From Cyanobacteria bacterium FACHB-471 (GTDB lineage Bacteria > Cyanobacteriota > Cyanobacteriia > Elainellales > Elainellaceae), in assembly GCA_014695345.1 (NCBI GenBank), contig JACJOC010000077.1:124001-188000 (forward strand): DNA of 64,000 bases, in the 5' to 3' direction. Below are positions 1-64,000 of the stretch, in pieces. Every line of letters begins with the position of its first letter. The stretch's first letter is position 1. The notes below the pieces were generated by a model. That model did no database searches and was not told the origin of the DNA. It saw only the letters and a program-made list of their open reading frames with translations. The translations under genes and the position numbers were made by a program.

Positions 1-775
1 CTTCTTCGTGCCAACTTCGCAGCAGAGCAAAAAAACCTTGGGCAATTTTAGGTGCTTCAAATAGCCAATCTACCTCGTCCAAACCCAGTAGCAGGCAGCG
101 GTCAAGCTGTCCCAGGATATGTGCCTGAAAGTAGGTTGTGCAACTCACCATACTGCCAAAGCGATCGTCCCAATACTCATCAAGCTGAACTGGAAGATTT
201 AATTTGTGGTTGACGGTAATGCAAAACCACCGCAAGAAAGTATCCAGGCTGGTGAGAAACTGTTCTTCTGCCTGCCTTAGGTTTAAGCGAAGTGCTTGAT
301 ATCCCACAGCTTCAGCACTGGCGATGATGCGATTAAGGAGTGAGGTTTTGCCCATCTGTTTTGGAGCACGGATGCGGATTAATGCACCTGGTTTGAGGAT
401 TTCTTTTGCACAGCGTGCTTCAATGGGAGGGCGCTCAATATAGAGCGGCGATTCTGAGGACAGAGGACTACCGGGAAAGTCGAGATCGGGCGATCGCCCT
501 CCTTTTCCACTCACCAACCCAGGATTGACCACTTCTGGCTTATAGCGCGTAAACAGTTCGATTAGTTCGTCCCGACGAGAATAGTGTTCTCCTTCCAGGT
601 TGCTCAAGCCAAATTCCTTATGGATATTGGCAAGATGACGGCGAATGGTTGAAGGTTCTACACAGAGTGTGGTAGCGATCGCCTCGTCTGTCTCTCCTGC
701 CAGAAAACCTTGCAGGACTTTGCGCTGTCGAGGCGTTAGCTCTTCAAAAATGGCGTTAAAGTTTGCTTCCCTCAT
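1..775 (-). CDS. HTH plus AAA-like ATPase domain protein (5' part, runs off the window)
   Basis: Reading the minus strand from an ATG at 775 gives an open frame of 258 residues that leaves the window without a stop. Residues 8-60 form a LuxR-like helix-turn-helix (TPRQRKVLQGFLAGETDEAI, then STIRRHLANIHKEFG), of the kind found at the N-terminus of cyanobacterial vWA-MoxR-associated and STAND proteins. A linker follows, then an AAA-like P-loop domain with Walker A APKQMGKTS at 137-145 and Walker B LLLGLDEVDW near 228-237. Such proteins are predicted signalling ATPases that respond to a stimulus sensed by their C-terminal part, which lies outside the window. The gene stands alone, head to tail with clpB. 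Family assignment is confident; the stimulus and output are unknown. Confidence 0.8.
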   Translation of the reverse strand, partial: MREANFNAIFEELTPRQRKVLQGFLAGETDEAIATTLCVEPSTIRRHLANIHKEFGLSNLEGEHYSRRDELIELFTRYKPEVVNPGLVSGKGGRSPDLDFPGSPLSSESPLYIERPPIEARCAKEILKPGALIRIRAPKQMGKTSLLNRIIASAEAVGYQALRLNLRQAEEQFLTSLDTFLRWFCITVNHKLNLPVQLDEYWDDRFGSMVSCTTYFQAHILGQLDRCLLLGLDEVDWLFEAPKIAQGFFALLRSWHEE

Positions 776-866
776 GTCTTTAATCCTATGAGAGAGGCAA
801 ACGCTTTGAGCTATTTGTGCAAAAGAATGCACAGATTTTAAGGTACTCCAGTTCAGTTCTTGGGGA

Positions 867-897
867 CTAAAAAAGGGTGGTCATTAACCACCCTCTA
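867..897 (-). terminator. Intrinsic terminator of clpB
   Basis: Perfect 7-bp stem GGGTGGT/ACCACCC (875-881 and 887-893) with a 5-nt loop. Read on the minus strand it is followed by TTTTTT, and it lies 30-50 nt past the clpB stop. Confidence 0.8.
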
Positions 898-925
898 ACA
901 CTGTTGAAAATTTTGGCGTAGATAA

Positions 926-3547
926 TTACATCGTCACCAGTTCAGCAGGCAGGCGTTTGAAGGCCAGCCGCTCATTTTCGACATCCACGAAGATGGTGTC
1001 GTTGTCAATGAATTCACCCCGCAGGATGTGTTTGGCGATCTGGGTTTCGAGTTCGCGTTGGATGGCTCGCTTCAGCGGACGGGCACCAAACACGGGGTCG
1101 TAGCCAACTTCGGCGAGGAAGTCGAGGGCAGATTCGGAGAGACGCAGGGACATTTTGCGATCGCTCAACCGTTTTGCTAAGCGCTGCACCTGAAGCTTAA
1201 CGATTTCGCGCAGTTCCGACTTCTTCAAACTGTGGAAGATGATAATTTCATCGATCCGGTTGAGGAATTCGGGGCGGAAGCTGGTTCGCATCGCTTCCAT
1301 GACGCGCGATCGCATCTCTTCATAACGGGCATCATCGGCTGCCACATCAAGAATGTATTGAGAGCCAATATTGCTAGTCATGATGATCACGGTGTTTTTG
1401 AAGTCCACTGTGCGGCCCTGTGAGTCAGTGACGCGGCCGTCATCAAGAATTTGCAGCATGACGTTAAACACGTCGGGGTGTGCCTTCTCAATTTCGTCAA
1501 ACAGAATCACGGCGTAGGGGCGACGACGAATTGCTTCGGTCAACTGTCCGCCTTCTTCGTAACCTACGTATCCGGGAGGCGCACCGATTAGGCGAGAGAC
1601 GGCGTGTTTCTCCATGTACTCGGACATGTCGATTCGCACCATTGCCTCTTCGGTGTCAAACAGATAGGCAGCAAGGGCTTTAGCCAATTCTGTCTTGCCG
1701 ACTCCAGTGGGGCCGAGGAAGATGAAGCTAGCAGTGGGACGGTTAGGGTCAGCTAATCCGGCACGAGAACGCTGGATTGAGTCAGCTACAGCAGTGACGG
1801 CTTCTTCCTGACCAATTACCCGACGGTGCAGTTCGTCTTCCAGTTGCAGAAGTTTTTGCATCTCGGATTCGACCAGCTTGCTAACAGGAATGCCTGTCCA
1901 CTTGGAAATGATTTCGGCAATGTCGGCTTCGGTGACTTCTTCACGGAGCAGCGATCGCCCAGTCTTTTGGGTCAACTCCAGTTTTTCTTCCGTTTCCTCG
2001 AGCTTGCGCTGGAGGTCGGTGAGTTTGCCGTAGCGCAGTTCTGCGGCTCGGTTCAGGTCATAGTCGCGCTCTGCTTGGGGAATTTCGACGTTAACAATGT
2101 GGTCGATTTCCTCTTTTAAGGATTTGCGCTGTTCCAGGACTTCTTTTTCTGCCTGCCACTGGGCATTAAGGGCGCTTTGCTCTTCTTTCAGGTCAGCCAG
2201 TTCGCGATCGAGCCGATCTACCCGTTCTCTGGAGGCGGGGTCAACTTCTTTTCGCAGCGATAGCTTTTCCATTTCGAGCTGCAAAATCTTGCGATCGACC
2301 TCGTCCAGTTCATCAGGCTTGGAGGTGCTTTCCATTTTTAGCTTGGCGGCGGCTTCGTCCACCAGGTCAATCGCTTTGTCAGGTAGGAAGCGATCGCTAA
2401 TATACCGGGTGGAAAGCGTCGCCGCCGCAATCAGCGCACTGTCAGAGATCTTGACGTTGTGGTGCGTTTCGTAGCGGTCTTTCAGTCCGCGCAAGATTGA
2501 GACAGTATCTTCAATCGTCGGCTGGTCAATGTAAACCTGCTGGAAACGACGCTCCAAGGCAGCATCCTTTTCAATATACTTGCGGTACTCATCCAGGGTG
2601 GTTGCACCGATACAGCGCAGTTCGCCCCGTGCCAACATTGGCTTGAGCAGGTTTCCGGCATCCATTGCGCCCTGAGTTGCACCTGCGCCGACGACGGTGT
2701 GAATTTCATCAATAAACATGATGATCTGACCGCGAGAGTCGGTGACTTCTTTGAGAACGGCTTTGAGACGCTCTTCAAATTCACCTCGGTATTTGGCTCC
2801 GGCAATCAGCGCTCCCATGTCAAGAGCGATCAGCTTGCGATCGCGCAAGGATTCCGGCACATCGCCTTTGACAATCCGCTGAGCCAGACCTTCAGCAATG
2901 GCAGTTTTACCCACACCGGGTTCACCGATCAGCACTGGGTTATTTTTGGTGCGGCGAGAGAGAATTTGAATGGTGCGGCGAATTTCATCGTCTCGACCAA
3001 TCACGGGGTCGAGTTTACCTTGACGGGCATATTCGGTGAGATCCCGCCCATATTTCTCCAGCGCGTCGTATTTGCCTTCTGGATTTTGGTCGGTCACTTT
3101 CTGGTTCCCCCGGATCTGCTGGATGATGGTCTTTAGTTTCGCTTCGTCTAGCTTAAACTCCTGGAACAGAGCCTTTCCGAAGCGGTCGTCTCTGGCATAG
3201 GCTAGCAAGAGATGCTCAATGGAAATGTATTCGTCGCCAAAGTTTTTGCGGATTTCGTCAGCCCGATCGAGCAGGGTATCAAGCGATCGCCCCAAATACA
3301 CTGAGGTGCCGCTCCCCGACACTTTGGGCTTGCTGTTAACGAATTCTTCAGTATAGTCACGCAGCCGCTCAACGTTCACCCCAGCTTTGTTGAAGATGCT
3401 GGTAGCGAGTCCTTCTTTTTCGAGCAGCGATCGCATCAGATGCTCCGTCTCAATCTGCTGCTGCTGCGCCTGCTTGACCAGGTCGGGAGTGCGGGCGATC
3501 GCCTCCCATGCTTTTTCTGTAAATTGATTCGGGTTAGTAGGTTGCAT
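926..3547 (-). CDS. clpB: ATP-dependent disaggregase ClpB
   Basis: Hsp100 chaperone that works with DnaK/DnaJ to thread and refold aggregated cytosolic proteins. The 873-residue length is normal for ClpB. In order: Clp N-domain (about 1-150), first AAA+ module with Walker A GEPGVGKT at 208-215 and Walker [10 protein letters not shown] near 275-283, a ClpB-specific M-domain coiled coil (about 410-530, rich in Glu, Leu and Arg), and a second AAA+ module with Walker A GPTGVGKT at 612-619. The coiled coil separates it from ClpC/ClpA, and the absence of a ClpP-docking IGF-type loop fits. The start [14 protein letters not shown] is typical. No CIRCE element (TTAGCACTC-N9-GAGTGCTAA) is visible upstream. 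Cyanobacteria often carry two clpB genes; which paralogue this is cannot be told here. Confidence 0.97.
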
Positions 3548-3590
3548 AGGCGTTCGGGAGTCAGGAACTATAAGAGCGGAATTGAGTAGT

Positions 3591-3643
3591 GAGTTTTGAG
3601 TTTTAGAAGCAATTCAAAATTCATAACTCAAAATTCAAAACTC
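3591..3643. repeat. AT-rich imperfect inverted repeat upstream of clpB
   Basis: GAGTTTTGAGTTTT at the left is matched by an inverted AAATTCAAAACTC at the right, and the AATTCAAAAT / CTCAAAATTC wording repeats inside. This low-complexity word is common in cyanobacterial spacers. It lies 44-96 nt upstream of the clpB start and could form a hairpin in the leader. Confidence 0.5.
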
Positions 3644-3754
3644 CAGATCATTCTCACTAGCGTATGAATTAATTGTAGGAAGTAAGGGGCGATCGCTAGG
3701 ATCGGTGTTCACGCCTGCTTAGAGGGGTATTGCCGTCCAGTTCCCCTTTTGATT

Positions 3755-4498
3755 TCAAACTTCTGGCTCTATACCCAAAGCTCTTAACTGAGCCGCCAAA
3801 TGCTCAGCCCGTTGGCTTTCTTGTTCAGCTCGTAAATGCTCTTGTTCAGCTCGTTCTTCCCCAGTCAACAGCAGGTTTCCTTGGTCATCCCACCAGCGCA
3901 ACCAGGGTAGATCTAGATTTCTGTATTGCCCTTGCCAAATGCCCAGTTCTACACCCATTTGCGGCAAGGCATAGTGTCCTCGCTCATTTGCAGGCAATAG
4001 CTCATAGTGATCTTCAATGAAGTGATACACCTCAACGCTGGCTCGCTTCACTTCGTAAATGCCGTAAAATGCTGGACGAATAACTTGTTCATAAATCCAA
4101 AATTTGCCCTTCCAGGGCGTTTTGTCTCGCTCTTCAGAGCCGTTACCCGAGACAAATTCCAGCACGATTAGAGGGGCAATGTGTTCTTGCCACAGCACGT
4201 AGGAGCGACGAACTTCTCCATTTAGGGTTGGTGGCGCGTTGGGTACATAGAACCAGTCGGGTGCTTCTGCACCGCGTTCGGGTGGCTCAGTGATCCGCCA
4301 GTAAATGCCAGAGTCTTGACCAATGCAGAATTGGGCATCAGGGTGCAGGCGTTCCAGAGTGGACCAAATCGATTCCGTCAGCAAAATGCTCTGGGGATGC
4401 TCCTGAAAGTTTTTCACAAACGTACCGTCCGACTCTGGAAGCTGGGTGTGGTCGGGCAGCGGCTCAAATTTGACGGGATCTGTGAACGCAGAAGTCAT
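3755..4498 (-). CDS. Uma2 family (DUF820) endonuclease-like protein
   Basis: Member of the Uma2 family, a PD-(D/E)XK nuclease-fold family greatly expanded in cyanobacteria with mostly unknown substrates. From the ATG at 4498 it has 247 residues. The frame extends upstream to 4573, but the family-like start is MTSAFTDPVKFEP. Visible motifs are PDWFYVP (80-86), LIVLEFVSGNG (110-120, carrying the acidic residue of the fold) and GKFWIYE (131-137). The last 40 residues are a charged coiled coil rich in ERAEQE-type heptads ending LRALGIEPE, a common tail in this family. The gene is monocistronic, and DNase activity is inferred from the fold only. Such genes are often multicopy and may be selfish or regulatory. 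Confidence 0.85.
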   Translation of the reverse strand: MTSAFTDPVKFEPLPDHTQLPESDGTFVKNFQEHPQSILLTESIWSTLERLHPDAQFCIGQDSGIYWRITEPPERGAEAPDWFYVPNAPPTLNGEVRRSYVLWQEHIAPLIVLEFVSGNGSEERDKTPWKGKFWIYEQVIRPAFYGIYEVKRASVEVYHFIEDHYELLPANERGHYALPQMGVELGIWQGQYRNLDLPWLRWWDDQGNLLLTGEERAEQEHLRAEQESQRAEHLAAQLRALGIEPEV

Positions 4499-4609
4499 CG
4501 CAACACCTGCACCGTGGGTTTGCTTTGTATTGTAATCATTTAGCGTTTGCGGGACGACAAAACTTGTTCCCAAGGTAAACCCTTAGGAACGAGTTTTGTA
4601 AGGAATTTG

Positions 4610-4713
4610 GTAGCGAGCAAAATCTGTGAGAGGCGTAACATTCGGCAGATAGCCCTGGAGTAGACTCAGAGTTCTTGCCTGAACGCTACGCCCTCACAGA
4701 AGTCGTTCGCTAC
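4610..4713. repeat. 104-bp imperfect inverted-repeat element
   Basis: Left arm GTAGCGAGCAAAATCTGTGA (4610 onward) matches the inverted right arm ending at 4713 (GTAGCGAACGACTTCTGTGA when read on the minus strand). Arms are about 27 bp, with about 50 bp between. The element fills the gap between the invertase and the Uma2 gene and carries no ORF. It looks like a small non-autonomous element or a long hairpin. Confidence 0.55.
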
Positions 4714-4726
4714 TTTCTAAATGCCC

Positions 4727-6154
4727 CTATCCACACCGATATTCTGAAAGAATGCCAAGTAGCTCTTGCATTTCAGGATCTTCATCGAAACTGATCAGCT
4801 TCATGTGATCAGGGTTGGCCATTAGCTCTTTGGCTAAAAGGTATCCGGCAACTGTCCAGGTTTGATACTTTCGAGAAGCCTTTCCGACTAAGCGACCATT
4901 GCGACCGTCATAGTATTCTGGCCATTCGTCTTCGGCTAGTCGTCTTTCGGCAATCTCGATCGCCTTCCAGCCAAGTTCTGTTCTGCCTGTTTTTTGGGCA
5001 GCGGCTACCAGTGTCCAAAGTAGGACAGGCCAGTTGCCGCCGTTGTGATATGACCAGGGTACGTTCTTGGGATCGCAGCCCGTAAGAATTTTCCATTCCA
5101 AGCCTTCGACAGCAGGAAAGCAGATTTTCATGGGCATGTAGCCAATCAAGTCGTGCCAGCGCTGCTCGATCAAATCAATGATAGATTGGCATTCTTCGAC
5201 GCTGGCGAGAGAGCAGATGATCGCCATCAGGTTGCCCAGGGAGAAAAAGCGGAAATCCATTTGGGCAGGGCCAAGGTTGCCTGCCAAATAGCCGCCTCGC
5301 TCAGGCATCCATTCGGTGAGCCAGTAGGGAATGGAGTCGGGGTAAATGTTGAATTTGTTGACAGCGGCGATGCCGAATTCTTCGCCTTTGTAGCGATAGA
5401 TATTGTTGAGCCGCTTCAGGTCAAGCCAGTAATACTCACGAATGTGGTAGTTGAGAACGCTGAGGCGCTGGTTAATCACCTGAATGTAAATGTCGCCGCG
5501 CCGACCCGGAAGTAGCAGTTCTCGTGCAGCACGCAGGGCAGCGTAGAAGAGCGCTTGAATTTCCAGCGGATGGCCGTAGACTCCCATGCGGCGATCGATC
5601 ATAAACGCCCCATCTGCAACCAGAAGCGTGGGATACATATCAAAGCGATCGGCAAGGCAAAGTTTGAGAATGAGTACGATGCCGCGCTGAAATTCGGGCT
5701 GGTGGGCCAGGTCAATGTCCCCAGTGGCTTTGACGTATGCTCTAAGCAAAATCATCCACCACAAACAAGAATCAACGGGAGTGACTCTGCCGATCGCATG
5801 TTCGCCAAAGTCAGCGGCAATGTGCTGATTCCCGTTCCAAGATTCGACTTTAAAGCTGGCAGGCATGAGTCCTTGTCCTGCATTAAAGCAGTCCATCTGC
5901 TTGTCGTGACTTTGCAACGCCAGAGTTTCAATCAGAAAATTACGCACAATTTCTGCTCTGCCGCTGATCAGAAAGAGGAGAGCGGACGAGACAAAATCTC
6001 GCACAAAACATTGGTCGTAGTTTAAGGCTTCGACTTCGCGATCGCGTGCAGCCACCGTACCAACTGGGCGATCGCCATAATAGATGATCGAGTCTTCGAG
6101 CAATTCCCAAGCCTTTTTAACCAAATCGTGCCCCAGGTCGCTTCCCGTTCCCAT
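4727..6154 (-). CDS. Neutral/alkaline invertase, glycoside hydrolase family 100
   Basis: Hydrolyses sucrose to glucose and fructose in the cytosol. Cyanobacteria use these enzymes to draw on sucrose made as a compatible solute. Length 475 residues, close to Anabaena InvA/InvB. The fold is an alpha6/alpha6 barrel. The putative catalytic acid is D187 in [16 protein letters not shown], and the base is E413 in DEWPEYYDG, at spacing matching the D188/E414 pair known for Anabaena InvA. Family signatures [14 protein letters not shown] and GNWPVLLW are present. It stands alone, with a repeat element downstream and an 878-bp spacer upstream. Which of the InvA and InvB isoforms it is cannot be decided, so no symbol is given. 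Confidence 0.93.
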
Positions 6155-7032
6155 CGTTTAACCGTCTCCCCGGTTGATTCAAATCGTTGTGGAAGTGATC
6201 GTCTGCCACCAGGTTAAGGGCTCTCTTTCTAAGCCTGCTGTGATTTAAGGCATGGCTGTGCTGTAAGCCTTCACAAAAATCAACAGCAGATCTATGACAA
6301 CATCTAGCTCAAGAAGTTTTAAGGAATAATGAAGCGGAAGACTGCTAACCGGAGTCTTTACACTTCAAACCTCTTGCTTCGTGATGAAGTTGCTCTAGAG
6401 AAAAAGAATGGCTGTTGTCAACCAAAAACCTCAACCTTCTTCAAATGGCATTCCAACTGTGCACCCTGAGTTGACGATTGCTTTATGTGGAATTTGACAA
6501 CTTAAACCAAGGAAAGTTGCAGCTTGCCAGGCAAAACTTAGTCAGACCATTGAGAAAACCTAAATTTGCTTAAGTTTTTTCCAAGCGAAGACTTCCAGGA
6601 GAGCCTGTAAGTCGGAAGGATTCCGCTTAAGTGTGTCTGACAACCTGGATCAGCTGATGCCATCGCTGTGCGATTAGCTTGATGACTTGAAAATCTCGCG
6701 GCGCAAGGGGTTCAACTCATCAAAAGGGCTAATCATGCTGGCAGTCGCTTTTGTTGCTTGGTTCAGTAGAAATACAAGAATCTATACCGGTTTCAAGGAA
6801 ACCACGTAGAATTTAGCCGCTTTCGCTGCGTGATCTCAGCATAATCACAATAATGCCTCAGCAGAGTGAATTCTTGATGAAGCGGAGGTAGGGACTGTCT
6901 TAGAAGCGGTGAAGATTAGAGCGGGGACGTAGGGAAAAAGGACGAAGGATGAGGGGCTGCTGCCAGTTCCAGGATTCCTTACTCTCTCAGCACTCAGCTC
7001 AGCCCTAGCCCCTCAACCCCTAACCCCTCTCT
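6155..7032. other. 878-bp spacer with small overlapping ORFs and a C-rich tract
   Basis: No recognised gene. Two overlapping plus-strand micro-ORFs lie near its left end. The one at 6329-6469 has 46 codons and begins MKRKTANRSLYTSN after an AAGGA ribosome-binding site. The one at 6408-6497 has 29 codons and reads MAVVNQKPQPSSNG onward. The right end (about 6985-7031) is a CCCCTAACCCC-type low-complexity tract seen in many cyanobacterial spacers. I looked for RNase P RNA, tmRNA, 6S and SRP RNA signatures and saw none. Confidence 0.5.
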
Positions 7033-9858
7033 TCACCACTCATCCTGGATGCTAGTCTTTGGAACGATGACCGTGTTGGCACTGCTGCTGTCGGCGGAAA
7101 TTGGAATAATTAGACGGCTGAGGATGCGGCTGTCCTCCAGCTTGTAGAGGTTAAATTCGCCGCCAATTTGCTGCATGAGGGATTGGCAGATGAATAGGTG
7201 CAAGCCGGGGGGTTGGTCGAGGGTGGAGGGGGCTAGTAGGTCTTGCGATCGCCCTGTGTGCAGTTCCTCTAATAAACGCGGCTCGATCACGCCATTGTCG
7301 GTGATGGATAGTTCTAGCCAGTGTGGGTCAAGGGTACGGCACCAGATGTCAATTCGACCGCTGATGGGTGATCGCCGACAGGAAACGGTGAGCAACTCAC
7401 ATAGCACAAACTCAATTTTGCAGATATCGCCACCGATAGTGACGGTTCCTTCGTTATGTACCTGAGACCAAATTTGGCGCTGCTTCATCAAAGTCTCGAC
7501 CCGCTCTAGCGATCGCTTCAGCAGACTGGCTAAAGGAATCGTCTCCTGCTCGCTATGCAACTGCCACTGCTCGTTCTTCAGCAGTGGGGACATGGTCGAG
7601 AGCGTGTTGCTCAACTGCCGCAAAATTTGGTGATAGCGCATACTGGCAAGCGCATCTTTTTGGTGGCTCAGTTCGTTTAGCCGTCTCAGCCCAACGCTGA
7701 GTGATCGAGACACTTCTTCAAGCCGCCGATGCTTATACCAGTTCAATCGCTCCAAGTCCTGGCGCTGGGCGGTTAAGGTATCGGTCAAAATCAGGTAACG
7801 GCGTGACCATGCTAGTTGACTGACCAACGTTCCCAGTGCATTAAGCTGTCGCTCGGGCCAGTAGCGTTCCAGGCGATCGGCAACTAGTACAATTCCGGCA
7901 GGCTCATGCTCTGGAGCGGTCCGCATGGCGATCACCAAGATTTGTCCAATGCCTTCCCCGTTTAGCCACTGCCGAGTTTCTGGGGCGATATCATTGATGC
8001 TCAATGGCAATAGCCCATCCGTTTGCAGTGCCCACTGGATCAGCGTATCGGTGTAAACCGGAATCTCCATGCCGGTTGCTACCGAAAACGGCTGACTGTT
8101 CGAAAACATGGCTGCAACTTTGGCAGACTTTCGCCCTGGCGACCACGTCACCAGCGTTACCAATGGTACCTGTAAGACCTGAGAAATATGCTGTACAGCT
8201 GATCGCTCCAGCTGCTCTAGCTGCTGGGTTTGCTGCATCGTGGTCAAGCCCCACTGGATCGTCTGGTGAACTTTCTGCTGTTGCTCGATCTGGCGCTGAA
8301 GCTGCCACTGCCGCAGGATCAAGCCAATCTGCTGGCTCACCACTCGAATGATTTCTCGTTCTGCTCGATTCCAGGTGCGGGCTGACTCATGCCCGATTAC
8401 TAACAGTCCTTCTAGCGGCCGACCGATCGCCGTACTGCATACCAGAAGGGACTGCACCCCCTGTTCAAGCAAGACCTCCCGCCACGCCATCAGCTTCAGG
8501 TCATCATCAAGATTTTCTACCCCGACGGCTTCGGTGCTGCGCTGGAGCATCTGCCAGTCTACTTCATTCAGGGCTTCCAGGGGGGCAGAGAAAGGACGGC
8601 GATTTTGGGGCTGACTTTGAAAACAAATTTCAAAAATTTCCTGGTCTGCGTCGTAAAGCAGGACAATGAATCGTTCTGCCTGAAGCCGCTCACAGAGGCG
8701 ATTAGCGCACTTTCTCAGGGTCGAGACCCAGTCTTCATCGCTGTAGATGGCATAGGCAACTTCAGCAGTCAGGGTTTGGTCTGTTTTGACCTGCTGAACG
8801 GTGTCTTCCATGTTTTCCAGCGGCGAGGTCAGGGCAACCAGTTGGGCGGCTCCGCGCACGTAGTTTTTTTCTTCCTCTAGCCAAATTCGAGCGTCGTTGC
8901 CCTCTAATGCCAGGAAACCGAGCAGTTCGTCTTGAAATAAAATCGGTGCAGCTAGGAGCGATCGCGCCCGAATTTGCTGCATCAGTCGCCCGGTTGTGTC
9001 CGCTTTGAGGGAACTGTGAGCTTCGCCAATGGAAACAATCTGGTCGGCAGCAAGTGCCTGGTAAAAGTTGGGTGCTTCCTGCACCGTAATCTCAGCGGCA
9101 GGCGGGTTTACGTCTGGCGTACCCAGGGTGCTTTTTTGTCTGCCCATTCTGCGCCAAAAGAAGCGCTGGTTGGGCTCAAACCAGTAAATGTTAGTGCGAT
9201 CGCAGCCAATAAACTGATGTGTCTCGGTGACGATTGCCTCTAGCCGCTGATCGAGGGCAGGGAGCGATCGCATCCGTGACAGCAGGGTGAGGAGAGGAGT
9301 CCCTGGCCGCTTCGTCTGTTGTCGCTGCCAGTCTGCATCAATTTGGTAAAGTGCTGCGCCCAGCCCGCCCAGCATCATCGACAGTCTTGCCTTTTCCTCA
9401 GAGTGGGGAGAAACGCCCCACAGGTGTGACCCTAACAGCGCTACCCCAAAGCATCGGTCCTTGTAGCGAATCGGAAAAATAATCGTGCCTTGAATGTTAA
9501 ATTTTTGAGCTGCCTTGCGCCATTCTCCGGCCCGTGCTTCTTCTCTTAAATCGGGCACACCCAGAAGCCGCTGCTGAATCACAACCTGCTCCAGCAAGTC
9601 ACCGGGCTGTAGGGCAAGTCGCTGTTTGAGTAGAGCGACATCGCCCAAGGGAGTCTTGCCTCCTTTGCCCAGCAGACGATGATCCAGGCGATCGTATAGC
9701 CCGATCCAAATCAGCGCATAATCAAATTCAGCCTGGAGATAAGTCAGAGTCGTTTCAATTAGAACGTCTGCATCTTCCTCCTCACGCAAGACTTGCAGCG
9801 CTCGTCCCAAGGCGACAAGTTGTCTCTCATAAGCAGATGGCTCTTTTTGTTGGCCCAT
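7033..9858 (-). CDS. Multi-GAF sensor protein with degenerate histidine-kinase-like C-terminus
   Basis: A 941-residue cytosolic sensor with no transmembrane segment. At least three GAF-type domains can be inferred, around residues 15-165, 200-340 and 370-515, with a further GAF-like stretch at about 540-690. GAF phrases include TIIFPIRYKDRCFGVALLG and SLLAAPILFQDELLGFLALE. A helical region at about 695-770 (WYKHRRLEEVSRSL) sits where a DHp domain would be, and an ATPase-like fold follows. The N-box reads CELLTVSCRRSP where active kinases have an Asn after ELLT. The D-box reads ITDNGVIEP rather than DxGxG. The kinase may therefore be inactive or work as a docking platform. No Cys in the canonical bilin-binding GAF context is evident. 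Ligand and partner are unknown, and the gene is monocistronic. Confidence 0.75.
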   Translation of the reverse strand: MGQQKEPSAYERQLVALGRALQVLREEEDADVLIETTLTYLQAEFDYALIWIGLYDRLDHRLLGKGGKTPLGDVALLKQRLALQPGDLLEQVVIQQRLLGVPDLREEARAGEWRKAAQKFNIQGTIIFPIRYKDRCFGVALLGSHLWGVSPHSEEKARLSMMLGGLGAALYQIDADWQRQQTKRPGTPLLTLLSRMRSLPALDQRLEAIVTETHQFIGCDRTNIYWFEPNQRFFWRRMGRQKSTLGTPDVNPPAAEITVQEAPNFYQALAADQIVSIGEAHSSLKADTTGRLMQQIRARSLLAAPILFQDELLGFLALEGNDARIWLEEEKNYVRGAAQLVALTSPLENMEDTVQQVKTDQTLTAEVAYAIYSDEDWVSTLRKCANRLCERLQAERFIVLLYDADQEIFEICFQSQPQNRRPFSAPLEALNEVDWQMLQRSTEAVGVENLDDDLKLMAWREVLLEQGVQSLLVCSTAIGRPLEGLLVIGHESARTWNRAEREIIRVVSQQIGLILRQWQLQRQIEQQQKVHQTIQWGLTTMQQTQQLEQLERSAVQHISQVLQVPLVTLVTWSPGRKSAKVAAMFSNSQPFSVATGMEIPVYTDTLIQWALQTDGLLPLSINDIAPETRQWLNGEGIGQILVIAMRTAPEHEPAGIVLVADRLERYWPERQLNALGTLVSQLAWSRRYLILTDTLTAQRQDLERLNWYKHRRLEEVSRSLSVGLRRLNELSHQKDALASMRYHQILRQLSNTLSTMSPLLKNEQWQLHSEQETIPLASLLKRSLERVETLMKQRQIWSQVHNEGTVTIGGDICKIEFVLCELLTVSCRRSPISGRIDIWCRTLDPHWLELSITDNGVIEPRLLEELHTGRSQDLLAPSTLDQPPGLHLFICQSLMQQIGGEFNLYKLEDSRILSRLIIPISADSSSANTVIVPKTSIQDEW

Positions 9859-10380
9859 GTCACCTAACTCCGGTTCTGTCCGGGCTGCCCCTAATGCAAG
9901 TTAACTTTGAATCGAGAAAATTGAGAATAGTGAAAGAAAAGTGATTGGGAAAATCTTACCCAAAAGCAGCCAAGCCAACACGCAGTACAGATGATGTAGA
10001 ACTGCTACAGCCATCTGGTTCGGTTGCGTCCCGTTGAAGGTATGGTTTTGCTTTCCCAGTTGCCCTTTTTCCTTTACCCGATCTGCTTGAATCAAAGCAC
10101 CCCAATTTTTGAACTTTTTTTGAACTTTCTGACGTAGCAAGGCTTCTGCATCGTTCCCGCAGTTCCTTACGCTCAGATTTTTGACTGATGGTTTTTATCC
10201 TAAATTTGATGCTGGGCAAAATGCTGTGAACGATCTAGTTTGAACAATCTAATGTAGTCAAGTTGACTGATATAGACTGGTATTCTGAAGTTAGAGCATC
10301 TGGTTTGGGCAGATAGACATTTCGACATCTCCTGAACTTTAGCTGAATTCTTTAGTCGAATTAGCGACAAAATTGGCAAT
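9859..10380. other. Spacer between GAF sensor and pyrD
   Basis: 522 bp between divergent genes. Short minus-strand frames here (9901-10219) show no family-like sequence and overlap one another, so they are not called. The DNA is AT-rich with runs such as TTTTTGAACTTTTTTTGAAC near 10111-10131. Promoters for both flanking genes must lie here, but none is clear enough to mark. Confidence 0.4.
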
Positions 10381-11580
10381 TTGGACATTTATCAAACGGG
10401 CATCCGTCCTCTTCTATTTTCCGGCTTAAAGGCAGATCCAGAATGGCTGCATCAGCAAACAATTAAAGTATTTAGCTGGCTGAGCCAAAATCGCGATCAT
10501 GACCCTCCGCACTGGCTCTATCAGCAAATTCAGAATGCCTACTGCTTTGAACATCCTTGCCTAAAGCAAAAGCTATGGGATCTGGAGGTCACAAACCCAG
10601 TCGGGTTAGCGGCTGGCTTTGATAAAGATGGTCTGGCAGCTGGCATTTGGTCTGGTTTTGGTTTTGGTTTTGCTGAGTTGGGAACGGTAACGCTGCAGCC
10701 GCAGCCTGGCAACCCGCGTCCCCGGTTGTTTCGCCTGCCTCTAGATGGGGCGGCTCTCAATCGGATGGGATTTAATAACCAGGGCGCAGCTGCAATGGCG
10801 GTAAGGCTGGAGGCAATGGGCGATAAACAGGCGATCGCCACTAGGGTAAAAGGGCAAGGAAATGAGGGTTCTAGTTCCTTGCTGGTTGCCGATCGCCCCA
10901 ACATTCCTTTGGGCATTAACTTAGGTAAGTCTAAATTAACACCGCTAGAGTCGGCTGCCGCAGATTATCTGGGCAGTTTTCGTTTGCTGAAAGACTGGGG
11001 AGACTATTTTGTCGTGAATGTGTCTTCTCCTAATACGCCAGGGTTGCGATCGCTTCAAGCAACAGAACAACTCGAACCAATCTTGCAGGTGCTACAGCAA
11101 GAAAATGACCAGCGCAAGCCAATTCTAATCAAAATTGCGCCCGATTTGGAATGGGAAGCGATCGCCGACATCCTGAACTTGGCACAAGCACATCAGCTGG
11201 CGGGCATCATCGCCACCAACACGACCATTCGCCGTGATGGGCTTAAAACCCAAATTATTAGAAAAACCGGTAAGCCCGTCACTGAAGAAGCAGGCGGCAT
11301 TAGCGGTGCTCCCCTACGTCAGCGTTCGACCGAAGTGATTCGCTTTGTTTACCAGCAAACTCAAGGAAAGCTTCCCATTATTGGCGTTGGTGGTGTCTTT
11401 ACCGCAGAAGATGCCTGGGAAAAAATTACTGCTGGAGCCAGTCTGGTGCAGGTCTATACAGGCTGGATTTATGAAGGTCCAGCCATGGTGCGCCGCATTT
11501 TGGAAGGGCTGGTACAAAAACTAGAGGAACATGGCTTAACCCATCTTCATGAGGCGATCGGGCTCAGAAATGTGGATTGA
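10381..11580 (+). CDS. pyrD: Dihydroorotate dehydrogenase (quinone), class 2
   Basis: Fourth step of UMP synthesis: FMN-dependent oxidation of dihydroorotate to orotate, with electrons passed to quinone. The N-terminal extension (about 1-50) is the membrane-associated, quinone-tunnel part that defines class 2. Motifs: [13 protein letters not shown] (72-84), [10 protein letters not shown] (127-136), [14 protein letters not shown] (213-226, with S216 as the catalytic base) and [12 protein letters not shown] near the C-terminus for FMN phosphate binding. Length 399 is somewhat longer than E. coli PyrD because of a loop near 150-175. The start is a TTG. No in-frame ATG exists between it and the upstream stop at 10333, and [13 protein letters not shown] matches how cyanobacterial homologues begin. 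A repeat element directly follows the stop. Confidence 0.96.
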
Positions 11581-11582
11581 GC

Positions 11583-11716
11583 CCGGAAGCCATTTTGTGA
11601 AGAAGCCCTATCTGATGTACGGGCGAAGCATTCGGCAAAAGAATTGTGCTTCAGGGGCAAAGGATTGTAACCGAATGCTTCGCCCTACCGATACCGCTGC
11701 TTTACAGACGGGTTTG
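11583..11716. repeat. MITE-like palindromic element, copy 1
   Basis: Core inverted repeat GGGCGAAGCATTCGG (11621-11635) / CCGAATGCTTCGCCC (11671-11685) is perfect over 15 bp with a 35-nt loop. Similarity to a second copy at 61280-61412, in opposite orientation, covers about 130 bp including imperfect outer ends (GGAAGCCATTTTGTGAAG and CTTTACAGACGGGTTTGA). It starts within 5 nt of the pyrD stop, and no ORF is inside. Confidence 0.8.
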
Positions 11717-12009
11717 ACATTAGCAGGGTCAAGCCCCCAACCTAAAATTTTTACCTTGATTCAATCCATGTTCGCTTATGGGATACGAAGCCTTGCGACT
11801 AAAGCTTAGCTACTGGAGGCGAAGAATCAACAATCTTTAGTGATCTTGCGAGAGCAAATGATCTATCCTCTGGAAAATTTTGTCAAAAAAACCGCCTCTA
11901 TCTAAAGAATGAGCCTTTTTCTTCCTTGATCCCCTTGCAAACTGCCACTCACAATTGGACACTGGACTTGGGAATGGAATGGCAGTTAAGAGGCAGTTAA
12001 GAGGTCATT
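11717..12009. other. glgC upstream spacer
   Basis: 293 bp without a gene. Just before glgC the words GGCAGTTAAGAGG and CAGTTAAGAGG repeat directly, and the second copy supplies the AGAGG that serves as the glgC ribosome-binding site. Confidence 0.4.
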
Positions 12010-13299
12010 GTGAAAAACGTATTGTCAATTATTTTGGGTGGCGGCGCGGGTACCCGCTTGTATCCGTTGACAAAACAGCGGGCAAAACCTGCCGTACCTT
12101 TAGCAGGAAAGTATCGCCTGATCGATATCCCCGTCAGCAACTGCATCAATTCAGAAATTCTCAAAATTTACGTTCTAACTCAGTTTAATTCCGCTTCTCT
12201 CAATCGCCATATTACTCGTGCCTACACCTTTCCAGGCTTTTCAGACGGTTTCGTAGAGGTGTTGGCAGCACAGCAAACCCCCGATAGCCCCAGTTGGTTT
12301 CAGGGAACGGCAGACGCGGTGCGAAAGTATCTCTGGCTGCTAGAAGAGTGGGATATTGACGAATATTTAATCTTGTCGGGCGACCATCTCTATCGAATGG
12401 ACTATCGCCAGTTTGTCCAGCGGCACCGGGAAACCAATGCGGACATTACCCTCTCGGTGGTGCCAATTGATGAAAAGCGGGCTTCTAGCTTTGGTTTGAT
12501 GAAGATTGATGGCTCTGGGCGGATCGTCAGCTTTTCTGAGAAACCTAAGGGCGAAGACCTGCTGCGGATGCAGGTTGACACCACAACGCTAGGACTGACG
12601 CCAGAGCAGGCTAAAGAAAGCCCCTACATTGCCTCCATGGGCATTTATGTGTTTAAGAAAGATGTTTTGATCAAGCTTTTGAAGCGATCGCTTGAGCAAA
12701 CCGACTTCGGCAAAGAGATCATTCCATCCGCCGCTAAAGACCACAACATTCAGGCTTATTTGTTTGAGGGCTACTGGGAAGACATCGGAACGATCGAGTC
12801 GTTCTATGACGCAAATTTGGCGCTGACTCAACAGCCACAACCACCTTTTAGCTTCTACGACGAAGGTGCTCCGATCTATACTCGCGCCCGCTACCTGCCT
12901 CCAACCAAGCTGTTGGATTGCCAGGTAACGGAGTCGATGATTGGCGATGGCTGCATTCTCAAGAGCTGCCAGATCCATCATTCAGTGCTGGGAATTCGTA
13001 CCCGCGTAGAAGCAGGCGGCGTGATTCAAGACACGCTGATTATGGGTTCGGACTATTACCAACCTTTCGCAGAGCGGCAGAGTGACTGCTCTAGCACCGA
13101 CGTTCCTCTAGGAATCGGTGCAAACACCACCATCCGTCGCGCCATCGTTGACAAAAATGCTCATATTGGTTGTGATGTGCAAATTATCAACAAAGATCAC
13201 GTTGAAGAAGCAGACCGTGAGAAGGATGGGTTTCATATCATCAACGGCATTGTTGTGATTCACAAGAATGCCATTATTCCTGATGGGACAGTGATTTAA
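12010..13299 (+). CDS. glgC: Glucose-1-phosphate adenylyltransferase (ADP-glucose pyrophosphorylase)
   Basis: Makes ADP-glucose from ATP and glucose-1-phosphate, the committed step of glycogen synthesis. In cyanobacteria it is activated by 3-phosphoglycerate and inhibited by phosphate. The 429-residue length is typical. The N-terminal nucleotidyltransferase domain shows [20 protein letters not shown] and the substrate-binding loops [12 protein letters not shown] and [11 protein letters not shown]. The C-terminal left-handed beta-helix carries the hexapeptide-like stretch [18 protein letters not shown]. The conserved C-terminal effector-binding Lys region ([16 protein letters not shown]) is present. 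The start is GTG at 12010 after AGAGGTC, and [19 protein letters not shown] is the family start. Monocistronic. Confidence 0.97.
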
Positions 13300-13635
13300 C
13301 ACCCTCCTGTTTGTAGACTTGGAAACTGGTTGTCTGACAAAACTCCCAAAACTATGGGTTATGCCATGGTTGGGTGAAGCGAGTGTGTTAACCCAACGAA
13401 ATCTAGGTAAGTGTTGGGTTATGCTCTGCTCCACCCAACCTACGGTTCTACTATTCGTAAGTTGGGTAGGTTGGGTGAAGCGCAGTGTAACCCAACGTTC
13501 TAAGCTTGACGCGCTACTACATTAGAAGATTTGTCAGTCAGCTAGGGGTTAGAAGTCCTGGATTTCGGGGATTGGGGCGAAATGCAGCATTTTGGGCTTA
13601 GATAAGGCTTGCGTATACACGGTAGCCTTATCTGT
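13300..13635. other. Spacer holding a palindromic repeat and a start-proximal hairpin
   Basis: 336 bp. It contains a GTTGGGTTA-type palindromic repeat (marked separately) and, at its right end, a perfect 9-bp inverted repeat GATAAGGCT (13601-13609) / AGCCTTATC (13624-13632). That hairpin ends 3 nt before the ATG of the P-loop kinase, in the place where a ribosome-binding site is expected. Confidence 0.6.
13413..13497. repeat. GTTGGGTT palindromic repeat, copy 1
   Basis: The left arm starts GTTGGGTTATGCTCTGCTCC and the right arm ends GAAGCGCAGTGTAACCCAAC, forming a long imperfect palindrome with CACCCAACCTAC / GTAGGTTGGGTG inside. A degenerate extra half-unit precedes it (about 13354-13398). 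A second full copy is at 24734-24818. Both copies are followed by GTTCTAA..TTGACG.GCTA, so the unit extends past the palindrome. Confidence 0.75.
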
Positions 13636-14226
13636 ATGTCCCAACTCATACTCCTGATTGGATTACCAGGAAGCGGAAAATCTACCTTGGCGCGGCGGCT
13701 TGCTGAGTCGGGAGCTTTGCTGATTTCAACCGACACAATTCGAGAACAGCTTTTTGGCGATGAGGCGATTCAGGGTTCCTGGCTTAAAATTTGGGCAGAG
13801 GTGCAGCGACAATTTCAGCAAGCCGTTGAGCAAATTAATCAGGGAAAGGCGCGATCGGCAATTTTTGACGCAACTAATGCAGTCCGGCGAAATCGGCGGC
13901 AGGTGATCGTTGCAGCCAAAGTCGCAGGGTTTACCCGAATTACAGGGCTGTGGCTGAATACCGATCTAGAAACTTGTCTGGAGCGCAACCGCAACCGCGA
14001 TCGCCATGTGCCCGAAGACGTAATCTTGCGAATGCATCGCTGTTTAATGGGTGCAATACCCAGTGTGCAGGAGGGAATGCACGACTTGCTCCGCTATTCT
14101 GCCTTTCACAAAGCGAGTTATAAGTTGCTCAAGACGGCTGATCAGCTTGATTCAGAGGTTATGGTGGTCGAGGGTGTGGAAATTGCGATCGCACATCAGG
14201 CAGGAACCGAACCGCATCAAACTTGA
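13636..14226 (+). CDS. P-loop (AAA/polynucleotide-kinase-like) ATP-binding protein
   Basis: A 196-residue small-molecule or polynucleotide kinase-like protein. Walker A GLPGSGKST occupies 9-17, and the adjacent RRLAESGALLISTDTIREQLFGDE matches the Zeta/PNK-like kinase group. FDATNAVRRNRR, WLNTDLETCLERNRNRDRHVP and RMHRCLM supply the second acidic and lid residues. The substrate cannot be read from sequence. The start is the ATG at 13636; an in-frame TTG at 13609 lies inside the leader hairpin and is unlikely. The J-domain gene follows after 44 nt and may be cotranscribed. Confidence 0.8.
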   Translation: MSQLILLIGLPGSGKSTLARRLAESGALLISTDTIREQLFGDEAIQGSWLKIWAEVQRQFQQAVEQINQGKARSAIFDATNAVRRNRRQVIVAAKVAGFTRITGLWLNTDLETCLERNRNRDRHVPEDVILRMHRCLMGAIPSVQEGMHDLLRYSAFHKASYKLLKTADQLDSEVMVVEGVEIAIAHQAGTEPHQT

Positions 14227-14270
14227 CTGCCTGGTAGCTTAGAATCAGAGCCTATGGAGGAAACGGGTTG

Positions 14271-15269
14271 ATGGCTGCGACCGACTTCAAAGACTATTAC
14301 GCCATTTTGGGAGTAAACAAAACTGCCAGCGCTGACGAAATCAAAAAGGCCTATCGGAAGTTGGCGCGGCAGTATCACCCTGATATGAACCCTGGCGACA
14401 AATCTGCAGAAGCCCGCTTTAAAGAAGTCAGTGAAGCGTATGAAGTCTTGTCTGACTCTGACAAGCGGCAAAAATACGACCAGTTTGGCCAGTATTGGAA
14501 ACAGGCTGGCAGTGGTGGCTGGCCGTCCGGCGCTGGAACCGACTTTGGCGGATTTGACTTCAGCCAGTACGGTAGCTTTGACGATTTCATCAACGAATTG
14601 CTAGGTCGCTTTGGCGGCGCGCCAGCGGGAGGGGGACGACGCACCTACTCCTACCGTCCGGGCGGCAGTTCCCCGTTCGGTGGCTTTGGTGGCTTTCAGG
14701 ACGCGTCTGGGTTCGACGACTCAATGTCCGCAGGCACAGATTTAGAATCAACGCTGTCACTTACGCTATCAGAAGCTTTTAGAGGCGTTCAAAAGCGGCT
14801 CAACCTGGGCGGTGAAGTCATTGACGTAAGAATTCCACCGGGAGCCAAGCCCAAGAGCCGAATTCGGGTAAAAGGCAAGGGACAGGCTAGCCCCTACACG
14901 CAACAGAGAGGCGACTTGTACCTGAATGTGGAAATTCAGTCCCATCCTTTCTTCAAGTTTGAGGGAGATAACCTGGTGTGTGAGGTGCCGATCGCCCCAG
15001 ATGAGGCTGTTCTAGGAGGCTCGATTGAGGTTCCCACCCCTGACGGCAATGTGACGATGAACATTCCGGCAGGAATCCGCTCTGGACAAACGCTGCGACT
15101 GCGCGGCAAAGGCTGGTCGAAGCCAAAAGGCGATCGCGGTGACCAATTGGTACGAATTGTGATCGTCGCCCCACCAGAGCTAAGCGCCACCGAGCGAGAA
15201 TACTACGAAAAAATTCGCAGCAGCCGTACCTTTGACCCACGCAGCAACCTAAAACGAGTGAGTCTGTAG
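14271..15269 (+). CDS. J-domain co-chaperone, DnaJ/CbpA type without zinc finger
   Basis: Stimulates the ATPase of a DnaK and delivers unfolded clients. From the ATG at 14271 (GGAGG 10 nt upstream) it has 332 residues. The J-domain is at 1-70 with the HPD signature at 36-38. It is followed by a Gly/Phe-rich linker (about 75-150) and the two beta-sandwich C-terminal domains (about 160-320). No CxxCxGxG zinc-binding repeats are present, so it is a type II (CbpA/DnaJ2-like) protein, not a canonical DnaJ. The acidic and aromatic G/F segment is long. Cyanobacteria have several J proteins, so no numbered symbol is given. Confidence 0.92.
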
Positions 15270-15576
15270 GAATCGATCCGTGTAGTCGGAGCTATAAGCG
15301 AAGAGGAGCGATAAAGGAATTGGTCTGTGCCCCTCTTTGTATCTGTCGGATATCCGTCCTGGTGGATCAGCAACCCTATAAGGGGCAGTACTGTAGCGAC
15401 AAATAGCTGCAGGCTTAGCATAGGCTTCTTCGCCTGTCACCCTTCATTTGATTACTTTTTCCTCAATATTGTTTTATGATTAGGCTCACTTAGATACAGA
15501 AATTTGGAGGAACCTGAGATTTGATCAGGTCATCCATCTGTCATTCCTTTGACAAGTCGAGGAGTAAAATTTTCAG
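15270..15576. other. Leader region of the ABC binding-protein gene
   Basis: 307 bp. A possible promoter is at 15452-15480. A leader hairpin ACCTGA/TCAGGT (15512-15517 and 15525-15530) is followed by an AGGAG about 13 nt before the ATG. Another weak stem pairs AAGAGG near 15300 with CCTCTT near 15335. No known riboswitch was recognised. Confidence 0.4.
15452..15480 (+). promoter_or_regulatory. Possible sigma70-type promoter for the ABC binding protein
   Basis: TTACTT (15452-15457), 17-nt spacer, TATGAT (15475-15480). The -10 is good and the -35 is weak. The predicted transcript would have a leader of about 90 nt. Confidence 0.35.
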
Positions 15577-16914
15577 ATGAAAAAGTTTGATTTCAAAGGC
15601 ACTCTTAAGCCTCGTGCAATTAATTTAGCGATCGCCACTTTAACCGTTGGTTTCCTGGCTGCGGCTTGTCAAGAAGCCCCAACCGAATCTGCTGCTGAGG
15701 GCGAAGCTCCTGCAACAGAAGAAACCGCTGCTGCTAGCGGAGACGGTCTGAAGCTCGGCGCACTCCTCCCCGCAACGGGCGACCTGTCCTCTATCGGTCA
15801 GCCTATGCTAGATGCTCTTCCCCTGATTGTGGAAGAGGTTAACGCATGCGGTGGTGTCAACGATGCAGATGTCACCCTGGTGGTTGAAGATGACCAGACT
15901 GACCCAACTGCTGGTGCAGAAGCAATGACCAAACTGGTTGAAGCAGACCAGGTCGGCGCAGTTGTAGGAGCTTTTGCTAGCAGTGTGTCTACCGCAGCAG
16001 TCGATATCGCGGCTCGGACTGAGGTACCAATGGTGTCTCCAGGGAGCACCAGCCCCGTCTTTACCGAGAAAGCAGCAGCAGGCGACTTTAATGGTTTCTG
16101 GGCCCGGACTGCTCCACCGGACACCTATCAGGCAGAAGCGCTAGCTCAACTGGCGATCGATGAAGGCTGGCAAAACGTCTCTACTGTTGTGATCAACAAC
16201 GACTATGGAGTCGGATTTGAGCAAGCCTTTGTCAGAGAATTTGAAGAGCGTGGCGGCACAGTTGTTAACAAAGACAACCCCACCCGGTATGACCCCAAAG
16301 CTACCACCTTTGAATCTGAAGCAGCGGCGGCTTTTGGTGGTGAACCGGACGCAGTTGTTGCCGTTCTCTACGCTGAGACGGGTAGCCTCTTGCTCAAATC
16401 AGCTTACGAACAGGGCTTGACTGAAGGGGTGCAGATTCTGTTAACTGACGGGGTGCAAACTCCAGAGTTTCCTGAAGCGGTGGGTAAAACTGCTGACGGT
16501 AGCTATATTCTGGCAGGAGCGATCGGGACTGTACCTGGTGCAGGTGGCCCTGCTCTAGCAGACTTTACCACTAAGTGGGAAGACGCTAAGGGCGAACCAC
16601 CCGGAGCATTTGTGCCTCACACTTGGGATGCTGCGGCTTTGCTGATGTTGGCGGCTGAGGCGGCTGGCTCGAATGAGGGAAGCGCGATCGCCGCTGAACT
16701 CCGTAATGTGGCAGAAGGCGGCACCGAAGTCACTGACGTTTGCGCTGGACTAGAAGCACTGCGAAACGGTGAAGACATCAACTACCAGGGCGCTAGCGGC
16801 AACGTTGACATTGATGAAAACGGTGACGTGGTCGGCAACTACGATGTCTGGACTGTCACTGATGCAGGTCAAATCGAAGTGATTGACCAGGTGATTTTGG
16901 GCGAAGGTGAATAA
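15577..16914 (+). CDS. ABC transporter substrate-binding lipoprotein, branched-chain/neutral amino-acid type
   Basis: Periplasmic binding protein of the Leu/Ile/Val-binding (Peripla_BP_6) class, which captures amino acids for a high-affinity ABC importer. It has 445 residues. The N-terminus is a lipoprotein signal with hydrophobic core and lipobox-like FLAAAC (C31), then an Ala/Glu-rich spacer to about residue 54. The mature fold starts LKLGALLPATGDLSSIGQPM, and GAFASSVSTAAV and MVSPGSTSPVFT form the ligand pocket. It resembles cyanobacterial NatB more than UrtA, but the ligand is not certain. No permease or ATPase genes are adjacent, so the transporter must be encoded elsewhere. A strong terminator follows. 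Confidence 0.85.
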   Translation: MKKFDFKGTLKPRAINLAIATLTVGFLAAACQEAPTESAAEGEAPATEETAAASGDGLKLGALLPATGDLSSIGQPMLDALPLIVEEVNACGGVNDADVTLVVEDDQTDPTAGAEAMTKLVEADQVGAVVGAFASSVSTAAVDIAARTEVPMVSPGSTSPVFTEKAAAGDFNGFWARTAPPDTYQAEALAQLAIDEGWQNVSTVVINNDYGVGFEQAFVREFEERGGTVVNKDNPTRYDPKATTFESEAAAAFGGEPDAVVAVLYAETGSLLLKSAYEQGLTEGVQILLTDGVQTPEFPEAVGKTADGSYILAGAIGTVPGAGGPALADFTTKWEDAKGEPPGAFVPHTWDAAALLMLAAEAAGSNEGSAIAAELRNVAEGGTEVTDVCAGLEALRNGEDINYQGASGNVDIDENGDVVGNYDVWTVTDAGQIEVIDQVILGEGE

Positions 16915-16947
16915 GAGGCGATCTCCCTTCTGACCCAAAAATCCAAG

Positions 16948-16980
16948 AATGGCACATCTAACTAGATGTGCCATTTTTTA
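16948..16980 (+). terminator. Intrinsic terminator
   Basis: Perfect 12-bp stem AATGGCACATCT / AGATGTGCCATT with a 4-nt loop, followed by TTTTTA. It lies 33 nt past the ABC binding-protein stop. The AT content flanking the stem may also let it stop the convergent minus-strand gene. Confidence 0.9.
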
Positions 16981-17026
16981 TCTTCTTGTTCCCAGATTCC
17001 ACCTGGAAATACTAGTAACCACTGCC

Positions 17027-17602
17027 CTAACTACCGCTACCACTATCACCACCGCCGCCACCGCAATCACCACCACCACCCCAACTGCCGCCACCGCTGT
17101 CACCGCCCCAGCTACTGCCACCGCTGCAGTCACCGCCACTCCAACTGGTGCTGCCGCTGTCACCGCTAGTGCTGCTGTTGCTAGTGCTGTTACTACAATC
17201 ACTGCTCGTACTGTTGCTGCTGCTCAGGTCATTGGTAGCTTGCATGGTGCTCCAAAAGTCAGCAGAATCAAGGTTCTTTCTCCTCGAAGGACGAGCAAGA
17301 TGAGCACTGTTGCCTGCCTGACCGCTGTTGCTTCGGCTTGATGCTACAAGAAGCAGAATTATTCCAAGTACTGCTCCTATACCTAACACGAAACCACCGG
17401 TCACCTCAGAGGAGAGAGTGGGTTGGGGTTCGTTTGTTATTGGTCTGTTGTTAACAGACAACGTATTCACTGAGTAACTAGAACTTACCGAGTCCGATAC
17501 AGCAAAAACCTTCGTTTCTTGGATAGAAGGGGAAGCGGCGATCGCCAAACTTAAACATCCCATGCAAAGTCCTTGCGTTGCTTTAAAGCTAATCCGTTTC
17601 AT
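17027..17602 (-). CDS. Hypothetical secreted or membrane protein with Gly/Ser/Asp-rich tail
   Basis: Not recognised. It has 191 residues. A signal-like N-terminus (KATQGLCMGCLSLAIAASPS) is followed by a Ser/Asn-rich segment and one clear transmembrane helix at about 69-87 (GFVLGIGAVLGIILLLVASS). The last 70 residues are low complexity, first Ser/Asn/Thr and then Gly/Asp/Trp/Cys (GGSWGGGGDCGGGGGDSG). Tails of this kind occur on some membrane proteins exposed outside the cytosol. The tail is encoded by a trinucleotide-biased ACC/GCC-rich stretch that may be prone to slippage. Downstream (35 nt) of the NfeD-like gene and probably cotranscribed with it. Confidence 0.6.
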   Translation of the reverse strand: MKRISFKATQGLCMGCLSLAIAASPSIQETKVFAVSDSVSSSYSVNTLSVNNRPITNEPQPTLSSEVTGGFVLGIGAVLGIILLLVASSRSNSGQAGNSAHLARPSRRKNLDSADFWSTMQATNDLSSSNSTSSDCSNSTSNSSTSGDSGSTSWSGGDCSGGSSWGGDSGGGSWGGGGDCGGGGGDSGSGS

Positions 17603-17637
17603 GACTTAATCTCCGTTTTGGTTGATTGGAAAATGCT

Positions 17638-17931
17638 TCAGCACGAAATGTCTTGGCGATCGCAAATCGAGATAGGTTCAATCAAATCTTCAAGTTCATT
17701 CATGCGATAGTTACTCGGTACTACAAGTAGCGTGATTCCTTTACGCCCAATTACATTGACAAGTTGTCCGGGAAAAATCGCTGTAATGCAATCTGTCGGA
17801 TAAAGCTGTGCAGCCCAACAGGTGCCAAAACATTCGACCCTTCCAGGGCGATTTTGAGTAATGGTTTGATCAACTTTGCCCTGGGTTGGAGTTGAAAAGA
17901 TTTCAGGGCGATCGGGTAGAAATAAGTCCAT
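17638..17931 (-). CDS. Small NfeD-like (OB-fold) protein
   Basis: 97 residues from the ATG at 17931, which has GAGAGG 8 nt upstream; an in-frame GTG at 17940 overlaps that site and is less likely. The central part GRVECFGTCWAAQLYPTDC followed by LVNVIGRKGITLLVVP matches the beta-barrel C-terminal domain of NfeD proteins, which normally partner with membrane stomatin-like proteins. No membrane segment is present, so this is the soluble barrel alone, a common stand-alone form in cyanobacteria. First gene of a likely two-gene unit with the Gly/Ser-rich membrane protein. A functional link to it is only suggested by position. Confidence 0.65.
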   Translation of the reverse strand: MDLFLPDRPEIFSTPTQGKVDQTITQNRPGRVECFGTCWAAQLYPTDCITAIFPGQLVNVIGRKGITLLVVPSNYRMNELEDLIEPISICDRQDISC

Positions 17932-17995
17932 TTGATGCACCTCTCAAACGTTGTGATCCTTTGTAATTGTTGACTTTAAGGAAAGTTCAAGTACT

Positions 17996-18035
17996 AATCA
18001 AAAAGGCTGACAGCAATATCTCACTGTCAGCCTTT
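17996..18035 (-). terminator. Intrinsic terminator of the 128-residue gene
   Basis: Perfect 12-bp stem AAAGGCTGACAG (18002-18013) / CTGTCAGCCTTT (18024-18035), followed on the minus strand by TTTTTGATT. It lies about 107 nt past the stop at 18142 and insulates the NfeD-like gene. Confidence 0.85.
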
Positions 18036-18141
18036 GTAGCTAGTGACTAAACTCTCCTGGCTGAAAAGTTATTCAGTTATAGATTGCAAACTAGTAGCTG
18101 TAACAGCCACTTAGTATTGTTGATACAGAGTAGTTTTCATT

Positions 18142-18528
18142 TCAACGTCTGTGATCGGTTAGGTAAGAAGCCGTTAGGTAAAGCACAGGAGAGATATTGC
18201 TTCTCTTACATTTGGAGAAGTCCAGCTTTGCAGACAAGTAACCTTCAGGTAAAGCCTTAAGCACCTCTCGTCTGAGATGACCGCAGTGATTAACAATGTC
18301 GCTGCTAGCATTATCTGTCCAGCTTTCCAAATACTCTCTCAACACGTCGGGCGAACAGCGCATTGAACCGCAGTACGAATAAACGCTGATCTCAATTTCG
18401 CTAGCACTCAGCTTTTTAACATTTAGTTCAACTTCCCCATTTTTAGAGTGGTGACATAGATAAATGCCATTCTCTAATGATGCAAACAGTGCATCAAGGG
18501 AATCAGGAGTACCGGGCTGTAGGTACAT
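18142..18528 (-). CDS. Hypothetical 128-residue cysteine-containing protein
   Basis: Not recognised. A compact soluble-looking protein with no signal peptide or membrane segment and five Cys (25, 53, 58, 82, 107). The C53-x4-C58 pair and the nearby CHH (25-27) and HCGH (81-84) groups could bind metal, but no known finger pattern fits. It has its own strong promoter with a palindrome at the start site, a long 3' leader and a terminator, so it is a regulated single-gene unit. It is divergent from the STAND gene, which suggests shared control. Coding status is supported by codon structure and flanking signals rather than homology. Confidence 0.65.
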   Translation of the reverse strand: MYLQPGTPDSLDALFASLENGIYLCHHSKNGEVELNVKKLSASEIEISVYSYCGSMRCSPDVLREYLESWTDNASSDIVNHCGHLRREVLKALPEGYLSAKLDFSKCKRSNISPVLYLTASYLTDHRR

Positions 18529-18579
18529 CGATATACCTCTACATCAGGTTGTGTCTTAGCCACGCAGCCTCACACCGAA

Positions 18580-18671
18580 TTATCAACTAATTCTAGATGA
18601 CTTATCAAGTTGATAATATGAGTATAGTGTTGGTAATTTGACTTGTCAATCGGTAGAATTGGATTTATCAA
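18580..18671. promoter_or_regulatory. TTATCAA motif cluster in the divergent control region
   Basis: A perfect 7-1-7 palindrome TTATCAAGTTGATAA is at 18602-18616, on the predicted start site of the minus-strand gene. Further half-sites are TTATCAA at 18580-18586, TTGTCAA at 18643-18649 (overlapping the -35) and TTATCAA at 18665-18671. Spacing between starts is 22, 41 and 22 nt. The arrangement looks like an operator array for a dimeric repressor. Confidence 0.55.
18621..18649 (-). promoter_or_regulatory. Strong sigma70-type promoter for the 128-residue gene
   Basis: On the minus strand: -35 TTGACA (18649-18644), 17-nt spacer, -10 TATACT (18626-18621). Transcription is predicted to begin near 18614. 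Confidence 0.75.
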
Positions 18672-18745
18672 ATAGTCAGCTAGGTTCTCCTCGGTCGTAG
18701 CTCAAATCAATGGCCCTCTGAGAACCTGTGCAGAGGTGTTCTTGT

Positions 18746-21700
18746 ATGACCGAGTTCCCTGAAGATTTCCTGAATAACATTGCCGTTGCCCACAAAGTAT
18801 CAAGCGCTGAGCTACTAGCATTACGTCATGCTCTGGCAGGACAGACGGCAGAGGCAAGTGCAAAAACGCTGGGGGTTAGCGCGGTTGCTGTCCGTAAACG
18901 GTTGGGTTCGGTCTACAACAAATTTGCGATACCGGGCGGCACACCTGGAAAGTTAGAGGCGCTGCGAAGAATTTTGTTGGAGAAGCAACGCTCTTTTCAG
19001 CCGTTGTCTACTGCATTGCCTTCGGGTTTAGAAGATATTCCTAGCGCTCCCATTTTCTTTGGGCGCACAGCTGAGCTACAGACGCTAGAAAGCTGGATTA
19101 CCGTAGACCACTGCGCTTTAGTGACTGTGTTGGGCATGGGTGGGATTGGAAAAACTACGTTGACCGCAAAGTTAGTAGAGCGATCGCAAGACAAGTTTGA
19201 AGGGGTGTTGTGGCGATCGCTGCGTAACACCCCCCTCCTCAAAGATGTCTTATCTGATATCCTGCAAAATTTAGCTCATCTACCCGCAACTAAACTGCCT
19301 GGAGATGTAGAAGGAAGACTAGTACAACTCATCGATTGGCTAAACAGCCATCGTTATTTGTTAATCCTGGACAATGTAGAGGCAATTCTGCAACAGGGTG
19401 TGCTGGTCGGTTCTTATAAAGATGAGTATGAGGATTATGGTGAGTTATTCACGAGGGTAGGAGTTAGTTCTCATCAAAGCTGCCTGGTGCTGACCAGCCG
19501 AGAGAAACCCAAAGAAGTTGCACTATTAGAAGCAGCAGGATCAACGGTGCGATCGCTTCGACTACAAGGATTACACGCGACAGATGCACAAGCACTACTG
19601 CAATCGAGAGGTTTGTCCATTCCAACACATGAGCTAGATGAGTGCAAGAGACTGATCGAACGGTATCGAGGAAACCCATTAGCCTTAAAAATTGTTTCAA
19701 CCACAATTCAAGAAACCTTTGGTGGCAACATTTCAGATTTCTTAGGACAGGAAGAGGATTCGATCTTTTTAGGAGATATTCGTAGCCTGTTAGATCAGCA
19801 GTTTGAGCGCCTTTCTGAGTTAGAGAAAGATGTGATGTACTGGTTCACCATCAATTTGGAACCCGTTTCAGTGGCGGAACTGCGAAGAGACACGGTTTTA
19901 CCTATTTCTATTGGAGAATTGTCAGAAATCATCGAGTCCTTGAGACGGCGATCGCTGATTGAGGTTGAGCAACGATCATCCTTTACACTACAGCCCGTGG
20001 TCATGGAATACATGACAGATCAACTAATTGAACAGGTCTGCCAGGAAATTAAGACTGAGAAAATCGATCTGTTTAATCGCTATGCTCTGCTCAAAGCGGA
20101 GTCCAAAGACTATGTTAAAGCCTTGCAAATTCGCTCAATTCTTCAACCAATCATCAATCGACTACTTGCTATTTTTGGTGGTGCAGAAGGGGTAGAACAG
20201 CAGCTTAAGCGAATTCTTGCGGCTCTACCCAAACAACGACCGATCACACCAGGATATGCAGGCGGAAATATTATCAACTTACTCTGCCAAATTAAGCAGG
20301 TGATTGGTGGTGAGTATGATTTTTCTGATATTGCGGTTTGGCAAGCCGATCTGCGATTTGTTAGCTTACATCATGTCAATTTTGCGGGCGCTGATCTGGC
20401 AAAATCTGTTTTTTCTGAAACGTTGAGCAGTATTTTGTCACTCATGTTTAGTCCTGATGGGCAACAGTTAGCCACAGGAGATGTAGATGGAGAAGTTCGG
20501 TTGTGGCACATCACGGACGGTAAACATCATTTAGCGTGGCAAGGAAAACACAATAGCTGGGTGCGAACTGTAGCTTTTAGCCCGGATGGCACACGTCTTG
20601 CCAGTAGTGGCGGTGATCAAGTGATCAAACTGTGGGATGTGAATCAAGGAATTTGCTTGCGTACCTACAAAGTGAAAAACAGTGGCCCGGTGCGATCGCT
20701 TGCCTTTAGTGCGGACGGCACCCTACTTGCTAGTGGAGGAGATGACTGTCACGTCAGGCTGTGGGATGTCAATACGGGCAAATGTCTCAACACCTTAAAA
20801 GGGCACAAAGGCTGGGTGTGGTCAGTTGCATTCAGTGCTGATGGTGTCCTTCTTGCTAGTGGCAGCGAGGATCACAGTGTGCGCGTGTGGGACGTTCGCA
20901 CCGGACAATGTATTCACACTTTGGAGGGGCATCAAAACTGGATTGCATCCGTTGCCTTTAGCCCAGACGGTATCACGCTTGCCAGTGGTGGTGGAGACTG
21001 TTGTGTTCGCCTGTGGGATGTGCGGCTTGGCAAGTGTCTAACCGTGTTTGGGCAGGCAACAGAAAGGCATACCAACTGGGTGTGGTCAGTTGCCTTTAGC
21101 CCCGATGGAACGGTGCTGGCTAGCAGTAGTGACGACCACACGATCAAGCTATGGAATGTTGCTGATGGCACTTGTGATGCGACGTTGAAAGGACACACAA
21201 ATAGGGTTGGGGCGATCGCCTTCAATTCCAACAATGTGCTAGCCAGCGGCAGTGAAGATCAAACGATCCGGCTATGGGAAACAAACACCCGCAAATGCCT
21301 CAAAATCCTCAACGGTTACACTAATCGCATCGGAACTGTTGCTTTTAGTCCGCATGGATTTATTCTCGCCAGCGGCAGTGATGACCGCAAAGTGAGAATT
21401 TGGGATTGTCGCACTGGCAGAAGTTCTGCTGCCTTAGGCGGGCACACAAACCGGGTAGGAACGGTTGCCTTTAGTCCAGATGGAATGTTGCTTGCCAGTG
21501 GCAGTGATGATTGCACTATTCGGATATGGGATGTTCGCACCTGGCAATGTATCAAAATTCTGAAAGCTCATACCAATTGGGTTTCTACAGTTGCTTTTAG
21601 CCCAGATGGAATGTTGCTTGTCAGTGGCAGTGATGACTGCACCATTCGGGTATGGGATGTTCGCACCTGGCAATGTATCCCTCCATTGAATACACATACA

Positions 21701-22285
21701 AGTCGTCTGCGTTCAGTTGCCTTTAGCCCAAATGGTTTGCTCCTCGCCAGTGGCAGTGATGATAAAACTGTCAGACTGTGGGATGTTCGCACTTGGCAAT
21801 GTGTTAAAACGCTTGAAGATGATAACTGGGTCTGGTCTGTCACTTTTAGCCCTGACAGTCGTATTTTGGCGAGTGGAAATGAGGATTGTACTGCCCGATT
21901 ATGGAATATTGATTCCGGTGAATACAGTGCTTTAGCAGGACATAGCAGTCCTCTCCGGTCGATAGCATTCAGCCCAGATGGACGCATTTTTGCCAGTGGT
22001 AGTGGCGACAAAACAGTTAGGCTTTGGGACACTCAAACGGGCGAATGTCTCAAGATTTTAGAAGGTCATACCAATTGGGTGAAGGCGATCGCCTTTAGCC
22101 CCACTGGTGAAACGATCGCTAGCGGCAGTGATGACGAATCCATCATTATTTGGGATGTTAAAACGGGAACACGTCTCACTCTTCTGAGCAGTGAAAAACC
22201 CTATCAGGACACGAAAATCACCGGAGCTACGGGCATTACCGACCCGCAAAAAGCCTCATTAAAAGCGCTGGGAGCATTTGAGTAA
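18746..22285 (+). CDS. STAND receptor: HTH, NB-ARC ATPase and 14 WD40 repeats
   Basis: Predicted signalling ATPase whose propellers sense a ligand and release an ATP-driven switch. 1179 residues from the ATG at 18746 (AGAGG upstream); an in-frame GTG at 18728 is an alternative. An N-terminal LuxR-like HTH lies at about 17-78 (VSSAELLALRHALAGQTAEA). The NB-ARC domain follows at about 100-460, with GRTAEL entry motif, Walker A GMGGIGKTT (130-138) and Walker B YLLILDN (204-210). WD40 units run from about 560 to 1145, and I count 14, enough for two seven-bladed propellers. Units 9 and 10 are almost identical. No separate effector domain is seen, so the HTH may be the output or an adaptor. A glycosyltransferase begins 8 nt after the stop. 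Confidence 0.92.
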   Translation: MTEFPEDFLNNIAVAHKVSSAELLALRHALAGQTAEASAKTLGVSAVAVRKRLGSVYNKFAIPGGTPGKLEALRRILLEKQRSFQPLSTALPSGLEDIPSAPIFFGRTAELQTLESWITVDHCALVTVLGMGGIGKTTLTAKLVERSQDKFEGVLWRSLRNTPLLKDVLSDILQNLAHLPATKLPGDVEGRLVQLIDWLNSHRYLLILDNVEAILQQGVLVGSYKDEYEDYGELFTRVGVSSHQSCLVLTSREKPKEVALLEAAGSTVRSLRLQGLHATDAQALLQSRGLSIPTHELDECKRLIERYRGNPLALKIVSTTIQETFGGNISDFLGQEEDSIFLGDIRSLLDQQFERLSELEKDVMYWFTINLEPVSVAELRRDTVLPISIGELSEIIESLRRRSLIEVEQRSSFTLQPVVMEYMTDQLIEQVCQEIKTEKIDLFNRYALLKAESKDYVKALQIRSILQPIINRLLAIFGGAEGVEQQLKRILAALPKQRPITPGYAGGNIINLLCQIKQVIGGEYDFSDIAVWQADLRFVSLHHVNFAGADLAKSVFSETLSSILSLMFSPDGQQLATGDVDGEVRLWHITDGKHHLAWQGKHNSWVRTVAFSPDGTRLASSGGDQVIKLWDVNQGICLRTYKVKNSGPVRSLAFSADGTLLASGGDDCHVRLWDVNTGKCLNTLKGHKGWVWSVAFSADGVLLASGSEDHSVRVWDVRTGQCIHTLEGHQNWIASVAFSPDGITLASGGGDCCVRLWDVRLGKCLTVFGQATERHTNWVWSVAFSPDGTVLASSSDDHTIKLWNVADGTCDATLKGHTNRVGAIAFNSNNVLASGSEDQTIRLWETNTRKCLKILNGYTNRIGTVAFSPHGFILASGSDDRKVRIWDCRTGRSSAALGGHTNRVGTVAFSPDGMLLASGSDDCTIRIWDVRTWQCIKILKAHTNWVSTVAFSPDGMLLVSGSDDCTIRVWDVRTWQCIPPLNTHTSRLRSVAFSPNGLLLASGSDDKTVRLWDVRTWQCVKTLEDDNWVWSVTFSPDSRILASGNEDCTARLWNIDSGEYSALAGHSSPLRSIAFSPDGRIFASGSGDKTVRLWDTQTGECLKILEGHTNWVKAIAFSPTGETIASGSDDESIIIWDVKTGTRLTLLSSEKPYQDTKITGATGITDPQKASLKALGAFE

Positions 22286-22293
22286 ATAAAATA

Positions 22294-23631
22294 ATGGACA
22301 GTGAGATTTACTACTCAAACAGAGTTTGTCAGGCAATTCCCCAATCTTTTGATATAAGATGCGACGCTAATCGTCCAAGTCATTCACGCTCAAGTAGGCA
22401 GCGAATTGCGCTAATCTCCGACCACGGTGACCCCGCAGCCGAAATTGGATTTGAAGAAGCAGGCGGTCAAAACGTTTATGTTCGTTATGTTGGAGAAACC
22501 CTAACGAAGCTGGGATGGCAGGTGGATATGTTTACCCGCAAAGTGAAACCAGACGATCCTACTGTTGTTCAGCATTCTGCTCATTGCCGCACCATTCGTC
22601 TAGTTGCGGGACCGGAGCGGTTTATTCCTAGAGATGAAATTTTTGAGTATATGCCCCAATTTGTAGAAGCATTTGAGGCATTTGGCCGTCATGAAGGAGT
22701 TCACTATCCTCTCATCCACACAAACTACTGGCTTTCTGCCTGGATTGGCTTGCAGTTAAAAGCTCGTCATCCTGTGCAACTTGTCCACACCTATCACTCA
22801 TTGGGAGCTGTTAAGTATCAAACGCTGGCTCATCAACCGGCGATCGCCCTCACTCGACTCGCGGTTGAAAAACAAATTCTTGAGCAAGCAGACTGCGTCA
22901 TTGCAACCAGTCCCCAAGAACAGGAGTATCTTCACACCCTGGTATCTAGTAAGGGAAGAGTAGAAATTATTCCTTATGGAACTGACCTTGAGATTTTCCA
23001 CACTATCCCTAAAGCCGAAGCCAGAGCCAGATTAGGATTGAACTTAGATGAGCAGATTGTGCTGTACGTAGGACGATTTGATCCTCGCAAGGGAATCGAA
23101 ACATTAGTTCGCGCTAGTGTCAAAACTGAGGCATTTGCTGCAGGTCGGTTAAGACTTATCATTGTCGGAGGCAGTTGCCCAGATCAACCCGACGGACAAG
23201 AGCGCAACCGAATTGAACGAATTGTTCAAGAAATTGGGCTGAATGAGAGAACTCTATTTGCAGGCCAAGTGAAGCACAACATGTTGCCGTTCTACTATGC
23301 AGCGGCTGATGTGTGTGTGGTTCCCAGCCACTACGAGCCGTTTGGGTTAGTCGCGATCGAAGCAATGGCTTGTGGCACCCCTGTCATTGCTTCCGATGTA
23401 GGTGGCTTGAAGTCTACAGTACTATCCGAGCAAACGGGCTTACGGGTTTTGCCCCAAGATACAGCAGCTTTTGCAACGGCGATCGATCGCCTCTTAATCA
23501 ATAAAGTTTGGGCAATACAGCTAGGTGCCTGTGGATTAGCACAAGTTCGCAAACAATTTAGTTGGAATAAAATCGTCAGCCAGCTTAGCGAACTCTATCA
23601 ACTCCTGCTATCACAACAGATTTCCCAATAG
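22294..23631 (+). CDS. GT4-family glycosyltransferase (sucrose-phosphate-synthase-like)
   Basis: A retaining GT-B glycosyltransferase of 445 residues. The N-terminal domain has EEAGGQNVYVRYVGE, the nucleotide-sugar domain has VLYVGRFDPRKGIETLVRA, and the EX7E element is EPFGLVAIE. GGQNVYV and the HGDP start are shared by bacterial SPS-like and related GT4 enzymes, so sucrose-phosphate or another phospho-sugar acceptor is plausible, but the acceptor cannot be read out. The first 36 residues are not part of the fold and have low similarity; the real start may be later. It follows the STAND gene by 8 nt with no clear ribosome-binding site, suggesting translational coupling. It converges on the DUF6887 gene. 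Confidence 0.85.
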   Translation: MDSEIYYSNRVCQAIPQSFDIRCDANRPSHSRSSRQRIALISDHGDPAAEIGFEEAGGQNVYVRYVGETLTKLGWQVDMFTRKVKPDDPTVVQHSAHCRTIRLVAGPERFIPRDEIFEYMPQFVEAFEAFGRHEGVHYPLIHTNYWLSAWIGLQLKARHPVQLVHTYHSLGAVKYQTLAHQPAIALTRLAVEKQILEQADCVIATSPQEQEYLHTLVSSKGRVEIIPYGTDLEIFHTIPKAEARARLGLNLDEQIVLYVGRFDPRKGIETLVRASVKTEAFAAGRLRLIIVGGSCPDQPDGQERNRIERIVQEIGLNERTLFAGQVKHNMLPFYYAAADVCVVPSHYEPFGLVAIEAMACGTPVIASDVGGLKSTVLSEQTGLRVLPQDTAAFATAIDRLLINKVWAIQLGACGLAQVRKQFSWNKIVSQLSELYQLLLSQQISQ

Positions 23632-23675
23632 CTGGCATCTTGCGATCGCCGTTGAAGACATATTCTATTGAACTG

Positions 23676-23891
23676 CTACTGCTCGGTCTTTCTAAGCTTC
23701 TCTTCAAAAATGGACTGTACCTCACCCTCAGGATCATTCAAGTCAAAGGGATAAGGTTGGTATGGAGCATTGGGATCACGGCGGCTCATCAGTACTTCCA
23801 AGGCTGCTCTGAATGCCTCTTCATTGTTTCGATGTGCTGAAATAAATTGCTTTAGTTCTGCATTGGTCATCTGATACAGGTTTTGTGTCAT
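23676..23891 (-). CDS. DUF6887 family small protein
   Basis: 71 residues from the ATG at 23891. MTNAELKQFISAHRNNEEAF, then ALEVLMSRRDPNAPYQPYPF, is the pattern of this cyanobacterial family. The start codon overlaps the stop of the upstream DUF6888 gene in an ATGA arrangement, so the two are translationally coupled. Function is unknown; tight pairing and small size resemble toxin-antitoxin modules, which is inference only. Confidence 0.75.
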   Translation of the reverse strand: MTQNLYQMTNAELKQFISAHRNNEEAFRAALEVLMSRRDPNAPYQPYPFDLNDPEGEVQSIFEEKLRKTEQ

Positions 23892-24070
23892 AGGACAAAA
23901 TCCCAATTGCCATCTTCTTTAATTATCAACGTGATCTCGTCAGCTCCCCCAGCTTGAATGTAAATTGTCTTCAATTTCTGGTCGTAACGGAAAACTTGAA
24001 TAGGCTGGTACAGATTGGATAGCAACTGACAAAGAAAGATTGCTGTATTGGATTGTTGTTGCGTTGGCAA
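23888..24070 (-). CDS. DUF6888 family small protein
   Basis: 60 residues from a TTG at 24070, preceded by GGGAG at 7-nt spacing. The start LPTQQQSNTAIFLCQLLSNL aligns with how family members begin, and YQPIQVFRYD and EITLIIKEDGNWDFV are the conserved parts. The frame continues upstream to 24124, but that part (MAIALLVSYIRR) is not family-like. First gene of a coupled pair with DUF6887. Confidence 0.7.
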   Translation of the reverse strand: MPTQQQSNTAIFLCQLLSNLYQPIQVFRYDQKLKTIYIQAGGADEITLIIKEDGNWDFVL

Positions 24071-24271
24071 GCTACAACTCCCATAGTTACGCCGAATGTA
24101 GCTTACCAGAAGGGCGATCGCCAAAACGAAATAGCTGATGTCACGATCGCAGTTCTGACACAGCTGTTTCGCATGGGTTGAAGTGATGGGTGAAATACCG
24201 TGTGATGATTCTGCTCACTACCCTAAGCTTGAATCCGGGAATAATCCAGCTAGCGTTTATCTAAAATTCAC

Positions 24272-24667
24272 ATGAGCAGACTTCAGGCAATTCAGGTTGA
24301 CGAAAACACGGTGATTTATGTAGAGGCAACTGAGGAAGTAGAAACGCCTATCACCGTTCCGCAAGAGACTGAGGGAGAAGTGAGACGAGGGGGCGCAAAG
24401 GGAGCATTCTCTAAACCGCCAGAGCAGATGGCACGAAGCTTTCAGGCGATCGAGGGCACGATTCGCACATATACATCACATACGCTAAAGGCGTTTAAAG
24501 AGTTGGCGATCGCCGAGGTCAAGAAAGTAACTCTGGAGTTTGGTGTAAACGTCACAGGTGTGGGCGGTGTTCCATACATTGCTTCTGGTACGGCTGGCTG
24601 CAACATCAAAATTACGGTGGAGTGTGCCTTCCCAGAACCAAAGTCTGATGTCCCACCTGCACCATAG
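24272..24667 (+). CDS. Trypsin-co-occurring domain 1 (CU044_2847 family) protein
   Basis: 131 residues. The pattern VTLEFGVNVTGVGGVPYIASGTAGCNIKITVEC is split as strand, turn, strand and matches the Trypco1 fold found beside trypsin-like proteases, STAND ATPases and other conflict-system genes in multicellular bacteria. The ending is Pro-rich. Here it stands alone: no trypsin-like gene adjoins it, and the nearest related gene is the STAND receptor 2 kb away. It is probably an adaptor or sensor rather than an enzyme, because no catalytic residues are visible. Confidence 0.7.
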   Translation: MSRLQAIQVDENTVIYVEATEEVETPITVPQETEGEVRRGGAKGAFSKPPEQMARSFQAIEGTIRTYTSHTLKAFKELAIAEVKKVTLEFGVNVTGVGGVPYIASGTAGCNIKITVECAFPEPKSDVPPAP

Positions 24668-24733
24668 GCTCAAAGTAATTGGATGGAATGGGGCGATCGC
24701 CGTGCTGAGGGAGGAGTGCGGCAAGTACTAAAG

Positions 24734-24818
24734 CGTTGGGTTGCGCTCTGCTCCACCCAACCTACAGGTCTACTGCCTGTAATTTGGTAGGTTGGGTGAA
24801 GCGCAGCGCAACCCAACG
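24734..24818. repeat. GTTGGGTT palindromic repeat, copy 2
   Basis: CGTTGGGTTGCGC at the left and GCGCAACCCAACG at the right are a perfect 13-bp terminal inverted repeat. Inside, CACCCAACCTAC pairs with GTAGGTTGGGTG. The same element is at 13413-13497, and it fills the spacer between the Trypco1 gene and the amidase. Confidence 0.8.
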
Positions 24819-24932
24819 TTCTAATTTTGACGGGCTAGGAAGTTCTTTAGCCAATTTCCAATGTGGTAGCTTTTAGCGACCGAAGTTTACCATTCGCTGA
24901 TAAAGTCAGCATCAGGACTCGTGGATAGGATT

Positions 24933-26342
24933 ATGAACCCAGTTGATTTAGCATTTGCCCCTGCACTTGAACAGGCTCGATTGATTCGTAAGAAGGAAGT
25001 TTCGCCACTAGAACTAGTGCAGCTTTATCTAGAGCGAATTGAACGGCTAGATTCTCGGATTGGCAGCTATTTCACGGTGATCGCTGATTTGGCGCTAGAG
25101 GATGCAAAAGCTAAGACTGAATCGCTGACTGAGGCAGACCCAGAGGAAAAATTCCCGCCTTTCTTTGGTGTGCCCACAGCAATTAAAGACCTGAATGCGC
25201 TAGCGGGTGTACCCTGTAGCTACGGTAACCCGATGCTCAAGGATCAGATTGCCACCCATGACGCAGCGGTTGTCAGTCGAATGAAGCAAGCCGGATTTAT
25301 TATCTTAGGCAAAACAGCGACTTCTGAGGTGGGGTCGCTTCCCTATACGGAGCCGGAAGGGTTCCCGCCGACGCGCAACCCCTGGAATTTGGACTACACG
25401 CCAGGAGGGTCAAGTGGTGGAGCAGCAGCAGCGATCGCCAGCGGGTTCTGCTCGATTGCTCAAGGCTCTGATGGGGGTGGCTCAATTCGGGGTCCTGCCT
25501 CCTGCTGTAACTTGGTAGGCATCAAACCGTCACGCGGTCGAGTTTCTTATGCGCCTGTAGGCGACTGTCAAAGTGGTATTGCTACTAACGGTCCGCTCGC
25601 CCGCACTGTCACTGACGCAGCCGCCTTGCTGGACGTGATGGCAGGCTATGAAACGGGTGACCCTTACTGGCTGCCGACTCCCAGTTCACTATTCATCGAA
25701 ACCTCACAGCAGGGACTAGCTCAGCCGCTTAAAGTTGCCTTCAGTACGGGAATTCATCCCATTGGGGAAGCTGATCCGGTGGGACAGCAAGCCGTGTTAG
25801 AAACAGCTACTCTCATTCAAGAATTAGGTCATACCGTTGAGCAAGCCTGTCCTGATTGCAGCGATTTGATTGAGCCATTTAGCGTGGTTTGGCGGGCAGG
25901 TGTTGCTGCGTCAGGTATTCCCGCCGAGGCGCTCGGTTCATTTAACCGCTGGCTGCTGTCTCACAATGACTCTAGCGGCGACTACTTAAGGGCAGTCTGG
26001 GCAATGCAGACGATCGCCCGTCGCATCGTCGCCTTTTTTGAAAACTATGATGTGCTGGTATTGCCTGTTTACCTGCATCCCCCAATTCGCGTCGGCGAAT
26101 TTGCAAGCTTAACTCCTGAAGAAACGCTCCAGCGAATCATTTACTGGATTGCGCCCTGTCCTCCGTTTAACGCAACTGGACAGCCTGCGATCGCCATCCC
26201 TGCCACTTTTACTCCAGAAGGCTTACCCGTTGGCGTACAAATCGTAGGTCGTCCCGCTGCCGAAGCCACTATTATTGCTCTGGCAGCTCAGATCGAGTCG
26301 GTGAATCGGTGGAGTGAGAAACGTCCAGTGTTAGAGGATTAG
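24933..26342 (+). CDS. Amidase-signature family amidase
   Basis: Hydrolyses a carboxamide or related C-N bond; the physiological substrate is unknown. 469 residues from the ATG at 24933 (an in-frame GTG at 24921 is possible). The amidase-signature catalytic triad is visible: Lys in VPTAIKDLN, cis-Ser in the GGSSGG loop and the nucleophilic Ser in GSDGGGSIRGPAS. The C-terminal part ends in the family block GQPAIAIPATFTPEGLPVGV. It is not GatA: no gatB/gatC are near and the C-terminal region differs. Convergent with ilvC across a shared terminator. Confidence 0.88.
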   Translation: MNPVDLAFAPALEQARLIRKKEVSPLELVQLYLERIERLDSRIGSYFTVIADLALEDAKAKTESLTEADPEEKFPPFFGVPTAIKDLNALAGVPCSYGNPMLKDQIATHDAAVVSRMKQAGFIILGKTATSEVGSLPYTEPEGFPPTRNPWNLDYTPGGSSGGAAAAIASGFCSIAQGSDGGGSIRGPASCCNLVGIKPSRGRVSYAPVGDCQSGIATNGPLARTVTDAAALLDVMAGYETGDPYWLPTPSSLFIETSQQGLAQPLKVAFSTGIHPIGEADPVGQQAVLETATLIQELGHTVEQACPDCSDLIEPFSVVWRAGVAASGIPAEALGSFNRWLLSHNDSSGDYLRAVWAMQTIARRIVAFFENYDVLVLPVYLHPPIRVGEFASLTPEETLQRIIYWIAPCPPFNATGQPAIAIPATFTPEGLPVGVQIVGRPAAEATIIALAAQIESVNRWSEKRPVLED

Positions 26343-26349
26343 GCTCTGA

Positions 26350-26402
26350 TTGAAAGGTTTGATTGTTCGTGCGCGAAAATCAAACCTTTCAATTGGTTTT
26401 TC
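26350..26402 (+). terminator. Terminator between amidase and ilvC
   Basis: Perfect 14-bp stem TTGAAAGGTTTGAT (26350-26363) / ATCAAACCTTTCAA (26379-26392) with a 15-nt loop, then TTGGTTTTTC. It starts 7 nt after the amidase stop and reaches the ilvC stop, so it may serve both genes. Confidence 0.85.
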
Positions 26403-27397
26403 TACACTTTCTTCAGCCAGCTAAACATCGCACGCAAATCCTTACCCACTTCTTCAATGGGGTGTTCAGCTTCGCGGCGACGCATTGCGGTAAAACCAGC
26501 TTTGCCAGAGAGATTTTCCAGGACAAACTCGCGGGCAAACTGTCCAGTTTGGATTTCTTTGAGAATTTGACGCATTTCGGCGCGGGTGTCGTCGGTGACG
26601 ATGCGTGGGCCACGGGTGTAGTCGCCGTATTCAGCGGTGTTGGAGATGCTATCGCGCATTTTGGCTAAGCCGCCTTCAACTACCAGGTCTACGATTAGTT
26701 TGACCTCGTGCAGGCATTCAAAATACGCCAGCTCGGGCTGATAGCCAGCTTCAACCAGGGTTTCGAATCCGGCTTTGATCAGGGCACTCAAGCCGCCGCA
26801 GAGCACCACCTGTTCGCCAAAGAGGTCAGTTTCGGTTTCTTCGCGAAAGGTAGTTTCCAGGATTCCGGCGCGGGTGCCACCGACACCTTTCGCGTAAGCC
26901 ATAGCGCGATCGCGAGCCTGTCCCGTTGCGTCCTGATAGATAGCAAACAGACAGGGAACACCTTCTCCCTGCTCATAGGTACGCCGCACTAAGTGTCCGG
27001 GGCCTTTGGGGGCGACCATCACTACATCCACATCAGCGGGAGGCACCACTTGAGCAAAGTGAATGTTAAAGCCATGAGCAAATGCCAGCACTTTACCAGC
27101 GGTCAGATGTGGCTCAATTTCTTGCTTATAAACCGTTTTTTGCACTTCGTCGGGCAGCAAGATCATAATGAAATCTGCGGCGGCGGCTGCATCTGCAACT
27201 GGTTTGACAGTTAGCCCCTCTGCCTCTGCCTTGGCTGCCGAACGGCTCCCTGCATATAGACCGACGATGACGTTAACGCCGCTGTCTTTGAGGTTGAGGG
27301 CGTGAGCGTGACCTTGAGAGCCATAACCAATGATGGCAACAGTTTTTCCAGATAAAAGGTCTAAGTTTGCGTCAGCGTCGTAATACATACGAGCCAT
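26402..27397 (-). CDS. ilvC: Ketol-acid reductoisomerase (NADP+)
   Basis: Second common step of valine, leucine and isoleucine synthesis: Mg-dependent alkyl migration and NADPH reduction of acetolactate or acetohydroxybutyrate. 331 residues, class I (short) form. The Rossmann motif is [20 protein letters not shown]; Mg and substrate residues lie in the knotted C-terminal domain ([34 protein letters not shown]). PKGPGHLVR carries a family-conserved Lys. The ATG at 27397 has AGGAG 8 nt upstream. Monocistronic; a leuC-type gene is 29 kb away. Confidence 0.98.
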
Positions 27398-27548
27398 AGG
27401 GTTATCTCCTTTGCGGCAGGCGTGGTGATTTTATGCAGCCTTTAATCTTACCGCAGATTTTGCACGCATACTCAATCGTTGACCTATCTCATGCTTCTCT
27501 AGGTGCTGCTGAGCCTACCTGCAGATGAGAATTGCGGCGACAACTTAG

Positions 27549-27881
27549 TTACGTCAACTGATTCTTCTGAACCAGTTGTTTGCTGCGCGCTCTGAGCAAT
27601 TGACTTTTACCAACGTAAAGACGGCTCTTAGCCCGTAAGATTTGACTGCGGGTTCTCAAGGTTTGATTGTATTTGTTTAGCTGTCTTCTAGTGGACTCTA
27701 AAACATAGTCATCAGCATCTATGCCAGCGGCGATCCACTGTTGGTACTGGGCGATCAACTCTACAGAAACCACAAACCGCAAAAAGTTGTTTCTTGCAGC
27801 CTCTTGTTGATCTACTGTCACAAACTGAATCCAAAACCAGAATAACGCTCTGCCGCTCATGCAGTCAGGAATATGAACCAT
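27549..27881 (-). CDS. Hypothetical 110-residue basic protein
   Basis: Not recognised. The N-terminal half is mildly hydrophobic with aromatic residues (GRALFWFWIQFVTVD). The C-terminal half is strongly basic, with a repeating RxxxLRAKS / LLRARSK pattern that predicts an amphipathic helix or nucleic-acid contact. The start could also be the Met at residue 8. No domain or neighbour supports a function, and coding is uncertain. Confidence 0.4.
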   Translation of the reverse strand: MVHIPDCMSGRALFWFWIQFVTVDQQEAARNNFLRFVVSVELIAQYQQWIAAGIDADDYVLESTRRQLNKYNQTLRTRSQILRAKSRLYVGKSQLLRARSKQLVQKNQLT

Positions 27882-28055
27882 AGCAATTTCTTGGTGTTGC
27901 TTTTACATAATTTATTTGCTACGCAGTCATTTCCGTCTAGCTATAGCGATTGATCTTTAAAAAGCAAAAGGAAGATGTGTCTCCTCCTCCATGACCCTAT
28001 GCTATTAAACTGCCTGTTTACATTTAGGACAACGATAAATGAAGTTTAGTTAACT

Positions 28056-28922
28056 TTAGTCAACTATTGTTAGCATTTGCAGTTTCAGAACGCCTTCCAC
28101 TTCAGCAAATGTAACTCGTGTACCGATGGGTTGGTAGGCATTTTGAGTAGAGACGTAGCCGTTCTGCCCGTCCGGCAAAATCACCGGAATCCAGCCAACG
28201 GGGTTGTTGAAGCTAAAGATTTCTGCTTGTGACTGGAGAGGAACCGCCTGAAAGGTTTGGCGATCTAACCGCACAATTTCATTTGAAAGGGTTTGAATCA
28301 CAGGGCTGTTGATATTGGGCTGGGTGCGAACGCTTACGTCTTGCCCAATTACAACGACGTGTTCTTCGTAAGGAGTGATGCTGGGTTGGTCTAGCTCTAG
28401 CTGTTCTGCGAGTGCTGCATCAAAAGCAGACAGTGCAATGGGGCAGAGCCAGGTTTGGTCAGCTTCCCAAACAGGCTGTAAGTTATTTGCTTCAATTACA
28501 CAGCCGTCTGAAAGGGCTCGCTCCATGTAAAACCAGAAAGGGTCGGTGGGGCTGTCGAGGTTAAAGTTTTCAAATCGAACCAAGTCACCATCGTCTCCAA
28601 ATAGGGTGTAAGGCGTGATGATACTGCGCATGAAGTCGGCATTGCGATCGCGCACTGCTTGCTGCACCTGGGACAAAAATTGCGAGAACTCAGGAGATTG
28701 CTCTGTTTGATCGGTCAGTAGTAGTTGAGTTCCGTTGAGGTCGCCGGGTTCCGCTTCTGTAGGTGTGGCAGCGGGTGTAATGTTGTCTTCGCTCGCTTCA
28801 ACCTGAGCCAAATCTTCTGGTTGCGGGCTTGAGGTGACTGGAATGGCCCAAGCTGCTTGGGTTATTCCCGTTAGCGCGATCGCCCCAGTCAGCAAAATTC
28901 TAGTCACACCAGGATGAATCAC
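28056..28922 (-). CDS. Secreted protein with C-terminal SH3-like domain
   Basis: 288 residues from a GTG at 28922, preceded by AAAGAGG at 5-nt spacing. This start places a signal peptide at the very N-terminus (VTRILLTGAIALTGITQAAWA, cleaved near residue 26). The frame also extends to a GTG at 29000, but that would leave 26 charged residues before the signal. Residues about 65-190 are of unknown fold and conserved in cyanobacterial homologues; the bacterial SH3 domain begins near 200 (DVSVRTQPNINSPVIQTL, then VGWIPVILPDGQNGYVST). Such domains often bind cell-wall peptides. Divergent from lexA. Confidence 0.75.
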   Translation of the reverse strand: MIHPGVTRILLTGAIALTGITQAAWAIPVTSSPQPEDLAQVEASEDNITPAATPTEAEPGDLNGTQLLLTDQTEQSPEFSQFLSQVQQAVRDRNADFMRSIITPYTLFGDDGDLVRFENFNLDSPTDPFWFYMERALSDGCVIEANNLQPVWEADQTWLCPIALSAFDAALAEQLELDQPSITPYEEHVVVIGQDVSVRTQPNINSPVIQTLSNEIVRLDRQTFQAVPLQSQAEIFSFNNPVGWIPVILPDGQNGYVSTQNAYQPIGTRVTFAEVEGVLKLQMLTIVD

Positions 28923-29063
28923 AGCAGCCTCTTTTTGAGTAAATTCCAGGTTAACGAGCCATTGAGTATTATGCGATCGCCCTCGTTCTTGGTGAATCAC
29001 CCTTGCTATAGAAAATGAAGCAAAAATTTCAGATTCAGCCGCATTATCAGTTGAGATTACAGG

Positions 29064-29083
29064 TATAGTAGTGCAAATGTTCT
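29064..29083 (+). promoter_or_regulatory. lexA -10 element and LexA box
   Basis: TATAGT (29064-29069) is followed directly by AGTGCAAATGTTCT (29070-29083). This differs at one base from the cyanobacterial LexA box AGTACWNWTGTTCT known from Anabaena. It overlaps the likely start site 17 nt before the ATG, so autorepression is expected. Confidence 0.6.
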
Positions 29084-29099
29084 AGTCTTACACACCCCT

Positions 29100-29729
29100 A
29101 TGGAACCTCTCACCGAAGTTCAGCAGCGACTTCTAGATTGGCTTGAAGAATATATTTTTCAGCACAACTATTCTCCCTCGACTCGACAGTTGCGAGAGGC
29201 GATCGGCTGGAAATCTGTGTCTGCGGTACGCTATCACTTGAAAAAGCTGCGAGAGAAAGGCTGGTTAGACTGGAGCGGTAGCCATTCTCGTGCCTATCAA
29301 CTGCTTTCTCCCAAAGTGGGGATGGTGCCAATTTGGGGAACGATTTCAGCCCACAGTTTGACCGAGGTTTTTCCCGATCAGGAAGTTGAACGAATCAACC
29401 TTTTCTGTTTTCCGCAATTTAGAAGAATGTCGGTCTATGAAGTCTCTCAATGTTTTGCTTTAAGAGTGCGGGGAGACAGCATGATTGGTGCATTGATTGA
29501 CAACGGTGATGTCGTCATTATGAAGCCGCCTTCTGACCAAAAAGCAATTAAGAATGGCACAATCGTTGCAGCCAGAGTTGAAGGAAAAACAACTTTAAAG
29601 TGCTTTTTTCGCAAGTTAAATACTGTGACGCTGAAACCCGCTAACCCGATGTATCCACCCACCAATGTGAATGTTTCTGTTGTGGATATTCAGGGCGTTT
29701 ATGTTGGGCTGGTACGGGATTTGATCTAA
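29100..29729 (+). CDS. lexA: LexA-type transcriptional repressor
   Basis: 209 residues. The winged-helix DNA-binding domain is at 1-70 (TRQLREAIGWKSVSAVRYHL), and an S24 peptidase-like domain occupies about 75-205. The catalytic Ser127 (RGDSMIGALIDNGD) and Lys167 (KTTLK) are kept. The self-cleavage dipeptide, Ala84-Gly85 in E. coli, is Ala84-His85 here (TISAHSLTEVF). Cyanobacterial LexA proteins are known to vary at these sites and to control carbon, redox and motility genes as well as, or rather than, DNA repair. No ribosome-binding site is seen before the ATG. The TAA stop overlaps the stop of the convergent EamA gene. Confidence 0.92.
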   Translation: MEPLTEVQQRLLDWLEEYIFQHNYSPSTRQLREAIGWKSVSAVRYHLKKLREKGWLDWSGSHSRAYQLLSPKVGMVPIWGTISAHSLTEVFPDQEVERINLFCFPQFRRMSVYEVSQCFALRVRGDSMIGALIDNGDVVIMKPPSDQKAIKNGTIVAARVEGKTTLKCFFRKLNTVTLKPANPMYPPTNVNVSVVDIQGVYVGLVRDLI

Positions 29730-30625
29730 CTGTCAGGGCTTTTTTGCGGAGAAGCCCGTAGAACAATGACAGAGGCAATGACCAGCAAGCCGCCAAGAAT
29801 TTGCTTGACTGACAATGCTTCATTAAGAAAAGCAATGCCTAATAGAACTGTAACGATGGGTTCTAAGGTGGAAAGGATTGCAGCCTGAGAGGTTCCGAGT
29901 CGCCGAATTCCTTCAAATATACTAACGATGGGAATGACGGTCGCAATGACGACGATTCCCGTGAGCGTCAGTCCTGATGGCACACTGTAGGGAAAATCCA
30001 GCCCGCTTCCTAATAAGGCAATACTGATAAACGAAATGCCTGCCCCTGTTGATAGGTAAGCAGTCATGGTGACAGGTGGAACGGAACGAATGATGCGAGC
30101 ACTAAAAGTCAGGTAGAGGGCATACCAAGCTCCAGATGCGATCGCTAATCCCAACCCCACCGGTGTAGCGCTTGCCCCACTCAAATTAATGGTCAGCAAG
30201 CAACCTACAAAGGCCAGCATCAGGGCAACGAGCTGGGGAGAACTGGGGCGATCGCCCTCTATCCTCCAGCCCAGCAGGGTGACAAAGGCCGGATAGGTGT
30301 AAAGCAGCAGCGACGTAATGCCTGCCCCCGCATAGTTCAGCGCTGCAAAAAACAAGCCTGACTGGATCGCAAACCCAATTGCCCCCAAAAGCGTAGAGGC
30401 GATCGCTTGCTTCACGGGCAATCGCCAATTGCCCCGCCATAGCATCCACATCCACAGCACAACCGCCGCTCCGGCAAATCGCCAAAACAGAGTGCTAGGT
30501 AAATCAAGCCCATCTGCGTAGGCAAACTTTCCCAAGATTGGCAGCGTCGCAAACCCACTGGCTGAAAGCATCACCAGTGCAGCCCCAACTGTACTAGAGC
30601 GTTGTGCAGATTGATTTTGAATCAT
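29726..30625 (-). CDS. EamA/DMT family transporter
   Basis: Ten-helix drug/metabolite exporter-type inner-membrane protein of 299 residues built from two EamA repeats (about 12-145 and 160-292). Motifs include PSTLFWRFAGAAVVL in the first half and LGTSQAAILSTLEPIVTVLLG in the second half, the usual signature near the eighth and ninth helices. The substrate is unknown. Its stop codon (29726-29728) overlaps the lexA stop on the other strand. Confidence 0.88.
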   Translation of the reverse strand: MIQNQSAQRSSTVGAALVMLSASGFATLPILGKFAYADGLDLPSTLFWRFAGAAVVLWMWMLWRGNWRLPVKQAIASTLLGAIGFAIQSGLFFAALNYAGAGITSLLLYTYPAFVTLLGWRIEGDRPSSPQLVALMLAFVGCLLTINLSGASATPVGLGLAIASGAWYALYLTFSARIIRSVPPVTMTAYLSTGAGISFISIALLGSGLDFPYSVPSGLTLTGIVVIATVIPIVSIFEGIRRLGTSQAAILSTLEPIVTVLLGIAFLNEALSVKQILGGLLVIASVIVLRASPQKSPDS

Positions 30626-30705
30626 GGTTAGTTGAGGTCCTTGGTCAGGCGCTAGCCGCGAGCTGAGGTGGGCAGCGAATGACCAACGACTATACCAGAC
30701 CAGAC

Positions 30706-31239
30706 TTAAGCAGGTGAGGCAATCCGCTTTTTCAGCGCTTCAGCGCGTCGTTTGGCGATCGAATTTTTAGGCTCTCTCTCCAAGGCTGCCTCATAAGCTT
30801 CAACTGCCTGGGCAATCAACTGCTTTTTCTCATAGGCAAAGCCCATGTTGTTCAGGGCGGTCACGTATCCTGGGTCTTGCTCTAATGCATCTTTGTATTG
30901 CCGAATCGCCAGGTCATACTGCTCTTGAGCCGCGTAGGTGAATCCCAGTGCATTAAGCACCAGCGCTGCATTCTCTCCCGGTTCCAAGTCTTTTGCTTTG
31001 AGGGCTTTCTGGAACTGGGCAATCGCCTGCGAATACAGCTTTTTATCGAGAAAAATGCTGCCTAACTCGTAATATTCCTGGGCAGTGCCCTTCTCTTTGT
31101 TAAGTTTGTTTTGCAATCGTGAGAGCGTGGTTTCAACCCGCCGAGTTTTAAGCACCTGGCGAAACAGCGCTATGCCTGCACCAAACAGCAAAACCACCAG
31201 GATGCTGAGATAGACAACTGGAAGAATGCTATCGTCCAT
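30706..31239 (-). CDS. ycf37: TPR protein Ycf37 (photosystem I assembly)
   Basis: 177 residues. One N-terminal membrane helix (VVYLSILVVLLFGAGIALF) precedes a conserved stretch VETTLSRLQNKLNKEKGTAQ and three TPR units (about 55-160: AQEYYELGSIFLDKKLYSQA, AQEQYDLAIRQYKDALEQDP, AYEKKQLIAQAVEAYEAALE), ending with KNSIAKRRAEALKKR. This architecture and wording match Ycf37, a thylakoid protein needed for normal PSI trimer accumulation in Synechocystis. Monocistronic. Confidence 0.85.
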   Translation of the reverse strand: MDDSILPVVYLSILVVLLFGAGIALFRQVLKTRRVETTLSRLQNKLNKEKGTAQEYYELGSIFLDKKLYSQAIAQFQKALKAKDLEPGENAALVLNALGFTYAAQEQYDLAIRQYKDALEQDPGYVTALNNMGFAYEKKQLIAQAVEAYEAALEREPKNSIAKRRAEALKKRIASPA

Positions 31240-31342
31240 AACCTTCCATCAACTGAAAAATCTTTTGTCTTTACTTTCTCAGGGTACAGCAGAAGGATGA
31301 GGGATGAGGGGTGAAAAAGAAAACCCATTTATACGGTTTCTT

Positions 31343-32134
31343 CTACGGCAGTCCCCAGTAAGTAGCGCGTTCCTCTAACCAGCCTTCTTCGTGTAGGCGG
31401 GCGATCGCTTCATTTACTCGGCGGCGCAAATCGTCGTACTGTACGCCTCTGGGCATGACGACAGATAATGCTTCTGCTGATAGCAGCGTCGGCAGCAAAT
31501 GATAATCAGGATTTTCCTGTACCCAACCGCTGAGAACGCTCGCATCGGCGGCGAAAGCGATCGCTTCTCCCGATTCCAGTAGAGGCTGAGCTGCTTCGTA
31601 AGATTCAACACCCGTCAGGCGCACCGAAGGAAGGCGCGATCGCACCACAGAAATGGTGCTAGAGCCGTTGAGGACGGCGATTGTCTGCCCCCGCAAGTCT
31701 GCAAACTGCTGCACAGCCGGATCTGGCGTAATGAGAGCAGTGCCATCCAAATAGTAGGGAAGGCTGAAGTCAATAACGCGGGAACGAGAAGCGGTAACGG
31801 TGACTCTGGCGATCGCCATGTCAACTTCACCTTGCAGCACCGCAGACAGCCGCTCCTGATTTGCCACGGGTTGTAGCACCACCGCATCCGAACTGCCTAA
31901 AAGCTCTTGTGCTAATCGACGAGCCAGGTCAACTTCCAGCCCTGCCAGCTCGCCTGCCGCGTTTCTAAACCCTAGCGGCGGCACATTGTCTTTCACCGCT
32001 ACGATCAGGTAGCCTCGTTCCTGAATTTCTTCTAGCTCTGCTGCCTCAGCAAGCTGAGAAGCCCAAAAATTCCCTGCAATCAGCCCAATGCTCAAGCCAA
32101 GACCAAGACTGAGATGAAGAATCGGGTTTCGCAC
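31343..32134 (-). CDS. Periplasmic amino-acid-type substrate-binding protein (SBP_bac_3)
   Basis: 263 residues with a signal peptide (LSLGLGLSIGLIAGNFWASQ, cleavage near AEA-AEL) and a family 3 solute-binding fold. Strand and pocket motifs are RGYLIVAVKDNVPPLGF, GLEVDLARRLAQELLG, VDMAIARVTVTASRSRVIDF and GQTIAVLNGSSTISVV. The Arg of ASRSRVIDFS in the pocket binds the ligand carboxylate in this family. The start is a GTG. No permease or ATPase is adjacent, so the ligand and partner transporter are unknown. Confidence 0.85.
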   Translation of the reverse strand: MRNPILHLSLGLGLSIGLIAGNFWASQLAEAAELEEIQERGYLIVAVKDNVPPLGFRNAAGELAGLEVDLARRLAQELLGSSDAVVLQPVANQERLSAVLQGEVDMAIARVTVTASRSRVIDFSLPYYLDGTALITPDPAVQQFADLRGQTIAVLNGSSTISVVRSRLPSVRLTGVESYEAAQPLLESGEAIAFAADASVLSGWVQENPDYHLLPTLLSAEALSVVMPRGVQYDDLRRRVNEAIARLHEEGWLEERATYWGLP

Positions 32135-32179
32135 AGTAGAAATCTACCTGGCTTGAGAATGAAATAGGTCTGAAATTGA

Positions 32180-32206
32180 TAGGGGCTTAGCATTGCCAAG
32201 CCCCTA
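32180..32206 (-). terminator. Hairpin downstream of rplT
   Basis: Perfect 9-bp stem TAGGGGCTT (32180-32188) / AAGCCCCTA (32198-32206), 14 nt past the rplT stop. The U-tract on the minus strand is poor (TCAATTTC), so it may be a weak terminator or a 3' end stabiliser. Confidence 0.55.
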
Positions 32207-32219
32207 CAGTGTCTTGTTC

Positions 32220-32588
32220 TTAAGCAGACTTGCGTTGAGTTTGAGCCGCAGCTACCTCAACAACTTTGCCAAAACCTGCTGGATCGAGGATTGCCATTTG
32301 TGCCAGCATCTTGCGGTTAATCTGGACATCCGCTTTCTTCAGATTACCGATGAGTTGGCTATAGCTCATACCGTGCAGTCGAGCAGCTGCGTTGATGCGA
32401 GTAATCCACAGCCGACGAAAATCACGCTTACGCTTGCGGCGATCGCGATAGGCATTTCGCAATGCCTTCATTACTTGCTGGTTAGCAGTCCGAAATAGCT
32501 TGGAATGGGAGCCGCGAAACCCTTTAGCGAGTTTCAGAATTTTATTGCGGCGTTTACGAGCCACATTCCCGCGCTTAACCCTTGTCAT
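32220..32588 (-). CDS. rplT: 50S ribosomal protein L20
   Basis: 122 residues, very basic. It binds 23S rRNA early in assembly of the large subunit. The signature [20 protein letters not shown] then [16 protein letters not shown] is full length and intact, with a normal C-terminal globular part. It follows rpmI by 111 nt and the two form the usual L35-L20 unit; infC is not adjacent. The AAGGA upstream of the ATG supports the start. Confidence 0.98.
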
Positions 32589-32699
32589 TGTTAGAAATCC
32601 TTATCGATATCGATGTACGCGAAATACTTGGGGGCGGTTGTGGGAAATGAGCTTAAGGATTCAGAGCATTTCTAGCCCTTAGCCCCTAGCTCCTAACCC

Positions 32700-32897
32700 C
32701 TAGAGATAGGGGAGCATCAGTTCAACGTTTTCAGCATCGCGCTCGTCAACCAGCGAGATTTTAGAAAGACGACTTCTGCGCTTTGCGTTCTTGTGCTCAA
32801 GCATGTGATTCTTGAATGCTTTCCGACGCATCAGCTTACCGCTGCCGCTGCGCCGAAAACGCTTTGCAGCAGCTTTGCGAGTTTTGAGTTTAGGCAT
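32700..32897 (-). CDS. rpmI: 50S ribosomal protein L35
   Basis: 65 residues. [20 protein letters not shown] and the [18 protein letters not shown] block are the L35 signature. First gene of the rpmI-rplT unit. A CCCCTAGCTCCTAACCCC-type tract lies between the two genes. Confidence 0.98.
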
Positions 32898-32952
32898 GAC
32901 TTAGCTTAATTCGACACAGTCTACAATCTTAATACTGATCCGCGTTGCACTG

Positions 32953-32994
32953 CAAGCATGGATTTTCAAGCATGGATTTTCAAGCAAGGACTTT
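32953..32994. repeat. Three tandem 14-bp units
   Basis: CAAGCATGGATTTT at 32953-32966 and 32967-32980 are identical. CAAGCAAGGACTTT (32981-32994) is a diverged third unit that overlaps the rhomboid stop codon. Confidence 0.75.
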
Positions 32995-33715
32995 AACGAT
33001 AGCGACGGGCTGGGGCTTTGCCTGCATCGCTAAACAAGCCAAACAATGGACCTAGCACTGCACCTACGACAAATCCTCCGGCATGAGCCCAATAGGCAAT
33101 GCCGCCGCTTTCCATGCCGATGTTGGTGGGGGCATTGAGGCTAACTAAACCATAAAGCGCCTGCTGCCCAAACCAGATTCCCAGGAAAAAGAGGGCCGGA
33201 ATGCGAATTGGGTACAGCAAAAAGCCGAGGGGAATCAGCGTTAGCACTTTAGCTTGAGGGAATCTAAGAATGTAAGCTCCCATTACACCTGCGATCGCCC
33301 CACTGGCTCCAAGAGAGGGAATGTTAGACCCTTGAGCAAAATACCACTGTGCTAGAGAAGCCAGAATACCGCACAGTAGATAAAAGATAAGGTATTTGAC
33401 TCGTCCCAACCGCTCTTCAACGTTGTTGCCAAAGATCCACAGATAAAGCATGTTGCCCCCCAAGTGGAGGAAACCGCCATGCAGAAATTGGGATGTAATC
33501 AGTGTGAGCCACTCAGGTCCAGTAGCAGAAGTGGCTTGTCCTTGAAAGCTTGCGGTCAGTTCTGCGGGGACGACTGCCCATCCTCGAAAAAATGCTTCTA
33601 GCGCAGGTGGCGATAGGCTAGCTTCATAGAAAAAAACCAGGATATTGAGCAGAATCAGCCCGTAGGTTACGTATGGAGTGATTTGTGTTGGATTATCGTC
33701 ACGTAGAGGAACCAC
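32993..33715 (-). CDS. Rhomboid family intramembrane serine protease
   Basis: 240 residues with about six membrane helices. Catalytic Ser138 in GASGAIAG and His211 in AYWAHAGGF form the dyad. Asn88 in HLGGNMLYLW is the oxyanion-helper residue. The start is a GTG, and MVPLRDDNPTQITPYVTY is the usual cyanobacterial beginning. It cleaves transmembrane substrates within the bilayer; targets are unknown. Monocistronic, between rpmI and the LpxB-like gene. Confidence 0.92.
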   Translation of the reverse strand: MVPLRDDNPTQITPYVTYGLILLNILVFFYEASLSPPALEAFFRGWAVVPAELTASFQGQATSATGPEWLTLITSQFLHGGFLHLGGNMLYLWIFGNNVEERLGRVKYLIFYLLCGILASLAQWYFAQGSNIPSLGASGAIAGVMGAYILRFPQAKVLTLIPLGFLLYPIRIPALFFLGIWFGQQALYGLVSLNAPTNIGMESGGIAYWAHAGGFVVGAVLGPLFGLFSDAGKAPARRYR

Positions 33716-33806
33716 AGGCTTGTCCTGATAGTTTTGTTTAGAATCGTAACTTACCCTGCCTGTTCCAAATCTGTCTTCTGACTTACGGAAGGTTTGATGA
33801 TCTCCC

Positions 33807-33844
33807 TTGATTCAGTTCCTCAATCTTGATTCAGTTCCTCAATC
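33807..33844. repeat. Perfect 19-bp tandem duplication at a gene end
   Basis: TTGATTCAGTTCCTCAATC occurs twice without a gap (33807-33825, 33826-33844). It spans the stop codon of the LpxB-like gene, and the second copy encodes its last residues. Confidence 0.85.
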
Positions 33845-35175
33845 ACTAAGGCTGCTAGTTTGCTTGCTGCACCCGATGTGCCTCGACTTTGACGCAGGCG
33901 ATCGCGCATTTGCTCTAACTTCTTAGGATGGGTGAGCAGATCAAGCGCAAGGTCAGCAATTTGCTGGGGCTGAAGTTGTCCGACCAGTTCAGGCACAATA
34001 GCTTCCCCTGCCCAAATGTTGGGCCATGCCAACAGTCGAGATTTCCGCAAAAATAGCCAGTTGATCAGTTTGGCGAAAGCGGACCCGACTCCCGGCAGAT
34101 TAGCCAGCAATCCGGGTAAGCCATCCCAGGCTCGCATTGCATCAAGCTGCTGGGTGGGTAACAACACAATCATGGGCACTGCCAACGAACCCAGTTCTGC
34201 TGTGTTGGCTCCTACGGTGGTCAGGCAAAGGCGACACTGGGTCAACAAATCATAAGCAGGTGAATCGGTGTATAGCTCGATCCGCAGTCCATCCGAAGTC
34301 TTGAGGAAAGGTTGACCCTGGCTGGTAATTAGTTCAGCCGATACGTTACCCAACTGGTGAATGACCGGGTTTTGCTGGGGGTCAGCAAATCGAGCCAGGG
34401 TTTGCAGTTCCAGAGTGGGCGCAACCGGAATGACAAACCGGGTTTGGGGACGGGCAGCGTGCAAGTGACGAGCGATCGCCAATGCTAGCGGTACACCTTG
34501 AGCCAGCTTTGCTGCCTTTGACCCAGGTAACATTCCAATTAGCTCTGTCTCTGGGGAGTGTTTTAAAGGTTGATTGTTAATGGACGAAGCGTCTGAAGAA
34601 TCAACCTTTAAAGCACTTGGGGGGTTGGGGGCTTGGGATAAGATACTCTCTGGCAAAGGTAAATTCCTGACGGTTGCCGTATCTGCCATCAAATCCCCTA
34701 CAACGGTAAATTTGTCAGCATATTGAGGGGATGCCCGGTCAATTAGCTCCGGTTTCATTACCCCAAAGCGATCGATCCAGCGGTGCCAGCGGGTATCCCA
34801 TTCTCCATAAATGACGGTGCGGTAGCCTAAGCGTTTGCCAATCACCACCGGGAAGAACTGATCGCCACCCAGAAATACGACCACACCGCGATCGCGCCAG
34901 TCCCAGTTTTCGGTAGTTTTGCCCCAGAGCAAAAACGGGAAAAAGTGTTCGGCGGCTTGAATGCGATCGATTTCACGGTAGCGTTGGGCGATCGCCACTT
35001 CTCGACCGCTGGCATTAGGACAGGGGGATAAGACTAGTGAGATTCTTACCTCGTCACGTTTACCCAACTGTTGCCGTAACGCCTTCACCACAGGTCGCAC
35101 CCAGGTTGTTAACTCGCCTGGCCCATTTGAAAGAATCAAAATATCGGCAGTTTCCCTGTTTTTAGCTTCCGTCAC
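33820..35175 (-). CDS. Lipid-A-disaccharide-synthase-related protein
   Basis: 451 residues related to LpxB (GT19, GT-B fold). It starts ADILILSNGPGELTTWVRPV, and the nucleotide-sugar side has IGMLPGSKAAKLAQGVPLAL and CLTTVGANTAELGSLAVPMIVLLP. Cyanobacteria have this second LpxB-like family beside or instead of a canonical LpxB; its acceptor is not established. The start is a GTG with AGGA upstream. It is divergent from recQ with only a short gap. Confidence 0.82.
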   Translation of the reverse strand: MTEAKNRETADILILSNGPGELTTWVRPVVKALRQQLGKRDEVRISLVLSPCPNASGREVAIAQRYREIDRIQAAEHFFPFLLWGKTTENWDWRDRGVVVFLGGDQFFPVVIGKRLGYRTVIYGEWDTRWHRWIDRFGVMKPELIDRASPQYADKFTVVGDLMADTATVRNLPLPESILSQAPNPPSALKVDSSDASSINNQPLKHSPETELIGMLPGSKAAKLAQGVPLALAIARHLHAARPQTRFVIPVAPTLELQTLARFADPQQNPVIHQLGNVSAELITSQGQPFLKTSDGLRIELYTDSPAYDLLTQCRLCLTTVGANTAELGSLAVPMIVLLPTQQLDAMRAWDGLPGLLANLPGVGSAFAKLINWLFLRKSRLLAWPNIWAGEAIVPELVGQLQPQQIADLALDLLTHPKKLEQMRDRLRQSRGTSGAASKLAALVIEELNQD

Positions 35176-35314
35176 GTCTATCCTGAACTCTCTATTGGTG
35201 TCTTCAGAATCTCATCTTAAAGCCATATCTCTAGACAGACGGATTGCTACAGCGACACTCGTTACTTTCGTCTATAGCAATTTCTCAAAGGCAATCCGTA
35301 CAGGAAAGGGAACG

Positions 35315-36943
35315 ATGGCAAGCAAAAAGAATGTTCAGCGAGTGCGGCGGGTTGCCAAGGAGCGGTTTGGCTATGAGACGTTGCGGGGTGGGCAAGAGAC
35401 GGCAATTCAGGCTTTGCTCAACGGTCACGATACGCTGGCGGTGATGCCAACGGGGTCAGGGAAGTCTGCAATTTATCAGATTGCAGCACTGTTGACTCCG
35501 GGTGCAACGGTGGTGATTTCGCCTTTGATTGCGTTGCAACAAGACCAAGTAGATGCAATAGAAGCACAGGATGTGGGCGGTGCGATTCAGGTAAACTCTA
35601 TGATGAAAGCGAGCGATCGCACCGAAGCCTTTGAAGACCTGGAAAAAGGCGATTTGGAGTTTATGTTTTTGGCTCCAGAACAGTTCAACAATCCAGAAAC
35701 TTTGGAGAAGCTACAGGCAGTTAAACCTTCTCTATTTGTGGTCGATGAAGCTCACTGTATTAGTGAGTGGGGACATGACTTTCGCCCTGACTATCTGCGG
35801 TTAGGCACCCTTGTTGAAGCGTTAGATCATCCACTGGTGTTAGCACTTACTGCAACGGCTGCACCACCCGTGCGAGCAGAGATTGTTGAGCGTTTGGAGA
35901 TGCGCGATCCGCACATTGTGGTGCAAGGATTCGACCGCCCCAATATTTGGCTAGGAGCATTGCGGTTTGAAGACAAAAGTGAGAAACAGCAGGCACTCAT
36001 TAAAGCAGTCGTGAAAGCTGAGAAGCCCGGTATCGTCTACGCTGCAACTCGCAAACAGGCAGAAGAAGTTGCGGAGTTACTTCAGGCGCAAAACATTAAT
36101 GCCATCTTTTACCACGCTGGCATGAAAGTAAAAGATCGGGAAGCAGCACAAATTGCCTTTATGGGAGATGAGGCAGAAGTCATTGTTGCGACGACTGCTT
36201 TTGGTATGGGTGTGGATAAGCCAAACGTGCGTTTTGTGTTTCACCACAGTATCAGCGATTCAGTCGATGCTTACTATCAGGAGATTGGTCGGGCAGGGCG
36301 GGATGGTGAGTCTGCAAAAGCAATCTTGTTTTATCACCCGGATGATTTGAATCTGCGCCGCTTCTTTGCCAGCAGTGGACAAATTGACCTGGAGCAAGTG
36401 GAACAAGTTGCCACTGTGGTTCAAGCGCAGAAGGAACCCATTGATTTGAAGACGCTAAAAACTCAAACCGATCTTTCTAAATCTAAGGTGCAGACGGCAC
36501 TGGGGCATTTAGAAGCCGTGGATGCGGTCGCCATTCTTCCTTCAGGCGAAGTCACGACAACCGAACCTTTCGATTTAGATCAGGTCGCGGCAGAAGCGAT
36601 TGAGGTGCAAGAGCGTCATCAACAGTATGAGCGATCGCGGCTAGAAATGATGCGTGGTTACGCCGAAGTACAAGACTGTCGGCGCAAATATATGCTCAAC
36701 TACTTCGGGGAAGAGTTTGATGCGCCTTGTGGGAAGTGCGATCGCTGCGAAGCCGGAATCACCATTGAAGATGCAAAACAACCCTTTCCACTTAACAGTC
36801 GTGTGAAACACCAGTCACTCGGTGAGGGAATGGTGATGCGCTATGAGGGAGATAAAATGGTTATCCTTTTTGACGATGCGGGATACAAAACCTTGGGGGT
36901 AAACCTGGTATTAGAGCAAGGATTACTCCGAAGTGTTGAATGA
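35315..36943 (+). CDS. recQ: RecQ family DNA helicase with Tudor/SH3-like C-terminus
   Basis: 3'-5' DNA helicase. 542 residues from the ATG at 35315, preceded by AGGAAAGGGAAC; the frame opens at 35195 but the extra 40 residues are not family-like and would overlap the divergent control region. Helicase motifs: Walker A MPTGSGKS (44-51), DEAHCISEWGHDFR (144-157), and motif VI QEIGRAGRDG. The RecQ zinc site is CRRKYMLNYFGEEFDAPCGKCDRC written as C-x16-C-x2-C-x2-C. There is no HRDC domain; the chain ends in a small beta-rich segment (VKHQSLGEGMVMRYEGDKMV) of the kind found at the C-terminus of some UvrD- and RecQ-type helicases. Confidence 0.93.
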   Translation: MASKKNVQRVRRVAKERFGYETLRGGQETAIQALLNGHDTLAVMPTGSGKSAIYQIAALLTPGATVVISPLIALQQDQVDAIEAQDVGGAIQVNSMMKASDRTEAFEDLEKGDLEFMFLAPEQFNNPETLEKLQAVKPSLFVVDEAHCISEWGHDFRPDYLRLGTLVEALDHPLVLALTATAAPPVRAEIVERLEMRDPHIVVQGFDRPNIWLGALRFEDKSEKQQALIKAVVKAEKPGIVYAATRKQAEEVAELLQAQNINAIFYHAGMKVKDREAAQIAFMGDEAEVIVATTAFGMGVDKPNVRFVFHHSISDSVDAYYQEIGRAGRDGESAKAILFYHPDDLNLRRFFASSGQIDLEQVEQVATVVQAQKEPIDLKTLKTQTDLSKSKVQTALGHLEAVDAVAILPSGEVTTTEPFDLDQVAAEAIEVQERHQQYERSRLEMMRGYAEVQDCRRKYMLNYFGEEFDAPCGKCDRCEAGITIEDAKQPFPLNSRVKHQSLGEGMVMRYEGDKMVILFDDAGYKTLGVNLVLEQGLLRSVE

Positions 36944-36956
36944 TCTCCAAGATGAT

Positions 36957-38681
36957 CTACAGTTCTGCTGCAAACTGCCCCAGATGTTCTTTTCTCCAAG
37001 CTGAGTCGATTTTGCGATCGGTTTGCACTTCTAAAACTCGGATACCCGTTTCGGGAAGAAAGCTTAACCGCTGCTGCAACTGTTCCCAGCACTGAATTAG
37101 TTCATGTTCAACACCATAGGTGGCACAAAGTTGGCTGAAGTGGATGGACTGGGGAACCGCAAAGAATTCTTCAAAGGGTGGGTCAAATTGGGCGATCGCC
37201 AACATCTCAAAAATGCCGCCACCGTCGTTATTGATTAGCACGATGGTGAGATGTCCAATAAACTTACGAGAGATCAAAAAGCCGTTGGTGTCATGCAGCA
37301 GCGCCAGATCTCCAGTGAGTAACACGCTGCTCTGGTGACGATGAGCCACTCCTAGAGCAGTGGAAAGCGTTCCGTCAATGCCATTTGCACCTCGGTTAAA
37401 CCAGGGCTGAATGTGGCGGTTTCCGGGTTGCCAAAACCATTCCACATCTCGCACGGGCATACTGTTGGCGATGAATAAAGGAGTGCCTTCAGGTAAACAG
37501 CGCGACAGCAACCAGGCAACTTTTCCTTCAAATAAGGATTCCGTCTGGCTTAAGGTTTTATCCAGAGTTTGTCTGACCTGAGTTTCGGCTGTAAGCCAAT
37601 GGTCAAGGTAGGAGTTGGGCGGAGTGGATTCCTGGTGTAGTCCTGCGGCAAATTGTTCAACGGAACAGCGTAGATGGGTGGTTCTGCCGTGGGTCGGATC
37701 GAGGTTGCGATCGCTCTCATCCACGACCCACTGGGTGGGTTGGGTTTTTGCTAACCACTGACGCAATTCTTTACTGGTGGGCATTTCTCCAATGCGAATC
37801 ACCAGTTCTGGAGTGAGTTTTTCGGCAAACTGCGAATTCCTCAAGATCAGGTCGTAGGTGGAAATTAGGTAGGGGTTGAGGTCGGCGTAGTTTCGCACCG
37901 GAGATAGCCCTTCTGCCAGAACGGGAAAGCCCAGGGTCTTAGCGAGGTGGGCGATCGCTTCACAGTAACGTCGGGGTGATTGAGGTTGGGCAATTCCAGC
38001 GATCAAGATGCCCTTTGAAGACTGAGGTTTGGGGATTGACGTTTGGGGATTAGGGGTGAGAAGTAAGGGAGTAAGGGCCGCAAAGAAGTTTTTGGGGAAC
38101 TGAGCTTGAAGCGATTGGGCGGTGGCTTGGGGAAGGGGAGCGAGGGGATCGCGGAAGGGTTGGTTGAGGTGGACGGGTCCGGGGATGGGGTAAAGGGTTT
38201 TTTCCCAGGCGTACAGGGTAGTTTGGCGGAGGTAGGCGAGGGTGTCTAGCTCCAGCGAGGGGAGAGTGAGTTCGCTGTACCAGTTTGGAAAGGTGCCATA
38301 AAGTTTTTGTTGGTCAATAGTTTGACCGGCGTTGCACTCGCGCAGTTCGGGAGGGCGATCGGCAGTAAGAATGAGCAGTGGGATGCGGCTTTCTCTGGCT
38401 TCAATCACGGCAGGGTAGAAGTTTGCGCCTGCGGTGCCGGAGGTGCAGACCAGGACGACGGGTAAACCGGATTTGCGAGCAATTCCTAAAGCAAAGAAAG
38501 CAGCGGAACGTTCGTCTAGAATGGCGATCGCCTCAATATCCTGATGTGCTGCAAAGGCTAGTGTTAATGGGGTGGAGCGTGATCCCGGACAGATAATTGC
38601 TGTTTTGAGTCCCAGTCGGCTGAGCGTTTCCACGAAAACCGATGCCCAAACGGAGTTGGTGTTGCTGAAATTGATTGACAT
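36957..38681 (-). CDS. menD: 2-succinyl-5-enolpyruvyl-6-hydroxy-3-cyclohexene-1-carboxylate synthase (MenD)
   Basis: Thiamine-diphosphate enzyme that joins isochorismate and 2-oxoglutarate, the first committed step to phylloquinone, the A1 cofactor of photosystem I. 574 residues with the three-domain ThDP fold. Motifs: ICPGSRSTPLTLAF (29-42), DERSAAFFALGIARKSGLPV, and the ThDP/Mg motif LTGDLALLHDTNG ... INNDGGGIFEML. A short Pro/Ser/Gln-rich insertion near residues 208-222 (TPNPQTSIPKPQSS) separates the first two domains. It converges on recQ with 13 nt between stops. The giant membrane-protein gene ends 33 nt upstream. Confidence 0.96.
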   Translation of the reverse strand: MSINFSNTNSVWASVFVETLSRLGLKTAIICPGSRSTPLTLAFAAHQDIEAIAILDERSAAFFALGIARKSGLPVVLVCTSGTAGANFYPAVIEARESRIPLLILTADRPPELRECNAGQTIDQQKLYGTFPNWYSELTLPSLELDTLAYLRQTTLYAWEKTLYPIPGPVHLNQPFRDPLAPLPQATAQSLQAQFPKNFFAALTPLLLTPNPQTSIPKPQSSKGILIAGIAQPQSPRRYCEAIAHLAKTLGFPVLAEGLSPVRNYADLNPYLISTYDLILRNSQFAEKLTPELVIRIGEMPTSKELRQWLAKTQPTQWVVDESDRNLDPTHGRTTHLRCSVEQFAAGLHQESTPPNSYLDHWLTAETQVRQTLDKTLSQTESLFEGKVAWLLSRCLPEGTPLFIANSMPVRDVEWFWQPGNRHIQPWFNRGANGIDGTLSTALGVAHRHQSSVLLTGDLALLHDTNGFLISRKFIGHLTIVLINNDGGGIFEMLAIAQFDPPFEEFFAVPQSIHFSQLCATYGVEHELIQCWEQLQQRLSFLPETGIRVLEVQTDRKIDSAWRKEHLGQFAAEL

Positions 38682-38714
38682 GGAGGGGGGTTGATAGCGG
38701 TTTATGACTTGCAG

Positions 38715-41700
38715 CTACTGCCATCCCTGCAAGTCGGTAAACCAGTTTCTCAAGAAGGAGCCAAGCTGACTGCGACGAGTTTCAAAGTTGGCAGCTAGCC
38801 AAATAAAGGCGATTCCGACCATTAAGCCAACGATCCACTTTAGCAGCGGGTAGTCAAAGATCAGAATGACCAGTTGGTAAAAAGCATTAACCAGGAAGAT
38901 AATCGTTCCGACGTAGAGGAACGCCCGGACGCGCAGGGAGAGTCCCGCAAAAATTGTCACTAAGCTGATGATACCGGGCAAGATTCCCGTTTGGTGATGA
39001 AACAGCAGGGCAAATAGGCAAATAATGCCTGATCCCAGCGTTCGCAAGAGGTGGCGCAGGCGATGCGCGTCTGGGCGCTTTAAGTCTGGGTCAACTTGAG
39101 CGACATAAAGAATAAATAGTCCAACTAGGCTGGGATAGAGCAAATCAAAGGTGCGCTGAATATCAGTTAGCCAGAGGGCGATCGCCCATTCCACTAACAG
39201 CAAGCTGAGATACGTCAGGCGAATCTGGTGCTGGGTTTGGGCAAATAAAAGATAACCCGCTGCAGCAATGACTAAACTAAGCGGCTGAATGCTGGCATTG
39301 CTCAAGATCAAAGCTGCCAGGGGTAAAACGTAAGCCGATCGCTGCCGGGGTTGCGATCGCCAACCCCATTCCTGCCAGGGCAACAGGTGCAGGATGCAGG
39401 CGAAAAGAGTGGCGATCGCCCCACGCCAGGGCAAGATTTGAGCTAGCAGATCGTCGGGCAATAGCGTGAGTCCGTACACCGCAATTCCCACTGCTTCTAA
39501 GATGCCTGCGTAAACCCAAGCGTCAGCGTCTCTAGGATTGTCCTGAATGCGTCCTTGAGCAAGGGCATAGCGCACAAGGAATATTCCCGTTCCCACTGCT
39601 AGCAGATCGTAGGTTGAGACTGGGTGTTGAGTTGCGGCAACCAGGAAAATGCTGCCTAACGCCCAATGCAGGTGAGCAACTGTTTCTAGCTCGTCTGCAT
39701 TCAGCCGGAGGAAGGGAATCAGCCACGGAGTCAGAATGCGGTAGACGTAGACGAAACTGGTTGCGAGGGCAGCGATCGCCACGAGTTGATCCCCGGCTCT
39801 GAGTCCAGCAACCTGGTAGAGCAGAATCTCGCAGCCCGAAGCAAACAGACCTGCTAACGCTAGATAGATCAGCGGCTTAAAGGATTCCTTGCGGCGACCT
39901 ACGCCAATGGCAATCAGCGATAGACCCAGCGTGCTTAAGCCTGTCCAGTCTTCAACAATTCCCCAACGCAGAGTTGCACCTAATGCTCCGTAGACAAGCG
40001 GCATGACGTGCCAACTGCTGAGAATTTGACGGTTATCAGAGCGGCGATTCCACCAGTCACCAACCAGTTGGGAGGCTAACCCTAACGCCAGATTGGCGAT
40101 CGCCAGTGCCGCTATAGAGCGACCCGTTAATCCCAAAGTTTCAATCGTTAGAACTTCTAAGCCCCAGCCAAAGCCGTAAATTGCCCAATTAGTGGGATTT
40201 TGCCAGCTTCGGTAGGCGATCGCCCCCAGTATCACCGCAACGGAGCTAATCGCCAAGACAGAGGCAGGCAAGAGATCCCAATAAACACCGAGCGAGTCAA
40301 AGGTGAGGCAGAGTAATTCAATTAGGTAGAGGGCGATCGCCCATCCATCCGTTGCTCTGGCGTAAAGCTGGGACAATGCGGTTAGACGGCGCAACAGGAC
40401 ACTGCGCCAGACCCAAAGCACGGTCAGCAGAATCGCTACCACTAGCAGCCAGTCTCGCGCCGAAAGCTGCGGAAATCCAGGCAATCCTTCTGCCAAGAGC
40501 GCCACGGCAAACCCCAAGCCAAAGCTAACGGCGATCGCAGCAGCGGTTAGATGCCGCAAAGCGCGCGTGTGCAGCACCATTAGCCCGGTTGCCAGTCCCA
40601 GCCCAACCAGTCGCAGCGTAGGCAGCGGCAGGGTTAGCACCTGAACCAACATTAATGTCCAAACGCCAGCCCAACTTGCCGTTTGACGATGGGGCGGACG
40701 GGTGAGACTGGCAATCCAAGTGAGAGACAGGGGCACTACTAGCCAGAGCATTCCCCACCCTTTTGGACTGACCCCGTGTTGCCCAAAGCTTGTCTCTGCA
40801 CCCGACAGCAAAAGATTGTTTAACCAGAAGAGGCCAAAGCTCAAAGCTGCCAAGATGAAACCGAATGTCCAAAAACTTTGTCGCCAGAGTGCAGGTGGGT
40901 AGGCAGTATGAAGTCGATTGGGGCGGTTTTGCGTCCAGAAGGCGATCGCCCAATTCCTATTTCCTTCCCCACTCCGCCGATTGGTGGTGTGAATTCCCAA
41001 GCTCAGCACCAGTTCACTGACTGACAGCACTAGCAAAATGCCTGCCCAGAAGCCTAGATTCAGCGTCGGTAGAATCCAGTCAACAGCCGACAGAACGGTA
41101 GCTAGTCCTCCCAAGTGGATTAGATAAGACAAGGAGCGGTGCGAGGCGAGAAAGGATGGAGGCGTGGATCGGGAGGAGGTAGAGGATAACGGTCCAGAAG
41201 TTGTGCTACCGATGCGGATGAGTTCGCTGACTTTAGCGCTTTGTGGCAAAGAGAGGAGAGCACTGCCTCTGATCCAGCGCTGGTGATTGGCGATCGCTAA
41301 CGTCGAGGTAGAAAGCGCAAAGGTTATCGTTCTGAGGATGGGGCTAAACAAGCTCAGCAACAGCAGCACTACTCCAAACCCAATGGCAATTTGATCGGCG
41401 CAGGCTGTCAAATTTCGCTGCTGTCGGCGGTCTAGCCAATCTGCTGTTACGACCGTTAAGACTAAGTAAGGAAACAGCCCCAGGCAAAGCAGCACATCCG
41501 GGTTAGATTGAGTTCCGGTAAGCTGTGTTGCTAGTGTTACAGCTTGCTGCTGCACAACCAATGGCAGCAATCGCCACGCTAGCCAGTGCATCTGCAACCC
41601 AATTAGGAACAGGATCACCAGATCGCGGCGGTAGCGAAAACGGTAGAGGCGATCGCCAAAGAACCATAGCCCCAGTCCGCTGACTCCAAGTGCCTGCCAG

Positions 41701-43022
41701 GAAACTGATCCAACTGAGATGAGCCAGCCTAGCCCCAGTAGAATTCCTCCAATAGTTTCCCAGGTTGCGGGCTGAAGGGGGGAAAGGGGAGTTGGCGATC
41801 GCCCCGATTGAGCAATCTCCTGGCGAGCTAGCCATGCTAGCAAGAAGCCGCAGATGCCGACCGCTAAACCCAGACGCTCAACTTCTACCTCAGCAATAAA
41901 GATCGCTCGAATCAGCAAAATTGCCAGGGCATAAACAATCAGCGCTCGATTCAGGCTGAATGGACGGAACGGACGCTCTAGTGAAGTTTCTTGGCGACTT
42001 TGAAGCAAGGTAATCGCCGCTGTTGCGATCACGCCCGCATAGACGGCAATTAGGGCAAATCCAGGTAACCCCCAGCCCCATTGCAGGTAACTCAGCCCTA
42101 GATGATTTACCAATGTCAGTTGAGTCTGCTGGGGGTCCTGACGATTTGCCCGGAAATGGTAGATTGCGAGCGCGGTGAGAGTGAGAGTGGCGATCGCCCC
42201 AATTCCTGCTCCCAGCAAGCTTCTCCACAACCCAAAGCTATCCATCGCTAAAAAGTTCACGGGCAGCAACAGCAGACTCACCACCCGTAGTGCTTGAGCC
42301 GTTAGCCGTAAGTTTTGCTGCTTTCCTGCCCAAATGCTCGCACCCCAAAAGCCCAGCGTGTAAAACAACAAAATGCCGTACTGTCCCGCTGCCGGGAATC
42401 GCTGCCACTGACTCGCTGCCAACACGCCAGAGGAAACCACCACCAAAAACATCCCTAGCAGCAATAGCCACAGGACGCTGAGTTCCGCCATCAGCGAATG
42501 CAGCATTTGTGCGACTAGACCAGGGGCAGCAGGTTCAGGTGGCTTTGGGGTAGGGGCGGGTTTTCGCGATTTCACAGGTTGAGGAGGGGCAATCGGCGCA
42601 AAATCATCTGCCTCCGCCTTCTGTAAATCGCAGGCAAGATTTACCTGACCCAATGCCTTAACTTGGGTTTCAGGAAGTAATCCTAGCTCTAGCAAAACCT
42701 CTAACCCCTTGAGCAGATTGGCATGGGATGCCAAGCATGAAAGCTTTACCTCAACCTGACCTGGCTCCAGCAACCCTAAGCGATGCCATGCGTCTAATCC
42801 TTCCAGCAGATTTTGAGGCGAAATCTGAGTGCTAAAGTCAAGCTGAATGGCTGGCTGAGATAGCTCTGACCGAGTTGGAACTTTCCCTGAAAGAAGCGTC
42901 AGCTCGATATCATCAGCGGAAATCAAGTCAAGGCTCAACCAGGTTTTCAGACCTTGCAATAGTTCTGCTTGGGCTTGAGTTACTAGTTTTAGCTCAATCA
43001 ATCGGTCTGGTTGAAACGACAT
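38715..43022 (-). CDS. Giant polytopic membrane protein of unknown function
   Basis: 1435 residues from the ATG at 43022 (GGTGAG 9 nt upstream); an in-frame TTG at 43040 is less likely. Residues 1-170 are soluble, with three related LLxGLxxxLxLGLL units (GLKTWLSLDLIS, GLDAWHRLGLLE, GLEVLLELGLLP) and a Pro-rich linker. From about residue 175 to near the end the chain is a long series of hydrophobic helices with short loops, far more than in ordinary transporters. It resembles DUF2157-like large cyanobacterial membrane proteins only in general build. No catalytic motif was seen. Position next to menD gives no clear hint. Confidence 0.8.
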   Translation of the reverse strand: MSFQPDRLIELKLVTQAQAELLQGLKTWLSLDLISADDIELTLLSGKVPTRSELSQPAIQLDFSTQISPQNLLEGLDAWHRLGLLEPGQVEVKLSCLASHANLLKGLEVLLELGLLPETQVKALGQVNLACDLQKAEADDFAPIAPPQPVKSRKPAPTPKPPEPAAPGLVAQMLHSLMAELSVLWLLLLGMFLVVVSSGVLAASQWQRFPAAGQYGILLFYTLGFWGASIWAGKQQNLRLTAQALRVVSLLLLPVNFLAMDSFGLWRSLLGAGIGAIATLTLTALAIYHFRANRQDPQQTQLTLVNHLGLSYLQWGWGLPGFALIAVYAGVIATAAITLLQSRQETSLERPFRPFSLNRALIVYALAILLIRAIFIAEVEVERLGLAVGICGFLLAWLARQEIAQSGRSPTPLSPLQPATWETIGGILLGLGWLISVGSVSWQALGVSGLGLWFFGDRLYRFRYRRDLVILFLIGLQMHWLAWRLLPLVVQQQAVTLATQLTGTQSNPDVLLCLGLFPYLVLTVVTADWLDRRQQRNLTACADQIAIGFGVVLLLLSLFSPILRTITFALSTSTLAIANHQRWIRGSALLSLPQSAKVSELIRIGSTTSGPLSSTSSRSTPPSFLASHRSLSYLIHLGGLATVLSAVDWILPTLNLGFWAGILLVLSVSELVLSLGIHTTNRRSGEGNRNWAIAFWTQNRPNRLHTAYPPALWRQSFWTFGFILAALSFGLFWLNNLLLSGAETSFGQHGVSPKGWGMLWLVVPLSLTWIASLTRPPHRQTASWAGVWTLMLVQVLTLPLPTLRLVGLGLATGLMVLHTRALRHLTAAAIAVSFGLGFAVALLAEGLPGFPQLSARDWLLVVAILLTVLWVWRSVLLRRLTALSQLYARATDGWAIALYLIELLCLTFDSLGVYWDLLPASVLAISSVAVILGAIAYRSWQNPTNWAIYGFGWGLEVLTIETLGLTGRSIAALAIANLALGLASQLVGDWWNRRSDNRQILSSWHVMPLVYGALGATLRWGIVEDWTGLSTLGLSLIAIGVGRRKESFKPLIYLALAGLFASGCEILLYQVAGLRAGDQLVAIAALATSFVYVYRILTPWLIPFLRLNADELETVAHLHWALGSIFLVAATQHPVSTYDLLAVGTGIFLVRYALAQGRIQDNPRDADAWVYAGILEAVGIAVYGLTLLPDDLLAQILPWRGAIATLFACILHLLPWQEWGWRSQPRQRSAYVLPLAALILSNASIQPLSLVIAAAGYLLFAQTQHQIRLTYLSLLLVEWAIALWLTDIQRTFDLLYPSLVGLFILYVAQVDPDLKRPDAHRLRHLLRTLGSGIICLFALLFHHQTGILPGIISLVTIFAGLSLRVRAFLYVGTIIFLVNAFYQLVILIFDYPLLKWIVGLMVGIAFIWLAANFETRRSQLGSFLRNWFTDLQGWQ

Positions 43023-43040
43023 ACTCCGACGCTCACCCAA

Positions 43041-43469
43041 AAGAATATGTATAGCGGAATTGTGGCTGTAAACGATCGATTCAATTGCTGGCGCTTCGCA
43101 GCGTTTAAATCAATTTGTACGTGAAGCACGTTGTGAAGCGTGAATGGTAGCGTAGCTTCCCCACACTGCTAATCACGCAGCAATTAATACCTGCATCATG
43201 CTGGCAATAGATGTAGCTCACGTCAGTTCAATTCCAAATTGTCAACTGTCACACGCTTTTCTCACTGTGTCACTCTATTTAGCGTGAGAAGCCTGTCCAG
43301 ACACAAAACTTTGGCAGGACCGTTGAGGAATTGTCCTGGTTATTAGCAAGTTATAAAAACGAGGAAAGGTTAGAAAAAAGGAGGCAGGGCTAAGCCCTGC
43401 CTCCTTTTTTCCTAATTCAAGTAACTAGCGCTACATACAAGAAACACACGAACTGACAGCACACACGAT
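43041..43469. other. Spacer with bidirectional terminator
   Basis: 429 bp. The left part has direct GTGAAGC words (43121-43127 and 43133-43139) and a GCTTCGCAGC motif, possibly a decayed repeat. The right part carries the terminator marked at 43374-43410. No gene is seen. Confidence 0.4.
43374..43410 (-). terminator. Perfect 17-bp stem terminator
   Basis: AAAAAAGGAGGCAGGGC (43374-43390) / GCCCTGCCTCCTTTTTT (43394-43410), loop TAA. The symmetric A/T ends make it work in both directions. It lies 60 nt after the pentapeptide gene stop. Confidence 0.92.
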
Positions 43470-44138
43470 TCACAGCAAACAAACAGGAAGCCTTGCTCCA
43501 GCTAGCTTTGCTTGCTCTAGGCAAGCATGGGTCAAGTTTGCTTCACTCAAATCAGCTCCATATAGTTCAGCTTGGCTCAACCGGGTTTCACTCAAATTAG
43601 CGCCTCTCAAATTAGCGCCTCTCAAGTTTGCGCCTGTGAGGTCTTGTTGACTGAGGTTTGCCCCCTGGAGGTTGGCTTCTGTAAGATTGACTGACATTAG
43701 GTTTGTGCTTCGCAGATCTGCACCTGCCAAGTCAGCATGGCTCAGATCTAATCCACCCAGGTTGGCTCCATACAAGTTGGCGTTTCGTAGCTTTGCCTGT
43801 TTAGAAATTGTCTCCGTCAGATCTGCATGGGTTAAATCGGCTGTTTCCAGGGTGATATCCATCAAATCAGCCCGCCCTAAATTAGCACTTTTTAAGTTTG
43901 CACCTGTCAAATTTGCATTTCTCAGGTCAGCCGCCCGCAGGTTTGCCCCTTGAAGATTTGCGCCAACGAGTTTTGCCTGTCTAAGAGTTGCTGCACTGAA
44001 CCTGGCGTTTTGCAAATTTGCGCCGCTTAAATCAATTCCGATCAGGTTTGTCCAGTTTAAGTTTGCTCCGGTTAAGTCGATTTCTCTAAAGTCTCGTCGT
44101 CCCTGCAAATACTGCTGCTTGAAGTCTACGATGTCCAC
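43470..44138 (-). CDS. Pentapeptide-repeat protein
   Basis: 222 residues almost wholly made of A(D/N)LXX repeats, from residue 16 to the end (for example TGANLNWTNLIGIDLSGANL). This predicts a right-handed quadrilateral beta-helix. No signal peptide, membrane segment or fused domain is present. Pentapeptide proteins are abundant in cyanobacteria and mostly of unknown role; some mimic DNA and protect gyrase. The internal repeats are also visible at DNA level as CAAATTAGCGCCTCT-type near-repeats around 43590-43630. Confidence 0.93.
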   Translation of the reverse strand: MDIVDFKQQYLQGRRDFREIDLTGANLNWTNLIGIDLSGANLQNARFSAATLRQAKLVGANLQGANLRAADLRNANLTGANLKSANLGRADLMDITLETADLTHADLTETISKQAKLRNANLYGANLGGLDLSHADLAGADLRSTNLMSVNLTEANLQGANLSQQDLTGANLRGANLRGANLSETRLSQAELYGADLSEANLTHACLEQAKLAGARLPVCLL

Positions 44139-44539
44139 TCAGGTGCCTCCTAAGGGTGAATTGTGTTTGGGCTTTTAACATCGAACCTGCGTATCAAATG
44201 ACCGAGCATTGCTAAGCACTCACTACTTACAGACCAAAACTGACAGGTATTAATGAAGCAAAAACAAGGATGAACTGAGGATTGACCGAGGATAGACCAG
44301 CGCTGACTGATGAGTAAATCTACTGTCTGTGTTGCGCGTATTGCGGAGAGTGCAGAGTCAGGATCAATATAGCTTGAGAAAGATTATGCGATTAGAAAGA
44401 TTTGTATCGTAAGGAAAAATTTCGTTACAAATAGGAGGGCGATCGCCCCCTCCTAACCCCTATTCCAGATGGGTTTCCTCTACAACATATTTAGCGTAGT
44501 GTATGAAGTGAATACGCTATAGATAGAGGTTTAGCCATC
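44139..44539. other. Spacer between pentapeptide and GIY-YIG genes
   Basis: 401 bp between divergent genes. An 11-bp tandem pair GAGGATTGACC / GAGGATAGACC is at 44277-44298. A perfect 7-bp inverted repeat TAGCGTA (44492-44498) / TACGCTA (44513-44519) lies 20 nt before the GIY-YIG start and could be an operator. No gene was seen. Confidence 0.5.
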
Positions 44540-45133
44540 GTGAGCGACGATCAGCTTCTGCTTTTTTCTCCAGAAGATCTGCGCGGCTACCGAAGCTTAG
44601 GACGACAGGAAGAGTTTTTAGAAATGGACTGTGTTGCTTTGCAATCCTGGAAGCAGCGCATCTTTCAATATCAGCAAAAGGTAAAAATCAGCCCTCCGAC
44701 AGAGCAAGGAACGCTGTTTGATCCGGGACTTACTTCTAGTTCAACCCAGCCTGACCCTGACGGTATTAATCCATTCAACCTGCCGCAACAGAATACAGAA
44801 TTTTGGCGTTGGAAAGCAGCAGATCAGGGTACGGCAGCTCTCTATTTTGTGATCGATTATGAGCTACCGATTTTGCTCTATGTGGGTGAGACGGTAAAGT
44901 CAAATCAACGCTGGAAAGGCGTACACGACTGCAAGCGCTATTTGCTGAATTACCGACAGATTCACTATCAGCATCAACTCACGTCTATGTTAGGTATCGC
45001 ATTTTGGGCTGAGGCACCCGTAGCAACTCGGCCCCGACAGCGGTTAGAGTCGGCTTTGATTTACAAGTGGCGATCGCCCTTCAACAAAGAAAATTGGGAT
45101 TTTTGGGCAACCCCATTTGTGGGCGGCAAGTAG
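44540..45133 (+). CDS. GIY-YIG-like nuclease family protein
   Basis: 197 residues from a GTG with AGAGG upstream. Residues about 97-180 hold a degenerate GIY-YIG core: ALYFVIDYELPILLYVGET, then RWKGVHD and a Glu in RLESALIYKWRSPFNKENW that would bind the metal. The first GIY strand reads LYF and the second YVG. The N-terminal 90 residues are family-specific. Members are found widely in cyanobacteria as single genes. Cleavage activity is inferred from the fold. Convergent with the lipase, with one base between stops. Confidence 0.75.
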   Translation: MSDDQLLLFSPEDLRGYRSLGRQEEFLEMDCVALQSWKQRIFQYQQKVKISPPTEQGTLFDPGLTSSSTQPDPDGINPFNLPQQNTEFWRWKAADQGTAALYFVIDYELPILLYVGETVKSNQRWKGVHDCKRYLLNYRQIHYQHQLTSMLGIAFWAEAPVATRPRQRLESALIYKWRSPFNKENWDFWATPFVGGK

Positions 45134-45134
45134 C

Positions 45135-46913
45135 TCACTGGCTACTTATTTCCCTTTCTTCAGATTCAAGCACCTGACGTTCTTTTTCAATCTCCAGGGC
45201 TTTTTCGAGATTGCTAATGTAAAACTCTACGCGGTGGTCATTGATTGCATCTAAACCTTGCTTAAATACAGCACGGCTAAACCCAATGAGAGAATCAAAC
45301 CGCCGATAGAGCCAACCGGGTTGTTTAACTAAACCCCCAAAAGCGTTGAAATAGAACGTTGTCCCCAGGTGAATATAAATATGTGTAGGATTCCAGGGCA
45401 AATAAGGCGGCGGTACGCGAGGCACAATGTCATTGTTGTTGACAAATCGAAAAACTTTTCCTTTTAATGCTCGACCAATTTCATTCACAAACACCAAATC
45501 TCCCACGCGGGGCTGCCCAAACGTGTAAACACCCTGGATATTCTTCCGTCCTCGTTTGACTAACGAGGATGCGGCAACGGTTGCTAGTGCGCCACCTAAA
45601 CTATGTCCGGTGATGAAAATTGGGAAATTAGATTTTCGTCCTGCACCCCAAATTTCAAGCTGTTTTAACACACCTTCTTCTACACTCCGCCATGCTGCTT
45701 GGAAACCTCGATGTACCTGACCAATCGGTGGAGTCGTATCTTCATCTAAAGGTTCCATACTTGTGGCAATGGCAAACTTTTCAAAGCGTGTTCTGGCGTT
45801 TGTTCTCCAATCTTGTATTTCTTGACTGCCGCGAAAAGCTATGATGACATAATCTTTTGTCTTAAACATAAAAGCCTGGGTGTCTCGCTCACGGTTGTTG
45901 AGATATTTAAAGTTTTCTAGGTCTTGAATGCCCCATCGGCGGACACAAATTTCTTTGATATAACTCAAATCTGAGTAAACTAGATTGGCTGCTTTGGCTA
46001 AGCTGAGCGCGGTTTGAAGATCAAATTCGTGTAAACCTTTTGACAAGTCAGCGAAGTCAAATTCTTTGTAAGGGGTCGGTAAAATGCGATAACCAAACCG
46101 CTCAAAGAGTTTGATTACACCTGAAAAACCATATCTATGAATGTAGGTATAAAGCTGATCATAAAATTTGGAAGCGTCCTGACGTTTATATTCCTGGTCG
46201 GCAATAAGTCGAATCCAGTAAATCATCCAGGGGCGAATTTCATCAACAGTGAACATGCCTGATTCAACAAAGTAGCCAAAATGCTCAAGCCCATTTAGCA
46301 TTTTGTTGAACCAGTCTCTCAGCCCGGTTTCAATGTGATATTGCCGCAGCTTTTTTTTGTATCCTTCTAAGGTTTCTTCATCGACGGTACTTCCCTGTTC
46401 TGCGGCATTAACTTTTTGCTGAAGCTGATCGATTTCTTTCTGATAAATTCTGCGGTCTTCGTGGGTTCCTAGTGCCCGACAAAGCAGTTCGTTATTGACC
46501 CGAAAAACGATTTTGTCTTCTCCGTTTTTAATTTCGTAATCTCGATATTCCTCAAAGTCCAGAATCTTGAGCGCTTTCCAAATGTCTGGATCTTGCTCAA
46601 ATTCTTTGACAGTTTTACGTAAAAACTCAATTCGATACCAGCGTTCGTTTTGGTTGTATCGATAGACACCAAAGCCGATCGCGATCGCCCCTCCAATCAA
46701 TCCAAGCGCGATCAACCACTGAGTAGCGGGGAAGGATAAGCTTGCTAAGTCAGATTCAGGCAGATCAGGCTCTTGGGCGATCGCCACTTCAATAGGCGCA
46801 TCACTAGGTAAAGGAGTATTAGACACCGCAGAAGCGGCAGGCTGAATCGATGCAAGGGAACTCGTTAAGGATAGTGATGCAACTAGAATCGCAGAAAAAA
46901 ACTTAACACCCAT
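45135..46913 (-). CDS. Class 3 lipase family protein with N-terminal membrane anchor
   Basis: 592 residues. It opens with a signal-like segment (FFSAILVASLSLTSSLASI) and a second hydrophobic helix at about 64-84 (TQWLIALGLIGGAIAIGFGV). A helical region with coiled-coil stretches (KEIDQLQQKVNAAEQGSTVD) follows to about 300. The alpha/beta-hydrolase domain is C-terminal, with nucleophile Ser in GHSLGGALATVAAS (about 436), Asp in NNNDIVPRVPP (about 495) and His in INDHRVEFY (about 559). It probably hydrolyses acyl esters of membrane lipids. The N-terminal half has no family assignment that I can give. Confidence 0.88.
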   Translation of the reverse strand: MGVKFFSAILVASLSLTSSLASIQPAASAVSNTPLPSDAPIEVAIAQEPDLPESDLASLSFPATQWLIALGLIGGAIAIGFGVYRYNQNERWYRIEFLRKTVKEFEQDPDIWKALKILDFEEYRDYEIKNGEDKIVFRVNNELLCRALGTHEDRRIYQKEIDQLQQKVNAAEQGSTVDEETLEGYKKKLRQYHIETGLRDWFNKMLNGLEHFGYFVESGMFTVDEIRPWMIYWIRLIADQEYKRQDASKFYDQLYTYIHRYGFSGVIKLFERFGYRILPTPYKEFDFADLSKGLHEFDLQTALSLAKAANLVYSDLSYIKEICVRRWGIQDLENFKYLNNRERDTQAFMFKTKDYVIIAFRGSQEIQDWRTNARTRFEKFAIATSMEPLDEDTTPPIGQVHRGFQAAWRSVEEGVLKQLEIWGAGRKSNFPIFITGHSLGGALATVAASSLVKRGRKNIQGVYTFGQPRVGDLVFVNEIGRALKGKVFRFVNNNDIVPRVPPPYLPWNPTHIYIHLGTTFYFNAFGGLVKQPGWLYRRFDSLIGFSRAVFKQGLDAINDHRVEFYISNLEKALEIEKERQVLESEEREISSQ

Positions 46914-47218
46914 AGTTCCCTACCCTGAAACAGTTTTTAGATGCTATCAGGGGAAAAGACTTCATCCAGTGTTTTTAAGGTTTAGTTCATGTTAAATAAG
47001 ATACGAATTTGGAGAATTGTGAAGGGATGACTTTAAGGAGGAATCAGCCTGTTATTGAAGGGTAGACCGAATCAGGTTGAGGCGATCGCTTGAAGTAAAA
47101 ACTGCAAGGAAATTTCTGTTGAGGTAGCAGCAAAGTGTACTCGAACGAGGTCTATGCGAGGTGAGTTGGCTGCTTTTAATCTGGTCGTGTTGCCATTCAA
47201 TATCACTCTGTAGACGTT
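46914..47218. other. Spacer between lipase and DUF6220 genes
   Basis: 305 bp upstream of two divergent genes. Nothing convincing was seen apart from an isolated HIP1 site near 47083. Confidence 0.35.
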
Positions 47219-47650
47219 ATGACGCTCTCCTCAGAAACTGTAAGTCCCATCACAGCTCAAAAAACGATGCATTGGAAACTGATGGGATTTTTTATTCTCG
47301 TCGTGATTTTTAACCTTTGCCTCAACGCTCAAGTGTTAACGGTGGGATTAGCTTATTTCTATCACCCTGAATGGTGGAAGATGCATGTATGGCTAGTGCG
47401 CGGCTACAGCGGCTTGTCTCTCATTTTGTTGGTCTGGGCATATCGCATCACCCTTCCTCGTCGGGTGCAAAGCCTCACTGCCAGTCTGCCAGTTCTGCTG
47501 GGATTGCAATTTCTCACCATTCATCTCAAAATGCCGATTCCATTGGCGATCGCCCATCCGCTGATTGGTTTTACCTTATTTTCAGTGTCAACCACGTTAG
47601 TGCATCGCGTCAGTCGTTTTCTGTTTCCTAAAGAGGACGAAACTGTATGA
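47219..47650 (+). CDS. DUF6220-like four-helix membrane protein
   Basis: 143 residues with four predicted membrane helices (about 22-46, 58-76, 84-101 and 107-130). The first helix region contains FNLCLNAQVLTVGLAYF, and the last pair includes HLKMPIPLAIAHPLIGFTLF, the His-containing pattern of this family. No catalytic residues are recognised and the function is unknown. A broken devA-like fragment begins directly after its stop. Confidence 0.7.
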   Translation: MTLSSETVSPITAQKTMHWKLMGFFILVVIFNLCLNAQVLTVGLAYFYHPEWWKMHVWLVRGYSGLSLILLVWAYRITLPRRVQSLTASLPVLLGLQFLTIHLKMPIPLAIAHPLIGFTLFSVSTTLVHRVSRFLFPKEDETV

Positions 47651-47857
47651 CACGAACTCACCGTTGCTTTGAATAACAAATCAGGACGAGACGTGATGGA
47701 CTGGGTGCAGCTTGCAAAAGAGCAAGACTGCACCATTTTGGTAATTACTGATGGCAATTGCATTCTAGACGTAGCCAATCACATTATTCACAGGGAAGAA
47801 GGGCGGCTAACTCAATATTGCAATTCAATGTATTGCAATCCAATGACAACTCTGTAG
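47651..47857 (+). pseudogene. 3' remnant of a DevA-type ABC exporter ATPase gene
   Basis: Starting right after the TGA of the DUF6220 gene, one frame reads ELTVALNNKSGRDVMDWVQ then AKEQDCTILVITDGNCILDV and ANHIIHREEGRLTQY. This matches the end of DevA/MacB-type ATPases, where the intact text would be EPTAALDxKSGRDVV, ILxVTHDNRILDIADRI and HMEDGRL. The switch His of THD is lost (TDG), and the Walker A, signature and Walker B parts are absent. The fragment is 69 codons against about 220-240 in the family. It is a decayed remnant; partner genes devB and devC are not nearby. Confidence 0.72.
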
Positions 47858-47925
47858 TAGGTGCCGGTTTACCGAACAAAAGGTGGGACAAGCCACACTC
47901 ATGGAGCTCATATATTCCCATGCTA

Positions 47926-47945
47926 ATATATGACTAGTCATATAT
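47926..47945. promoter_or_regulatory. 20-bp perfect palindrome upstream of pirin
   Basis: ATATATGACTAGTCATATAT is its own reverse complement. It lies 40 nt before the pirin ATG, in the promoter zone. This is typical of a dimeric repressor site, for example of the MarR, HxlR or TetR kind. The regulator is not in the window. Confidence 0.65.
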
Positions 47946-47985
47946 AGGACAGCAAGAAACCATCTCGTCTTTAGGAGTTAAAGGT

Positions 47986-48879
47986 ATGACCGTGCAAGCT
48001 GGAGTGCTACGAACCGTTGCTGGAATCATCAACAGCGTTGAAACGCTAGAAGGGGCAGGGTTCCTGGTGCGTCGTCCTTTTCCCAAAAGTAGCTTTTCAG
48101 CATTTGATCCCTTTCTCCTGCTGGATGAATTGGGTCCAATTCACCTGAAGCCGGGTCAAGCAAAAGGCGCACCCGACCACCCCCATCGCGGCTTTGAAAC
48201 GGTTAGCTACATCTTGGACGGGCGCTTGCAACACAAAGACTCTGAAGGACACGCTGGACTGCTCAATTCGGGTGATGTGCAGTGGATGACAGCAGGCGCA
48301 GGAGTCGTCCATTCTGAAATGCCAGAGGCAGAATTTACCCGCACAGGAGGACGGCTTCACGGACTTCAACTGTGGGTTAACCTGCCTCAACGTGACAAGA
48401 TGATTGCACCTCGCTATCAGGAAATTCCAGCAGCGCAAATTCCGGTTGCTCAAACTCCAGACGGGTCTGTAACGGCGCGGGTAATTGCCGGAGAAGCGCT
48501 GGGTGCAAAAGCGGTGATTGAGACGCGCACGCCGATTATCTATTTACACTACACCCTGCAACCGGGTGCCGTGATCGTCCAACCTGTGCCCCAGGAATAC
48601 AACGCCTTTGCCTATGTCTTGGACGGTTCTGGACTGTTTGGAACCGAGCAAGAACCTGGAATGGATGGGCAAATGGTGATCTTTGCTCAGGATGGAGACG
48701 AGGTGGCGATCGCCAACCCTGCTCATGCTGAACAACCCCTCGATCTGCTGCTCATCGCTGGAGTTCCCCTCAACGAGCCAGTGGTGCGCTACGGCCCGTT
48801 TGTGATGAATACCGAAGCTGAAATTTCGCAAGCAATTGAAGATTATCGAAACGGAAGGATGGGACGAATTCATGTCTAA
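47986..48879 (+). CDS. Pirin family protein
   Basis: 297 residues with two cupin domains. The metal-binding N-terminal cupin has HPHRGFETVSYILDG and HSEMPEAE, giving the three His and one Glu ligands. The C-terminal cupin lacks them (VLDGSGLFG). FDPFLLLDELGP and GGRLHGLQLWVNLP are family markers. Bacterial pirins can act as quercetin dioxygenases or as regulators of metabolic enzymes. The start follows AGGAG, and the downstream gene overlaps it by 8 nt. Confidence 0.93.
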   Translation: MTVQAGVLRTVAGIINSVETLEGAGFLVRRPFPKSSFSAFDPFLLLDELGPIHLKPGQAKGAPDHPHRGFETVSYILDGRLQHKDSEGHAGLLNSGDVQWMTAGAGVVHSEMPEAEFTRTGGRLHGLQLWVNLPQRDKMIAPRYQEIPAAQIPVAQTPDGSVTARVIAGEALGAKAVIETRTPIIYLHYTLQPGAVIVQPVPQEYNAFAYVLDGSGLFGTEQEPGMDGQMVIFAQDGDEVAIANPAHAEQPLDLLLIAGVPLNEPVVRYGPFVMNTEAEISQAIEDYRNGRMGRIHV

Positions 48880-49276
48880 CACACTGCAACAACGCATCAA
48901 CCAGCATCAACTCCTCAGCACACTCCGAATTAAGTTGTTACGCCTGCACAAACTGTTGCTAAATACCGAGCGCAGAACCTATGAGCAAATACAAGGACAA
49001 ATTTCTGGTGGCGAACTGCTACAACTGGTGATTAATCACGAACAGTTTGCCTGGTTGCACCGACTCTCAGAACTGGTTGTGCAGATTGATGAGCTGCTTC
49101 ATGCAGATGAACCCGTTACAGCAGAGGCGATCGCCACTCTCATGGTAGACACGCGGACTTTGCTTACCCCCAACGAATTGGGAGATCATTTCGCGATGAG
49201 ATATGACGCAGCGCTTCAGCGCAACCCAGATGTTGTATTGGCTCACGCTGATGTCGTCATGTTGCTAGCGAGCTAA
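48872..49276 (+). CDS. Conserved hypothetical protein coupled to pirin
   Basis: 134 residues from the ATG at 48872, which overlaps the pirin stop by 8 nt. It is all-helical and Leu-rich (LRIKLLRLHKLLLNTERRTY, LLQLVINHEQFAWLHRLSEL, VVQIDELLHADEPVTAEAI), with no membrane segment. The tight overlap suggests a joint role or partner function with pirin. I do not recognise a named family. Confidence 0.75.
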   Translation: MSNTLQQRINQHQLLSTLRIKLLRLHKLLLNTERRTYEQIQGQISGGELLQLVINHEQFAWLHRLSELVVQIDELLHADEPVTAEAIATLMVDTRTLLTPNELGDHFAMRYDAALQRNPDVVLAHADVVMLLAS

Positions 49277-49299
49277 TACCCATTCCAAACAACAGGGCT

Positions 49300-49344
49300 A
49301 TATATGAAAGGGCATCCCGCGCGGCGGGATGCCCTTTCATATAT
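49300..49344. terminator. Perfect 21-bp stem shared terminator
   Basis: ATATATGAAAGGGCATCCCG plus C (49300-49320) pairs exactly with 49324-49344 around a GCG loop. It sits between convergent genes that end at 49276 and 49376, so it serves both. Confidence 0.9.
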
Positions 49345-49375
49345 TTAGAGAGAACGTAGGCTTCTTTGGCGTATT

Positions 49376-49912
49376 TTAGGAGTTTTTAACCTCCACCACC
49401 CCTCGAAACATGTTCATACCACAGGTGAACTCATATCGACCCGGTTTGTCTGGTGTAAACTCGATTGCTGTCGTCCGGTTAAGGGGAAGATCTTGAGCAA
49501 TGCGGAAATCAGGAAAGCGCACTTCCTCAAGGCAGCTACTGGGGTCTTTGCGATCAAAATTTAGCCGCACGAGTTGACCTGCTTTCACCACAATTTGGCT
49601 CGGTTCATAACCGCCATCAACAGTCACAGTGACTTCCTGAACCCCTCCTTGGGCTGTAGCTTGGCGTGATTTTGGTTTGCTTAAGAGAAACCACCATAGC
49701 TCCAGCCCAATCAATCCTAAACCGCTTGCGGTCACGGCTCCCTTGAGCCATAGAGGTTGTTCAATCCGTTGAAAGTCTCCATGCTCTGTAGCCCCATGCT
49801 CTCCGGACGGCATTTCCTCATGAGACATTTGAGCGATCGCCTCACCAGAAGTCAATCCCAGCAACATTATGGATGTTGCAATAATCCTTAAAGCTGTTGA
49901 GCGATTAACCAT
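49376..49912 (-). CDS. Membrane-anchored cupredoxin-domain protein
   Basis: 178 residues from the ATG at 49912, preceded by AGGAGGT; the frame opens at 49969, but that would overlap the start context. A signal peptide (IIATSIMLLGLTSGEAIA) is followed by a Met/His-rich stretch (MSHEEMPSGEHGATEHGDF) that could hold copper. After it comes one membrane helix (about 56-74) and a cupredoxin fold at about 85-178. Likely copper ligands are Cys in DPSSCLEEV and the Cys/Met set in FTCGMNMFRG; no classical His-Cys-His-Met set is seen. It follows copA by 57 nt and probably buffers or hands over copper outside the cytosol. Confidence 0.82.
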   Translation of the reverse strand: MVNRSTALRIIATSIMLLGLTSGEAIAQMSHEEMPSGEHGATEHGDFQRIEQPLWLKGAVTASGLGLIGLELWWFLLSKPKSRQATAQGGVQEVTVTVDGGYEPSQIVVKAGQLVRLNFDRKDPSSCLEEVRFPDFRIAQDLPLNRTTAIEFTPDKPGRYEFTCGMNMFRGVVEVKNS

Positions 49913-49969
49913 TTGAACACCTCCTATATTGCCCCTGCGATCTGCCCTGAAATCTCCACCGTTATCCAA

Positions 49970-52228
49970 TTACCCATGACCCGTTGCCTTAAAGTTTCGC
50001 AGCCTCAAAGCATTCGTCACCACTGAAACCGAGCTAAACGCCATTGCCGCACCCGCAATAATCGGACTGAGTAACCAACCAAAAACGGGGTAAAGGATAC
50101 CTGCGGCAATTGGAATTCCAGCAACGTTGTAAATGAATGCAAAAAACAAGTTTTGTTTGATGTTGCGAATGGTGGCACGACTGAGTTGAATTGCTGTAAC
50201 AATGCCCTGCAAGTCACCCGAAATCAGAGTAATGTCGCTAGCGGCGATCGCCACATCAGTTCCCGTTCCAATAGCGACTCCGACATCCGCTTGAGCCAGA
50301 GCAGGTGCATCGTTAATGCCATCACCGACCATTGCCACAACTCGACCTTCTGACTGAATCGATTCAACAGTTGCCGCTTTTTGATCGGGGCGAACTTCCG
50401 CAAAGATACGCTGAATCCCCACTTCACGGGCAATTACATTGGCTGTTCGCTGGTTGTCTCCAGTCAGCATCACCACTTCTAAACCCATTTTTTGCAAAGT
50501 GCGAATGGCGTTAGCAGAAGAGGGTTTTACTGCATCAGCAATGCCCATAATGCCTTCGACTTTCCCATCTACCGCAATCCAAATTACGGTTTTGCCGAGA
50601 TACTCCAGTCGCTCCCAGTGTTGTTGTAATGAGTTCGTTGCAATCCCTAACTCATTCATCCAACGGTGTGTGCCAATCTGCACCCATCGGTCAGACACAT
50701 AACCCTGCACACCACTACCCGCGATTGCCTCAAAATTCTGAGCATCAGTCAACTCAACCTTTTGAGCATGGGCATATTGCACCACAGCTTCTGCTAGAGG
50801 ATGTTCTGAGTTACGTTCAACGGATGCAGCTAGACGCAGTAGTTTTAACTCATTTCCATTTGCTGTTCCATTCCCCGTTATATAGTCGGTTACGGTGGGC
50901 TTACCTTGTGTAATGGTGCCTGTTTTATCAAGTACGATCGTTTGCAGCTTATGGGCTAGCTCCAGACTTTCGGCTCCTTTAATCAGAATGCCGTTCTCTG
51001 CTCCTTTCCCCGTACCCACCATAATGGAGGTTGGTGTCGCAAGACCCAGCGCACATGGACAGGCAATAATCAGCACTCCAACCGTTGTAATCAATGCCAT
51101 CGTCACATTGCCCATGACGTTAAACCAGATGACAAAGGTAAGAATGGCGATCGCAATCACTGCTGGCACAAACCATCCCGTCACCTGGTCTGCCAACCGC
51201 TGAATTGGCGCTTTCGACCCCTGCGCCTGCTGCACCAGTTTTACAATCTGCGCCAGGAAAGTATCCTTACCGACTCGCGTTGCCCGAAACTTAAAGCTGC
51301 CTGTTTTGTTGATAGTGGCTCCTATCACTTCATCCCCAGGCTGCTTTTTCACAGGCACACTTTCACCCGTCACCATTGCCTCATCAATTGTGGAAGCGCC
51401 CTCCACAATTTGGCCATCCACCGGAATTTTTTCACCAGGGCGAACGAAGATAACATCGCCCAAAACCACTTCAGCGATCGGAATATCGAGCTCGCGACCG
51501 TTGCGAATCACTCGTGCTGTCTTCGCCTGCAGCCCCATCAGCTTCCGCATTGCTTCTGAGGTCTGTCCTTTTGCTCGGTTTTCCAGGAGTCGCCCCAATA
51601 GAAGCAAGGCAATGATTACTGCCGCTGCTTCAAAATACACATCGGGCTGAAGTCCCTGAGCAATAAACCATTGGGGTAGAAGCGTAGGGAATAAAGAGTA
51701 GAGATAAGCTGTTCCCGTCCCCACCGCAACCAGCGTATCCATCGTTGCGGTATGTCGCTTCAACGCTTTCCAGGCATTCACAAAGAACGATCGCCCTGCC
51801 CAAAATAGCACTGGGGCAGTTAGCACAAGCTGAAGCCAGGGATGATGCAGCCACATGGGAACAAAGGGAATCGGTAAACCCGTCATGGCAGGCAGCGACC
51901 CGATCACCAGAACAGCGCTGACGATGCCACTAAACCAGACTCGGCGGGTGAGTTTACGGTTTTCCGCTTGGCGTTCCTGCCGCTCGGCATCATCTTCGGG
52001 TGCTAACACATCCTCTTGCATGGGCAGAGCTGCATATCCCGCTGCATCAACCGCACCCTGAATGGTAGATATATCCGTTTTGCCTGAATCATAAGTGACG
52101 GTCGCTTGCTCAGCCCCAAAATTCACGCTGCATGCCTCGACTCCAGGTACAGAACGAATGGCATCTTCAACGTTACTAGCGCAGGAGGCACAACTCATGC
52201 CTCGCAGCTTTAAGTTTGCTGTATCCAT
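49970..52228 (-). CDS. copA: Copper-translocating P1B-type ATPase
   Basis: 752 residues. One N-terminal HMA domain carries GMSCASC (C13, C16). Eight membrane helices surround the CPC motif (390-392). TGES is at 287-290, the phosphorylated Asp lies in DKTGTIT (434-440), and the hinge [10 protein letters not shown] is present. It moves Cu(I) out of the cytosol or into the thylakoid; cyanobacteria have PacS and CtaA/CopA relatives, and which it is cannot be settled. GAGGGAA precedes the ATG. Middle gene of copZ-copA-cupredoxin. Confidence 0.95.
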
Positions 52229-52305
52229 GACGGATTCCCTCGATTCTTCAAAAGATTGAAGTAAATTAGTTCCTGGTTATGGTTCAACCAGTGAACGGAT
52301 TTTGC

Positions 52306-52500
52306 CTACGCCGCTGTGTAGCCTGCATCGGCGATCGCTTGTTTCACCGCTGTTTCTGATTGCTGCGTTTCAACTTTGACCTGCTTTGTCTTGGGGTCAG
52401 CCTGAACTGTGGCCGCAGGGTCGATCGCCTTGATTGCCTTGGTGATGGTGTCGCTACAAGCAGAGCAAGCCATATTAGGAACTTGAAGTTCGAGAGCCAT
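52306..52500 (-). CDS. copZ: Heavy-metal-associated copper chaperone
   Basis: 64 residues from the ATG at 52500 (AAGGA upstream). A single ferredoxin-like HMA domain with MACSAC (C12, C15). It delivers Cu(I) to the P1B ATPase encoded 77 nt downstream. The frame opens at 52536, but that ATG coincides with the -10 region of the promoter, so it cannot be the start. It resembles cyanobacterial Atx1. Confidence 0.92.
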   Translation of the reverse strand: MALELQVPNMACSACSDTITKAIKAIDPAATVQADPKTKQVKVETQQSETAVKQAIADAGYTAA

Positions 52501-52534
52501 GATGTAAATCCTTGAACATTGTTCGACTACATCC

Positions 52535-52566
52535 ATGATGAACTCTCCAGTACACTAGACAGTCAA
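52535..52566 (-). promoter_or_regulatory. MerR-type metal-responsive promoter of the copper operon
   Basis: On the minus strand: -35 TTGACT (52566-52561), a 20-nt spacer, and a CATCAT -10-like element (52540-52535). The overlong spacer holds the imperfect dyad ACTGTCTAG / CTGGAGAGT, as in CueR/ZntR-type sites where the regulator bends the DNA. No MerR-family gene is in the window. Confidence 0.6.
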
Positions 52567-52681
52567 GGGGGTAAATAGAAATTTTTGTTTAACGTTCAAC
52601 CCGATCTACAGCTCTCTCCCTAGTAGGAATGAGCATGAATCTGCAAAGATGGAATGCATTGCTAAACCAAGGGTGCAACAC

Positions 52682-53098
52682 TTATTCTTCCGTGACTTTG
52701 CCTCGTGCCGCCTTGATCTGACTACGTTTGCTTTTGCGATCTAAACGCTTTCTCTGGGAGCTTCGGGTAGGCTTGCTAGGTTTGCGAGGTTTTGGTAAGA
52801 CGATCGCACTCTTGATTAAAGCTTGCAGCCGTTGCAAGGCTTCTTCCCGGTTTTGCTCCTGGCTACGGTGTTCCTGAGCTTTGAGGACAATCACTCCTTC
52901 TTTGGTTATGCGCTGGTCATTCAGCTTCAACAATCGCTCCTTGTAGCGTTCGGGCAGTGAAGAAGCCCCAATATCAAAGCGCAGATGAATCGCCGTTGCT
53001 ACTTTATTAACGTTTTGCCCACCCGCCCCTTGCGATCGCACCGCACTCATCTCAATCTCATGCTCTGGAATACTCACCGTATTAGAAATTTGCAGCAT
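52682..53098 (-). CDS. arfB: Alternative ribosome-rescue factor / peptidyl-tRNA hydrolase ArfB
   Basis: 138 residues from the ATG at 53098 (a TTG at 53122 is in frame but weaker). The RF-1-like domain has the catalytic GGQ in RSQGAGGQNVNKVATAIHLR, and a very basic C-terminal tail (SSQRKRLDRKSKRSQIKAARGK) enters the empty mRNA channel. It frees ribosomes stalled on broken messages. Monocistronic. Confidence 0.95.
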   Translation of the reverse strand: MLQISNTVSIPEHEIEMSAVRSQGAGGQNVNKVATAIHLRFDIGASSLPERYKERLLKLNDQRITKEGVIVLKAQEHRSQEQNREEALQRLQALIKSAIVLPKPRKPSKPTRSSQRKRLDRKSKRSQIKAARGKVTEE

Positions 53099-53358
53099 GA
53101 TTACCAGTTTAATGCAGAACAATTAATCATTTTCTTGGGCAGGCGTTAAGTGAGTTTATTCGAGTCAAATCTACTCCAGCATAAAGTACTAGGTTTAGTA
53201 TTGGTTCCCTCCAGAGTTGAAGATTGTTCAAGCCACAGACTTACTTCCAGAGCAATTGCATTGTATTATCTAGGACGAGCAATTTAACTTTCCAAAAGAG
53301 CGTTTTCCCACTCATTCAGCGTTACTGTAGTACCCAATAATCAACGAATCAAATAAAA

Positions 53359-55866
53359 ATGTTGAATATATTTTGTATTCTATTAATCTGCGCTCAACTG
53401 CATTTTCTCTTTAGCATCTTTACGGTTGGTTTGGCGTTTCAATCCTGGCTTAATCGAATTTGGCCATCGACGACTTTAACCCAGACATCCTATAGTTCTC
53501 TATTGTTGCCTATTGCTTTAGCCCTTTACTGGAATGCAGCCCAATTTTATATTTTCTATAGTACGGGGTTGCTATCCTCAAAATACATTCTGGCTCTTAA
53601 ATATTCACTTGATATCCTGACAGTTATAACTGCACTTACCTTAAACTACTCCTATACCCGCAACATACTTCGTCAGGTAAAGGCTGTCATAATTCGAAAA
53701 GCAACTTGGTGTTTAGGCGTTATTGCTTTCGCTATAGGATTAGTCTCTTTCTATTATTTCCCCTATGCTTTTGACAATGCTCAGTTAGCCTGGACTCAAC
53801 ATTTGGTTAGACCAGAAATCTCATTTTGGGCTTCTAGTAATTATGGGCAAATTGGTTATTCAGCTCTCATCTACTACATAGGCAATTTATTCGATTACAT
53901 TCCCCTAACAACCATTTCCAGCGCCTTTAAGCCAGTTCTATTTATTCTTATTCTTCTCTGCTGCCTCTACATATTTGAACAGCTTCAATACAAACCCCTA
54001 TGGCTTTTCTCAGGTTTCTATTTTCTTATCCTATTTTTTAGCGCTTTTGGTCAATGGGGTGCTTTTATTACAGGAAAACCATCAATCTATGGAGTTGTTC
54101 TTAGCATGGTTTTCTTTGCATCTTTTCTTAAACCTTTCAAGGAGATCAAGTTTAGCGAGGCACACTTATACTTCTCGGTGGCTGCTTTTAGTGGCATCAT
54201 AGCTATCCCTTATATGGTTATGTTTAGTGTATTTCTGTTTCTTACTTCCACCGAAAGAAAAACTTTAATCAGGGAATTTCGTAATTTGACGATTATTGCT
54301 TTTTTTCCCCTGTTTGTTGCAGCTTCCTACGCTACATCTTTATCCCCTACTTTGGTTGTAATTGGTTTACTAATCTCCTTACTGATCATTAGTCTTCTTA
54401 TGAATATCGACTTTGATTCTGCTAAAAACTACCAAATTTTTAATAATTTATTTTTCTTAAGAAGAACAGCGTTCTTGCCGCTGATTGGGATAGTTGCCAG
54501 CTACTTCTTAATGCCAGCAACTCTTATGCCAGGTAGTAGATCACCCTTTCCGTTGGATGGAACGACAACGCTTTTTGAGTACCTGCTTCACCAGGATAAA
54601 AGAATTGCACCAGTAGTAATTATTTTAGGAATGATCGGTGCTATATTACTGCCCTTTATTGTTAAGCGAAAGGATAGCTTTGGTATCCAAGCACTTTGCA
54701 TCTGGCCCATTGCTACAATAGTTTTTGTCTTAATCGTCGTACATCTAAATATTCCTCTTCCTCTTCATCCAGCTATATTCTGGAATATTATCAAAGATGT
54801 TGTTCAATGGTACGGGGGACCGCTCTTTGGATTATTAATGCTGCTGCTTATTGTTCAAGGTTTTGTTCTCTTTAAGCAGCGCATCAAAGAGGCAAGGTTA
54901 CTGCCTTTCAATAAAGATAGCATTGTCCGATTTGTAGGAATTTTTCTTTCAACTGCCATTTTTCTAGGGCATGTTGGATATTTTCAGAAGACGTTGGCTT
55001 ATCGATCGCCAACCTTCACTTCTATCGGTGGGCATGGCAACCCAGATTATGCACTTTTAGCAGAACATATATGGAGCCACCCTGGAGTTAGAACATTTAT
55101 AGTGACTGATAATTCTAGTCAGTCCTCCTCCACTGGGGTAATGGGACAAGTAATTAGACATCATGGTTCGAACCCTGTGAAATTTAATCAAGCTCAGAAT
55201 ATAGACAACTGGCTAGGAAGATTAGAAAAAGAGCAGCGTTTTTGGATACTCATTGACAATTCTCATGTTGCAACTTTCTTTGAATGGCTAGATCGCCAGA
55301 AGGGTTCCTCTGAGTACGCAATGCCTCTTGACCACAATACGCGGCATTTATTCTTCGTTAAGCTAGATCAGCGTGGAGAAAGCACACCGCCCTCATTTGT
55401 AGAAAGAAACTATGAACTCGGAACCTGGGTAAAGTTTAACAATGGGGAAAATGGATGGATATATAGCTCTTTTGGTTGGACAGAACCAGGGAGTTGGGGA
55501 AGCTGGACTGTAGGCAATGAAGCTTTGCTGACAATGGCACTTGATAAGTCAAGCTCGTCAAGTGATATCCTACTTTCAGCAAAGACTAGAGCTTTTATCC
55601 GTGACGTTCATCCAAGACTAGATGTAGATGTGATTGTCAATGGCGAACAGGTTGCTCAATGGGAGTTTGTCCATGGGCAGGCTGACGATGGAGCGAGAAC
55701 AGCCATATTGCCTGCAAGTTTGGTGAACAAGCAAAGCCCACTTCAAATCACTTTTAGCATTCCTAATGCTAAATCTCTTGCCGAACTTGGTCTTGGTGGC
55801 GATCAGCGTCAGTTTGGTCTTGGAATGCGTGAGTTGCGTTTAAGTGAAATTAATAGCTCACAGTAG
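53359..55866 (+). CDS. Large membrane protein, GT-C-like, with C-terminal beta domain
   Basis: 835 residues. About 14 hydrophobic helices occupy residues 1-560. A soluble beta-rich domain ends the chain at about 690-830 (YELGTWVKFNNGENGWIYSS, GSWGSWTVGNEALLTMAL, VDVIVNGEQVAQWEF). This fits DUF7024-like domains carried by cell-surface glycan assembly proteins. The two Asp residues in FDNAQLAWTQ (near 137-146) could be the lumenal GT-C acidic pair, but this is uncertain. The gene is AT-rich compared with its neighbours and lacks intact HIP1 sites, which suggests recent acquisition. No ribosome-binding site is visible. Confidence 0.55.
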   Translation: MLNIFCILLICAQLHFLFSIFTVGLAFQSWLNRIWPSTTLTQTSYSSLLLPIALALYWNAAQFYIFYSTGLLSSKYILALKYSLDILTVITALTLNYSYTRNILRQVKAVIIRKATWCLGVIAFAIGLVSFYYFPYAFDNAQLAWTQHLVRPEISFWASSNYGQIGYSALIYYIGNLFDYIPLTTISSAFKPVLFILILLCCLYIFEQLQYKPLWLFSGFYFLILFFSAFGQWGAFITGKPSIYGVVLSMVFFASFLKPFKEIKFSEAHLYFSVAAFSGIIAIPYMVMFSVFLFLTSTERKTLIREFRNLTIIAFFPLFVAASYATSLSPTLVVIGLLISLLIISLLMNIDFDSAKNYQIFNNLFFLRRTAFLPLIGIVASYFLMPATLMPGSRSPFPLDGTTTLFEYLLHQDKRIAPVVIILGMIGAILLPFIVKRKDSFGIQALCIWPIATIVFVLIVVHLNIPLPLHPAIFWNIIKDVVQWYGGPLFGLLMLLLIVQGFVLFKQRIKEARLLPFNKDSIVRFVGIFLSTAIFLGHVGYFQKTLAYRSPTFTSIGGHGNPDYALLAEHIWSHPGVRTFIVTDNSSQSSSTGVMGQVIRHHGSNPVKFNQAQNIDNWLGRLEKEQRFWILIDNSHVATFFEWLDRQKGSSEYAMPLDHNTRHLFFVKLDQRGESTPPSFVERNYELGTWVKFNNGENGWIYSSFGWTEPGSWGSWTVGNEALLTMALDKSSSSSDILLSAKTRAFIRDVHPRLDVDVIVNGEQVAQWEFVHGQADDGARTAILPASLVNKQSPLQITFSIPNAKSLAELGLGGDQRQFGLGMRELRLSEINSSQ

Positions 55867-55882
55867 GAACAGTTTTTGTTGA

Positions 55883-55937
55883 GAGGATTGAGTTGTCTTA
55901 ATCATAAGCAAAAGCTAACAGCGACATCTCAATCCTC
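55883..55937. repeat. Inverted repeat after the GT-C-like gene
   Basis: GAGGATTGAG (55883-55892) and CTCAATCCTC (55928-55937) form a perfect 10-bp stem with a 35-nt loop, 16 nt after the stop. It lacks a T-tract. Confidence 0.45.
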
Positions 55938-56088
55938 ATATAACCCTGAGCGTAGTAGAACCAACCGCTCACCCAAGTGGGGTCATCTGCAAAAGCAAAA
56001 AAGTTCTCCCCTGTTGCTTCTATCCAGTTTTCAAGGGGAAATGTTTGCAGATCTGGTGGCAGATTAACTACGTGGCTTTAGTTCAGCC

Positions 56089-57411
56089 TTAGCTGAGAAA
56101 CTCACGTGGATCGGTGACATATCCAGTCAAGGCAGAAGCCGCAGCCGTATAGGGAGACGCAAGGTAAACTTGTGATTGCTTGTTACCCATCCGTCCAGGG
56201 AAGTTGCGGTTGGTGGTGGAGACACAAACTTCTGGCTCGTTCATTCGCCCAAACGTATCTTTTGGACCACCCAGGCAAGCGGCACAGGACGGAGCCGCAG
56301 GTTCGATACAGCCTGCTGTCAAAAGAATTTCGGACAGGGTTTGTCCGTCATACTTCATGGTAAACAGGTCTTCGTACACTTTCTGGGTGGCAGGCACGAT
56401 GTAAGTCGGCACTTTCACTTGATGCCCTTTAAGGATTTCGGCAGCGTGGAGGAAGTCGGAGGTTTTGCCACCTGTGCAGGAGCCAATGTAAACGCGATCG
56501 ATTTTGACATCACTGCACTCCCGCGCTAGCGCCCGATTGTCAGGGGAGTGGGGTTTGGCGACGACGGGTTCAAGCTGGGTGACATCATAGTGGCGATCGC
56601 TATAAAGCAGAGCATCCGCATCGCTGTAAACTGCTTCAAAGGGTTTATCGGTGCGACTACGAACATACTCAAAGGTAGTTTCGTCGGGTGCAATCACACC
56701 ATTTTTGCCGCCTGCCTCAATCACCATGTTGCACAGCGTCATCCGCTCCTCCATCGTCATGGTTTCGACAGCCGTTCCAACGAATTCCATCGTCCGATAG
56801 GTTGCACCTGCAACACCGATGTCGCCAATGATTTGTAGAATTAAGTCCTTGGCTAACAGGTAATTGGGCATCTCACCATCCAGCACAAATCGCATCGTTG
56901 CCGGGACTTTGATCAGCAGCTTGCCCGTACCCAAAATAAAGCCCGCATCGGTGTTGCCAATACCCGTGGCAAACTGCCCAAATGCGCCTGCATTGCAGGT
57001 ATGAGAATCCGTGCCAAACATCACTTCACCGGGGCGAGTGTGTCCTTCTTGCGCTAGGGCAATATGGCAAACACCTTTGTAATCCGGGTTTGCTTTGAAG
57101 TTAGAGCGATCGGTAATGTCATAGAAATACTTGATATCCTGCTCGTGAGCAAAGTCGCGCAAAATATCAACGTTCCGGTTCGCCCGTTCGTCTGCGGTAA
57201 AAATGTAGTGGTCAGGAATCAGGACGATCTTTTCGGAATCCCAAACTTTAGCATCGGCTCCAAACTCGCGCTTAAACACGCCGATCGTGCCCGGTCCGCA
57301 AACGTCATGGGTCATCAGCAGGTCAACATTCACCCAAATGTTGTCTCCTGGCTCAACCCCAGCCCGACCCGCAGCCCGCGCCAAAATCTTTTCAGTCAGG
57401 GTCATCCCCAT
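56089..57411 (-). CDS. leuC: 3-isopropylmalate dehydratase large subunit (short LeuC/HacA type)
   Basis: Aconitase-fold enzyme that isomerises 2- and 3-isopropylmalate in leucine synthesis together with a small subunit (LeuD). 440 residues, shorter than the roughly 467-residue bacterial LeuC and in the range of the archaeal-type 3-IPM/methylmalate/homoaconitate group. The [4Fe-4S] ligands lie in YIGSCTGGKT and CIEPAAPSCAACLGG. Active-site phrases include MTHDVCGPGTIGVF and FGTDSHTCNAGAFGQFATG. The ATG at 57411 has AGGAGAAGG upstream, with a HIP1 octamer filling the spacer. leuD is not adjacent, so the substrate is probable, not proven. Confidence 0.85.
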   Translation of the reverse strand: MGMTLTEKILARAAGRAGVEPGDNIWVNVDLLMTHDVCGPGTIGVFKREFGADAKVWDSEKIVLIPDHYIFTADERANRNVDILRDFAHEQDIKYFYDITDRSNFKANPDYKGVCHIALAQEGHTRPGEVMFGTDSHTCNAGAFGQFATGIGNTDAGFILGTGKLLIKVPATMRFVLDGEMPNYLLAKDLILQIIGDIGVAGATYRTMEFVGTAVETMTMEERMTLCNMVIEAGGKNGVIAPDETTFEYVRSRTDKPFEAVYSDADALLYSDRHYDVTQLEPVVAKPHSPDNRALARECSDVKIDRVYIGSCTGGKTSDFLHAAEILKGHQVKVPTYIVPATQKVYEDLFTMKYDGQTLSEILLTAGCIEPAAPSCAACLGGPKDTFGRMNEPEVCVSTTNRNFPGRMGNKQSQVYLASPYTAAASALTGYVTDPREFLS

Positions 57412-57835
57412 AGCGATCGCCTTCTCCTAAAGATAGACTTTAAACTCTATGCTAACCGACGCTATAGCATCTCAGCCCTTGTCAGGAGAATGTTGCTCAG
57501 ATGTTGCAGGGAAGTCTATTGAGTGGTGTCCACTCACCAGAAGTACTTCGAATAGCTACATACATCTCATAACTAGAAGACTACATATTCTCTCAGGCAC
57601 CTGAAGGGAGTTTACCGAGAGAGTACATTTTTACGCTTAGCGGTTGACAAAGTTATTCCAAAGGCTGGGTTGGTCACCTGTTGTGGAGATTTGATGAAAT
57701 CTTGCTGAAGCTATAGAAGTTAGTTGATAAATCAAGACAAGTTTTTTGCTGGTTAGTTTTATTTATGACTTATCATGTGAAAAACCAAAATTGTCTCTAG
57801 ATAGCACAAGGGCAGCTTTGAAGAGGCGAGGAAAC
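57412..57835. other. Spacer between leuC and the DUF433/PIN operon
   Basis: 424 bp upstream of two divergent genes. It holds a 7-3-7 palindrome TGAGTGGTGTCCACTCA (57520-57536), about 110 nt before leuC, and TTGATAAATCAA (57724-57735), about 100 nt before the DUF433 gene. TTGACA is present at 57644 but without a good -10 at the right spacing. Confidence 0.45.
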
Positions 57836-58213
57836 ATGACTTCGGTATGGAATGGACAAACTGCCATCATTCGGACAGAACGTGGGTTAACCATCGCGGG
57901 TACACGTATCACTCTCTACGATGTGATGGATTTCTTGAAAGCGCAGTATCCCTCTAAATTAATCCGCGACAAACTAAATCTCACAGACACACAGATTAAT
58001 GCTGCTTTGGCTTACCTTGAAACAAACCGCACTCAAGTAGAGAGCGAATACCAGGAAGCTTTGCATACCAGAGAAGAGATTCGCCAGTATTGGGAAGAAC
58101 GGAACCGCGAACACTTTGCCAAAACTGCTACGGTAGCGCACAAGCCTGGGCAAGAAGCTCTTTGGGCAAAGCTTGAGGAGCAGAAAGCTAAACGCACCTC
58201 ACAGAGGATATGA
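57836..58213 (+). CDS. DUF433 family antitoxin-like protein
   Basis: 125 residues from the ATG at 57836 (GAGGAAAC upstream); the frame opens at 57746 but the first 30 residues are not family-like. The DUF433 HTH-like domain includes ERGLTIAGTRITLYDVMDFL and LIRDKLNLTDTQINAALAYL. A long charged helix (EEIRQYWEERNREHF) follows and probably wraps the toxin. The gene overlaps the PIN-like gene by 4 nt (ATGA), as usual for type II modules. Confidence 0.82.
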   Translation: MTSVWNGQTAIIRTERGLTIAGTRITLYDVMDFLKAQYPSKLIRDKLNLTDTQINAALAYLETNRTQVESEYQEALHTREEIRQYWEERNREHFAKTATVAHKPGQEALWAKLEEQKAKRTSQRI

Positions 58214-58602
58214 CGTTCCTGGTTGATTACAATCTTGACGGGTATGCTTTGACTTTTCTCGGACTTCTAACCAAACAAGGTTGGCTTGAGTTCTTACCTA
58301 TTCGTTTTTTGACATTTGCAGAAGTTGGCTTACCTGTGGATGCCAGCGATCGCACCGTTTGGCGTTATGCTCAAGCCAATCAAATGATGATTCTCACCGC
58401 TAACCGCAACATGAAGGGCAAAGATTCATTAGAGCAAGTAATACGGGCGGAAAATTCAGCAGATTCATTTCCTGTTGTTACCATTGGGGATCTCAGTCGC
58501 CTTGACGAGTTTGACTATCGGGAGCAATGTGTTGAACGTCTAGTCGAGATTCTGCTTGAAATTGAAAACTATATGGGAGCCGGACGGCTATTCATTCCAT
58601 AA
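58210..58602 (+). CDS. PIN-like (DUF5615-related) putative toxin
   Basis: 130 residues. TFLVDYNLDGYAL puts the first acidic residue on strand 1; ASDRTVWRYAQANQMMILTANRNMKG carries the central acidic and Asn residues. This pattern is found in cyanobacterial proteins paired with DUF433 antitoxins, and some homologues are mislabelled as acyl-carrier transacylases. RNase activity is inferred. Second gene of a coupled two-gene module. Confidence 0.78.
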   Translation: MTFLVDYNLDGYALTFLGLLTKQGWLEFLPIRFLTFAEVGLPVDASDRTVWRYAQANQMMILTANRNMKGKDSLEQVIRAENSADSFPVVTIGDLSRLDEFDYREQCVERLVEILLEIENYMGAGRLFIP

Positions 58603-58651
58603 AGCTTTAGATTTCAAAGAATTTAGGATCGCCCCTTCAAACTTGAAGAAT

Positions 58652-59575
58652 ATGCAGTTCGGAAAACGCTACTGGTTTCGAGATACCTTAAAAATTCGAG
58701 GCTCGGTCATTCCAGCAGTGCTGCCTCGCACGCTGATCTGTGGGTTGTTTGGGTTACTGGTTTCGCTATTACACCAGTTTGGAGTGCCCGTTTCTCTGCC
58801 CGCTCTAGCCAGCATCATTCCGAATATTGTGCTGGGCTTGATGCTCGTATTTCGCACCAATACAGCCTATGAGCGATTTTGGGAAGGGCGCAAGCTGTGG
58901 GGCGGGCTGGTCAACGCAACTCGCAATTTGGCGCGACAAATTTGGGTGAGCGTGTTGGAGAAGGATGGGGGCGATCGCCCATCTAAAGAAACAGCGTTGA
59001 AATTACTGGTCGCATTTGCGGTTGCAACCAAGCTGCACCTGCGCCAGGAGCCCGTGAACCAGGAGTTGAAAGACCTGATTTCTCCGTCCCGCTATTTCAC
59101 GCTGAAATCAATGAACAATCCACCTCTGGAGGTGGCGTTTTGGATTAGTGACTATTTACAGCAGCAGCATGAGCGCGATCGCCTGAACATTCACCAGCTC
59201 ACCTCCATGCAGCAACTCTTAAATTTAATGGTTGATAATCTGGGAGGCTGTGAGCGAATTCTAAAAACGCCGATGCCTCTCGCGTATGCTATTCATCTCA
59301 GGCAATTACTGTTAATTTACTGTCTAAGTTTACCGTTTCAATTGATTGGTGATTTGGGTTGGTGGACGGGTTCAATTGTTGCCTTAATTAGCTTTACTTT
59401 GTTTGGCATTGAAGAGATTGGAATTGAAATTGAAAATCCCTTTGGTCGTGATGCTAACGACCTACCGCTTGATGCCATTTGTGAAACCATGCAGCGCAAC
59501 ATAAATGACTTAATATCGCTATCCCCCAGTGGGGCAAACCTTTTAACTGACCCGGAAATCCAACAGGATTCCTAA
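58652..59575 (+). CDS. Bestrophin family anion channel
   Basis: 307 residues from the ATG at 58652; the frame opens at 58556 inside the toxin gene, and that part is not family-like. Conserved motifs are NTAYERFWEGRKLWGGLVNA (88-107) and GIEEIGIEIENPFGRDANDL, which are the bestrophin signature. Four membrane helices are expected. Bacterial and cyanobacterial bestrophins conduct chloride or bicarbonate, and thylakoid homologues help carbon supply or adjust the proton motive force. Confidence 0.9.
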   Translation: MQFGKRYWFRDTLKIRGSVIPAVLPRTLICGLFGLLVSLLHQFGVPVSLPALASIIPNIVLGLMLVFRTNTAYERFWEGRKLWGGLVNATRNLARQIWVSVLEKDGGDRPSKETALKLLVAFAVATKLHLRQEPVNQELKDLISPSRYFTLKSMNNPPLEVAFWISDYLQQQHERDRLNIHQLTSMQQLLNLMVDNLGGCERILKTPMPLAYAIHLRQLLLIYCLSLPFQLIGDLGWWTGSIVALISFTLFGIEEIGIEIENPFGRDANDLPLDAICETMQRNINDLISLSPSGANLLTDPEIQQDS

Positions 59576-59678
59576 AGCACAGATATCTCAACTCTCGAGC
59601 TATGCTAGGTCAACATAGACTAGCGGACATTTTTGTTGTTCACTAGCCAAGTTATTTAAAGTGTGGGGTTTCAGATTC

Positions 59679-61274
59679 ATGAGGGTTCTGCTGCTTTATC
59701 CATTGTTTCCTAAAACCTTTTGGTCATACGAAAAGATTTTAGAATTAGTCAATCGTAAGGTTCTGCTGCCGCCTCTGGGTTTAGTGACCGTGGCAGCAAT
59801 CTTGCCTCAAGAATGGGAGTTTAAGCTAGTAGACCGCAACGTCCGGGCAGTTACAGAGGCAGAGTGGGAATGGGCTGAGGTTGTAGTTATCTCTGCGATG
59901 ATTGTGCAAAAGCAAGATTTGCTCGACCAGATTCGGGAGGCAAAGCGGCGCGGCAAGCGAGTTGCGGTGGGCGGCCCTTACCCCACTTCTGTGCCAGAGG
60001 AACCGTTAGCTGCCGGAGCAGATTACCTGATTCTGGACGAGGGCGAGATTACGCTGCCGATGTTCGTTGAGGCGATCCAGCGGGGCGAATCACAGGGCAT
60101 TTTCCGCACAAATGAGAAACCCGATGTGACGACTACTCCCGTTCCTCGGTTTGACTTGCTGGAGTTTGCCGCTTACGACTCCATGTCGGTGCAGTTTTCG
60201 CGGGGATGCCCATTTCAGTGTGAGTTCTGCGACATTATTGTCCTCTATGGACGCAAACCGCGCACCAAAACCCCGGCTCAGTTGTTGCAGGAATTGGATT
60301 ACCTGTATGAACTCGGCTGGCGACGCAGCGTGTTTATGGTAGATGACAATTTTATCGGCAATAAGCGCAACGTTAAGCTATTTCTTAAAGAACTGAAAGT
60401 CTGGCAGGCAGAACACCAGTATCCTTTCGCCTTTAACACGGAAGCATCCGTTGACTTAGCGCAAGATCAGGAGTTGCTGGACTTGATGGTCGATTGCTTC
60501 TTCAATGCGGTGTTCTTGGGCATTGAAACGCCAGACGAAGACAGTTTGGCAATGACTAAGAAGTTTCAGAACACGCGCAGTTCCCTTGCTGAATCGGTAG
60601 AGATCATTACTAGAGCAGGTTTGCGGGTAATGGCGGGATTTATCATCGGGTTTGATGGGGAGAAGAAGGGGGCGGGCGATCGCATCGTTCGCTTTACCGA
60701 GCAAACCACCATTCCCACTACCACCTTTGCCATGCTGCAAGCACTGCCCAACACGGCGCTATGGCATCGTTTGGAGAAGGAAGGGCGACTCCGAGCAGGC
60801 AAAGACGGCAACATCAATCAGACAACTCTGATGAACTTCGTTCCCACGCGTCCGCTCGAAGACATTGCCAGAGAATACGTCGATGCCTTCTGGCGGATTT
60901 ACGAACCCAAAACCTATCTCGATCGCACCTACCGCCACTTCCTCATGCTGGGTGCGCCCCGCTGCAAACCTCCCGCCAAGTTGCCGAGTTGGATTGACCT
61001 TCGAGCATTGCTCACGGTCTGCTGGCGGCAGGGCATCAAGCGCAACACTCGCTGGATGTTCTGGCATCACCTGTTTGGCATTCTCAAACACAATCCCGCC
61101 GTGTTTGAACACTACCTCGCTGTCTGTGCCCACAACGAACATTTTCTAGAATATCGCCAAATCGTCAAGGATGAGATCGAGGCGCAACTTCAGGAATTCT
61201 TTGCAGAAGAAGCGCGTTTACAGCCCAGCGCAAGCTTGCAGGAAGATGAAAAAACGGTAGAAGCACTGGTATAG
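59679..61274 (+). CDS. B12-binding-domain radical SAM protein (DUF4070 type)
   Basis: 531 residues from the ATG at 59679; a GTG at 59661 is in frame. The cobalamin-binding-like Rossmann domain is at 1-130 (PPLGLVTVAAILPQEWEFKL, VGGPYPTSVPEEPLAAGADY). The radical SAM core follows with CPFQCEFC (the CxxxCxxC iron-sulphur cluster ligands) and SRG just before. LGIETPDEDSLAMTKKFQNT and FIIGFDGEKKGAGDR are DUF4070-family markers. The product is unknown; HpnP hopanoid methylase is in the same broad class but begins differently. A MITE-like repeat begins 5 nt after the stop. Confidence 0.85.
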   Translation: MRVLLLYPLFPKTFWSYEKILELVNRKVLLPPLGLVTVAAILPQEWEFKLVDRNVRAVTEAEWEWAEVVVISAMIVQKQDLLDQIREAKRRGKRVAVGGPYPTSVPEEPLAAGADYLILDEGEITLPMFVEAIQRGESQGIFRTNEKPDVTTTPVPRFDLLEFAAYDSMSVQFSRGCPFQCEFCDIIVLYGRKPRTKTPAQLLQELDYLYELGWRRSVFMVDDNFIGNKRNVKLFLKELKVWQAEHQYPFAFNTEASVDLAQDQELLDLMVDCFFNAVFLGIETPDEDSLAMTKKFQNTRSSLAESVEIITRAGLRVMAGFIIGFDGEKKGAGDRIVRFTEQTTIPTTTFAMLQALPNTALWHRLEKEGRLRAGKDGNINQTTLMNFVPTRPLEDIAREYVDAFWRIYEPKTYLDRTYRHFLMLGAPRCKPPAKLPSWIDLRALLTVCWRQGIKRNTRWMFWHHLFGILKHNPAVFEHYLAVCAHNEHFLEYRQIVKDEIEAQLQEFFAEEARLQPSASLQEDEKTVEALV

Positions 61275-61279
61275 TACCA

Positions 61280-61412
61280 AATCCGTCTATAGAGTAGCGA
61301 TGCCGGTAGTGGCGAAGCATTCGGTTACAATCCTTGCAATTGAAGCACAATTCTTTTGCCGAATGCTTCGCCCGTACACCCAATAGTGCTCCTTTACGAA
61401 ACGGATTCCGTA
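61280..61412. repeat. MITE-like palindromic element, copy 2
   Basis: Inverted relative to copy 1 at 11583-11716. The core pair is GGCGAAGCATTCGG (61313-61326) and CCGAATGCTTCGCCC (61361-61375). Loop and outer flanks also match copy 1 (for example CAAAAGAATTGTGCTTCA on the minus strand). Confidence 0.8.
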
Positions 61413-61442
61413 CAAATCGATTTTGTCACGATTCTGAAAACA

Positions 61443-61473
61443 AAAAAGGAGGGGCTTTTAGCCCCTCCTTTTT
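61443..61473. terminator. Bidirectional terminator between radical SAM gene and chlH
   Basis: Perfect 14-bp stem AAAAAGGAGGGGCT / AGCCCCTCCTTTTT (61443-61456 and 61460-61473), loop TTT. Confidence 0.9.
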
Positions 61474-61522
61474 CTCGTTGTAACCCTATGTCACGTTACT
61501 AATCGACCAATGACCTGATCAG

Positions 61523-64000
61523 TTACTCAATTCCCTCAATCCGATCTTCGACTTCCTGGTAAAGTTCGCGCAATAGGTTGAGGTTGTTTTCGCTGGTTTC
61601 CCAATAGCCGCGACCGTTGACTTCCAACAGCGTCGTGACAATCTTGCGGAAGGAGTGAGGGTTGAGGTTCATTAGCCGCTTTCGCATTTCCTCATCCTGG
61701 ATAAACGTCGCGTTGGTGTCTTCGTAAATCCAGTTATCGACAGCTCCAGCGGTGGCTGACCAGCCCATGGTGTTCACCAGTCGCTTTGATAGCTCCCGCA
61801 CGCCTTCATAGCCGTGATTCAGCATTCCCTCGTACCATTTGGGGTTGAGCAATTTGGTACGGGCATCGAGCCGCACGGTTTCGGATAGAGTGCGAACCTG
61901 AGCGTTGGCGGTGGTGGTGTCCGCAATGTAAGAAGCGGGTGTCGTACCGTCGCCGCGCAGGCTTGACACAACCTTGGTGGGGTCAGAGTCAAAGTAGTGG
62001 GAGACGTCGGTAAGCGAAATCTCAGAGGAGTCGAGGTTTTGGAAGGTGACATCGACCGTTTTCAACGCCGTCTCGAAGATTTCCCGCGACTGATCCATCA
62101 TGCCAGGGTTGTCGGAGTTAAAGGCGAAGGATTTCCGCGCCAGGTACATATCCTGAAGCTCGGACTCGCTTTCCCAGGTGCTATTCTCCACAGCCAGATT
62201 GACGTTTGCCGCGTAGGAACCGGAGGCGTTGGAGAAGACGCGGGTAGCTGCCTGTCTCAGGTTAATTCCCAGGTCGTCGGCTTGCTTCAGTGCGTGTTTG
62301 CGGACGAAGTTCATCTCCAAGGGTTCGTCTGCTTCGGCGGCCATTTTGACGGCGCGATCGAGCAAATTCATTTGGTTGATGAACAGGTCACGGAATACGC
62401 CGGAGCAGTTCACGACTACGTCAACACGGGGGCGCTTGAGTTCCGACAGGGGAATTAGCTCTAGTTTGTTCACCCGTCCCAGCGAGTCGGGCACGGGGCG
62501 AACGCCCAGCAGCAGCATTACCTGTGCCAGAGATTCACCGTAGGTTTTGATGTTGTCCGTACCCCAAAGAACGAAGGCGATCGTTTCGGGATAGCGTCCG
62601 CCATTCTCAGATTTCTGCCGGGCTAAGAGGCGATCGACCACAATTTGCGCTGCCTGAACGGCCGCTGTGGTGGGAATCGACTGGGGATCGAGGGCGTGAA
62701 TATTCTTGCCAGTGGGCAGCACATCCGGGTTACGAATCGGGTCGCCGCCCGGTCCAGGTAGCACATATTCGCCTTCTAACGCTTGAAGCAGTGCTCCCAG
62801 TTCGTTATCAGCCACAATTTGCTTGAGGCAAAATTCCAGATATTCAAACAGCGGCTTGATTGCTTCAGGATCAACCTTGGGATAGCCTGACTCTTGCAGT
62901 GACTCGATCCAGGGTACCTTTTTGCCCATGTTGAAGAAGTTGAGCTTGGCGACTCTGGACACGCGCCCATCTGCGTCGATCTGCTCTTTCACCAGGGATG
63001 CGACTGCGATTCGGGTTGCCTGGTTAATGTCATAGAGCAACTGCACGTCTTCCAAAACGCCGCGATCGCTCTTCTTGTAAATGTCATCCAGATCACGCCC
63101 AATGCTGTTGGCAATAATCCGAGGCAGTCCGAGAATGTCGTCTTCGGGGCGATCGAGGCTGGCGATGTTAACCAGGGTGGCGATCGCCTCTTCAGCCGTG
63201 GGCGGTTTGCCAATGACGTGTAGACCGCAGGGCAACAGCCGCGACTCGATCTCCATTAGCCGAATGTAGACCTTGCCGACCAGCGTATCCCGTTCCTCTG
63301 AAGTCAGGTCTTTTGCGTCTTGCTCTGGCAGATCAATGTCCTTGTCCAGATTGACGATGCGGCACTTGTCTACGATCGCATTCACAATCGGAACGCCGCG
63401 TCCCGTGTCCTTCAGCGTTTGGTAGGAGGCAATCAGCTCGCTCAGTTCCTTCAAGCCCTTGTATAACCCAGCATTTTCAGCCGGAGGCGTGAGATAGCTG
63501 ATCGTCTCGGCATAGCTGCGTCGCTTGGCGATCGTTGCTTCAGAAGGGTTATTCGCCGCGTAGTAATAGAGATTGGGGATCGTGCCAATCAAGCTATCGG
63601 GGTAGCATTCGCCCGACATCCCCATTTGCTTGCCGGGCATGAATTCTAGAGAACCGTGGGTGCCGAAGTGCAGCACTGCATCTGCTTTCCAGATGTGTTC
63701 TAGGTAGGTGTAGTAGGCTGCGAATCCGTGATGGGGGCTAGCAGAGCGGGAGAACAACAGCCGCATCGGGTCGCCCTCATAGCCAAAGGTGGGCTGAATG
63801 CCGATGAATACGTTGCCGAACTGCTTCCCGTAAACCAGCAAATCCTGTCCGTCTGTGTTCAGATGTCCAGGAGGTGGGCCCCAGGATTCGTGCAGTCGCT
63901 CAGAGTAGGGCGTCAGGGTTTCATATTCTGGCACGGACATGCGGTAAGCAACATTCAGTTCAGGGCTGCTGTACTGCGCCTGCGCGTCGTGAATTACAGC
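61523..64000 (-). CDS. chlH: Magnesium chelatase H subunit (3' part, runs off the window)
   Basis: Large porphyrin-binding subunit of the ChlHID complex, which inserts Mg2+ into protoporphyrin IX at the branch to chlorophyll. The visible 825 residues are the C-terminal two thirds of a protein of about 1330 residues. The frame is open to base 64000, so the gene starts outside; the Met at 63940 is internal. Characteristic text includes [40 protein letters not shown] and [21 protein letters not shown] of CobN/ChlH-type metallochelatases. The terminator at 61443-61473 follows the stop. Confidence 0.95.

Follow-up and report, generated by a model that had tools for sequence, protein, structure and literature searches.

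A precedent for a GTAG repeat nested in a palindrome is published: GTAG-15 dimers lie inside longer palindromes in A. variabilis (Di Nocera et al., PMC3733652). REPs have been defined by a stem of 7-20 bp with a loop of 2-5 nt, or by a bulged second stem (PMC6006769). At MaOC1 of Microcystis aeruginosa PCC 7806, a 152-bp border repeat is located 14 bp downstream of a stop codon (PMC7935541), and Nezha (Zhou et al. 2008) is cited in PMC10969869 and PMC3733652 as a cyanobacterial MITE. Here we analyzed two copies of a short palindromic element in one window, by which we mean the whole 64,000-nucleotide stretch of DNA under study. Our preferred reading, to which we give a probability of nearly nine in ten, is that they belong to a family of non-autonomous MITEs derived from an IS630-family insertion sequence (IS) and carrying a GTAG-tagged core as payload. 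The MITE is real and mobile, but it is assembled from known kinds of parts.

The two window copies and their family

The first-pass annotation had described two elements of about 130 bp in opposite orientation with a common core and loop, an inner inverted repeat perfect over 14-15 bp, imperfect outer repeats, and starts within 5 nt of a stop codon. All of these statements held. Both elements are real and 134 bp long (Table 1), and a BLAST alignment covering the arms, core and loop gave 84% identity (E 3.6e-34), while the flanks of the two copies are unrelated to each other. The outer arms of both copies form imperfect inverted repeats; the inner repeat is perfect over 15 bp in copy 1 and over 14 bp in copy 2, in which a single G at the foot is replaced by T. 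Copy 1 follows the pyrD stop codon at the distance given in Table 1, and copy 2 starts at 61277, 2 nt past the stop of its upstream ORF (61274), the radical SAM gene. The positions of the target-site duplication at copy 1 read CC (11582-11583) and CA (11718-11719), TA having been lost on both sides, and copy 1 looks older by this loss.

Table 1. Features of the two window loci, and terminal repeats found around the core in other genomes
Feature	Position in window	Strand	Remarks
MITE copy 1, 134 bp	11584..11717	+	refined boundaries; degenerate ends
Core stem-loop of copy 1	11621..11685	+	15-bp perfect arms 11621-11635 / 11671-11685, 35-nt loop
MITE copy 2, 134 bp	61277..61410	-	ends CCAAATCCGT / ACGGATTCCG; TA at 61275-61276 and 61411-61412
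Core stem-loop of copy 2	61310..61373	-	GTAG tag at 61306-61309
pyrD (dihydroorotate dehydrogenase), upstream of copy 1	10381..11580	+	named by translation and first-pass annotation; stop codon precedes copy 1 by 3 nt
Radical-SAM-type gene, upstream of copy 2	59661..61274	+	named by translation and first-pass annotation; stop TAG abuts TA target
Perfect 14-bp hairpin AAAAAGGAGGGGCT-TTT-AGCCCCTCCTTTTT with T-run	61443..61473	.	downstream of copy 2, with convergent genes on either side; outside MITE
Terminal repeat around core CTAGAACACCGATTCAGTA			Symploca, PMM_0008, Sphaerospermopsis
Terminal repeat around core GGTGCATCCCA			Hormoscilla; related GGAGCATCCCA in Oscillatoria
Terminal repeat around core CAATACTGCTCGGTTAAG			Phormidium

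A BLAST search of the element's own genome returned 67 matching segments, and at least 28 full or near-full copies could be aligned. Their junction-to-junction length is near-constant (133-137 nt across the 28 aligned copies), and the copies differ from one another at roughly 10-25% of the sequence, a divergence that gives no sign of recent transposition. Further copies were present in both same-genus genomes (G001 and G002). The possibility that only the two window copies exist thus fails, and the earlier proposal of a MITE-like family is supported: the family is multi-copy and nearly uniform in length, has TA at its junctions, is missing at orthologous sites and is matched by an IS630 transposase element. 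Chance palindromes were rejected on the copy number and the alignment E-value. Chance or a segmental duplication of two loci is, as an explanation, next to impossible: we found no support for it, and it is opposed by the strength of the match despite unrelated flanks and by the dispersal of at least 28 copies. We found no convincing arm-bearing copies without the core in the own genome, no match to the element in the plasmids or viral contigs searched, and no Rfam match in a scan of the window.

Two copies had further peculiarities. In L016 (G000:C104:300800-300980), another small repeat with GTTGGGTTCTGCTGCGC is seemingly inserted in the outer arm, and in L046 (G000:C105:107826-107927) a shortened loop is itself palindromic (CACAAGAATTGTG), giving a nearly continuous hairpin.

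Junctions and the partner IS630 element

The consensus ends of the family read TA-CGGAATCCGTTTCGTAAAGAAGCACTAT... and, on the opposite side read inwards, TA-CCAAATCCGTCTGTAGAGTAGCGGTAT.... The search for target-site duplications proposed in the first-pass annotation was fruitful, with TA at both junctions in 13 of 28 copies and at one or more junctions in 26 of 28. Beyond the TA, either flank reads CTNA; among 39 sides with TA, 92% have T at -3 and 87% have A at -1. We therefore infer that the target is the palindrome CTNA-TA-TNAG.

We searched the joined flanks of 20 copies in G001 and G002, and 16 pairs aligned. Comparable orthologous sites in the two congeners were without the element, demonstrating insertion polymorphism between congeners. 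At the site of L010 in G001, the left flank passes straight through TA with no element, and the right flank has diverged; at pyrD (L001), L008, L011 and L020 the flanks are conserved in congeners and the element is missing. A fully clean empty site, with identical flanks and a single TA, was not found among the 16 aligned pairs because the congener spacers have diverged. In G002, the spacer at the site orthologous to copy L009 (L223, G002:C164) contains a palindrome that stands alone and is core-like but different (GTAAGGGCGTAGCATTCGG...).

A search with the arms only matched repeated sites in G007, a genome of the same family. There, an arm directly follows the stop codon of a transposase fragment assigned to DDE_3 (E 3e-12), a membership that makes the transposase IS630-type. 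Motifs such as SPELQPAERLW in this protein fit the IS630 family. One deleted IS copy with both ends was also present in G007. Contig C115 of the own genome opens inside the final 25 residues of the transposase and continues into the end ...ATCCGGATTCCGTA, whereas contig C15 opens inside the opposite IS end, TACGGAATCCGGCTGTGGAGTAACACTAT, and continues into an ATG reading frame, MGRTITLAKHLSSEGLKTRY.... The two contigs start in opposite IS ends, and so an IS630 element with matching ends occupies an assembly gap of this genome, known from its two ends at the contig edges; the complete copy is not assembled there. If complete across C15/C115, the partner would have the ends TACGGAATCCGG...CCGGATTCCGTA. 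C15 (L299) and C115 (L294) each start inside one half of an IS630 of the same kind, at which the assembly broke, and the IS at this break is probably either multi-copy or the join between the two contigs.

The MITE arms and the IS ends have 20-23 of about 31 positions in common, and none of 5000 shuffles was as good. The family is a 134-bp unit with TA junctions, and its two ends show a relationship to the two ends of an IS630-type element of the same genome, and the matching transposase that the first-pass annotation had suggested looking for is a DDE_3 protein whose element has both halves at contig edges. Other DDE_3 copies in the own genome (L180-L184) were rejected as partners, as they are without these ends.

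We propose that the IS630 transposase would bind the MITE ends of ~30 bp in trans, cut the unit out and insert it at the TA within CTNA-TA-TNAG, duplicating TA, with insertion targets of the form CTNATATNAG. The 65-bp GTAG stem-loop, a widespread cyanobacterial repeat, would have been captured as payload in place of the transposase gene.

The GTAG-tagged core

The centre of the element is a 65-bp stem-loop with 15-bp arms, GGGCGAAGCATTCGG, and a loop that spans 33-37 nt among cores. This core is a separate unit, distinct from the IS630-like arms. In the own genome, L051, L053, L056 and L057 carry the core but not these arms, and a scan with an exact pattern recovered at least 116 core stretches; the genera represented include Microcystis, Anabaena, Sphaerospermopsis, Oscillatoria, Hormoscilla, Symploca and Phormidium. 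When the class was sampled evenly, the exact GTAG-tagged core was present in 15 of 290 genomes (11 of 131 genera), compared to zero matches for a reversed control pattern. Elsewhere, the core lies inside at least three other terminal-repeat contexts (Table 1). One exact copy was found outside cyanobacteria, in a MAG labelled Calditrichaceae (L067 2016-2080), as a result of either transfer or binning contamination. In L025, L026 and L028, the loop alone is inverted while the arms and the GTAG/GTAC tags keep their orientation, suggesting inversion between the 15-bp arms.

We considered whether the core itself might be the mobile unit, moved like a REP or REPIN by a Y1 HUH transposase, with the outer arms being only its preferred target palindromes. 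The core is indeed found alone and within different arms, 105 of the 116 copies listed from other genomes carry the GTAG tag on one side only (8 have it on both sides, 3 on neither), and the A. variabilis GTAG-15 dimers are likewise placed inside palindromes (PMC3733652). In this genus, however, the core is conserved jointly with the arms in a unit of fixed size (134 bp) bounded by TA junctions, and these arms are IS630 ends. None of the three Y1 transposases found in the own genome has a core copy in its fetched flanks, and all three carry IS200-like motifs, and the loop is far longer than in described REPs. These observations make core-only mobility very improbable. That the core generally targets palindromes was rejected separately: complementary outer flanks above the 99% null were seen in only 11 of the 116 cores listed, several of these being neighbouring cores or other repeats, so this is a minority pattern and the other 105 listed cores are without complementary outer arms.

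A more far-reaching reading is that the GTAG stem-loop may be an independently mobile single-strand unit that, repeatedly and across cyanobacteria, inserts into or is taken up in the middle of unrelated MITEs of DDE transposons, which then amplify it. We regard this as a tentative proposal that may well be wrong; if true, the core would be a mobile element that spreads as the payload of other mobile elements.

Gene ends and comparison with described repeats

None of the 28 copies lies inside an ORF of at least 100 aa, compared to 79% of the TNATA sites in the window, with the qualification that under our simple ORF call an insertion splitting a gene could escape detection. Neighbouring gene ends are 3' ends in 38 of 54 cases (background 39%, P 3.5e-6), convergent genes flank 12 of 26 copies (background 10%, P 2e-6), and the preference for stop-proximal sites raised in the first-pass annotation was evident, a stop codon being 14 nt or less away in 10 of 28 copies, compared to 6% of background target sites; the background for these figures is 51 sites of one window, which makes the P values indicative. 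Four copies have the TA directly 3' of the stop codon. The enrichment at gene ends and stop codons is explained by the target motif, as TNA-TA contains TAA or TGA followed by TA, and by purifying selection; target choice and selection against harmful insertions are enough to explain it. Under the proposed mechanism, copies would persist mostly 3' of genes, the motif holding TAA/TGA plus TA and insertions in or before genes being selected against.

The suggestion that the elements serve as transcript 3' ends was not supported for intrinsic termination. No T-run (U-tract) follows the MITE hairpins, and a terminator scan returned no terminator-like site in the elements. Copy 2 sits between the stop codon and a separate native hairpin (61443-61473), which resembles a bidirectional intrinsic terminator in its sequence. 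A broader alternative is that the family consists of conserved RNA or terminator motifs kept for a function at gene ends and is not mobile DNA. The enrichment at 3' ends and between convergent genes would suit it, as would the stable RNA folds (z about -3.5 to -5.9 vs shuffles). We nevertheless consider it highly implausible, since the elements are not kept at orthologous positions, have neither a U-tract nor an Rfam match, leave a native terminator downstream of copy 2, and possess a TA target motif and IS630 ends. It is possible that a MITE hairpin at a 3' end stabilises the mRNA or affects its processing; the long hairpin that the element adds to the 3' UTR of the RNA is probably a side effect.

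Taken as an IS630-derived family, these elements tie a MITE to a partner transposase and a target motif in a cyanobacterium and explain stop-codon proximity without invoking function. The core, whose 15-bp arms recur in many genera, is a single palindromic cassette lodged within several transposon-like ends that are unrelated to one another, and so provides a concrete test case for the ways in which REP-like repeats join with MITEs and spread.

Compared by description only, the core is like the cyanobacterial REPs GTAG-12, -15 and -16 (PMC3733652) in being a palindrome with GTAG at one end. Unlike REPs as defined in PMC6006769, it combines a 15-bp stem with a loop of more than 30 nt; it fits the GTAG superfamily in its tag and departs from it in loop length, and because of the latter we have not filed it as a REP. 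The border repeat at MaOC1 (PMC7935541) contains the same inverted repeat, GGGCGAAGCATTCGGA, a 13-base core arm; unlike in this MITE, the Microcystis cores examined are flanked by different sequences that bear no relation to these IS630 ends. Nezha is a cyanobacterial MITE of similar kind, as the papers that cite it describe it. Like type I MITEs of the IS630/Tc1-mariner kind, the family is short and non-coding, with TA junctions and ends in common with an element encoding an IS630-family transposase. Unlike typical members of that group, it holds a discrete GTAG-tagged stem-loop, not a plain internal-deletion remnant, and shows a strong preference for the palindromic CTNA-TA.
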